Positions 1-33,515 of a stretch of DNA of 33,515 bases are shown here, in pieces (within the stretch, counting starts at the first letter, position 1; the number at the start of each line of letters is the position of its first letter). This DNA is from a virus: the IMG/VR virus record IMGVR_UViG_3300047476_001245, positions 1-33,515 of that record; one strand, 5' to 3'. Below the pieces are notes generated by a model. It made no database searches and was not told the origin of the DNA. It saw only the letters and a list, made by a program, of their open reading frames with translations. The position numbers were made by a program, and so were the translations under genes.

Positions 1-14
1 CATTAGAAATTGAT

Positions 15-443
15 TTATAAAATTTTTTCTAATGTTTTAATTTTACTAACCACTTGACTGAATTTGAAAGTTCTCCACACGCCTGGGTGCAATGGCTTAG
101 GATAATTTTCTAACGGAACCCAGCAATATCCATTGTGTTCGTTGTTTAACACAGGAATAAATTCATCAGTTACTGGAATTAGAAATGTGTGATAGCAGAA
201 ATTATTGTCGTCGCTGGTGAATTTTTCTAAAGGAATAATTTTATAACTACTAGCGTCAACAGATATTTCTTCTTGTATTTCTCTTATCAAGGCCTGCGAC
301 ACAGTTTCGTTGTGTTCAACTCCGCCTCCAACTAGCCCCCAAGAATGTTTGTGTTTTTTCTGACTGCGTAATAAAAATAAGTAACGTTTGGTGGTGATAC
401 TGTATACCAGTGCACCGCAGCCAACTAGAGTATTATGCTCCAT
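15..443 (-). CDS. Nudix hydrolase
   Basis: A 142-residue Nudix-family pyrophosphohydrolase, which hydrolyses nucleoside diphosphates linked to another moiety. The Nudix box is visible at residues 40-62: G, five residues, E46, seven residues, then R54-E55-I-Q-E58-E59. The usual second Gly is replaced by Ser61, a tolerated change. Length is normal for a single-domain Nudix enzyme. The ATG overlaps the end of the upstream gp15 gene by 19 bases, so it is probably co-translated from the gp14-gp15 late transcript. The substrate (oxidised nucleotide, dNTP, NAD-like or capped RNA) cannot be read from the sequence. The family call is secure; the role in infection is inference. Confidence 0.9.
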   Translation of the reverse strand: MEHNTLVGCGALVYSITTKRYLFLLRSQKKHKHSWGLVGGGVEHNETVSQALIREIQEEISVDASSYKIIPLEKFTSDDNNFCYHTFLIPVTDEFIPVLNNEHNGYCWVPLENYPKPLHPGVWRTFKFSQVVSKIKTLEKIL

Positions 444-1876
444 CTACCTTCTCTGTATATGCCTTCATAACTTCTAACCCAGCTTTCGCCATCCCAATAA
501 AACTGCACGTTTGTATTTAAGTTGGTTACGTAGGCGCCATCAATATTGTTTTGACTATCAAAACTCACTCGCCAGCGAGTGCCATCAAATTCAATAATGT
601 CGTTGGCATTGGCATAAAAAGAAATGTTATTAGGTGACCATGCTTTGGCAAAGTCAGTGTTGTTTATACTATTAATTGGTTTTAAGATTAAAAATCTTGT
701 ACCTGTATACACTTTGTAATTGCCAGTGTTGCTATCTATTAACAGCTGATCTACATTAACCTTTTGCGGGTCAATAATGGCGTTTACCGGATTTAATGTA
801 TTAGCTGGTAAAGTGTCTACAAATGGTTCAAACAAAAGCAAGGAATCGTCCACAGGGTGAAACGCCACAGTGCCTACAATTTCTGTGCCATCGGGCTGCT
901 GCAATCTTATCTCACTAGTGCCATTTTTAAGTACACCGTATAAACTCAAGAACCCGCTCCAACTGTCTGGTTTGCCTGATCTAGTAAGATCAAGTTCAGC
1001 GGTATTCAGTTGCTCATTGTTATCAATAATAATATTCAAAGGATCCTGTACGATTTCGTCATATTTTATGAGTTGCAAAGTATTTCCTGTGTACATGATA
1101 CCGTAGCGCATGGGCACCCAAGATCTGCGAGTAAGCAATAGATCTGGATCTCCAAGAGCATCTTCAGGAACACCAGTATCGCTACTGTCAAAAATAGAAC
1201 TGATGACCTTTTGAACCACACCAAGTTTTTTAAGTTTAGCAGGCGGACTTATCCAAACTGGAAGATCAAACGTCATGGTAGCCACACTTATAGGATCGTC
1301 GGTGCCCACTGGCACAGTTCTACTGTCCCAACTTACATCAGTTAAAGTTACAATACTCAAACTGGTCCAGTCAATGTAGTTGTCCGTGCTTTGTATTTCA
1401 AGACTAGGATTAAACAGTGTACACAATTGTTCAATTAGTTGCAGTTTTTGTTCAGTATTGCTGGTCCAAACATCTAGTTTTAATGTGAGACGATAGGGCA
1501 CAGGCATGTGACGTTCCACAGTATAACTGTCGCCTTGTTCGCTAGTAGGCATCCCTGTGTTTGGATCAATACGCCTTTGTCTAATATGCAGTTTGCTCAC
1601 ATGAAAAGGTTCCTGCATGCGCTCACGATCGTACTGTAATCCGGTGATATAAACTGCCATGGCAGGCACAGTACTCATGGCATTTTCGCTCATGCCTTTG
1701 AGAATGTGTGCAGCCTGTCTACTAGCATCACCATAAAACACCGGCACAGTTTGCAATGCCAGCTTGCCTGTGGTGGCGTCGGTGGTTCCAAACTGTACTT
1801 GAAAATTACTTACCATTCTAATAAATTGTAGTAAGAATCGTCTTATTTGCTCATCGTAAAAGAATTGAACAGCCAT
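425..1876 (-). CDS. 15: tail sheath stabilizer / tail completion protein gp15-like
   Basis: A 483-residue protein whose N-terminal half resembles T4 gp15, the ring that caps the finished tail and joins it to the neck. The start (AVQFFYDEQIRRF, then SNFQVQFG) lines up with the T4 gp15 N-terminus (YFYNSSFRRY, SNIQI). The motif LTLKLDVWTSNTEQKLQLIEQL and the later PVWISPP segment fit the family core, which ends near residue 215. Residues after about 230 are an extra C-terminal region with W-containing beta motifs (EFDGTRWRV, FYWDGESWV) not present in the 272-residue T4 protein. It follows gp14 with a one-base TAATG overlap, matching the 14-15 order of T4. Homology is recognised by eye. Confidence 0.82.
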   Translation of the reverse strand: MAVQFFYDEQIRRFLLQFIRMVSNFQVQFGTTDATTGKLALQTVPVFYGDASRQAAHILKGMSENAMSTVPAMAVYITGLQYDRERMQEPFHVSKLHIRQRRIDPNTGMPTSEQGDSYTVERHMPVPYRLTLKLDVWTSNTEQKLQLIEQLCTLFNPSLEIQSTDNYIDWTSLSIVTLTDVSWDSRTVPVGTDDPISVATMTFDLPVWISPPAKLKKLGVVQKVISSIFDSSDTGVPEDALGDPDLLLTRRSWVPMRYGIMYTGNTLQLIKYDEIVQDPLNIIIDNNEQLNTAELDLTRSGKPDSWSGFLSLYGVLKNGTSEIRLQQPDGTEIVGTVAFHPVDDSLLLFEPFVDTLPANTLNPVNAIIDPQKVNVDQLLIDSNTGNYKVYTGTRFLILKPINSINNTDFAKAWSPNNISFYANANDIIEFDGTRWRVSFDSQNNIDGAYVTNLNTNVQFYWDGESWVRSYEGIYREGRWSIIL

Positions 1877-3282
1877 TAGTTATCCGCCTTTGGTGTTAGT
1901 GCTTTGCTCAAGCTCACACGTTCGGTAATCACATCACCGTTGGCATTGGTCCATGTGGTTGTGTTATTTACAAAGCCATTTCGTTGAGTCTTGTTGTCAG
2001 CAGCTCCTGGTGTAAGATTGGTCCTCACACTGTCCTCAATTTTAACCCATTTGCTACCGTTATATCTAAACAATCTATTTGGCACAAAATCTAGCCTTAA
2101 AAAATAATCTCCTGATTTGGCATTCGTAGGAAACGCAATTCCCATACTAATATCAATTCCGTTTGGAGCAGTGCCATCACCAGTCATGTAACCTTGTACC
2201 TTGGAGGCAGGAGCAGCGTTGCCGCTGGAACTATCAAGATTTATAATTTTACGCAAGGTGATAATTTCGCCGCTGGCAATGGTAGTGTTGCTGCTGAGTA
2301 TGATTCCAGAATTACCAATGATGCCGGTGACTGTTACACCGGCATTGGCTAAAATGTTTGCGGAACTAACGGTGGCACCAACAATGGCTGCTCTTGCATT
2401 GCCAACCAAGATTCTATTAGAGTTAATTCTAGTTCCAGAAGCAATTAAATTTATAATGCTGGTGCCCGAAGCATCAATATTTCCTGTTGCAATATTTTGT
2501 CCACTGGGCGCGGTTAGTTGTCCATTAACTCCTCTTGTGACCACGTATAGATTAGCATTGTTGTATCCGCTTTTTGGCAGTTCAACTTCTGCTTGTGCTA
2601 TGATATTTTCATTTATATCAAGATACTTTTGATAGGTACTTACTACATCTCCAATACTGGTAGCGTTGGCATTGGCTGTAAACGGATCGCTGTCTGCGGC
2701 AATCTTGTCTAATATGTCTTTGTACTCTTGACTGTCTACCAGCGGTTGTAGTTTTACACGCCACAGGTGTGGGTACCAAGTTGGGCTAAACCCTTCGGCT
2801 GCCCAGTTAGCATCTGCAACCACATAGTAGCGTTTGATTGCAAATGGAACACTCTGGTCTAAAGCATGATAGTCTTTAAGGTGCATGAGCTCTAGTACAT
2901 CGCCGGCAATAATCTTACGGCCCACGGTTTCTACCATGTCATTCAAATGAAAAGTCATGAACTGAGTGCCAGTGGCTAGAAAAATACCAAATTGACTTAG
3001 ATCAAAATCTTGATCTGTTTTTTGATATATGCCTCGCAGATTGTAGATATCTGTGTCGTATTTGCGATCACGGTTTTCTAAAAACAGCAGGTCCTGAATA
3101 TTCAACTCACTTTGATTTGCATATTCAGGTTTGGTTGCGTCTGTGCCATCGCCACTGACTGGTCCAAGATACTTGTGTAAGTGGATGCCAGTACCGCCCA
3201 CAGTGAACATTTCGCTGATTCTGCGATCCAGAAACTTGTAGTCGTTACCTTTATTTTCACGCCATAGGCTCAAACGTGGCAT
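1876..3282 (-). CDS. 14: neck protein gp14-like
   Basis: A 468-residue neck protein, longer than T4 gp14 (256 residues). The N-terminal 190 residues match the family pattern: a segment naming an early ring-interaction region, FGIFLATGTQFMTFHLND, then GDVLELMHLKDYHALDQ and a C-terminal YYVVADANWAAEGFSPTW region, comparable to the SNFGMQV and EGDLIYFPMDN segments of T4 gp14. From about residue 250 the protein becomes Ala/Ser/Ile/Asn-rich and repetitive (probably a beta-structured insertion) and ends in a module with RLFRYNGSKWVKIED near residue 405. It is followed directly by gp15. A late-promoter motif and an AAGGG ribosome site lie just upstream on the minus strand. The gp14 assignment rests on motif resemblance plus gene order. 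Confidence 0.75.
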   Translation of the reverse strand: MPRLSLWRENKGNDYKFLDRRISEMFTVGGTGIHLHKYLGPVSGDGTDATKPEYANQSELNIQDLLFLENRDRKYDTDIYNLRGIYQKTDQDFDLSQFGIFLATGTQFMTFHLNDMVETVGRKIIAGDVLELMHLKDYHALDQSVPFAIKRYYVVADANWAAEGFSPTWYPHLWRVKLQPLVDSQEYKDILDKIAADSDPFTANANATSIGDVVSTYQKYLDINENIIAQAEVELPKSGYNNANLYVVTRGVNGQLTAPSGQNIATGNIDASGTSIINLIASGTRINSNRILVGNARAAIVGATVSSANILANAGVTVTGIIGNSGIILSSNTTIASGEIITLRKIINLDSSSGNAAPASKVQGYMTGDGTAPNGIDISMGIAFPTNAKSGDYFLRLDFVPNRLFRYNGSKWVKIEDSVRTNLTPGAADNKTQRNGFVNNTTTWTNANGDVITERVSLSKALTPKADN

Positions 3283-3301
3283 TTTTAAACCCTTATTGTT
3301 A

Positions 3302-3309
3302 TATTTAGC
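3302..3309 (-). promoter_or_regulatory. late promoter motif (GCTAAATA) for gp14-gp15-Nudix
   Basis: Read on the minus strand the sequence is GCTAAATA, a 6/8 match to the T4 late consensus TATAAATA. Initiation about six bases downstream gives a 14-base leader holding AAGGG before the gp14 ATG at 3282. It sits back-to-back with the divergent sigma70 promoter of the 405-residue gene. Confidence 0.55.
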
Positions 3310-3312
3310 TGT

Positions 3313-3341
3313 TTGACAACAAGCCCAATTTCACGTATAAT
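3313..3341 (+). promoter_or_regulatory. consensus sigma70 promoter (TTGACA-17-TATAAT)
   Basis: TTGACA at 3313-3318 and TATAAT at 3336-3341 with a 17-base spacer: a perfect match to the housekeeping sigma factor consensus. It points to the gene at 3371, which has AAGGAG at 3360-3365. This predicts early expression by unmodified host polymerase. Confidence 0.88.
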
Positions 3342-3370
3342 TACACAGTAAAAACAGTTAAGGAGCAAGC

Positions 3371-4588
3371 ATGGTTACAGCATCCAAAAGCAAGCCTGTT
3401 GCAAAAAAAGCAACAAAAGCACCCAGTGTAAAAGCGCCGCCTAAAAAGAAAGCCACAATTCGCCGCACTCACCTTGCCGACGAAAAATACACAGGCAGTG
3501 AACCGCAATGGGACACCGAGCTGGCGCTTAAAATGACAGATGAGGAGTTTGATCATCATTTGCGACGCAGTTTTTATTTTTATAACTATCATTTTACAGT
3601 CAAAGACCTCAAGCCTGAGTTTGTAAAATGGTTACAAGAACAAAAACATTTTGAAGTAAACAAAGCAGATTTAAGCAAGATTATAAAAAGTCGTTGGGTG
3701 CCTATGACAGCCTGCAGTCTGGTCATGGCACATAATGTAGGCATGCCTTTACGTGGACGCACTCTTGAATATCTTAAAAATAGTGTGCAAGAAGTTTGCC
3801 TGAAATACGATTACTACAAAGAAGGCGATGATGAACAACCTGAACAAGTGACCCCTGCACAAGTCAAGGTTTCCACAATTCAAGATCGTTTGAACGAACG
3901 TACTAGCGAGCTACTGGGCGAGCTTGAAGGACACTACGATGAAGTGTGCGAGGGAAAAACTGCATTTGATCATTACAAGTTTTTGGTTTCTAACAATGTG
4001 GTACAAGGTCAGTTGATCAAATACGAGTCCTTGTACATGACAAGAAAAGTTGAGCTTGATGCTGCTTACAATGGCATGGATGCTGATCTAGTTGAAGCCT
4101 ACAAACATTATCGTGCCGCAGATTGGAAACGTATTTTTGCTTGGTTAGATGGTTTGTTTACTGCTATTGAGCAATACCGCGGAGTAAAAAAAGCCAGCAA
4201 GAAGGCTCGTGTTAAAAAAGCACCTAGTAAAGAAAAGCTGGTGAGCAAGCTCAAGTATTGCAAAGATTTTCCGCAGTTGAAAATTGTGAGTATTAATCCT
4301 GCAGAAATAGTTGGAGCACAAGAGCTCTGGGTGTACAACACCAAGACTCGTAAGTTAGGCAAGTACATAGCCAGCAACAGCGACGGTTTTGTTGTAAAAG
4401 GAACCACAATTGAAAACTTTACAGACAAGAGTGTGAGTAAGACTCTGCGTAAACCTGAGCAACAGCTATTGGAATTTACCAAAAGTAACAAGGTGCAATT
4501 GCGTAAATTTTTAGAAAGCATCAAAGCCACAGAAACACAGCTAAACGGGCGCATTAACACAGATACTGTACTGCTGCGTACTCAATAA
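3371..4588 (+). CDS. conserved phage protein of unknown function, early promoter
   Basis: A 405-residue protein I cannot assign to a function. Residues 1-35 are Lys/Ala/Pro-rich and strongly basic (repeated KKA, PPKKK), probably disordered and possibly nucleic-acid binding. A helical middle part follows (MTDEEFDHHLRRSFYFYNYHF; WVPMTACSLVMAHNVGMPL), then a second Lys-rich stretch near residues 275-300 (KKASKKARVKKAPSKEKL). The C-terminal domain, about 310-405, contains QELWVYNTKTRKLGKY and VKGTTIENF. The ATG has a strong AAGGAG and lies behind a perfect sigma70 promoter, unlike its late-type structural neighbours. It is divergent from gp14 and followed by the hairpin before gp13. I believe similar proteins occur in marine T4-like phages without known roles. 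Confidence 0.8.
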   Translation: MVTASKSKPVAKKATKAPSVKAPPKKKATIRRTHLADEKYTGSEPQWDTELALKMTDEEFDHHLRRSFYFYNYHFTVKDLKPEFVKWLQEQKHFEVNKADLSKIIKSRWVPMTACSLVMAHNVGMPLRGRTLEYLKNSVQEVCLKYDYYKEGDDEQPEQVTPAQVKVSTIQDRLNERTSELLGELEGHYDEVCEGKTAFDHYKFLVSNNVVQGQLIKYESLYMTRKVELDAAYNGMDADLVEAYKHYRAADWKRIFAWLDGLFTAIEQYRGVKKASKKARVKKAPSKEKLVSKLKYCKDFPQLKIVSINPAEIVGAQELWVYNTKTRKLGKYIASNSDGFVVKGTTIENFTDKSVSKTLRKPEQQLLEFTKSNKVQLRKFLESIKATETQLNGRINTDTVLLRTQ

Positions 4589-4595
4589 TCTTCAA

Positions 4596-4631
4596 CCCCT
4601 GCTTGCATAAATACTGCAACAGGGGGTTTTT
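4596..4631 (+). terminator. rho-independent terminator with a promoter in its loop
   Basis: CCCCTG (4596-4601) and TTGCA (4603-4607) pair with TGCAA (4615-4619) and CAGGGG (4620-4625), leaving one bulged C and a 7-base loop TAAATAC. A T-run follows, then the gp13 ATG. It would end the transcript of the 405-residue gene. Confidence 0.75.
4606..4613 (+). promoter_or_regulatory. late promoter motif (CATAAATA) for gp13
   Basis: CATAAATA matches 7 of 8 bases of the T4 late consensus and lies at the apex of the terminator hairpin. Initiation near 4619 would leave only the right arm in the mRNA. Its AGGGGG (4621-4626) then serves as ribosome-binding site five bases before the ATG. Confidence 0.65.
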
Positions 4632-5765
4632 ATGGCCACACTAAAGTCAGGACTTAATTCTAAACAACATTTGATTACCGACAGCTTGGGTACACCAGGT
4701 CCGATTGCCTATGATGAAACACAGTACGATAGTGTATCACTCAAACGCAAAGAAATAGAAGACTATGTGCGCTTTCGTTTAGGCGATGGTATGGTAGATG
4801 TTGAATTGGATCCTGATCATTATAGAGTGGCCATTGATAGAGCACTACTACGTTACAGACAACGAGCCGGCAATGGCGAAGAAGAAAGTTACGCTTTCCT
4901 AGAATTGCTGCCAGAAACACAAGAATACATCCTACCAGAAGAAGTAATGACTGTACGACAGATTTTTCGTAGAGGCATTGGCAGTGTTACTGGCACAACT
5001 GCTAGCCAGTTTGAACCGTTTGCAAGTGGTTATTTGAACACATACATGCTGGTAGCCGGTCGTGTTGGCGGGTTAGTGAACTACGAACTATTCAGTCAAT
5101 ATCAAGAATTAGCCATGCGCATGTTTGGTGGGCACATGAATTTTACTTGGAATCCAATGAGTAAAAAACTCACTTTGGTACGTAAAATTCCCGAGACTGG
5201 GCATGTGTATAAAAGAGTGAGCACTCTCACAGCCGACAACACTGCTGTTGGTAGCACAATCACTATCACATTCACTGATGCTTGGAACGAAATCGCAGTG
5301 GGCTCCACTTTGGTTATTGCCAACTGTCCAGTTACTGGATACAACAATGCCTACGAAGTTCTTACTGTGGATAATGATTCCAAGGTATTCACTGTAGAGG
5401 CACTGAGCAATCTTGGATCTACTGCGGTCACTGGCAGTGATAGAGATCGTACTAGAGCTTACAGTCCTCAGAGCGACGATCCTGCTGAGACAGTACTGCT
5501 ACACATATACAACAAAAAGCCAGACAGCATGCTGTTAAATGACAGTAGAATCTTTCCATGGCTGCAAGATTATTCATTAGCAGTTGCCAAAGACATGCTA
5601 GGTCAAGCTCGCGAAAAGTTTGCTACTATAGCCGGACCACAAGGCGGTACACAATTAAATGGTGGGGCCTTAAAGACAGAGGCCAAGGCAGAAATGGAAG
5701 CTCTTGAAGAAGAACTAAAAAGATTTTACGATGGCAGTATGCCATACACCTGGGTAATTGGATAA
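4632..5765 (+). CDS. 13: neck protein gp13-like
   Basis: A 377-residue homologue of T4 gp13 (309 residues), which with gp14 forms the neck closing the packaged head. Recognised by the N-terminal segment KEIEDYVRFRLGDGMVDVEL followed by PDHYRVAIDRALLRYRQRAG (T4: [33 protein letters not shown]). The C-terminal segment also fits: WLQDYSLAVAKDMLGQAREK, then GGTQLNG and a final YTWVIG (T4: WVKDYATALAKELNGQI and FGILVG). Residues near 200-275 (TLTADNTAVGSTITITF onward) look like an inserted small beta domain relative to T4. Start chosen at the ATG five bases after AGGGGG. The next gene overlaps by one base (TAATG). Unlike in T4, gp14 is not adjacent and lies on the other strand. Confidence 0.88.
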   Translation: MATLKSGLNSKQHLITDSLGTPGPIAYDETQYDSVSLKRKEIEDYVRFRLGDGMVDVELDPDHYRVAIDRALLRYRQRAGNGEEESYAFLELLPETQEYILPEEVMTVRQIFRRGIGSVTGTTASQFEPFASGYLNTYMLVAGRVGGLVNYELFSQYQELAMRMFGGHMNFTWNPMSKKLTLVRKIPETGHVYKRVSTLTADNTAVGSTITITFTDAWNEIAVGSTLVIANCPVTGYNNAYEVLTVDNDSKVFTVEALSNLGSTAVTGSDRDRTRAYSPQSDDPAETVLLHIYNKKPDSMLLNDSRIFPWLQDYSLAVAKDMLGQAREKFATIAGPQGGTQLNGGALKTEAKAEMEALEEELKRFYDGSMPYTWVIG

Positions 5766-6145
5766 TGAAGATAAAAGAAATTATCACCGAAGTAAGAGCA
5801 GGAAGTATACCTGACAATTTTAAACAGTCAAGTGCCGGTCTGCACACTTTCAGCGATGCGGAAAAAGCTAATACCGACTACACACATTATAGATTAGGGC
5901 TAGCACTAGCCTGTGCAGACGGTAAAGGACAACTGATTGACATGGATCCAAAAACCTTTTATGGTAAGAAACACACCGCCCATCCTTACACTAAAGAAGA
6001 AGGAGACATGCTCAAACAGAGCTACAAATTGGTTGGAGCAAACTACAAAGATCTTAATAAAGGCAATTTGAACAGCATGGAAGTGTCTGACACAAATAAA
6101 GTGAGCCCAACAGCCAAACCTAAGAAAAACAAATACGGTGTTTGA
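5765..6145 (+). CDS. small putative internal-head protein with capsid-targeting N-terminus
   Basis: A 126-residue protein of unknown function. The first nine residues, MKIKEIITE, then V, resemble the T4 internal-protein capsid-targeting peptide (MKTYQEFIAE), ending in I-x-E, the T4 prohead-protease cleavage signature. A conserved-looking middle carries HPYTKEEGDMLKQSYK and NYKDLNKGNL, and the tail is basic (KPKKNKYGV). I recall similar short proteins in marine myoviruses. It follows gp13 with a one-base overlap and ends at the kinase promoter. Packaging into the head is inferred only from the N-terminal peptide. Confidence 0.72.
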   Translation: MKIKEIITEVRAGSIPDNFKQSSAGLHTFSDAEKANTDYTHYRLGLALACADGKGQLIDMDPKTFYGKKHTAHPYTKEEGDMLKQSYKLVGANYKDLNKGNLNSMEVSDTNKVSPTAKPKKNKYGV

Positions 6146-6170
6146 CCACCGAAGCATTTTAGTTTATAAT
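6142..6170 (+). promoter_or_regulatory. sigma70 promoter (TTGACC-17-TATAAT) for the kinase
   Basis: TTGACC (6142-6147) and TATAAT (6165-6170) are separated by 17 bases: 11 of 12 consensus positions. The -35 overlaps the end of the preceding gene and the -10 overlaps the left arm of the terminator hairpin. Confidence 0.82.
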
Positions 6171-6191
6171 GCCCCTAAGGGGGCATTTTTT
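6168..6191 (+). terminator. rho-independent terminator abutting the next start codon
   Basis: AATGCCCC (6168-6175), loop TAAG, GGGGCATT (6180-6187), followed by a T-run to 6191; the ATG begins at 6192. It ends the gp13 transcript. For transcripts starting at about 6177 the left arm is missing, so GGGGG is free to act as ribosome-binding site. Confidence 0.8.
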
Positions 6192-6884
6192 ATGATCATT
6201 GGTATTTCAGGATTTATAGGGTCAGGCAAAGACACAGCAGCCAATTACCTGGTTGGTTTTCACGGATTTAGACGAGACAGTTTTGCAGGCGCACTCAAGG
6301 ACGCTGTGGCCACAGTGTTTGGTTGGGATCGCGAATTGCTAGAAGGGCTCACACCAGAAAGTCGTTCCTGGAGAGAACAAGTAGATGAGTGGTGGGCCAA
6401 GAGACTGAACATGCCACACCTGACTCCGCGTTGGGTACTACAGCACTGGGGAACTGAAGTGTGTAGACAAGGTTTTCACGACGATATTTGGATTGCTGCT
6501 CTTGAAAACAGATTGCGACAGCGCAAAGGCGATACTGTGATCACAGATGTGCGTTTTCCTAACGAGATCAAATCTATTAGAAACGCAGGCGGGATTATCT
6601 GTTGGGTAAAACGCGGCCCACTGCCCGAATGGTATGACACTGCAATACTGGAAAATACCACTCCTTTGGACAAGCAATGGTTACTAGAAGATGCACATCA
6701 GTTGATGCCTCAGAAGTATCCTAAAGTGCATGCCAGCGAATGGGCCTGGGTTGGTACAAGATTTGACTATGAAATTGACAACAACGGCACAGTTGAACAG
6801 TTGTACGATCAACTTAAAAGTCTGATACCCGCTCAGCAGGCTTCCATGGTAAACGCTCTAGATATAATACTTGCTGGCAATTAA
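6192..6884 (+). CDS. 1: deoxynucleoside monophosphate kinase (T4 gp1-like)
   Basis: A 230-residue P-loop kinase that phosphorylates dNMPs to dNDPs to feed phage DNA synthesis. The N-terminus IIGISGFIGSGKDTAANYL contains the Walker A loop GFIGSGKDT, followed by a phage dNMP-kinase pattern (FAGALKDAVATVFGWDRELL). WVLQHWGTEVCRQGFHDDIW and TVITDVRFPNEIKSIRNAGG are the substrate and lid segments typical of the family (T4 gp1: RRLMQALGTDLIVNNFD; VVPDTRQDHE). The start at 6192 is preferred to an upstream in-frame one because it begins the P-loop strand and follows GGGGG. It has its own sigma70 promoter, so early expression is expected. The 3' end overlaps the convergent HNH gene by about 70 bases. 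Confidence 0.88.
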   Translation: MIIGISGFIGSGKDTAANYLVGFHGFRRDSFAGALKDAVATVFGWDRELLEGLTPESRSWREQVDEWWAKRLNMPHLTPRWVLQHWGTEVCRQGFHDDIWIAALENRLRQRKGDTVITDVRFPNEIKSIRNAGGIICWVKRGPLPEWYDTAILENTTPLDKQWLLEDAHQLMPQKYPKVHASEWAWVGTRFDYEIDNNGTVEQLYDQLKSLIPAQQASMVNALDIILAGN

Positions 6885-7167
6885 GACACACTGTTCTTAA
6901 ATTCACACGATCTACATTTTTTAAGTTACCGTCCACATGATAAACATGCAACTGTTTGTCAGGTAATCTAGCCACAAAGCCGCAATGATCACATGCGGCT
7001 TTTTTTCTATAGCCCGCACGATACCAAGCCGGACGTTTGGCTGCAACTTGCTTGCCTTTGCGTAGACAAATATCACACCTGCTTCTGTAATGTGTGATTC
7101 CTTCCTTAACATAGTTTACCGCCACATCCCTGGCGTTACAAGCTGGACAAAGACCTCTGGATTTCAT
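6814..7167 (-). CDS. HNH endonuclease-like zinc protein
   Basis: A 117-residue protein rich in CxxC knuckles: CPAC near the start, CDIC, CDHCGF and CLNC near the end. Between the last two lies HVYHVDGNLKNVDRVNL, matching the H-x-D-x-N-x-x-N pattern of HNH nucleases. This suggests a small, freestanding HNH (possibly homing) endonuclease of the kind scattered in T4-like phages. The ATG at 7167 is chosen because the frame extends upstream only to a TTG at 7194 without a convincing ribosome site. It is convergent with, and overlaps, the kinase gene. The target site is unknown. Confidence 0.72.
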   Translation of the reverse strand: MKSRGLCPACNARDVAVNYVKEGITHYRSRCDICLRKGKQVAAKRPAWYRAGYRKKAACDHCGFVARLPDKQLHVYHVDGNLKNVDRVNLRTVCLNCQQVLYLERLPWKPAERVSDF

Positions 7168-7228
7168 AGTAATAGTTATGATAAACCTTTGCAAAGGGCA
7201 CTCTAATCGCCCAAAATTACCACTTCCA

Positions 7229-7236
7229 AATAAATA
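7229..7236 (+). promoter_or_regulatory. late promoter motif (AATAAATA) for tail sheath
   Basis: AATAAATA lies 33 bases before the gp18 ATG; the ribosome site AAAGGA is at 7257-7262. It is a 6/8 match to the T4 late consensus TATAAATA. Confidence 0.55.
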
Positions 7237-7269
7237 TCTATAACATGATTTTTGTCAAAGGAAAATAAC

Positions 7270-10200
7270 ATGGCAACTTTAGTTTCTCCAGGTCTAAGTG
7301 TAACAGTTACAGATGAGAGCCAGTACGTACCAGGCGGTCCAGGTACAGTACCTCTAGTGATTCTAGCAACAGCACAAGACAAAACTTCACCAAGTGGCGG
7401 TACTGCTACTGGTACTACCGCAGCCCGAGCAAATACCTTACAAGCATTTGGCAGTCAGCGTGAGCTGATCACAGCCATGGGATATCCTGTGTTTAAAACT
7501 GCTGCTGGTAGCCCTGTGCATGGCGACGAACAAAACGAATATGGATTGCAAGCGGCCTACAGTGCAATGGGTCTTGGTAACAGAATGTTTGTGCTTAGAG
7601 CTGATATTGATCTTGATCAACTTACACCTACCGGGGTAAGACCAAAAGGACTAGTTGATGACGGTTTCTACTGGTTTGATCTTACCACATCTGATTTTGG
7701 TGTGTTCCAGTGGAATGCATCAACACAGGCTTTTACAAAGCAAACAATAACAGTTTTAACATCAACAGCAGATGTAAATTCTCCTGCAGGTGCCGGCGAA
7801 CCTTACACTCCAAAAGACAGTGTAGGCGAAATTGGTAGTTATGCAGTGATTGCAGTTGATGATGACAATCCTCTGTTTTATAAAAATGCAGACAATGTTT
7901 GGGTAGCAGTTGGCTCAATAGATTGGCAAAAGGCTTGGCCTACTGTGCAAAGTTCATATGCAACTTATGCTGGAAACGAAGTAGCAGCAGGCACACAAGT
8001 CACAATTAACACAGTCACCGTGACTATTACCGCAGCCGGCGCAACTGCCACAGGCACTGAAGTGGTAACAGCAATCAACGCTGCGTTTGCAGCCAACTAC
8101 GGTGACGGTATCCGTGCAGAAATTGATACCAACGGAAGACTAATCATTCGCGCCACTTCAGATGCAATGAGCGACGGGTCTACTGCTGACGGCAAAGTTA
8201 TTATTGTTGACGATGCTGGTGCAGCCGATCTAGGACTAGATGGCGGCATTGAAGCCTGGGCACCAATTCTTGATTTTGGGAAGTATACAGAAGTACCAAC
8301 ATTTGCAACTTCAGAAGCCACACCAGCACCAACTGGTAGTATCTGGGTAAAAACTTCTGTGGTTGGTAGTGGAGCTAATTGGGTGGTGAAAAGATTCAAT
8401 GCATCAACTGGTGCATTTGCTACTATCGCAGCTCCGGTCTATGAGGACAAAGCAGCAGCCATTTATGGACTAGATGCACTAGGTGGTGGATTCAACCTAG
8501 CGGTGGGTACACTGTATGTTGATTATTCAACACTAACTGATTTTCCTGGTACATTTAAAATTTGGCGTCGTTACAAAAGTGGTGTAACTAAAGTTACCGG
8601 CTCGGTGCCAGTTAGTGCAAACCCATTCACTATTGGTCATACTTTTAAATTGGCAGTCACACAACCTGAACAAAGCACTATTGACGAGTACACCTTTACT
8701 GTTGCTGAAACCAGCGTAGACGGGTTCGTAAAGTTGATACTTGGCAAAGGCATTCCAAATGTGTTTGCATCAAAAGAAAGCTCAGGCGCAATCAGTATTA
8801 CACACAAAGCAGGTGGCGATATCTATCTAGTAGACACCACCGCAGGTTCAGGCAACCCATTGACTAATGCAGGCTTTACCAGCAGCACCAGTGGCATTCT
8901 TGTAGAGACAGTTGGAACATATTCAGGATCTTTACTAGCCACAAACTGGTCTGTACTTGACTATACCTACAGCACTGAAGAGCCTTATGTTGCTCCGGCC
9001 GATGGTACATTGTGGTACTATGGTAGTGCTGTGGAAGCAGATGTATTAATTTGCAGCACCACTGGGTGGAAAGGCTATCGTACAGTAACTAGCGATGCTC
9101 GTGGTTATAATCTAAGCCTAACTGATCCGAATGGTCCAATTTTTTCTGCTTCACGCCCAACACTACAAAGTGACGAAACTGCTCTTGTGGCTGGCGATCT
9201 TTGGGTTGATACTAGCGATTTAGAAAACTATCCTACTATCTACAGATACAACGGTAGTAAGTGGGTAGCCATAGATAACACAGACACTATTACTCAAAAC
9301 GGTATTTTATTTGCTGATGCACGTTGGGATGCTGATGTTGATGGTAACGGTGACAGCATCGGTGGTATAGTAGATCCAATCAGCGGCGACTTGCCAGAAA
9401 TCGCAACCATGCTGCTGAGTAACTATACAGACCTAGACTGCCCAGACTATCGTTTGTATCCACGTGGTACAATTCTTTGGAACACACGTCGTAACGGCTT
9501 CAATGTCAAACAGTATGTAAGTCAAGCATTTACAGAAGATGCGTACCCAGATGCTGATGTCAACAGTGGAAACAATTTGATTGGGGAAATCCCAGATATC
9601 GCAGCAACTTGGGTTACCGCTAGCGGCAATCAAGACGATGGCAGTCCATACATGGGGCATAAAGCTCAACGTCGCATGATAGTCAAGGCGCTACGTGCAG
9701 CAGTTGACAGTAACACACAAATACGTGAAGAACAGTTTACGTTCAATCTAATTGCTTGCCCAGGATACCCAGAATTGTTGGCAAACATGACAGCGTTGAA
9801 CAATGACCGTGCAAACACAGCATTTATCGTTGGCGATACTCCATTGGATCTAGTACCAGATACAATTGAACTAACCAACTGGAGCAACAATGTTGCTACC
9901 ACTGCTGACATCTATACAGGCTTGTTTTATCCAGCAGGATTAACAAATGATTTAGATGGTAATGAAGTGGTAGTGCCTGCAAGCCACATGGCACTAAGAG
10001 CTCTGATTCGTAACGATCAAATTGCTTATCAGTGGTTCGCTCCAGCAGGTGCACGTCGTGGATTGATTGATAATGCAACCGCAGTAGGATATCTAGACTA
10101 TACTACCGGACTATTCACCAAGATTGGTGTACGTCAAAGTCTACGTGACAGTCTGTACACATTAAGAATGAATCCTATTGCTAACTTGCCTGGGTTGGGA

Positions 10201-10572
10201 TTGGCTATATTTGGACAGAAGACTCGTAGTCCAATTGCACAAAGCACAGATAGAATTAACGTTGCACGTCTAGTGAACTATATTAGAAGTATTCTAGGCG
10301 GTATCAGCAACAGTTATCTGTTTGAACCAAATGACAAGATCACAAGGGATCAGATCAAACAGGCAATTGAAGGTGCTATGAACGATCTAGTGGCCAAGAG
10401 AGGTGTATACGATTATCTAGTGGTTTGTGACGAAAGCAACAACACCAGCGATCGTATCGCAAGAAATGAATTGTATGTGGATATTGCCATTGAACCTGTA
10501 AAAGCAGCAGAATTTATTTACATTCCAATTCGCTTGAAGAACCCAGGCACTATAGCAGGAGCGGGCATTTAA
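7270..10572 (+). CDS. 18: tail sheath protein gp18-like (enlarged)
   Basis: The contractile tail sheath subunit, 1100 residues against 659 in T4. The N-terminus (LVSPGLSVTVTDESQYVP) is a typical sheath start. The C-terminal 300 residues hold the conserved polymerisation domain: SHMALRALIRNDQIAYQWFAP, then AGARRGLID, LGLAIFGQKTRS, RINVARLVNYIRSIL and the family ending around ELYVDIAIEPVKAAEFIYIP. Residues roughly 130-690 are an elongated insertion region built of beta-rich pieces that repeat a theme of Gly-Thr/Ser-Leu/Ile-Trp-Val plus an aromatic strand (GSIWVKTS, GTLYVDYS, GTLWYYGS, GDLWVDTS, YRYNGSKWVAI). These probably decorate the outside of the tail. The ATG at 7270 with AAAGGA is preferred to an upstream TTG. 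A strong hairpin follows the stop. Confidence 0.93.
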   Translation: MATLVSPGLSVTVTDESQYVPGGPGTVPLVILATAQDKTSPSGGTATGTTAARANTLQAFGSQRELITAMGYPVFKTAAGSPVHGDEQNEYGLQAAYSAMGLGNRMFVLRADIDLDQLTPTGVRPKGLVDDGFYWFDLTTSDFGVFQWNASTQAFTKQTITVLTSTADVNSPAGAGEPYTPKDSVGEIGSYAVIAVDDDNPLFYKNADNVWVAVGSIDWQKAWPTVQSSYATYAGNEVAAGTQVTINTVTVTITAAGATATGTEVVTAINAAFAANYGDGIRAEIDTNGRLIIRATSDAMSDGSTADGKVIIVDDAGAADLGLDGGIEAWAPILDFGKYTEVPTFATSEATPAPTGSIWVKTSVVGSGANWVVKRFNASTGAFATIAAPVYEDKAAAIYGLDALGGGFNLAVGTLYVDYSTLTDFPGTFKIWRRYKSGVTKVTGSVPVSANPFTIGHTFKLAVTQPEQSTIDEYTFTVAETSVDGFVKLILGKGIPNVFASKESSGAISITHKAGGDIYLVDTTAGSGNPLTNAGFTSSTSGILVETVGTYSGSLLATNWSVLDYTYSTEEPYVAPADGTLWYYGSAVEADVLICSTTGWKGYRTVTSDARGYNLSLTDPNGPIFSASRPTLQSDETALVAGDLWVDTSDLENYPTIYRYNGSKWVAIDNTDTITQNGILFADARWDADVDGNGDSIGGIVDPISGDLPEIATMLLSNYTDLDCPDYRLYPRGTILWNTRRNGFNVKQYVSQAFTEDAYPDADVNSGNNLIGEIPDIAATWVTASGNQDDGSPYMGHKAQRRMIVKALRAAVDSNTQIREEQFTFNLIACPGYPELLANMTALNNDRANTAFIVGDTPLDLVPDTIELTNWSNNVATTADIYTGLFYPAGLTNDLDGNEVVVPASHMALRALIRNDQIAYQWFAPAGARRGLIDNATAVGYLDYTTGLFTKIGVRQSLRDSLYTLRMNPIANLPGLGLAIFGQKTRSPIAQSTDRINVARLVNYIRSILGGISNSYLFEPNDKITRDQIKQAIEGAMNDLVAKRGVYDYLVVCDESNNTSDRIARNELYVDIAIEPVKAAEFIYIPIRLKNPGTIAGAGI

Positions 10573-10581
10573 TAGGCGTAT

Positions 10582-10610
10582 ATTATGAAGCGGTTACTCC
10601 GCTTCATAAT
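10582..10610. terminator. 12-bp perfect hairpin after tail sheath
   Basis: ATTATGAAGCGG (10582-10593) and CCGCTTCATAAT (10599-10610) are perfect complements around the loop TTACT. There is no T-run after it, so it may be a processing or mRNA-stabilising structure or a weak terminator between sheath and tube genes. Confidence 0.6.
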
Positions 10611-10623
10611 TTGCCAAAAATGA

Positions 10624-10631
10624 GCTAAATA
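10624..10631 (+). promoter_or_regulatory. late promoter motif (GCTAAATA) for tail tube
   Basis: GCTAAATA 21 bases before the gp19 ATG, followed by the ribosome site TAGGAGA (10638-10644). The same GCTAAATA form occurs before gp14, the 593-residue gene and the minus-strand 322-residue gene. Confidence 0.6.
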
Positions 10632-10652
10632 AGAATATAGGAGACAACAAAC

Positions 10653-11273
10653 ATGTCCGTAGCAAGTTTAACAAGATTTACAGTGCCACTGGCTTCAAGC
10701 CAGAGTGCAAGCGCACAAGGCCTTTTAATGCCAAAACTGGCATACCGTTTTAGAGTAAGTTTTGAACAGTTTGGCGTGAGCCAACCAACAACAGAATTGA
10801 CCAAGCAAGTGATGGACTTTACTCGTCCAACAGTACAGTTTGGCGACATTGTGGTTGATGTTTACAACAGCAAGATTAAACTTGCAGGCAAACCAGAATG
10901 GCAAGATGTAACTGTGAACCTAAGAGACGATGCAGCAGGTAATGTAAGTCGTTTGGTAGGCGAGCAGCTACAAAAGCAATACGACTTTATGGAACAGGCC
11001 AGTGCCAGTTCCGGTATTGACTACAAGTTCATCACACGCTGCGAAATGCTTGACGGCGGCAATGGTGTACTACAGCCAAATGTGTTAGAAACTTGGGAAT
11101 TATACGGGTGCTATCTACAGCAAGTAAACTACGGAGAAGTCAACTACGCCAGCGGTACAGACATGGTTAAAATTGCTTTAACTATTAAGTTTGATAATGC
11201 GGTGCAAACACCACTTGGGTCTGGTGTTGGCGGCGATGTTGGCCGACTATTAGGCGTAACAGCTACTGGTTAA
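10653..11273 (+). CDS. 19: tail tube protein gp19-like
   Basis: The 206-residue tail tube subunit that stacks as hexamers inside the sheath. The family pattern is clear: LMPKLAYRFRVSFEQFG at the first strand, a VMDFTRPTVQFGDIVVDVYN core, GKPEWQDVTVNLRDD and a C-terminal WELYGCYLQQVNYGEVNYAS followed by MVKIALTIKFDNA. Length is somewhat above T4 gp19 (163 residues). It has its own late-promoter motif and a strong ribosome site. A classic terminator follows its stop, giving a single-gene unit suited to high late expression. Confidence 0.93.
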   Translation: MSVASLTRFTVPLASSQSASAQGLLMPKLAYRFRVSFEQFGVSQPTTELTKQVMDFTRPTVQFGDIVVDVYNSKIKLAGKPEWQDVTVNLRDDAAGNVSRLVGEQLQKQYDFMEQASASSGIDYKFITRCEMLDGGNGVLQPNVLETWELYGCYLQQVNYGEVNYASGTDMVKIALTIKFDNAVQTPLGSGVGGDVGRLLGVTATG

Positions 11274-11295
11274 TCCAGACGAAACACTTTAAATC

Positions 11296-11321
11296 AAACC
11301 CGGCATAAGCCGGGTTTTTTT
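11296..11321 (+). terminator. rho-independent terminator after tail tube
   Basis: AAACCCGGC (11296-11304), loop ATAA, GCCGGGTTT (11309-11317), then a run of T. GC-rich stem and U-tail are textbook. Confidence 0.88.
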
Positions 11322-11325
11322 ATGA

Positions 11326-11333
11326 GATAAATA
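11326..11333 (+). promoter_or_regulatory. late promoter motif (GATAAATA)
   Basis: GATAAATA right after the terminator and 16 bases before the next ATG. The motif sits in a short palindrome AGAT-AAAT-ATCT. It is a 7/8 match to TATAAATA. Confidence 0.6.
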
Positions 11334-11349
11334 TCTTAAAAGAGTCATT

Positions 11350-12831
11350 ATGAGTTTAAATCCTTACCTACAGCCACTTGGCGTTGAAAACATTGTGCAT
11401 GATTATGCTCATGCCGACCGTGTGTTTAGAACAGATGCGTTTAGATTACACCCTAAACTTGCATTTCTTTACTATGTAAGAATAAATCTTGATCCTACTT
11501 ACACCATGTTCAAAGGATTAAAACAAAAAGAAATAGGTGCATTGGTTAAAACTGCTTCCCTTCCAAAATTCACAATTGATACAAAAACTCTTAATGCTTA
11601 TAATCGCGTGAATCTAGTACAAACAAAAATCAAATATGATCCTGTGATCATCAAGTTTCACGACGATGCTGCAAATATTATTAGAGAGTTTTGGTACGAC
11701 TATTACAGTTTCTATTATAGAGACAGCGACCACGCAACAAGTTTATATCAAAGTTCTCACAAATACAATGTAAGACAAACAGACAAATGGGGCTATACAT
11801 TACGTAACAGCCCTGATTCTGGTGATAAAGAACAATTTTCTTCTGTGACACAGTTAATAACCGACATTCAAATTTACAGTTTCCACGGAAAAAAATTCAG
11901 TGAAGTCACTCTGCATAATCCTATAATAACTGCATTTAGACATGGTGAACATGATTATGCTCAAGGTACAGGCATACTAGAGCATGAAATGCAGATCAGT
12001 TATGAAACTGTAACCTATGCAGACGGATACTTAACAGAAGAAGAATTTGGTGACGATATGTTGTTAAAATACGATCGTACACCAAGCGAACTATCACCGC
12101 AGAGTTTACAGCAAGCAGGCGTGAGCACAGTTCCCGGAAAAGGCACTGACCTAACTTATCAAAACGGACAAGTGGTTCGAGCCTCTACACAAACCAACTA
12201 CTATCGTGGCGGGAGTATTCAAGCACAAAATGGATTTACTCAGACTGCCAAATCAGGTGGTCCTCAGGTGAAAACAAACAACAGTGTGTTTGCCACTGCC
12301 GGTAAAGCAGTGCTCGGAGGCATGATTCAATCTGCTATTCGTGGACGAAATCCTCTAAGTCAGTTTAATGTGTCAAATGCATCAAACCTGCTTTATCAAG
12401 CAGGCAGCGCAGTCGGTGGGCCAACCGGACAACGATTGATCGCATCCGGCGGATTGGTAAGAGCAGGACAGAGTATCATGAGAAACGGAGTTGGTCCTGG
12501 TAACTTTGGATCAGTTGCAGTAGCAGTACAAGCTCTCGGGCAATTGGGTGTACGTCCTGAAAATATTTTATCATCAGGTAAAAGTATTTTTAATGGCAGA
12601 GCCACAACCAACGGATCTCCTGTGGCGCAAACTCAAGGCACTTATACCACAGTACAAGCACCAAACTTTCCTAGTGTAAGACCAACTAGCACAGTGGAAA
12701 CATCCAAGACTGGTATTTTTTCTAATCCTACATACACTGACGGAAACCCTAACACTATTAATGACAGTAGAAATATCACACCACCAAGCAATCAAGGAAG
12801 ACCCGGCGGCGGCTACGGGAGATTTGTATGA
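11350..12831 (+). CDS. second tail-tube-fold protein, possibly baseplate tube initiator (gp54/gp48-like)
   Basis: A 493-residue virion-type protein. The N-terminal 240 residues carry features of tail-tube-like proteins: LAFLYYVRINLD, LVKTASLPKFTIDTKTLNAY, VQTKIKYDPVIIKFHDDAAN, TDIQIYSFHGKKFSEVTLHN and a final EHEMQISYETVTYADGYL. This resembles the tube fold shared in T4 by gp19, gp48 and gp54. The C-terminal half is Gly/Ser/Asn/Gln/Thr-rich and low in complexity (AVGGPTGQRLIASGGL; ending QGRPGGGYGRFV). Location straight after gp19 supports a role at the tube or baseplate junction, but which T4 protein it replaces is uncertain. It overlaps the next gene by four bases (ATGA). Confidence 0.65.
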   Translation: MSLNPYLQPLGVENIVHDYAHADRVFRTDAFRLHPKLAFLYYVRINLDPTYTMFKGLKQKEIGALVKTASLPKFTIDTKTLNAYNRVNLVQTKIKYDPVIIKFHDDAANIIREFWYDYYSFYYRDSDHATSLYQSSHKYNVRQTDKWGYTLRNSPDSGDKEQFSSVTQLITDIQIYSFHGKKFSEVTLHNPIITAFRHGEHDYAQGTGILEHEMQISYETVTYADGYLTEEEFGDDMLLKYDRTPSELSPQSLQQAGVSTVPGKGTDLTYQNGQVVRASTQTNYYRGGSIQAQNGFTQTAKSGGPQVKTNNSVFATAGKAVLGGMIQSAIRGRNPLSQFNVSNASNLLYQAGSAVGGPTGQRLIASGGLVRAGQSIMRNGVGPGNFGSVAVAVQALGQLGVRPENILSSGKSIFNGRATTNGSPVAQTQGTYTTVQAPNFPSVRPTSTVETSKTGIFSNPTYTDGNPNTINDSRNITPPSNQGRPGGGYGRFV

Positions 12832-13211
12832 GTAATAATGTAAATCTTGGCCCTATTGACACTGGGATAAAGGCTGTTGAATTTAATCCTAATCGTTATT
12901 TCAACAATTTAAGTTTGCCGCCAATAGAGGTAGCAACCAACGTGAGTCATGCTGTGCAAAGTTTTTTTGAATCATATACTCAAAACAAACGTAGTGCAGA
13001 AATTTTAGCCAGTGCAGTTATATTCACCAGTTCCAGTCAAGGCATTGACCCAATGGAAACTCTTGGCGAGTTTTTACAATTGCCTCCAGGGCAGCTAAAC
13101 GACTTTTTGGTTACATTTTTAAATTTTAATAGAATAGGCACCAGTCTATTGGGAACTATCAATAATTTTAAAACAAGTAATCAGTTTGTTAAAAGAGCTA
13201 TTTTAGTTTAA
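12828..13211 (+). CDS. small virion-associated protein of unknown function
   Basis: A 127-residue protein I do not recognise securely. It has an N-terminal polar segment (VEFNPNRYFNNLSLPP) and a helical remainder (VSHAVQSFFESYTQNKRSAE; DPMETLGEFLQLPPGQLNDF). It is translationally coupled to the tube-like gene through an ATGA overlap and separated by one base from gp4, so it is most likely a structural or assembly factor. There is no signal peptide or cysteine motif. Confidence 0.65.
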   Translation: MSNNVNLGPIDTGIKAVEFNPNRYFNNLSLPPIEVATNVSHAVQSFFESYTQNKRSAEILASAVIFTSSSQGIDPMETLGEFLQLPPGQLNDFLVTFLNFNRIGTSLLGTINNFKTSNQFVKRAILV

Positions 13212-13212
13212 C

Positions 13213-13650
13213 ATGGCAAGAAATTACGCACAAGGAAAATTTCAAATGCGTAATCCCGCCAAGTATATTGGCAAAGGACAACCCACCTATCGCTCAGGGT
13301 GGGAAATGGTGTTCATGCAGTTTTGCGATAACAATCCTGCCATACTAAACTGGGCAAGTGAAAGCATCAACATACCCTATCGTAACCCATTCACAGGCAA
13401 GAGCACAATTTATGTGCCCGACTTTTTGATTGTTTATGAAGATAAAAACGGGCAAAAGCATGCAGAGGTTATTGAGATCAAGCCCTCTACTGAAACAACT
13501 TTGGAGAGTGCTCGTAACACTAGAGATAGAGCTTATGTAGCATTAAATCATGCCAAATGGGCTGCTGCCACGGCTTGGTGCAAACAACAAGGTTTGAGTT
13601 TTAGAGTGATCACAGAAAATCAAATCTTTCACCGGGGTCAAAAGCGGTAA
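13213..13650 (+). CDS. 4: head completion protein gp4-like (PD-(D/E)xK nuclease fold)
   Basis: A 145-residue protein matching the T4 gp4 (gp50/65) head-completion family, which joins the filled head to the tail and is related to TnsA-type nucleases. Visible nuclease residues are E31 (YRSGWEMVFMQFCD), D70 (YVPDFLIVYED) and E88-I-K90 (AEVIEIKPS), giving the E...PD...ExK signature. Length agrees with T4 gp4 (150 residues). It starts one base after the preceding stop and ends eight bases before the small terminase gene. Confidence 0.85.
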   Translation: MARNYAQGKFQMRNPAKYIGKGQPTYRSGWEMVFMQFCDNNPAILNWASESINIPYRNPFTGKSTIYVPDFLIVYEDKNGQKHAEVIEIKPSTETTLESARNTRDRAYVALNHAKWAAATAWCKQQGLSFRVITENQIFHRGQKR

Positions 13651-13657
13651 ATACCGT

Positions 13658-14146
13658 ATGACCAAAAAATTAGAACAGTTGTTTGATTTACCCACCGTTC
13701 CTGATACGCTAGAAACTATTGAGGAACATCGTAGTACCATTCAAGAAATTGACCTAGCTATAGATAAAATTGATGCGGCATTGCCCACTGTACGTGATCT
13801 AGAAACTGCTGATCAAGAAATGGACGAGCTTGCTACTCTTGCCAAAGACAAATTTGACGATCTTATGGACCTAGGCATGAATGTGGAACCTCGCTATGCC
13901 GGTGTAATCTTTCAAACAGCAGGGGTGCTATTAGGGCATGCAATCACAGCCAAACAGGCCAAGCTGGATAAAAAATTGCGTATGGTAGACCTACAGCTGA
14001 AAAAGCTGCGCATAGATCAAATGGCTGAAAAAAATTCAGACACTACTGTACCAGTAGAAGGACAGGGTGTGGTACTGGACCGAAACGCACTGCTAGCAGA
14101 AATACTAGGCAAACGACCAGACAATCAAAAAGATAATAAAGCATAA
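13658..14146 (+). CDS. 16: small terminase subunit gp16-like
   Basis: A 162-residue protein resembling T4 gp16 (164 residues), which forms a ring and regulates the large terminase during packaging. The best match is the central coiled region EPRYAGVIFQTAGVLLGHAI followed by KLDKKLRMVDLQLKKL (T4: [28 protein letters not shown]). The N-terminus (LEQLFDLPTVPD) also resembles the T4 start (LDINKLLDISDLPG). Acidic helices fill residues 20-80. There is no obvious Shine-Dalgarno; GGTAAATA ends four bases before the ATG. In T4 gene 16 abuts gene 17, whereas here the large subunit lies 6 kb downstream. Confidence 0.78.
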   Translation: MTKKLEQLFDLPTVPDTLETIEEHRSTIQEIDLAIDKIDAALPTVRDLETADQEMDELATLAKDKFDDLMDLGMNVEPRYAGVIFQTAGVLLGHAITAKQAKLDKKLRMVDLQLKKLRIDQMAEKNSDTTVPVEGQGVVLDRNALLAEILGKRPDNQKDNKA

Positions 14147-14149
14147 ATA
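14142..14149 (+). promoter_or_regulatory. late promoter motif (CATAAATA)
   Basis: CATAAATA overlaps the stop of the small terminase gene and lies 19 bases before the ATG at 14169; the ribosome site TAGGA follows at 14157-14161. It is the same 7/8 motif as before gp13. Confidence 0.62.
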
Positions 14150-14168
14150 GATAGTATAGGATCCTGCA

Positions 14169-14807
14169 ATGAAAACCTTTAAAACCTACTTGCAAGAAAG
14201 TGTTAAAACCTACAGTTTTCGTGTTCGTTTAGCCGATTGCGAATGTACCGCAGAGCTAATGGACAAAATTGAACAGGCACTTTCTGCATTCAAACTGGTA
14301 GATATTACCAAACCCAAGAGCTTGCCAATCGCTCGTACCAATGAATTTTACAAATTAGGACCAGTTGGCCGTAATACATTTGACGTAGTAACAGCCTATC
14401 CTGCTAATCCTCCACAGGTGCAACAGGCTATCCATAATTGTTGTGGATTGCCTTTGAGTCACATCTATGTGATAAATGCAGGAGCAGATGATCAAGACGC
14501 AGCGGCAGAAGCAGCATCAGAGCACACAGATGGTGGAAAAGCTCTGCTGGCAGATCCTGAATTAAAACAAGATGACAATAATGCTCAAGATCATGTAGGA
14601 TTGAAAAAAATTGATAGCCTTTTGAAAGAGCTGGAAAAGAACCGCGGAGTACAAACTCAGTACACTGGCATCAACGACAACATTCTAGTCAAAAGCGAAA
14701 CAAAAGAAAAAACAGCTAAAACATCTAATGATGCTGTACAAAACAATCGCAGCCCACTCACAGACACCGGCGCAAAAGCAACGACCAAAAAAGTAAAGGC
14801 ACTATAA
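14169..14807 (+). CDS. putative internal-head protein with T4-like capsid-targeting peptide
   Basis: A 212-residue protein. Its first eleven residues, MKTFKTYLQES, are strikingly close to the T4 internal-protein leader MKTYQEFIAEA; L-Q-E followed by S fits the prohead-protease site. The folded part, about residues 14-105, has an alpha/beta look (YSFRVRLADCECTAELMDKI; CCGLPLSHIYVINAGADDQD). The remaining 100 residues are polar and probably disordered (LKQDDNNAQDH; AKTSNDAVQNNRSPLTD). It is the first of three consecutive genes (14169, 14809, 17142) with one-base spacing or overlap. The function beyond predicted head packaging is unknown. Confidence 0.75.
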   Translation: MKTFKTYLQESVKTYSFRVRLADCECTAELMDKIEQALSAFKLVDITKPKSLPIARTNEFYKLGPVGRNTFDVVTAYPANPPQVQQAIHNCCGLPLSHIYVINAGADDQDAAAEAASEHTDGGKALLADPELKQDDNNAQDHVGLKKIDSLLKELEKNRGVQTQYTGINDNILVKSETKEKTAKTSNDAVQNNRSPLTDTGAKATTKKVKAL

Positions 14808-14808
14808 C

Positions 14809-17145
14809 ATGAGCAAGCACAACGACATTTACAATATCCTGGGCAAGTTATCTTCTCTACAACCTAAAGAAGAAACCAAGCCAAGCATTCTTAAAGAGTT
14901 TGCTGAATCCAAGCCAGCTGATGTTGTACAAACCTTGAACACAAGATATCAAGAGCACAAACAGTTAAATGAAAGTGGTCTACAAGCATACCTAGGCAAA
15001 AAGAAGTATGGCAAAGAAGGTATGCAGGCACTACAAAAAGCCGGCCGCGACGGTGCTAGTAAAGAGAAGATGGCCATGATTCGTGCCAAGCACGACAAGA
15101 TGGACGAAGCTGATTACAATGAAGACATGCTGAGCCCTAAGCAGAAAAAATTTGCAGCACTTGCAGAACCTAAGGACAAGATTACCTATGCTGATAAAAT
15201 TGCCGGCGCCAAGAAAAAAGAAGAAGGCAATGAGTTCAGCGGCGAGCTGGCAAAGGCCAAAGCACAAAACAAGGATAGTTTCACTGTTGGCGGAAAAGAA
15301 TATCCTGTAAAGGAAGGATTTGAAGATCAACATGATGTAGAAAACAAAGGCGAATACGATCAAGAAGGCGACATGGCCAAAGATGATCTAAGCACGATTG
15401 AAGACGCTGCACGTGAGCTGGATAGCATTTTATCAGCAGACGATAATCTGCCAGAGTGGGTACAAAGCAAGATCAACAAAGCCATGGACTATCTTGACAC
15501 AGCAAGAGATTACATGAAAGCTAATTCAGAAGACGACAATCCTGAGATGAACGAGAGTGAGTACCAAGACAAAGTTAATAAGAGCAAGGTTCCTGCGTAT
15601 CAGCGCAAGGCCAAAGGTGGAGATTGGAAAGTGAGCACAAAAGATTTAGATGATGAAGCCAGTAAGAGTCCCACAAGCCGTGCTGGATTAGAAAAATTAA
15701 AACAGCGCATGCGTGATGATGGTGTAATGGAAGGTTTCCCTACAGTAGACGATGCTCGTAAACGTGCTGAACAAGAAAAAGGCACAGGCAAGTTTGATAA
15801 GCAAACCACTGCTACTGGTACTCGTTACACTCGCAAGAGTGATACCTATAGTGACGATAATACAGAAACAGGCAGCAGCGATGCACCTAAGAAGCGCGGC
15901 CGTCCTAAGAAGCACACAGGACCAGAGCGTGTGACCAGCAAGGCCTGGAAACACAAAGGTGGTCGTAAGGTTAAAGAATCTATTAAACTAGAAACATTTG
16001 TTGAAGACACCATTGGTGAGCTTGATGCACTGCTACTAAGTGAAAAAGCAGTGAGCAAGCAACAACAAAAGTTTATGGGCATGGTCCACGCCATGCAAAA
16101 AGGCGAGAAAGTAAAAGGTGCCAGCAAAGAATTAAAAGCAGCAGCCAAGGGCATGAGCAAGAAAGATGCCAAAGACTTTGCTAGCACCAAGCACAAAGGT
16201 TTGCCAAGCAAAGTAACCGAAGGTATTAACTTCATGGAGATGATGCGTGAAACAGATCAGACAGTGGAAGAAATGCTGAATGAACTGCATGCAGAGTTGG
16301 ACGAATACAAGACCACTGGACGCATGGGCGACAAGCTGCGCGATGCATTAGAATTGCATCGTCACAACAAAAACAAGATCATGGGCGAAGCAGAAACAGA
16401 AAAGAAACATTTCTTTCACAATCCTAACGTGCCTGACGATGAGCAATTACCACCTCCGCCAGAAGAAGTGGATGTTGAATTGAATGAACTAGCACGTCTA
16501 GCAGGACTGGGCGAAGTTAGTCGCGGAGAGTATATCAAGCAACAGGACGCGGCAGCAGAACAGTCTGGCAAAGACAAGTTCAATGCTTTTGGACAAACCT
16601 TTGATACAGATCAAGTGCATGAGTCTACTTGCAATATGACAGCCGAAGGTGAAATGTGTCCTAAGCATGGATTTGCTGAATGCGGCGCAATGTACGAAAG
16701 CAAAGAGTCAATTGCGGAATGCGGAGATATGAGTCCTATGAGCAATATGTCTGAACCCAAAAGTGGCATGAGTGTGAACACCAGTTTTGATACCAAGACC
16801 GGTCGTAAGACCATGAGTGTTACAGCAGACGGCGAAGCAGCAGAACAGTTGGCACAGATGCTAAAAATGGCGGGCATGAGCGACAGTCACAATCATAACG
16901 GGCCTGAAAAGAAAGTGGTAATGGTTACTCCCGAGCAAGAAGTAGCAGAAGACTTTGCTAATGAACCTAACGAGCAGTATGCAGATACTGAAGCAATTAC
17001 CAATGCAGGACAAGATCTAAACCGTAAAAAGAAACAATACGCAGACAAACCAAAAGCAGGCGATAACCCAATGGCAACAGAAAACGTTCAACTGGAAGAT
17101 CGTTTGGCAGCGTTATATAATAGTATCAAGGTAAAAACAAGATGA
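14809..17145 (+). CDS. 778-residue multi-domain virion-type protein with AT-hook and DUF3008-like module
   Basis: A long, highly charged, beads-on-a-string protein. Visible modules: SPKQKKFAALAEPKDKITYA at 109-128; an acidic helical module 193-237; a Lys-rich module 251-320 (VPAYQRKAKGGDWKVSTKDL); an AT-hook KKRGRPKKH at 361-369, expected to bind AT-rich minor grooves; a DUF3008-like block 413-469 (KQQQKFMGMVHAMQKGEKVK; KDFASTKHKGLPSKV); the motif ELARLAGLGE near 560-569; a Cys cluster at 608-638 (CNMTAEGEMCPKHGFAECG); and a terminal YADTEAITNAG module. Linkers between modules often read hydrophobic-x-E followed by A, S or G (LNES, MDEA, MNES, VTEG, MGEA, VHES), resembling prohead-protease sites. 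I infer a head-internal, DNA-contacting, possibly processed protein. The exact role is unknown. Confidence 0.72.
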   Translation: MSKHNDIYNILGKLSSLQPKEETKPSILKEFAESKPADVVQTLNTRYQEHKQLNESGLQAYLGKKKYGKEGMQALQKAGRDGASKEKMAMIRAKHDKMDEADYNEDMLSPKQKKFAALAEPKDKITYADKIAGAKKKEEGNEFSGELAKAKAQNKDSFTVGGKEYPVKEGFEDQHDVENKGEYDQEGDMAKDDLSTIEDAARELDSILSADDNLPEWVQSKINKAMDYLDTARDYMKANSEDDNPEMNESEYQDKVNKSKVPAYQRKAKGGDWKVSTKDLDDEASKSPTSRAGLEKLKQRMRDDGVMEGFPTVDDARKRAEQEKGTGKFDKQTTATGTRYTRKSDTYSDDNTETGSSDAPKKRGRPKKHTGPERVTSKAWKHKGGRKVKESIKLETFVEDTIGELDALLLSEKAVSKQQQKFMGMVHAMQKGEKVKGASKELKAAAKGMSKKDAKDFASTKHKGLPSKVTEGINFMEMMRETDQTVEEMLNELHAELDEYKTTGRMGDKLRDALELHRHNKNKIMGEAETEKKHFFHNPNVPDDEQLPPPPEEVDVELNELARLAGLGEVSRGEYIKQQDAAAEQSGKDKFNAFGQTFDTDQVHESTCNMTAEGEMCPKHGFAECGAMYESKESIAECGDMSPMSNMSEPKSGMSVNTSFDTKTGRKTMSVTADGEAAEQLAQMLKMAGMSDSHNHNGPEKKVVMVTPEQEVAEDFANEPNEQYADTEAITNAGQDLNRKKKQYADKPKAGDNPMATENVQLEDRLAALYNSIKVKTR

Positions 17146-17765
17146 AAAATCTACGCGATTACATAGTTGAAAGTGAATTCAAATTAGAAAATCCTGTGCC
17201 AGGAGACGCTTTTGATCTTGAACTTAGTACCGATGTGCTTATTGAAAGTGTAGTAGGAGAATTACTAGAAGATGGGTCTCCTATAATAGAACTTGATAAT
17301 CGTGCCATTGAAATAATGGAAAGCATGGGATGGACCTTTGAGGATGTTTCTCCTGAGTCTAATGATAGTATCAGTCCTATTCATGGCAACGCATTTGCAC
17401 CTTATCATCGCAAGCATGATCCACGCGAGTGGTTCCGACAAGATGTCCACGAGGAAGAGGATGACGAAGAATCTAGTGACGAAGAAGCTGTTACAGAAGC
17501 AGAATATCGTGGACGCAAAGTGCCATTGGGCAAGCCCATGGCAGGTGATGTAAAAAAGAAAAAAGTTTATGTTCGCAAGCCCAATGGCAGTATTGTTAAG
17601 GTAAATTTTGGCCACGGCGGCACCAGTGCAAAAAAAGCCGGTCAAAAAACCATGCGCATCAAAAAAAGTAACCCCAAGCGCCGCAAAAGTTTTAGAGCAA
17701 GGCACAACTGCGACAATCCGGGACCACGCTGGAAAGCACGTTATTGGTCATGTAGAGCTTGGTAA
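17142..17765 (+). CDS. putative internal-head protein with acidic middle and basic conserved C-terminal domain
   Basis: A 207-residue protein in three parts. The N-terminus MKNLRDYIVES has the capsid-targeting and cleavage look (I-V-E then S). The middle is acidic, with EEEDDEESSDEEAVTEAE near residues 103-120. The C-terminal 85 residues are strongly basic and conserved in style (YRGRKVPLGKPMAGDVKKKK; VKVNFGHGG; RRKSFRARHNC; ARYWSCRAW), with two Cys that could join a metal or disulfide site. I recall this domain in many marine phages (similar to a domain called DUF5872) but not its role. VTEAE at the acidic/basic boundary could be a second protease site that would free the basic domain. It overlaps the preceding gene by four bases. 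Confidence 0.72.
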   Translation: MKNLRDYIVESEFKLENPVPGDAFDLELSTDVLIESVVGELLEDGSPIIELDNRAIEIMESMGWTFEDVSPESNDSISPIHGNAFAPYHRKHDPREWFRQDVHEEEDDEESSDEEAVTEAEYRGRKVPLGKPMAGDVKKKKVYVRKPNGSIVKVNFGHGGTSAKKAGQKTMRIKKSNPKRRKSFRARHNCDNPGPRWKARYWSCRAW

Positions 17766-17784
17766 TTTAAATTAAAGGTCAATT

Positions 17785-18618
17785 ATGAAAAAATGGTTTT
17801 CAATTGTGCTACTATCATTGGTGGCCAACACAGCAGCGGCATGGGAACAATGGGCACCACTGCCAATCAATGCATGCAACATACAGGCACCTTATGGTTT
17901 CCCTAAAGCCAATCGCGCCGATCTAATGAACAACAGTCAGGCTATTTGCCGCCATGCCTATGTTACATTGCATGACAACGTGGCCAAAATTCCTGTTTGG
18001 GTCAGCTACACACTGCAACCTCAGAACGCATTGGGTTGTGTGCCACGTTCAAATGGTTTTATGGCCGACAACAGCCTACCCAAGGGCAAACGTGCAGAAC
18101 TCAACGACTATGCTAAAAGTGGATATGATATTGGTCATGTGGCACCCAATGGTGACATGAGCTTTGACAATCAAGCTGAGCTAGAGAGTTTCTTATTGAC
18201 TAACATGTATCCACAGTTACCAGGATTGAATCGTGGCATCTGGAAACTGTTAGAAACTGCCACAAGAGGGTGGGCAGTTCAGCGAGGCAATGCCATTGTG
18301 GTGTATGCAGGTGCAATTTATGGCCCGGGTGATAAGACCATTGGTGCTAATCAAGTGGTAGTACCTCGTGCATTTTATAAAATTGTTACAGACACTAAAA
18401 CTGGCGAAGTAATGGCGTTCTTGTTCAAGCACGAAGGCGGGCAAGGCAATGACTTAACTAAAGTGCGTGTACCACTAGACACAGTGGAAAAACTCAGCGG
18501 AGTGGCATTTAGTTTTCCTACAACTGCAAGAGAAACTCCAATTAATCAAATCTGGCCAGTAGACTACGGAGCACTTACAAATGCAAAACGAGCCCGATGT
18601 AAAGGAACCGGGGAGTAA
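17785..18618 (+). CDS. secreted DNA/RNA non-specific endonuclease (NUC1/EndA-like)
   Basis: A 277-residue protein with a Sec signal peptide: MKKWFS, a hydrophobic stretch IVLLSLVA and a likely cleavage after Ala19 (TAAA before WEQW). The mature part is a beta-beta-alpha-metal nuclease. The active-site motif reads YDIGHVAPNGDM, with H118 the general base; the usual DRGH Arg is Ile116. TNMYPQLPGLNRGIW supplies N140 and N149, the metal-ligand and helix motif. Cys31, Cys55 and Cys85 could form disulfides in the periplasm. It would degrade DNA or RNA outside the cytoplasm. It stands 20 bases after the internal-protein gene, with a weak AAAGG before the ATG. A secreted nuclease within a structural gene block is unusual. 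The family call is firm; activity with Ile in place of Arg is untested. Confidence 0.86.
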   Translation: MKKWFSIVLLSLVANTAAAWEQWAPLPINACNIQAPYGFPKANRADLMNNSQAICRHAYVTLHDNVAKIPVWVSYTLQPQNALGCVPRSNGFMADNSLPKGKRAELNDYAKSGYDIGHVAPNGDMSFDNQAELESFLLTNMYPQLPGLNRGIWKLLETATRGWAVQRGNAIVVYAGAIYGPGDKTIGANQVVVPRAFYKIVTDTKTGEVMAFLFKHEGGQGNDLTKVRVPLDTVEKLSGVAFSFPTTARETPINQIWPVDYGALTNAKRARCKGTGE

Positions 18619-18647
18619 CCCCGACGACGATCGCCCGGTGATACCCT

Positions 18648-18857
18648 ATGGACAGCATTGAACAACTAAAGGTACTGGCCGGTATAGGCAATCAGGCCAG
18701 GATGACTGAATACAAAGGTCATCCTGGCAGCAACATTTCAGTGACTGGTAATGAAAAAGGTCAGTTGATGAAAAAGCATGATATTAAACCAGGCACAGAT
18801 GCGTGGTTTAAGTTGTGGTTTAGCAAGCCCTATCTCACAGGCGAAAAGCCAATTTAA
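18648..18857 (+). CDS. small protein with N-terminal LAGI motif
   Basis: A 69-residue protein of unknown function. It starts MDSIEQLKVLAGIGNQARMT, sharing the L-x-x-LAG pattern seen in other proteins of this window, and continues with a basic, aromatic C-terminus (TDAWFKLWFSKPYLTGEKPI). GGTGA upstream of the ATG is a possible ribosome site. It ends in a four-base convergent overlap with the 322-residue minus-strand gene. Coding status is supported by the motif and tidy packing, but homology is not established. Confidence 0.6.
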   Translation: MDSIEQLKVLAGIGNQARMTEYKGHPGSNISVTGNEKGQLMKKHDIKPGTDAWFKLWFSKPYLTGEKPI

Positions 18858-19822
18858 TCTAAAAATTTTACTTTTCTCTGCTCAAACTTGGTATTGGTTT
18901 CGGCACGAGCATTCTTGAATCCTAGATCTGGACGATCCAGCATATAGCGCAATACTAGATAAGGTTCGTAGTTTCCTGTAGGAGTATCACCGTTGGCGAA
19001 AACCTGTTGTGCGGTTAGTGCATAACTGCGACCGCTTTTGGCTATCTTAGGGAATCCTGCTAGTACAACATCAACATTGCTGATTCCTGGCTGACCGCTA
19101 AAAAAGTTCTTTCCAAACACCACTAGATTTTTGATATCATTGCTTGGATGAAATCCAAAGCTCTGACCTGATTGAAATACTCCGCCAGTTTCTTGTTTGA
19201 CCTTGGCTAACCATTCAGCAATTTCTGGAAGATTGGTTAGATGATTCCAACCGCCATACTTTTTGAAATTGTCTGCTTTTAGACTCACCCAGGCCACAGC
19301 ATGACCATTTGCGTCATACACAGTCATATCACTCTTAGGTGCGCGGCCATTTATGGTTTCCGGTGTTTTAGCAAAGCTAGCTGCGTCCACAACTCGTTTG
19401 CCCACTTTTAATTTAATTGCTGCTTTGCCTGTTTGTTGTTTGATGGCTTCTAGCTCTTTAGCCAGTCCGTCAATTTGCAAACTTTCAATAGCAACACGCT
19501 TACCTGATTCTTCACCGCCAAATTCTGCTGTTTTGACAATACTGCCTAATGGAATTTCTCTTGGTGGTTCTTCGGCTGTTTTGAGTTTTAGTTTTGATTT
19601 AGAAGGGTTCTGTGCCCAAGCAGCAAATCGTTCTGCTTCGGTAGGGTCAATTACCACATCCTCAACACCTTGTGTGGTTTTAACCTTAAACGGGCTACCT
19701 GATTGTATTTTTTGAATCACGATTGGCACCCGTGCTTTTGGTGTACCTTCGTACTTGAAAAGTCCGGGCGCTAATGGAGCTTCGTTAATTGGTTGCTCTT
19801 GGGTAATATCAGTAACACGCAT
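18854..19822 (-). CDS. putative capsid-targeted nuclease-like protein
   Basis: A 322-residue protein. The N-terminus MRVTDITQEQPINEA ends with I-N-E then A, a fit to the prohead-protease consensus, suggesting packaging in the head. The middle contains KSDMTVYDANGHAVAWVSLK with D165 and K182, followed by FKKYGGWNHL. This D...(S/x)xK arrangement with a following F-x-x-YGG resembles restriction-endonuclease-fold (PD-(D/E)xK) proteins. Residues 60-110 are polar and Lys/Glu-rich; the C-terminal third holds GFHPSNDIKNLVVFGKNFFS. Transcription is opposite to the flanking virion genes, with GCTAAATA five bases before the ATG. The nuclease assignment is tentative. Confidence 0.6.
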   Translation of the reverse strand: MRVTDITQEQPINEAPLAPGLFKYEGTPKARVPIVIQKIQSGSPFKVKTTQGVEDVVIDPTEAERFAAWAQNPSKSKLKLKTAEEPPREIPLGSIVKTAEFGGEESGKRVAIESLQIDGLAKELEAIKQQTGKAAIKLKVGKRVVDAASFAKTPETINGRAPKSDMTVYDANGHAVAWVSLKADNFKKYGGWNHLTNLPEIAEWLAKVKQETGGVFQSGQSFGFHPSNDIKNLVVFGKNFFSGQPGISNVDVVLAGFPKIAKSGRSYALTAQQVFANGDTPTGNYEPYLVLRYMLDRPDLGFKNARAETNTKFEQRKVKFLD

Positions 19823-19827
19823 ACTGA

Positions 19828-19835
19828 TATTTAGC
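19828..19835 (-). promoter_or_regulatory. late promoter motif (GCTAAATA) just before the 322-residue gene
   Basis: On the minus strand GCTAAATA ends five bases before the ATG at 19822. With usual late-promoter geometry the transcript would start at or beside the start codon, which would be leaderless. It overlaps the end of the upstream HNH gene. Confidence 0.45.
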
Positions 19836-20361
19836 CCGTTGCTCGTTGATCCTCTAGTCCTAGATACTGGTACCAGCTAGGATGTTCAATGTGCAAAGGA
19901 CGACTTTTCCACTTGTTCACTAGCTGATAGTAATCAGGCTTGTAGGGCATGCGTAAGGGCTTCCACAGTTTACTACCTTTTCTGTGGTTACAGCTTTTGC
20001 ATGCAGTCACACTGTTTTCCCAATTGGCCTTACCTCCAGTACTGCGTGGAATCACATGGTCAAGGGTAAGTTCGTCGCGTGGAAAAGTTTCACCACAGTA
20101 CTGGCATTGATACAAATCGCGCAGGTACAAATTGCTTCTACTAAAACGAATATTGCGTCGTTTGGTAAAGTAGCCTTTGGTAACAGCCACAGCAGGATAG
20201 TGTATGGTCAAGTTGGCACTGCGAGCCACATGATTCTCGTATTCTTCTAGTACAGTAATACGGTCTAGAAACATCAATTTAATAGCATGCTGCCAGTTGA
20301 TTATGCTCAGCGGCAGCACACTGATTGGCTCATAGTTGCTATTCAAGAGTAAGCAGTTCAT
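19831..20361 (-). CDS. HNH endonuclease
   Basis: A 176-residue HNH nuclease. The C-terminal catalytic module shows CQYC (86-89), ELTLDHVIPRSTGGKANWEN (D101, H102 and the downstream N) and CKSCNHRKG (121-129): the paired Cys knuckles hold a structural zinc and His102 is catalytic. The N-terminal 80 residues (LLLNSNYEPISVLPL; NIRFSRSNLYLRD) match a widespread bacterial and phage HNH subfamily. It is divergent from the large terminase gene, 36 bases apart. It may be a homing-type enzyme or assist packaging-associated cleavage; the sequence does not decide. Confidence 0.88.
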   Translation of the reverse strand: MNCLLLNSNYEPISVLPLSIINWQHAIKLMFLDRITVLEEYENHVARSANLTIHYPAVAVTKGYFTKRRNIRFSRSNLYLRDLYQCQYCGETFPRDELTLDHVIPRSTGGKANWENSVTACKSCNHRKGSKLWKPLRMPYKPDYYQLVNKWKSRPLHIEHPSWYQYLGLEDQRATG

Positions 20362-20381
20362 TTTGATTCAATTCATTTAGA

Positions 20382-20397
20382 GTTAAATATATTTACT
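20382..20397. promoter_or_regulatory. back-to-back late promoter motifs between HNH and terminase genes
   Basis: GTTAAATA (20382-20389, plus strand) is immediately followed by the reverse complement of AGTAAATA (20390-20397, minus strand). The pair forms an AT-rich near-palindrome centred in the 36-base divergent gap. Each would serve one of the two flanking genes. Confidence 0.5.
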
Positions 20398-21963
20398 ATG
20401 GCAAAAAGTTTAGAAGGCGTAATTGTTAAAAAAGCACACCAGGTAGAAAGCTACACTGAGCAGCACATTCGTGAAATAGCACTTTGCGCGGATCCTGTTA
20501 CGGGTCCTGAATATTTCATGAACCATTACTTCTACATACAACACCCAACCAAGGGTAAAATATTATATACTGCTTTTGAATATCAGTCAAGGTTAATTGA
20601 TACTTACCACAATTACCGTTTTAGTATAAGTTTGATGCCACGACAAACGGGCAAATCAACCTCGGCAGCAGGATACCTACTTTGGTATGCTATGTTTGTT
20701 CCAGACAGTACCATCTTGGTTGCAGCCCACAAATATTTGGGTGCCCAGGAAATCATGCAGCGTGTGCGCTTTGCCTATGAACACGTACCAGATTTTATAC
20801 GAGCAGGAGTGGTAAGCTACAACAAGGGATCAATTGATTTTGATAACGGATCCAGAATTGTTGCACAAACCACAACAGAAAACACTGGTCGTGGTATGAG
20901 TATTTCATTACTGTACTGTGATGAGTTTGCGTTTGTAAGACCAACCATTGCTAAAGAGTTCTGGACATCCATCAGTCCCACATTGGCCACAGGTGGTAAG
21001 TGTATTATTACCAGCACTCCAAACAGTGACGAAGATCAGTTTGCACTATTATGGAAAGGTGCTAATAAAACCATTGACGAGTTTGGAAACGAGACTGTAC
21101 TGGGAGTAAATGGATTTAAAGCATTTCGTAGCCGATGGCAAGAGCATCCAGAGAGAGATGAATCTTGGGCCGAGCAGCAGAGACAACAGCTAGGGGAAGA
21201 ACGTTTCCGGCGAGAAATGGACTGCGAGTTTTTGATTTTTGATGAGACCTTGATCAATGCGGTTACACTGTTTGAGCTAGGTGGTATTGATCCGCTGGAA
21301 CGTCAGGGACAGGTGCGCTGGTATAAAAAACCTGAAAAAGATTATACCTATGTGGTAGGACTAGATCCTAGTTTGGGCACTGGCGGCGACCCTGCCGCTA
21401 TACAGGTATTTGAGCTGCCCGGATTAAAACAAGTGGCCGAATGGCAACATAATAAAACACCTGTACAAAGGCAAGTGGCTATATTAAAAGAAATAACCAG
21501 TTACCTAGTTGATACCATTGGATCTTCAACTGATGTTTACTACAGTGTGGAAAACAACACCTTGGGGGAAGCTGCACTAGTGGCTATTGCAGAGATCGGG
21601 GAAGAAAACATACCTGGAATTTTTCTAAGCGAACCACATCGAGTGGGGCAAAGTAAATCCTATCGCAAAGGGTTTACCACAACAAACAAAAGCAAACTGG
21701 CAGTTTGTAGCAAATTTAAAAGCCTAGTAGAAACCAAACGAATGACTATTGCCAGCAAGAATTTAATAAGCGAGCTCAAAAACTTCGTGGCAGTGGGTAC
21801 ATCATTCAAAGCCAAAACAGGAGAAACCGATGACCTAGTGTTGTCCACTCTGCTGATAGTGCGCATGATACAGGTACTTAAAGAGTTTGATCAACGACTT
21901 GATAACGAAGTCCGTGACACACTAGAGGATTTTATTGCACCCATGCCCTTTATAATGATTTAA
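20398..21963 (+). CDS. 17: large terminase subunit gp17-like
   Basis: The 521-residue DNA-packaging motor with ATPase and nuclease domains. Walker A is PRQTGKST (81-88), Walker B LLYCDE (171-176) and the coupling motif TSTP (205-208). The RNase-H-like nuclease follows with D323 (VVGLDPSLGTGGD), E385 (YYSVENNTLGE) and D478/D479 (KTGETDDLVLS), equivalent to the T4 catalytic triad D401, E458, D542. The N-terminal part is shorter than in T4 gp17 (610 residues). The start lacks a clear Shine-Dalgarno; a late motif ends eight bases before the ATG. It cuts and packages concatemers together with gp16. Confidence 0.96.
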   Translation: MAKSLEGVIVKKAHQVESYTEQHIREIALCADPVTGPEYFMNHYFYIQHPTKGKILYTAFEYQSRLIDTYHNYRFSISLMPRQTGKSTSAAGYLLWYAMFVPDSTILVAAHKYLGAQEIMQRVRFAYEHVPDFIRAGVVSYNKGSIDFDNGSRIVAQTTTENTGRGMSISLLYCDEFAFVRPTIAKEFWTSISPTLATGGKCIITSTPNSDEDQFALLWKGANKTIDEFGNETVLGVNGFKAFRSRWQEHPERDESWAEQQRQQLGEERFRREMDCEFLIFDETLINAVTLFELGGIDPLERQGQVRWYKKPEKDYTYVVGLDPSLGTGGDPAAIQVFELPGLKQVAEWQHNKTPVQRQVAILKEITSYLVDTIGSSTDVYYSVENNTLGEAALVAIAEIGEENIPGIFLSEPHRVGQSKSYRKGFTTTNKSKLAVCSKFKSLVETKRMTIASKNLISELKNFVAVGTSFKAKTGETDDLVLSTLLIVRMIQVLKEFDQRLDNEVRDTLEDFIAPMPFIMI

Positions 21964-21964
21964 A

Positions 21965-21972
21965 GCTAAATA
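21965..21972 (+). promoter_or_regulatory. late promoter motif (GCTAAATA)
   Basis: GCTAAATA starts just after the terminase stop and 21 bases before the next ATG. AGC and GCT flank the TAAATAC core, forming a minimal inverted repeat. Confidence 0.55.
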
Positions 21973-21993
21973 CGCTATTAAAACGGAATTACT

Positions 21994-23775
21994 ATGTCAC
22001 GCGAAATTGAAAAAATTGCTGAAGATTTATTTGAAAAAATTAGAGCTAGATTTGAGAATATCAATCTAGGAGACGAAGCTGCTAAAGCCACCAACGACCC
22101 AGAAAAAGCAAGATTTTTTAATTTTGATTATGTGACAAACGATGAAAATCATGGCAATGTTACTGTTAGTCTAATTGACGAAAACAATTTAAAAATTTAT
22201 TTCAGTAAGAATATTAGCGACAATCTAGATGATCAAGAATTGAACAGTTGGTACAATTTTTTAAAAGAACTACGATATTTTGCCAAACGAAATTTACTAA
22301 CATTTGACACAAGAGATATCAGTCGTAGCAATCTAAACATAAAGGATCTAAAACAAGTGAGCAAAGCAGACAGTACCTTGACCACTCAAGATGTAGCAAT
22401 ATCAGAAAGCAAACTTTATGGCACACACATGCTCAGCTACGAAAATGTTGGGCCGGCTCGTATCATGATCAAACATACAGAAAGTGTGAACTCTGAACAG
22501 AGAGGTAGTAGAGCAAGGCACATCAACGCGATCTATGTGGAGAATGCTCAAGGCGAACGTTTTAAAATGCAACACAACAAGTTGAGTGGTGCAAGAGCCA
22601 TGGCACGACATGTAGCAGAAGGCGGCATTCCTTACGACAATATTGGACAGCACATAAACAGCATGATACAGGAAATGGCAGATCTAGGGCGTTTTGTACG
22701 TGTGATGAAGCATCGTACTTTTGAAGACAACACAGCAGCCAAAATGGTAGAAGCAGCAGCCAATTACTATCAAGGCATGAATAGACAGTTGAACTATCTT
22801 AAGGGTGCAAGAGCGTATAGAAATTTTTTAGAGTCATTTGAACCTGTCAAACAACAATTAGATGAAGTAGATATAAATGAATTAAAAGAACGCTTTGTTA
22901 AAAAAGTTTTTGATGATCGTATGATGGCAGCGTTGCCATTAGTAAACAAGGCCTATCAGTTACAAGAACATGCTAAACAAAAACAATTAGAAAGTGTAAA
23001 AGACATTATTGAACACCGTGCTGATTTGCAGTTGATTGAAAATGAGGGCATGGACGAATATTTCAAGGCTCTAAGTTTTGCTCGCCCTACAGATCTAGTG
23101 ACTCGTATTCTAGAAGACATTGCCAAACGTGGTGCAGTGATCCCAGAAGTTGCAGAATTCGCTAAACACTGGGCAGCAAACTTTAACATGGTAAACGAAG
23201 ACAGCGATCAAGAATTAAAAGAAAATCAAGCTCTGGCTGTAAAATTGGCCACACATTACATTAGAGATCTGCGCAACCTCCGTGAGGGGTTGCGAGTATC
23301 TCAAACAGACTACAATCTGGTGGACTTTGATAATGGCGAGATGTTGGAAGAAGGCACCTGGGCACTACCTGATTCACCAGAAAAAGTTCAGACTCTACAA
23401 ACACTCATGGCAGAACCTCTAGAAGTTGGAGTAGATGCTGAAAACGCTACTAGCGCACTATATGAGTTGATTGGCGACGACGAACTGTTTGATAGATTAC
23501 ATGATCTTGCAGATGCAGAAGGACCACGTGCTGATGCTAGAGACACTGTTAAATACTTTTTACAACAGGAAATGCCAGGACTGGTTGCTAAATTAAATTT
23601 TGGCAACACAGAAATGGATCAAGCCACAAATATTACACCACCTGCACAACCTACAACACCCGCACAGACCACAGGCCCAAATCAAACATCTGGACAAGCA
23701 TCTGGAGGTGTGGTAAGTGAGGAATTGCGTAACCTGGCTCGTTTGGCGGGATTACAATCGTTTATGGTGAAATAA
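21994..23775 (+). CDS. large virion-type protein of unknown function
   Basis: A 593-residue mostly helical and charged protein. No enzymatic motif is visible. Notable segments are KARFFNFDYVTNDE with FKMQHNKLSGARAMARHVAE and PYDNIGQHINSMIQEMADLG (about 190-240), a long helical region to about 540, then a Pro/Thr/Gln-rich linker (about 548-575) and a conserved-looking tail EELRNLARLAGLQSF. That tail repeats the LARLAGL motif of the 778-residue protein. Position after the large terminase and the late motif suggest a virion or assembly protein. I recall related large proteins in marine T4-like phages without function. Confidence 0.72.
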   Translation: MSREIEKIAEDLFEKIRARFENINLGDEAAKATNDPEKARFFNFDYVTNDENHGNVTVSLIDENNLKIYFSKNISDNLDDQELNSWYNFLKELRYFAKRNLLTFDTRDISRSNLNIKDLKQVSKADSTLTTQDVAISESKLYGTHMLSYENVGPARIMIKHTESVNSEQRGSRARHINAIYVENAQGERFKMQHNKLSGARAMARHVAEGGIPYDNIGQHINSMIQEMADLGRFVRVMKHRTFEDNTAAKMVEAAANYYQGMNRQLNYLKGARAYRNFLESFEPVKQQLDEVDINELKERFVKKVFDDRMMAALPLVNKAYQLQEHAKQKQLESVKDIIEHRADLQLIENEGMDEYFKALSFARPTDLVTRILEDIAKRGAVIPEVAEFAKHWAANFNMVNEDSDQELKENQALAVKLATHYIRDLRNLREGLRVSQTDYNLVDFDNGEMLEEGTWALPDSPEKVQTLQTLMAEPLEVGVDAENATSALYELIGDDELFDRLHDLADAEGPRADARDTVKYFLQQEMPGLVAKLNFGNTEMDQATNITPPAQPTTPAQTTGPNQTSGQASGGVVSEELRNLARLAGLQSFMVK

Positions 23776-23788
23776 TCTGGCGAACCTA

Positions 23789-23817
23789 TTGCAATTATAA
23801 ATATACTTGCATATACT
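23789..23817 (+). promoter_or_regulatory. sigma70 promoter (TTGCAA-17-TATACT) for gp32
   Basis: TTGCAA (23789-23794) and TATACT (23812-23817) with a 17-base spacer. The -10 has five of six consensus bases; the -35 has four. The spacer contains the late promoter. Confidence 0.6.
23796..23803 (+). promoter_or_regulatory. perfect T4-type late promoter TATAAATA for gp32
   Basis: An exact TATAAATA, the only perfect copy noticed on the plus strand, nested in the spacer of the sigma70 promoter. The gp32 ATG is 66 bases downstream, preceded by TTAAGGAG. Confidence 0.72.
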
Positions 23818-23868
23818 ATGTATGTGCATCAACAACCATTATGGCACATTTATTAAGGAGAAAACATT

Positions 23869-24861
23869 ATGGCAACTTCATTGGCAGAAATTCGTGCAAA
23901 GCTGCAAGCACAAGAAAACCGCACAGGCGGTAGTCAAACAGGTGGCGACAACGCTATCTACCCACACTGGAACATTGCAGAAGGTTCCACAGCAAAAGTC
24001 CGTTTCCTACCAGACGGCAATACCAAAAATTCTTTTTTCTGGGTTGAACGATTAATGATTCGTTTGCCATTTGCTGGCATCAAAGGCCAAGCAGACAGTA
24101 AGCCTGTGATTGTTCAGGTACCTTGTGTTGAGATGTATGGTGAAGCATGTCCTATCCTGGCAGAAGTACGCACCTGGTTTAAAGACGCAAGTCTTGAGGA
24201 AATGGGTCGTAAGTATTGGAAGAAAAAATCTTATTTGTTCCAAGGTTTCGTGCGTGAGAATCCATTAAGCGATGACAAAACTCCAGAAAATCCAATTCGT
24301 CGTTTTGTGATCAGTCCACAAATTTTTAATTTGATCAAGAACGCACTCATGGATCCAGACATGGAATCCATGCCCACAGACTACGAAGCAGGACTTGATT
24401 TTACTATCAAGAAAACTTCTAAAGGTGGCTATGCTGACTACAGCACCAGTACCTGGGCACGTAAAGAAAGTGCGCTAGCCGCTGATGAACGTGCAGCAGT
24501 TGACAGCTTTGGTCTTTTCAACCTAGCAGACTTCTTGCCCAAGCAGCCCACTGATGTTGAGCTGAAAGTGATCAAAGAAATGTTTGAAGCTTCGGTTGAT
24601 GGTCAAGCATATGATCCAGATCGTTGGAGCCAATACTACAAGCCTAGCGGCTTTGGCGGTAACAGTGGCGGCGATGATGCAGCCGCACCTGCAAAAGCCG
24701 CACCTGCTGCAAAAGTAATTCCTCCTGCTGCAATAGCAGAAGATCCACCTTTTGATTCAGAAGATGCACCTGCTGCAACAGCACCAGTGCAAGACGCCAA
24801 ACCTAGCAATCAACGTGCTGAGGATATCTTGGCTATGATTCGTAATCGTCAGAAGCAGTAA
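23869..24861 (+). CDS. 32: single-stranded DNA-binding protein gp32-like
   Basis: A 330-residue homologue of T4 gp32 (301 residues), which coats ssDNA for replication and recombination. Typical segments are YPHWNIAEGSTAKVRFLPDG, FFWVERLMIRLPFAGIKG, then GRKYWKKKSYLFQGFV and RRFVISPQIFNLIKNALMD. The T4 zinc motif (one His, three Cys) seems reduced: only Cys86 and Cys94 lie in the corresponding stretch. The C-terminal 110 residues are an Ala/Pro/Asp-rich tail (AAAPAKAAPAAK; PPFDSEDAPAA) with a final basic helix RAEDILAMIRNRQKQ, comparable in place to the protein-recruiting tail of T4 gp32. Strong TTAAGGAG before the ATG. Confidence 0.92.
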   Translation: MATSLAEIRAKLQAQENRTGGSQTGGDNAIYPHWNIAEGSTAKVRFLPDGNTKNSFFWVERLMIRLPFAGIKGQADSKPVIVQVPCVEMYGEACPILAEVRTWFKDASLEEMGRKYWKKKSYLFQGFVRENPLSDDKTPENPIRRFVISPQIFNLIKNALMDPDMESMPTDYEAGLDFTIKKTSKGGYADYSTSTWARKESALAADERAAVDSFGLFNLADFLPKQPTDVELKVIKEMFEASVDGQAYDPDRWSQYYKPSGFGGNSGGDDAAAPAKAAPAAKVIPPAAIAEDPPFDSEDAPAATAPVQDAKPSNQRAEDILAMIRNRQKQ

Positions 24862-24867
24862 CAAGGA

Positions 24868-24895
24868 AATGGGGCTTGTATAGCCCCATTTTATT
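24868..24895 (+). terminator. rho-independent terminator after gp32
   Basis: AATGGGGCT (24868-24876), loop TGTAT, AGCCCCATT (24882-24890), then TTATT. The loop region also carries the -35 of the uvsX promoter. Confidence 0.82.
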
Positions 24896-24904
24896 CTATA
24901 TAAT
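24876..24904 (+). promoter_or_regulatory. sigma70 promoter (TTGTAT-17-TATAAT) for uvsX
   Basis: TTGTAT (24876-24881) and a perfect TATAAT (24899-24904), 17-base spacer. The -35 (3/6) is in the hairpin loop of the terminator. GAGAGGA precedes the uvsX ATG. Confidence 0.6.
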
Positions 24905-24924
24905 AATGACGAGAGGAATCTATT

Positions 24925-25989
24925 ATGGCAAAACCATTTGACGTATCAAAATTTAGAAAAAATATCACCAAGAGTATTGACGGTATCTCTGTTGGCTTTC
25001 GCGATCCAGATACCTGGATCTCCACAGGCAACTACACACTGAACTATCTCATCTCCGGAGACTTCTATCGTGGAATTCCCATGGGCAAGGTAACTGTGTT
25101 TGCTGGTGAATCCGGTTCTGGTAAATCTTTTATCTGTTCAGGTAACCTTGTGCGTCATGCACAAGAGCAGGGCATCTACTGTATCTTGATTGACACAGAG
25201 AACGCACTGGACGAAGCCTGGTTACATGCTCTAGGAGTTGATACCAGTGAAGACAAACTGTTGAAACTCAACGTGGCCATGATTGATGATGTGGCCAAGT
25301 TGATCAGCGACTTTGTGAAAGAATACAAGGGCATTCCAGAAGGTGAACGTCCTAAGGTACTGTTTGTGCTAGACAGCTTGGGCATGATGCTTACCCCAAC
25401 TGATGTTAATCAGTTCGAAGGTGGCGACTTGAAAGGTGATCTTGGTCGTAAACCCAAAGCACTTACCGCACTGGTAAGAAACTGTGTTAACATGTTTGGC
25501 GATTTGAACATTGGCTTGGTTGCAACCAATCATACCTATGCTAGCCAAGACATGTTTGACCCAGATGATAAGATTTCAGGTGGACAAGGCTTTATCTATG
25601 CAAGCTCAATTGTTGTTGCAATGAGGAAACTCAAACTCAAAGAAGACGAAGATGGCAACAAGATTTCAGAAGTTAAGGGTATTCGTGCAGCTTGCAAGAT
25701 CATGAAAACTCGTTATGCCAAGCCGTTTGAAAGTGTACAGATCAAGATTCCATATGAAACTGGTATGAATCCATACTCAGGCATGGTGGACATGTTGGAA
25801 GGCAAAGGTTTGTTGCAGAAAGAAGGCAACAGTCTTAAATACACCCTAGCAGATGGCACCGTGATCAAACAGTTTCGCAAGGCCTGGGAACGCAACGATG
25901 ATGGCACACTGGACAAGGTCATGGAAGACTTTGTAAAGAATCCACATCACGTGGTCACTGCTCAACTAGAAGAGGAAATGGCAGAATGA
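24925..25989 (+). CDS. uvsX: UvsX recombinase (RecA-like)
   Basis: A 354-residue RecA/Rad51-family strand-exchange protein. Walker A is GESGSGKS (61-68), Walker B KVLFVLDSLGM with D150, and the T4 UvsX-like start reads LNYLISGDFYRGIPMGKVTV. Downstream segments GLVATNHTYASQDMFDPDDK and SGGQGFIYASSIVVAMRKLK are the family L1/L2 and core regions. It works with UvsY and gp32 in recombination-dependent replication and repair, and all three are clustered here. Length agrees with T4 UvsX (391) minus a short tail. Confidence 0.95.
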   Translation: MAKPFDVSKFRKNITKSIDGISVGFRDPDTWISTGNYTLNYLISGDFYRGIPMGKVTVFAGESGSGKSFICSGNLVRHAQEQGIYCILIDTENALDEAWLHALGVDTSEDKLLKLNVAMIDDVAKLISDFVKEYKGIPEGERPKVLFVLDSLGMMLTPTDVNQFEGGDLKGDLGRKPKALTALVRNCVNMFGDLNIGLVATNHTYASQDMFDPDDKISGGQGFIYASSIVVAMRKLKLKEDEDGNKISEVKGIRAACKIMKTRYAKPFESVQIKIPYETGMNPYSGMVDMLEGKGLLQKEGNSLKYTLADGTVIKQFRKAWERNDDGTLDKVMEDFVKNPHHVVTAQLEEEMAE

Positions 25990-26231
25990 GCATTGATATA
26001 GATGCACTGGTGGACACCTACACTGTGATGAAAGAATATGTTTCTAGCAAGGATCGTCAAGCAGCAGCTGATCATGTGTTTAGTATTCTAAATGACAGTG
26101 GAGTGAGTGAGCAAGATCTAAAAATGCTTGCCGGAGTTGATTCTTATATGAAAAGGGCATCGTCTGAATATCTTGATCCTGAAGAGGAAGAAGACGATGA
26201 GGATATGGATTACGACTACGGTGACGATTGA
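25986..26231 (+). CDS. small acidic protein between uvsX and uvsY
   Basis: An 81-residue protein, four-base overlap with uvsX (ATGA) and one-base-shared TGATG with uvsY, so tightly coupled to recombination genes. The N-terminal 45 residues form a helix (DALVDTYTVMKEYVSSKDRQ), followed by SEQDLKMLAGVDSY, another L-x-x-LAG motif. The last 20 residues are almost wholly acidic (EEEEDDEDMDYDYGDD), reminiscent of DNA-mimic or ssb-tail-like interaction segments. I do not know a function. Confidence 0.7.
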   Translation: MSIDIDALVDTYTVMKEYVSSKDRQAAADHVFSILNDSGVSEQDLKMLAGVDSYMKRASSEYLDPEEEEDDEDMDYDYGDD

Positions 26232-26683
26232 TGTGGTACAATCGGATAGTACAAGATCTTGGTAATCTACCAGATTTTATATCCTATTACGAAGCTCAAT
26301 TGCAAGAAGCAAAAAGCGATGTTCGTGTGGCAGGCCAGGTAGAAAAAAATCTATCAGGCCTGCCCGGTGTTACAGAACATCGCTTTAATCAATTGCAAGA
26401 GATTGAAGCAGTTCTAGAATATCTAAACATTCAGTTGAGAAAAATACGTCGTAAACATTTTCAAAAGTATCTTGAAAGTTATGCTAGAGCATTAACCAGT
26501 AGAGATGCTGAAAAGTATGTGGACGGCGAAGATGAAGTTGTAGATTTTGAAACCATCATCAACGAAGTGGCCTTACTGCGCAATCGTTGGTTAGGTATCA
26601 TGAAAGGTCTAGAGAGCAAGAACTTCATGCTAGGACACATCACCCGCTTGCGCACAGCAGGCATGGAGGATGTAACAGTATAA
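26231..26683 (+). CDS. uvsY: UvsY recombination mediator
   Basis: A 150-residue protein resembling T4 UvsY (137 residues), which loads UvsX on gp32-coated ssDNA. The match is in the second half: NIQLRKIRRKHFQKYLESYA, then a Tyr-Val-Asp-Gly-Glu region, and RNRWLGIMKGLESKNFMLGH followed by ITRLRTAG (T4: LDFCSGALDAIKSRGFAIKH, IQDMRAFE). The start is the ATG overlapping the preceding stop (TGATG); an in-frame TTG just before it is not needed. Location after uvsX in a coupled cluster supports the call, which was made by eye. Confidence 0.8.
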   Translation: MWYNRIVQDLGNLPDFISYYEAQLQEAKSDVRVAGQVEKNLSGLPGVTEHRFNQLQEIEAVLEYLNIQLRKIRRKHFQKYLESYARALTSRDAEKYVDGEDEVVDFETIINEVALLRNRWLGIMKGLESKNFMLGHITRLRTAGMEDVTV

Positions 26684-26934
26684 TGGATTATCGCGCTCAT
26701 GCTGATAAACTGATTGAAGACTTTAATCTTTGCATGCGATCTAGACCTCGTGGCAATGCTATAGAAGTACAAATAGAAAAAGATGCATGCGCTAAATGGG
26801 CTCATCATTTGGTCACTCAGCGCAGCTGGGGATCAGAACTAGAAATAGCCGAGGCCTGCCACCAGTTAGAACCCAGACTCAAACAGTTGAGAGAAAAAGT
26901 AATCATTGAAATATTAACCAATGGATCTCTTTAA
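26683..26934 (+). CDS. small protein of unknown function after uvsY
   Basis: An 83-residue protein starting at the ATG in the TAATG overlap with uvsY. It begins MDYRAHADKLIEDFNLCMRS and ends KLREKVIIEILTNGSL-like; it is largely helical with several Arg and His. The longer upstream in-frame extension would lie within uvsY and is discarded. Its 3' end overlaps the methyltransferase start by 14 bases. Probably translated in the same operon; function unknown. Confidence 0.62.
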   Translation: MDYRAHADKLIEDFNLCMRSRPRGNAIEVQIEKDACAKWAHHLVTQRSWGSELEIAEACHQLEPRLKQLREKVIIEILTNGSL

Positions 26935-27703
26935 TAACGAACATCAAAGCCATGAACACAGTCTTGAGACACTGAATCTTGTAAATCGTTATGAAGATTT
27001 TATGGACAGTATTTCTACTGTGGCAGACATGGGCTGCGGTATAGGGGCAGATATTATTTGGTGGGCCAACGCCGAATATGTTGAGACCACGGAAGATGCA
27101 CAGGGAAACATCTACGAAACTGTAAGAAAAAGAAACTACAAGTGTTATGCTGTGGACAAAAACACACAGCAGATAGACAAAGAAAGTTTACCTGCAAACG
27201 TGAATCTAATCACAGCCGACTTTGAACGTAGAAGTTTGCCAATTCCTGTGGACATGATTTGGTGTCATAACAGCTTTCAGTATGCAGTTAACCCTTTGAG
27301 CACATTGAAATTGTGGAACGAACAGATGAATGAAAATGGTATGTTGTATATCTGCATACCTTATCAAAGTACCTATCAGAACAATAGATTGGTGCTGCGC
27401 AGCAACAGTTTTAACTATTACAATCATAACTTTCTCAGCATGGTGTACATGCTGGCTGTAAACGGGTTTGACTGTCGTGATGCATATTTTCTCAAACGCC
27501 GGGAGAATCCTTGGTTGCACATAGCAGTGTACAAAAGCAATCAAGTGCCAATGGATCCTGCACAAACCTCCTGGTACGATCTTGCTGAACGTAATCTCAT
27601 CAACGATAGTATGAAAAACAGTTTGAATCGCTATGGGTATATCAAACAGGAAGATATCTTGTACGCATGGCTGGACAAAGATTTTCACTATGTTGAGGAT
27701 TGA
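26921..27703 (+). CDS. class I SAM-dependent methyltransferase
   Basis: A 260-residue protein with a Rossmann methyltransferase motif I, VADMGCGIGADIIWWAN (35-50), and a later acidic strand end (CYAVDKNTQQID). Motif-IV-like PVDMIWCHNSFQYA and post-motif LYICIPYQS complete the fold. The substrate is not indicated: no N6-adenine DPPY motif is present, so it is not an obvious DNA adenine methylase. It is the last gene of the uvsX cluster; its stop overlaps the -35 of the tRNA promoter. Confidence 0.82.
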   Translation: MDLFNNEHQSHEHSLETLNLVNRYEDFMDSISTVADMGCGIGADIIWWANAEYVETTEDAQGNIYETVRKRNYKCYAVDKNTQQIDKESLPANVNLITADFERRSLPIPVDMIWCHNSFQYAVNPLSTLKLWNEQMNENGMLYICIPYQSTYQNNRLVLRSNSFNYYNHNFLSMVYMLAVNGFDCRDAYFLKRRENPWLHIAVYKSNQVPMDPAQTSWYDLAERNLINDSMKNSLNRYGYIKQEDILYAWLDKDFHYVED

Positions 27704-27728
27704 CAAATATTAGATCTTTTTGTATAAT
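27700..27728 (+). promoter_or_regulatory. consensus sigma70 promoter for the tRNA cluster
   Basis: TTGACA (27700-27705) and TATAAT (27723-27728), 17-base spacer: a perfect match, 11 bases before the first tRNA. Confidence 0.88.
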
Positions 27729-27739
27729 ACTTGAATGCT

Positions 27740-27816
27740 GGGCCGGAAGCTTAATTGGTATAAGCGTCCGACTCATAATCGGGTGACAGTGAGTTCGAGT
27801 CTCACCCGGCCCACCA
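27740..27816 (+). tRNA. tRNA with CAU anticodon (Met, or Ile2 after lysidine modification)
   Basis: A 77-base cloverleaf: acceptor GGGCCGG with CCGGCCC, D arm GCTT...AAGC, anticodon loop CTCATAA, T arm GTGAG-TTCGAGT-CTCAC, discriminator A and encoded CCA. The anticodon stem CGA/TCG resembles the Ile2 type (ileX), so it may read AUA rather than AUG. The sequence cannot settle which. Confidence 0.92.
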
Positions 27817-27831
27817 TTCCTATGTTTTTCT

Positions 27832-27856
27832 TGGTTAGAGATAAATATTCTAACCA
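27832..27856. promoter_or_regulatory. inverted repeat enclosing late promoter GATAAATA
   Basis: TGGTTAGA (27832-27839) and TCTAACCA (27849-27856) are perfect 8-base complements. The 9-base loop is GATAAATAT, containing the late motif at 27840-27847 that serves the HNH gene. CAGGAG lies next to the right arm as ribosome site. Confidence 0.62.
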
Positions 27857-27867
27857 GGAGAATAAAA

Positions 27868-28212
27868 ATGAAAGAGTATGTTTGTAAAGATTGCGGTGTT
27901 GAAGGAATTGAACATTTCTATACAAAAGGATACCGTTATCAATGTAAACAATGTTGGAACAAAAGAACCTATAAATTATCTAGAGATAAATTAGATCAAC
28001 TAATTATTGAGCGCGGTAGTAAATGTGAAAGATGTGGATACAATAACTGTTTTGCAGCACTTCAATGGCATCACAAAGACCCAACTGCAAAAGAGTTTGG
28101 CATCAGTAGTAAAAGAGGTGCTCCTATTAACAAGCTAAGAGAAGAGGTTAACAAATGTACTTTATTGTGTGCTAATTGTCACGCTGAAGTACATGCAGAA
28201 TTAAATAATTAA
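27868..28212 (+). CDS. HNH endonuclease inside the tRNA cluster
   Basis: A 114-residue HNH protein. Two N-terminal CxxC pairs (CKDC, CKQC) precede a core with CERCGY, the catalytic-like LQWHHKDPTAKEFG and the closing LCANCHAEVHAE, giving the C-C...HH...N...C-C-H pattern. It has its own ribosome site and late-type motif and fits exactly between two tRNAs (its stop is three bases before tRNA-Leu), as expected for a small mobile endonuclease gene lodged in a tRNA array. No intron structure is visible. Confidence 0.85.
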   Translation: MKEYVCKDCGVEGIEHFYTKGYRYQCKQCWNKRTYKLSRDKLDQLIIERGSKCERCGYNNCFAALQWHHKDPTAKEFGISSKRGAPINKLREEVNKCTLLCANCHAEVHAELNN

Positions 28213-28215
28213 TTT

Positions 28216-28298
28216 GCGAGTATGGAGAAATTGGTAAACTCAGAAGACTTAAAATCTTCCGCTTCGGCTTGCCGGTTCGAGTCCGGCTACTCGTACCA
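28216..28298 (+). tRNA. tRNA-Leu (UAA)
   Basis: An 83-base class II tRNA. The acceptor GCGAGTA pairs with TACTCGT through a G-U end pair; the anticodon loop CTTAAAA gives UAA. A long variable arm (GCTTCGGC) follows, T arm GCCGG-TTCGAGT-CCGGC, then ACCA. Confidence 0.92.
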
Positions 28299-28303
28299 GA
28301 TAA

Positions 28304-28378
28304 CTGGCGTTCGTATAATGGATAATACAGGGGATTTCTACTCCCTAAATGTGGGTTCGATTCCTGCACGCCGGGCCA
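28304..28378 (+). tRNA. tRNA-Arg (UCU)
   Basis: A 75-base cloverleaf: acceptor CTGGCGT with ACGCCGG, anticodon loop TTTCTAC (UCU), T loop TTCGATT, discriminator G and encoded CCA. It reads AGA/AGG codons, which are frequent in the genes here. Confidence 0.9.
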
Positions 28379-28380
28379 AA

Positions 28381-28388
28381 GATAAATA
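28381..28388 (+). promoter_or_regulatory. late promoter motif (GATAAATA) between tRNAs
   Basis: GATAAATA follows tRNA-Arg by two bases. It may give late transcription of the last tRNA of the array. The following 60 bases hold no convincing gene. Confidence 0.4.
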
Positions 28389-28447
28389 AACATATGAACA
28401 AGCTCTATACTACTGCACGAATACGTACTCATCAATGATGACGTCTT

Positions 28448-28537
28448 CCCACGGTAGCTCAAGGAGAGCAGGAGGCCTTATAAGCCTTTCGTCCAGATAA
28501 GACCCAGGATGCGGTTCGATTCCGCACCGTGGGACCA
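28448..28537 (+). tRNA. unusual tRNA, anticodon apparently UAU, 21-base variable region
   Basis: A 90-base tRNA: acceptor CCCACGG with CCGTGGG, D arm GCTC-AAGGA-GAGC with a very short loop, anticodon stem GAGGC/GCCTT around CTTATAA (UAU, Ile AUA codons), T arm TGCGG-TTCGATT-CCGCA, then ACCA. Between anticodon and T arms lie 21 bases, as in class II tRNAs (Leu, Ser, Tyr), which conflicts with an Ile identity. The amino acid is therefore uncertain. Confidence 0.75.
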
Positions 28538-28544
28538 ATTCATT

Positions 28545-28568
28545 AAAAAGCCCCTTTCGGGGCTTTTT
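28545..28568. terminator. bidirectional terminator
   Basis: AAAAAGCCCC (28545-28554), loop TTTC, GGGGCTTTTT (28559-28568). The A-run on one side and T-run on the other make it work in both directions: for the tRNA array (plus) and for the autotransporter gene (minus), whose stop is ten bases away. Confidence 0.9.
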
Positions 28569-28577
28569 ATTTGGATA

Positions 28578-30908
28578 TTAAAATCCTATTCTAAGCATTA
28601 TACTACCAGAGGTACTTTGAATATCTTGACTGTGTAAATGCACAGCTCCTATAATCGCAGACACCTTTTGGGAAAGTTGCTTGCCCACACCCAACCGAGA
28701 TACAGTAAGGTTTGTTGAAGTTTGTGCTACTTCTCCGTAAACATTCATAGTACCGAACTGTCTATCGTAACGTAGTCCATATTCATGAGTGCGTGTGTTA
28801 TTATCCACAGCAGAATAATTTATAGCTGTGATTGCACTTCCAGATTCTACCACTGCATCTCTGCGATTGTTTTCGTGTCTTACCCCCACAAAAGGTCTAA
28901 GCCCTGCTATATCTGGAGTGTATAGTCTAGCATTGATCCAGTAGTCGTTACCGTTGGTTTTACTGCTGTTTGAGTAACCCAATGCTGGTAGACTGTGACT
29001 GGCTGCGAACATATTGTTGGCATATCCCAACTGTGAACTTACAATCCAGTTTCTAGCCACCCAGGTTGAGTTCAAGGCAAAAATGTCCTTGGTTAGACTG
29101 CCGGTAGCATCATTACCGCCCATGTTGCTGTCAAAGCGACTTAAAGAAAATCCAACCACTAAATTTTCTCGTAACAGTTTGTCTAATCCAAAACCATAAC
29201 GTGAACTCATGATCAAGTAGTTGTCAAAACTATAGTCTGCTGTTTTCTCTCCAAATGCATAAAAAGAAACAGTTCTAGCAGAATCAACATTGCCTTTAAA
29301 ACTTAATTCACCGTTGATCACAGAATGTCTGTTTAACAAATTATCAGAGCTGAGTAAATTGGCCAGATTATTTGTTTGTGACAATACTGCATACTGATCA
29401 ATTCTTGTGTAATAGCTCTGATCGTCGCTGGTAGTAGAAACAGTATTAAAAGTACTGGTAGTTGTAACCACTTGATTGCTGGTACTAGTGGTAGTTACCG
29501 GAGTACCGTTTGTAGTAGTGGTTGTGCCATCACTATAAGTTGTAACAGTGGTTGGCGTGGTTGTGGTGGTTGTGGTAACAGGTGTGATTTGAGTCACCAC
29601 TCTAGTTACAGGTGTGGTTGTTACCACGGTGGTATTACGATTGATTTCAAGAGTTTTTTCAGTTTGTGTACCTCTAGTGTCGGTCACAGTGGTAACGCTG
29701 CTGGGTGCGCCCGCGGTGTCCGCAGTTGTGCTAGTTGTGGTGCCATAACTAACTGAAGTGTTTACAATGTTTGCACCAGGAGTAGTACTAACCACAGTAG
29801 GGGTCATGCTGCTCACAGAACCAGGTGTGCCAGGATTTGCAATTGTACCAGACCCAGAAGCTACACTGGTTGTGGAGTTGTTGCTATCATAATAGTAAGT
29901 AACTTCACCAATTTGTACGCTATCGCATGCCAGAGTACCCAGTGCTGCTTGACATGCAGCAATTGATCCGTAGTCATCTATGGCCTTGATACTCGGAAAG
30001 GTAATAAAGTAGTACACATAAGCATTGGTGTTGGCAATGCTAATCATGCTAGTCTGTGTGTAACGTCCGCTTACGTTTTCCAATGTGGTGCTTTGGTTGG
30101 CTGTGATTTCAGTCCAGGTTACACCATCGTTAGATCCGTACAATGTGAACTTGGTGGGATCACGTGGTACAAAATCATTGGCTGTGGTAAATTTTATGCC
30201 ATCAATAACCTTGCCTGCATTCAGTGTGATAGTGAAACCAGCATTAGCGCGATCAAAGTTTAGATACTTGCTACCACTAGCGCCATCAACTGCTTGTGTG
30301 GCTCCTTCGCCGGCTGGACTGTTGTTACTGGTTGGAGTTATTGCAGTAATAATTCCGCTGGTCACTGCGGTAGGATTTGGTGCAGGTGTTCCGCTACCAC
30401 CACTGCTGGCAGTTTGCCCAGCACTCAATGGAGTGGTACTGGCCCAGGTGTATGAACTGGCATCTGTGCCAGACACACTGGTATCCATGTTGGTAAATGA
30501 ACCGCTTTGCCCATATGCATAACCTGCACTGGTGGTGATTACTGTGCCAAAAAATCCTGAACCCACATAGAACAGTGCGTCTGGACCAATGGCTTGCAAG
30601 GTACCAGTATTGTGCAATACTTGTGCTAGTGTGCCATCTGAGTTGTAAAGGCCCAATCCATACGTACCCGGATTGGTAGTTGAGTTGAAAAATGCAAAAT
30701 ACTGTCCACTGCCCACTGTAGGATGTTGAAAATTCATATCGAATGGTGCAATGAAATTACTAGCATTTAAGGTGGTACCAGACCAGTAATATTGAACGTC
30801 AAAAATTTGGTTAGTGCTAAAATGTCCGTCTGTGATATCTGCTTTAGCTGGAAGAATAGATGATAGAAAAACAGCAAGAGTCACAGCGACTCTGCTGAAG
30901 AATTTCAT
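28578..30908 (-). CDS. autotransporter-like outer-membrane protein with discoidin-like domain
   Basis: A 776-residue type V secretion-like protein. It starts with a Sec signal peptide (MKFFSRVAVTLAVFLSSILP, cleavage after AKA at 23). Residues 24-180 form a PEP-CTERM/autotransporter-style beta passenger (DVQYYWSGTTLNASNFIAPF). Residues about 190-340 look like an F5/8 type C (discoidin) carbohydrate-binding module (GFTITLNAGKVIDGIKFTTA; TKFTLYGSNDGVTWTEITAN). Residues 370-495 are a Thr/Val/Ser stalk. Residues about 530-776 are a C-terminal beta barrel with alternating aromatic strands, ending in MLRIGF with the terminal Phe recognised by BAM. The ATG at 30908 follows AAGGAG; the longer upstream frame is rejected. 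It sits between the tRNA terminator and a divergent promoter. I infer host surface display, perhaps altering receptor access or adhesion. Confidence 0.85.
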   Translation of the reverse strand: MKFFSRVAVTLAVFLSSILPAKADITDGHFSTNQIFDVQYYWSGTTLNASNFIAPFDMNFQHPTVGSGQYFAFFNSTTNPGTYGLGLYNSDGTLAQVLHNTGTLQAIGPDALFYVGSGFFGTVITTSAGYAYGQSGSFTNMDTSVSGTDASSYTWASTTPLSAGQTASSGGSGTPAPNPTAVTSGIITAITPTSNNSPAGEGATQAVDGASGSKYLNFDRANAGFTITLNAGKVIDGIKFTTANDFVPRDPTKFTLYGSNDGVTWTEITANQSTTLENVSGRYTQTSMISIANTNAYVYYFITFPSIKAIDDYGSIAACQAALGTLACDSVQIGEVTYYYDSNNSTTSVASGSGTIANPGTPGSVSSMTPTVVSTTPGANIVNTSVSYGTTTSTTADTAGAPSSVTTVTDTRGTQTEKTLEINRNTTVVTTTPVTRVVTQITPVTTTTTTTPTTVTTYSDGTTTTTNGTPVTTTSTSNQVVTTTSTFNTVSTTSDDQSYYTRIDQYAVLSQTNNLANLLSSDNLLNRHSVINGELSFKGNVDSARTVSFYAFGEKTADYSFDNYLIMSSRYGFGLDKLLRENLVVGFSLSRFDSNMGGNDATGSLTKDIFALNSTWVARNWIVSSQLGYANNMFAASHSLPALGYSNSSKTNGNDYWINARLYTPDIAGLRPFVGVRHENNRRDAVVESGSAITAINYSAVDNNTRTHEYGLRYDRQFGTMNVYGEVAQTSTNLTVSRLGVGKQLSQKVSAIIGAVHLHSQDIQSTSGSIMLRIGF

Positions 30909-30977
30909 TTTGTAGAGCTCCTTTAAAAAAATTAAGAACGTGATTGAAAAACAGAAGTAGATTGAATTGGTGTTCTT

Positions 30978-31005
30978 TTTATATCTACAAGAATATTTAA
31001 TCCAA
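30978..31005 (-). promoter_or_regulatory. possible sigma70 promoter for the autotransporter gene
   Basis: On the minus strand TTGGAT (31000-31005), 16 bases, TATAAA (30978-30983). The spacer also holds ATTAAATA (30994-31001), late-like. Both are only partial matches. Confidence 0.4.
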
Positions 31006-31012
31006 TAAAGTG

Positions 31013-31021
31013 TGTTATAAT
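31013..31021 (+). promoter_or_regulatory. extended -10 promoter (TGTTATAAT) for the 31055 gene
   Basis: TGT followed by a perfect TATAAT, the extended -10 form that can do without a good -35; the hexamer 17 bases upstream (ATATTT) is poor. It lies 34 bases before the ATG and is divergent from the autotransporter gene. Confidence 0.55.
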
Positions 31022-31054
31022 CTAGTGTTACAATACCCAGCATAAGTACAGTTT

Positions 31055-31480
31055 ATGGAACTCAGCGAATACGATCCCATGCGCCACCACAGCATAGCCT
31101 ATCCTATGGAGGTAGGTGCGCCCAAGTTTGAGCTGGTGCCGGTTACCAAGCAGAAAGATCTCATGGTGAATGCTGCTAGGATGCATGCGCAGCAGGAATA
31201 TGATCGTATCATGGAAGTGGTGCGAGTGCTGCAAAAGCAAGCAGAAGACATAAAGAAACGTTTAGATCTAACTGATCAAGTGCATGCTGCTGCATACCAG
31301 CATCAACTGTACCCAGGACAAATGTACTGGCTAGCAAATGATAATAAAAAAGGTGGAACTGTGCTCATGCACACTGGTCCCATGGACTGGAGTACAGGCA
31401 AGCCAGAACATCTAGAATACATCACACGAATACAATGGCTAGGAGATTATACCTGGAGAGAAGTTACGGAAAATGAGTAA
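31055..31480 (+). CDS. DUF2452-like protein
   Basis: A 141-residue protein with the pattern I associate with DUF2452: an N-terminal SIAYPMEVGAPKFELVP segment, a helix EYDRIMEVVRVLQKQAEDIK continuing RLDLTDQVHAAAYQ, and the end YPGQMYWLANDN...GPMDW. The function of this family is unknown. The next gene overlaps by eight bases. It has an extended -10 promoter. Confidence 0.72.
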   Translation: MELSEYDPMRHHSIAYPMEVGAPKFELVPVTKQKDLMVNAARMHAQQEYDRIMEVVRVLQKQAEDIKKRLDLTDQVHAAAYQHQLYPGQMYWLANDNKKGGTVLMHTGPMDWSTGKPEHLEYITRIQWLGDYTWREVTENE

Positions 31481-32093
31481 CTGGTATCCTCTGAGTTTAC
31501 CTCTATCGCCCGTACGGTCAAACTTGTCTTTTAGAAAATTTAGTGGATCGGGGCTCTGGAATGTTTATCTTGATTCTTTATCTATTCTAAACGAAGAGTT
31601 AATTAAGATATTACAAAAACTAGGAGCTGACCCCGGAATGGTGGTGATATTTGAATCATTGGAACAAGAGCGAAAAAATGCTTATTTGCACAAGGATTTA
31701 ATTTGGAAAAATAACAACTGGGCCACAGTTCCTTGCGCAATCAATTGGGAACTACAACCTACTCAAACCATTATCCAATGGTTTAATACAGATTTTTGTA
31801 ACGAGTATTGGCCCAACGCAGATTTTAATAATACCACGTGGCCTAAAAAATATCTAAATGGTATTGGATATGTTCCAGGCGACACAGATGGTGTACCTGA
31901 CAATGCTGTGTTAGTGCAGCAAGCAGAAATTAATAATACCTCTCCAATTTTGTTTAGAACTGACGTTGCACATTGTGTTAATTTTAAATCTCAGTGGCCA
32001 AATAGATTTGTGTTCAGTTTGCGATTTAACAATATAACCACTTGGGACCACGCAGTAGAAATTTTTCAAAAAGTTTTTGTTGACAATAATTAG
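31473..32093 (+). CDS. 2OG-Fe(II) oxygenase-like protein
   Basis: A 206-residue protein with a possible iron-binding facial triad of the 2-oxoglutarate oxygenase fold. HKD in YLHKDLIWKNNN supplies H-x-D; the distal His is in FRTDVAHCVNF, followed by Arg in NRFVFSLRF, the usual co-substrate contact. AINWELQPTQT, with its strand pattern and Trp, also fits the double-stranded beta-helix. The hydroxylation target, if any, is unknown. Its end overlaps the -35 of the second tRNA promoter. The assignment is from motif spacing and remains tentative. Confidence 0.6.
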   Translation: MSNWYPLSLPLSPVRSNLSFRKFSGSGLWNVYLDSLSILNEELIKILQKLGADPGMVVIFESLEQERKNAYLHKDLIWKNNNWATVPCAINWELQPTQTIIQWFNTDFCNEYWPNADFNNTTWPKKYLNGIGYVPGDTDGVPDNAVLVQQAEINNTSPILFRTDVAHCVNFKSQWPNRFVFSLRFNNITTWDHAVEIFQKVFVDNN

Positions 32094-32108
32094 AAATATA
32101 AGTACAAT
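32080..32108 (+). promoter_or_regulatory. sigma70 promoter (TTGACA-17-TACAAT) for tRNA-Ser/Trp and hldE genes
   Basis: Perfect -35 (32080-32085), -10 TACAAT (32103-32108; five of six), 17-base spacer, 10 bases before tRNA-Ser. Confidence 0.85.
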
Positions 32109-32118
32109 AGAGGAATAC

Positions 32119-32211
32119 GGAAACGTGGCTGAGTGGCCGAAGGCAGCGGTTTGCTAAACCGTCGATCATTTTAAAAGTGGTCCGTGGGTTCGAATCCCAC
32201 CGTTTCCGCCA
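32119..32211 (+). tRNA. tRNA-Ser (GCU)
   Basis: A 93-base class II tRNA: acceptor GGAAACG with CGTTTCC, anticodon loop TTGCTAA (GCU), long variable arm (CGATCATTTTAAAAGTGGTC), T arm GTGGG-TTCGAAT-CCCAC, discriminator G, encoded CCA. Confidence 0.94.
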
Positions 32212-32217
32212 GAACAT

Positions 32218-32291
32218 TCCGGGCTAGTATAATGGCAGTGCGGCGGTCTCCAAAACCGTTAGTCGGGGTTCGATTCCCTGGTCCGGAGCCA
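32218..32291 (+). tRNA. tRNA-Trp (CCA)
   Basis: A 74-base cloverleaf: acceptor TCCGGGC with GTCCGGA (one G-U pair), anticodon loop CTCCAAA (CCA), T loop TTCGATT, discriminator G and encoded CCA. Its 3' GGAG lies nine bases before the next ATG. Confidence 0.92.
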
Positions 32292-32297
32292 ATATAA

Positions 32298-32696
32298 ATG
32301 AAACGTATCTTTGTAAACGGCACCTTTGACATTGTACATCGTGGGCATATAGAACTATTAAACTATGCTCGCAGTCAAGGTGACCACCTATTGGTAGCCA
32401 TAGACAGCGATCAAAGAGTACAACAACTAAAAGGCTCCACTCGTCCAATCAACACTCTTGAAGACCGCATGTTCATGCTTTCTAATCTACGATCTGTTGA
32501 TCAAGTGGTTAGTTTTAGTTCTGACCAAGAGCTAGAAAGCATAATTAAACAGTATGCACCCGACGCCATGATCAAAGGATCAGATTACATTGGCAAACAC
32601 ATTATTGGTGCAGAATATTGCAAGGCAATTGAATTTTATCAACTGGTAAATGGATACTCAACTACACAAAAAATACAAGATATTGTTGGTAGGTGA
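32298..32696 (+). CDS. hldE-C: D-glycero-beta-D-manno-heptose 1-phosphate adenylyltransferase (HldE C-domain-like)
   Basis: A 132-residue cytidylyltransferase-fold enzyme equal to the second domain of HldE (RfaE), which makes ADP-heptose from heptose 1-phosphate and ATP. The signature reads NGTFDIVHRGHIELL (7-21), with LLVAIDSDQRVQQLKGSTRP and NTLEDRMFMLSNLRSVDQVV following, then MIKGSDYIGK and YSTTQKIQDI, all matching E. coli HldE in order. It starts six bases after tRNA-Trp. In bacteria this domain follows the kinase; here it precedes it as a separate gene overlapping it by 47 bases. Confidence 0.92.
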   Translation: MKRIFVNGTFDIVHRGHIELLNYARSQGDHLLVAIDSDQRVQQLKGSTRPINTLEDRMFMLSNLRSVDQVVSFSSDQELESIIKQYAPDAMIKGSDYIGKHIIGAEYCKAIEFYQLVNGYSTTQKIQDIVGR

Positions 32697-33420
32697 CAAC
32701 GGAGTCGACCAGTATCAATATGGTACTGTGAATCGCATCAGCCCCGAAGCACCTGTACCTGTGCTAGATCTCAGTCATACCATTACCAAGCCAGGCATGG
32801 CAGCTAATGTGCTGGAAAATCTCAAAGCTCTAGGCTGCGATGTTACTTTTGAACATGGACTAAAAACCTGTATCAAAACTCGAGTGATTGACCTACGCAG
32901 CAAACAGCAGTTGATACGCATAGATCAAGATCAAGAATCACGTTCAGTAAAAATCAACTATAATTCTCTTAGCAAATATGATGCCATTGTGGTCAGCGAC
33001 TATGCCAAAGGATCAGTAGACTATGACTGTGTGCAAAATTTAAGATTAAACTATACTGGTCCAATCTTTGTGGATACTAAGAAAACTGATCTAGCAAAAT
33101 TCACTGGTTGCACAATCAAGATCAATCAGTTAGAATACAGTAAGCTGGTAACCAAACCTGATCTGCTTACCGACATGATTGTTACGCAAGGAGATCGTGG
33201 TGCCATGTGGAATGGCAGATTGTATCCTGCACAACCTGTAGAAGTATCAGATGTATGCGGTGCAGGAGACACGTTTTTAGCAGCCTTGTGCTATGGGTAT
33301 CTTGAAACACAGGATATGGCGCAGGCAGTGGAATTTGCATTAAGAGCCAGTGCTGTAACTGTACAACATGTGGGAGTGTATGCTCCACGATTAGAAGAAA
33401 TTAACCAGGAGAAATCATGA
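32650..33420 (+). CDS. hldE-N: heptose 7-phosphate kinase (HldE N-domain-like, PfkB family)
   Basis: A 256-residue ribokinase-like enzyme matching the first domain of HldE (about 318 residues). The start ILLVGDNGVDQYQYGTVNRI plus SPEAPVPVL, the segment KTRVIDLRSKQQLIRIDQD, DAIVVSDYAKGSV, and the catalytic GAGDTF with D207 (204-209) are in HldE order. Relative to E. coli about 30-40 residues are missing between GMAANVLENLKALG and KTRVI, removing part of the lid. It would phosphorylate D-glycero-D-manno-heptose 7-phosphate at O1. Together with the adenylyltransferase it could raise ADP-heptose for LPS core assembly, but the intervening GmhB phosphatase is not seen here. Confidence 0.88.
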   Translation: MDTQLHKKYKILLVGDNGVDQYQYGTVNRISPEAPVPVLDLSHTITKPGMAANVLENLKALGCDVTFEHGLKTCIKTRVIDLRSKQQLIRIDQDQESRSVKINYNSLSKYDAIVVSDYAKGSVDYDCVQNLRLNYTGPIFVDTKKTDLAKFTGCTIKINQLEYSKLVTKPDLLTDMIVTQGDRGAMWNGRLYPAQPVEVSDVCGAGDTFLAALCYGYLETQDMAQAVEFALRASAVTVQHVGVYAPRLEEINQEKS

Positions 33421-33515
33421 GTGTGAAAAAAGACAGTAAACGTGACCCAATGAAAACCAAGACAGGTAAAACACGACTGGGTCCACTGAATCTGGAACAG
33501 TTAAACAAGCTGATG
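33417..33515 (+). CDS. start of a Lys-rich protein, cut by the window end
   Basis: The first 33 codons of a gene that overlaps the kinase stop (ATGA) and has CCAGGAG as ribosome site. It begins MSVKKDSKRDPMKTKTGKTR and continues LGPLNLEQLNKLM. Basic and probably cytoplasmic. It belongs to the same operon; I cannot name it. Confidence 0.75.
   Translation, partial: MSVKKDSKRDPMKTKTGKTRLGPLNLEQLNKLM

Follow-up and report, generated by a model that had tools for sequence, protein, structure and literature searches.

A predicted type Va-like autotransporter in a T4-type phage genome fragment carries a head domain of which related phages have versions on curli-type subunits

The systems closest to the protein described here are the type Va autotransporters, represented by the EstA and NalP translocators, and the curli operons of phages. 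In pelagiphage HTVC008M the curli genes run csgF-csgG-csgB-gp017-gp018-cyclase, where the position of gp017 is that of a FecR gene (PMC9599517, in the part consulted), and gp018, the occupant of what we call the slot, joins a PA14 head to curlin repeats. What phages gain from curli genes is still debated in the literature, where the proposals include sibling capture, superinfection defence, uptake and lysis timing. Sibling capture has been put forward for pelagimyophage curli (PMC7029224), and a role in lysis timing for the CsgGF of Melnitz, for which no clumping was seen (PMC9004378); for the curli of pelagiphages, PMC9599517 raises defence, uptake and aggregation.

The window, meaning the whole stretch of DNA that was analysed, is a 33.5-kb virus record. 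It carries T4-type genes for sheath, tube, terminase, single-strand binding protein, UvsX and UvsY, and its terminase is most similar to those of PA5oct (54% identity) and other Pseudomonas phages in the 284-288 kb range. A separate 778-aa protein, encoded at 14809-17145, shows strong AT skew in its DNA and a weak DUF3008 match alone. The protein under study, P0001, is read from an ATG at 30908 to a stop at 28578; a sequence-only reading of this DNA had placed an autotransporter gene at 28578-30908, which is right, and the strand is minus. Nine relatives with 48-91% identity occur in other IMG/VR contigs, which rules out a chance ORF. The features of the window are as follows; L and G numbers below denote loci and records of the IMG/VR relatives.

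28578..30908, minus strand: autotransporter-type protein P0001, 776 aa (ORF; IMG/VR relatives)
30840..30908, minus strand: signal-peptide-like N-terminus, residues 1-23, with AKA before D24 (read from sequence)
30405..30839, minus strand: head domain, residues 24-168 (local HMM, alignment, AF2 model, dN/dS)
29865..30362, minus strand: F5/8 type C (discoidin/CBM32-like) module, residues 183-348 (PF00754; structural matches)
29424..29864, minus strand: Thr-rich stalk, residues 349-495 (sequence; long strands in the model; motif common with cyanophage proteins)
28581..29423, minus strand: translocator domain, residues 496-776 (PF03797; helix 505-519 and 12-strand barrel 547-775; terminal Phe)
30994..30999, minus strand: TAAATA, a T4-type late-promoter-like motif, 91 nt upstream of the start (sequence)
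28545..28568, no strand assigned: bidirectional-terminator-like hairpin common with the tRNA array (by eye; unlisted by the terminator scan)
30877..30893, minus strand: 7-bp hairpin in the signal-peptide codons, followed by a T-rich stretch
32298..33420, plus strand: nucleotidyltransferase (32298-32696) and PfkB-type kinase (32650-33420), HldE-like halves; the nucleotidyltransferase gene is found again close to many autotransporter-type relatives

The architecture and fold were computed with AlphaFold2 from a 39-row alignment of the window protein and IMG/VR protein segments. The resulting model of P0001 has a mean pLDDT of 78.6 and a pTM of 0.47, and shows 12 long strands in residues 547-775 with a helix at 505-519 before them; the mean pLDDT of 10-residue blocks of the barrel is 86 to 97 from residue 551 on. 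A barrel within 530-776, ending in Phe, had been expected from the letters alone, and both the strands and the terminal aromatic residue, F776, bear this out. With VIA-align, the top match of the model is EstA (Z 28.9, 269 residues, 2.0 Å), and then NalP (Z 28.6, 258 residues, 1.9 Å), AaaA, EspP, AIDA-I and Hbp. Residues 502-776 superpose on NalP, by which the helix would lie inside the pore. When the isolated barrel (496-776) is used as a query, it matches the Pfam Autotransporter family (PF03797) at E 2.8e-11 (44.1 bits, cut-off 26). The family is missing from the Pfam listing of full-length P0001, but the full-length siblings L009 (5.2e-13) and L007 (3.7e-9) exceed its cut-off; for L011, L014 and L003 it is unlisted even with the barrel alone as the query. 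The Pfam match, the 12-strand model and the superposition on EstA and NalP together sustain the claim of a phage-encoded autotransporter. At the other end of the protein, residues 1-23 look by eye like a Sec signal peptide, and residues 2-16 form a helix in the model.

A tail-fibre or baseplate adhesin that resembles an autotransporter would be a different reading of the same protein, in which P0001 belongs to the virion. Sugar-binding domains do occur in phage tail fibres. So do YadA-type domains, according to the parts consulted of PMC3909814 and PMC9146016. Nonetheless, the signal-peptide-like start, the 12-strand barrel with its helix, the terminal Phe and a slot that is common to curli-type proteins all stand against a virion protein, and no recognised virion gene adjoins the P0001 gene. 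It is on this start, the barrel and the neighbours that we reject a virion fibre, a reading to which we give next to no probability.

The Pfam F5/8C family (PF00754) is found in residues 191-296 of P0001 (E 1.3e-8, 35.5 bits versus a cut-off of 28.2). In VIA-align, the matches of residues 178-345 are to F5/8C and CBM32 domains, with SUN domains scoring almost as high, and Z runs from 16.1 to 13.5; the best value, 16.1 over 142 residues, is with 7nsn, and Z is 14.5 with the F5/8C domain 3nng, 13.9 with the CBM32 4lqr and 13.9 with SUN domains. The discoidin-like domain named in the sequence-only reading is thus present, and the jelly roll that it foresaw in residues 190-340 was found. The module is probably sugar-binding. 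The Thr-rich stalk that had been described is plain in the sequence of residues 349-495. The label of beta passenger conceals a separate head domain, residues 24-168, which defines most of the family. The AF2 model of the head (pLDDT 85.1, pTM 0.82) has no significant Foldseek match, with best E values of 0.088 in the PDB and 0.12 in BFVD, and its best VIA Z is 2.9 over 33 residues; this absence is not evidence of a new fold.

The same gene had been suggested for a search in metagenomic phages, and when the family alignment was run against IMG/VR, 91 relatives came up. The best 80 of these 91, together with L012, make up 81 loci and 68 distinct proteins, 13 loci with identical proteins having been left out before all counts of distinct proteins. 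INPHARED (50,697 records) holds two matches to P0001, both in Synechococcus phages and confined to the stalk and barrel; the head has no match there at E up to 1, and P0017, a protein with a second type of barrel, has none either. Two scans of 84,980 genomes with narrow stalk and barrel motif patterns returned no bacterial relatives, and plasmids queried with P0008 returned no relative.

The mosaic was mapped by local HMMs on 71 distinct proteins, namely that of the window, the 68 from IMG/VR (best 80 of 91 plus L012) and two from cyanophages. Within this set, heads of the same kind, with or without F5/8C, are found on several autotransporter C-termini or on curlin-repeat tails. The first scaffold is the window-type Thr stalk and barrel. 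The second is a stalk with the second barrel type, which is recognised solely because it weakly resembles the first (E 1e-8 to 1e-14); Pfam Autotransporter was not matched in the three full-length proteins of this type that were tried, and some members are recognised by likeness to another such protein, L043 and L060 having been classed by hand from their likeness to L044 and L061. The third, in L008, which was treated as its own type, joins an NNGT-repeat passenger to a barrel for which PF03797 is found at E 1.5e-19. The fourth is curlin repeats (PF07012, E 5.5e-8 in L020), a class defined by an HMM built on eight of its 21 members; such repeats, found in relatives, are not listed by Pfam for P0001 at E up to 1. 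The window-type stalk and barrel also carry other N-terminal domains, including those of the cyanophage group. There is one matching ORF per record in 17 of 17 records.

The curlin-tailed head proteins occupy a defined place. All 21 distinct ones (best 80 of 91 plus L012) have a phage CsgG, a curlin and a FecR gene upstream, and 20 of them have CsgF there as well; in the last, L038, the DNA ends at that point. The order is csgF, csgG, curlin, FecR-domain gene and slot gene, with a CHASE2-adenylate cyclase downstream where the flank allows, and Pfam E values for these neighbours are 1.1e-51 (CsgG), 5.2e-12 (CsgF) and 3.9e-10 (FecR). In large phages, heme oxygenase (PF01126) and ferredoxin-dependent bilin reductase (PF05996) genes are also seen upstream of the curli operon. 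Two features of the relatives are located as follows.

L021:3551-4751, with counterparts in many other loci of the curli type: genes for heme oxygenase (PF01126) and bilin reductase (PF05996)
L021:10306-12345, and relatives: CHASE2-adenylate/guanylate cyclase downstream of the slot gene (PF05226, PF00211)

Computation also shows that the slot is shared. Four of the 21 autotransporter-type head proteins (window excluded; best 80 of 91 plus L012) have CsgG in the locus, 13 are without it, and the remaining four have <4.5 kb of upstream DNA. In the near-identical L005 and L006, and in L008, the autotransporter comes directly after FecR. L014 has a short headless curlin between FecR and the head-bearing autotransporter, and G012 (338 kb) has a headless curlin of ∼180 residues after FecR and its head on an autotransporter ∼24 kb away. 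The autotransporters of the CsgG-less L007, L009, L017, L019, L027 and L048 lie between common outer neighbours, with Hsp20-like and ClpS-like genes on one side; the gene on the opposite side encodes, in L009, a D-Ala-D-Ala carboxypeptidase. L004, the 91% relative, has the window's own neighbours in the same order, bar the HNH gene of the window, and the 1-kb GC values over the P0001 gene (0.41-0.47) lie inside, and at the top of, the range of the window (0.365-0.469); the idea that the gene is a separately acquired unit finds no support here. CsgG was found in 13 of the 32 records searched, and not in the window (33.5 kb, a fragment), the 355-kb L004 record or the 367-kb L011 record, all of which may be incomplete.

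In related phages the second curlin of a phage-encoded curli operon (type VIII secretion) bears versions of this head, which makes the autotransporter another scaffold for it. Because a head of the same kind is carried by an autotransporter in records where CsgG was not found, these data suggest that the head can do its work without the CsgG pore and without the amyloid fibre, which argues against pore-only hypotheses for head-bearing systems. The gene order also bears on an uptake or sensing device, in which the head would work with FecR and the CHASE2 cyclase to capture a nutrient or signal at the surface of the infected cell. FecR and the cyclase do flank the slot in curli-type phages, and uptake has been suggested for phage curli in the parts consulted of PMC7029224 and PMC9599517. 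L004 and loci of the L009 type, however, keep the head-bearing autotransporter with neither FecR nor CsgG in their available flanks, and the window record is without CsgG too. An autotransporter barrel, moreover, is usually plugged. We therefore consider uptake or sensing improbable.

HldE-like genes were seen repeatedly near autotransporter-type heads. Among autotransporter-type head loci that lack CsgG and have sufficient flank, nine of 13 have a nucleotidyltransferase gene of this kind within 3 kb, in three gene orders; L004, L009 and L043 are among the loci. None of the 26 head loci with CsgG has one. It is possible that these genes supply sugar for surface glycosylation. O-heptosylation of the Thr stalk, which the adjacent HldE-like genes had suggested, gained no support, as Aah/TibC (TIGR04414) was found in none of nine phage records. 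A lead is left by matches to the GT9 family, in G002 and, at a distance from the gene of at least tens of kb, in G001.

Across 35 aligned heads, identity to the head of the window ranges from 27 to 93%, and L007, L011 and L012 carry a second head form that is 27-29% identical to it. With L009, L015, L017 and L014, the window shares 89-92% identity in the head and 40-63% in the barrel. The computed dN/dS of the head is 0.03-0.05 between the window and six relatives, at dS values of 1 to 3 that are near saturation. Taken with the identities over the whole family, these values describe a head that is constrained between close relatives yet diverged across the family. A fast-diversifying head is therefore unsupported between close relatives, and the divergent head forms may reflect older diversification. 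Purifying selection is not special to the head: between the window and L004, the head, F5/8C module, stalk and barrel are similarly constrained (dN/dS 0.02-0.07; F5/8C 0.03, barrel 0.07). Six other close pairs were compared: conservation peaks in the head in L018-L023 and L043-L044, and another stretch equals or exceeds it in L022-L026, L031-L032, L036-L038 and L044-L069.

Upstream of P0001 is a divergent intergenic region of 146 bp that contains TAAATA, which we take to be the core of the T4-type late promoter, in keeping with the proposal that the gene has a promoter region of its own. This motif lies 21-27 nt from the start in six virion genes versus 91 nt for P0001, and is present within 40 nt upstream of 12 of the 32 window genes (opposite strand, two). 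Within 120 nt, 24 of 39 autotransporter-type genes (best 80 of 91) have it, against 6.3 expected from mononucleotide shuffles that ignore kinship and one on the opposite strand; before csgF starts it occurs in 20 of 24, with 2.9 expected from shuffles, again ignoring kinship, and one on the opposite strand. As the sequences are related, these counts are not independent. With genes too near a contig end omitted, the 24 genes comprise all 16 with the window barrel (a count that includes L008 and excludes the cyanophage type), four of nine with the second barrel and four of 14 of the cyanophage type; the motif is absent within 120 nt in the second-barrel genes L043, L044, L045, L069 and L081 and in 10 of the 14 cyanophage-type genes. 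Curlin-tailed and other slot genes, mostly internal to the operon, have it in three of 25 cases versus 2.7 expected, which is as expected if the operon promoter precedes csgF. On the basis of these motifs, expression of P0001 is probably late. Scans of 28200-31300 gave five sigma-70 sites versus 6.3 in shuffles and one terminator versus 2.5. The bidirectional terminator said to be shared with the tRNA array agrees with the hairpin seen by eye at 28545-28568 between tRNA-Ile (end 28537) and the P0001 stop, where an inverted repeat of 10 bp without mismatches is accompanied by runs of A and T.

Further hairpins were noted around the start of the gene. The hairpin in the signal codons recurs at the same place in relatives, with a paired change that keeps the pairing in L013, L017 and L042. 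Hairpins of at least 7 bp near the CDS start are found in 25 of 31 genes with the window barrel type, compared with six of the 35 remaining head genes and 51 of the 318 control ORFs, an excess of which kinship and Ala-rich signal peptides may explain part. Folding of window positions 30909-30990 and of the 5' regions of ten genes shows, in several, stems of the GTAGAC...GTCTAC type that lie downstream of the late motif and upstream of the ribosome-binding site; z-scores are -3.0 to -5.2 in L009, L017, L048 and L011 and -0.6 to -2.0 in the other six (window, -1.0).

The timing weighs on receptor masking, of which the form directed at superinfection was the first guess of the sequence-only reading. 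Under masking, the displayed head and F5/8C module would bind a glycan of the cell's own surface and cover receptors, thereby excluding superinfecting phages or sparing progeny from adsorption to debris. T5 Llp is a precedent for masking of this kind. The surface topology and the F5/8C module fit it, divergent head forms would fit different receptors, and superinfection defence is among the proposals for phage curli in the part of PMC9599517 consulted. The late-promoter-like motifs fit an early exclusion of rivals poorly, and a scaffold of curlin fibres would be expected to extend outwards rather than lie on the cell. Late timing does suit the protection of progeny from debris. We regard masking overall as unlikely, though well above the virion and uptake readings.

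We favour instead, as on the whole probable by a small measure, the joint reading that P0001 is a type Va-like autotransporter adhesin, an alternative to phage curli as the scaffold of the head, which is made late, binds glycans and tethers. By its family membership, nascent P0001 would be exported by the host Sec system, the host BAM complex would insert its 12-strand barrel in the outer membrane, and the Thr-rich stalk would hold the head and F5/8C module outside the infected cell. There, the head and F5/8C module would most likely bind a glycan on host-type cells or particles, such that infected cells and, after lysis, envelope fragments would stay near new hosts. Such a tether, which would hold infected cells and what is left of their envelopes to hosts or particles, is in our view the likeliest use, and we give it a little less than an even chance. 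The Melnitz CsgGF phage counts against this best reading, with no clumping seen in the part of PMC9004378 consulted. More broadly, and more speculatively, we would suggest a late, modular "surface take-over" in large T4-like phages, with one head per genome, on curli or on an autotransporter, that would tether infected cells and their remains to hosts. If this is true, the head and not the fibre would be the selected part, and the purpose of phage curli could be tested with a simple one-gene autotransporter. Expression of this one gene in E. coli could give access to both the ligand and the effect.

The sequence-only reading knew of no described system of this kind, which stands insofar as no publication on a phage autotransporter of this type, or on the exchange of heads between it and curlin, was found in the open-access literature, a scope that leaves most subscription journals and bioRxiv outside. 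The statement needs qualification, as phage curli are published and GenBank labels WJZ47857.1 of Synechococcus phage DSL-LC03 an autotransporter barrel protein. The word autotransporter is absent from the main text of PMC10611076, which concerns that phage, and from the main texts of PMC7029224, PMC9599517 and PMC9004378. Autotransporters, F5/8C modules and phage curli are already known, and the phage autotransporter version and the scaffold swap are apparently absent from that open-access literature.

Compared with these systems, P0001 is like the type Va autotransporters in its 12-strand barrel, the preceding helix, the terminal aromatic residue and the signal-peptide-like start. It differs from EstA and NalP in being carried by a phage, in a passenger where a Thr-rich stalk bears an F5/8C module and a head whose fold matched nothing significantly, and in an identity of 15% over the aligned barrel. 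The metagenome-assembled Synechococcus phages DSL-LC03 and DSL-LC02 (WJZ48311.1, hypothetical) encode proteins with the same stalk motif and barrel type; unlike P0001, these have another N-terminal domain, F5/8C was not found in them, and identity in the matched part is 22-23%. The likeness to the pelagiphage curli module is one of gene order, as relatives carry csgF-csgG-curlin-FecR-slot-cyclase, with another head on curlin repeats in place of the PA14 head of gp018, and the curlin tail of L020 matches HTVC008M and four Melnitz records. In contrast to phage curli, the window has its head on an autotransporter, with no CsgG in its 33.5 kb or in the 355-kb relative. The presence of versions of this head on both curli and autotransporter points to a shared, little-understood way in which phages may rebuild the surface of the infected cell.
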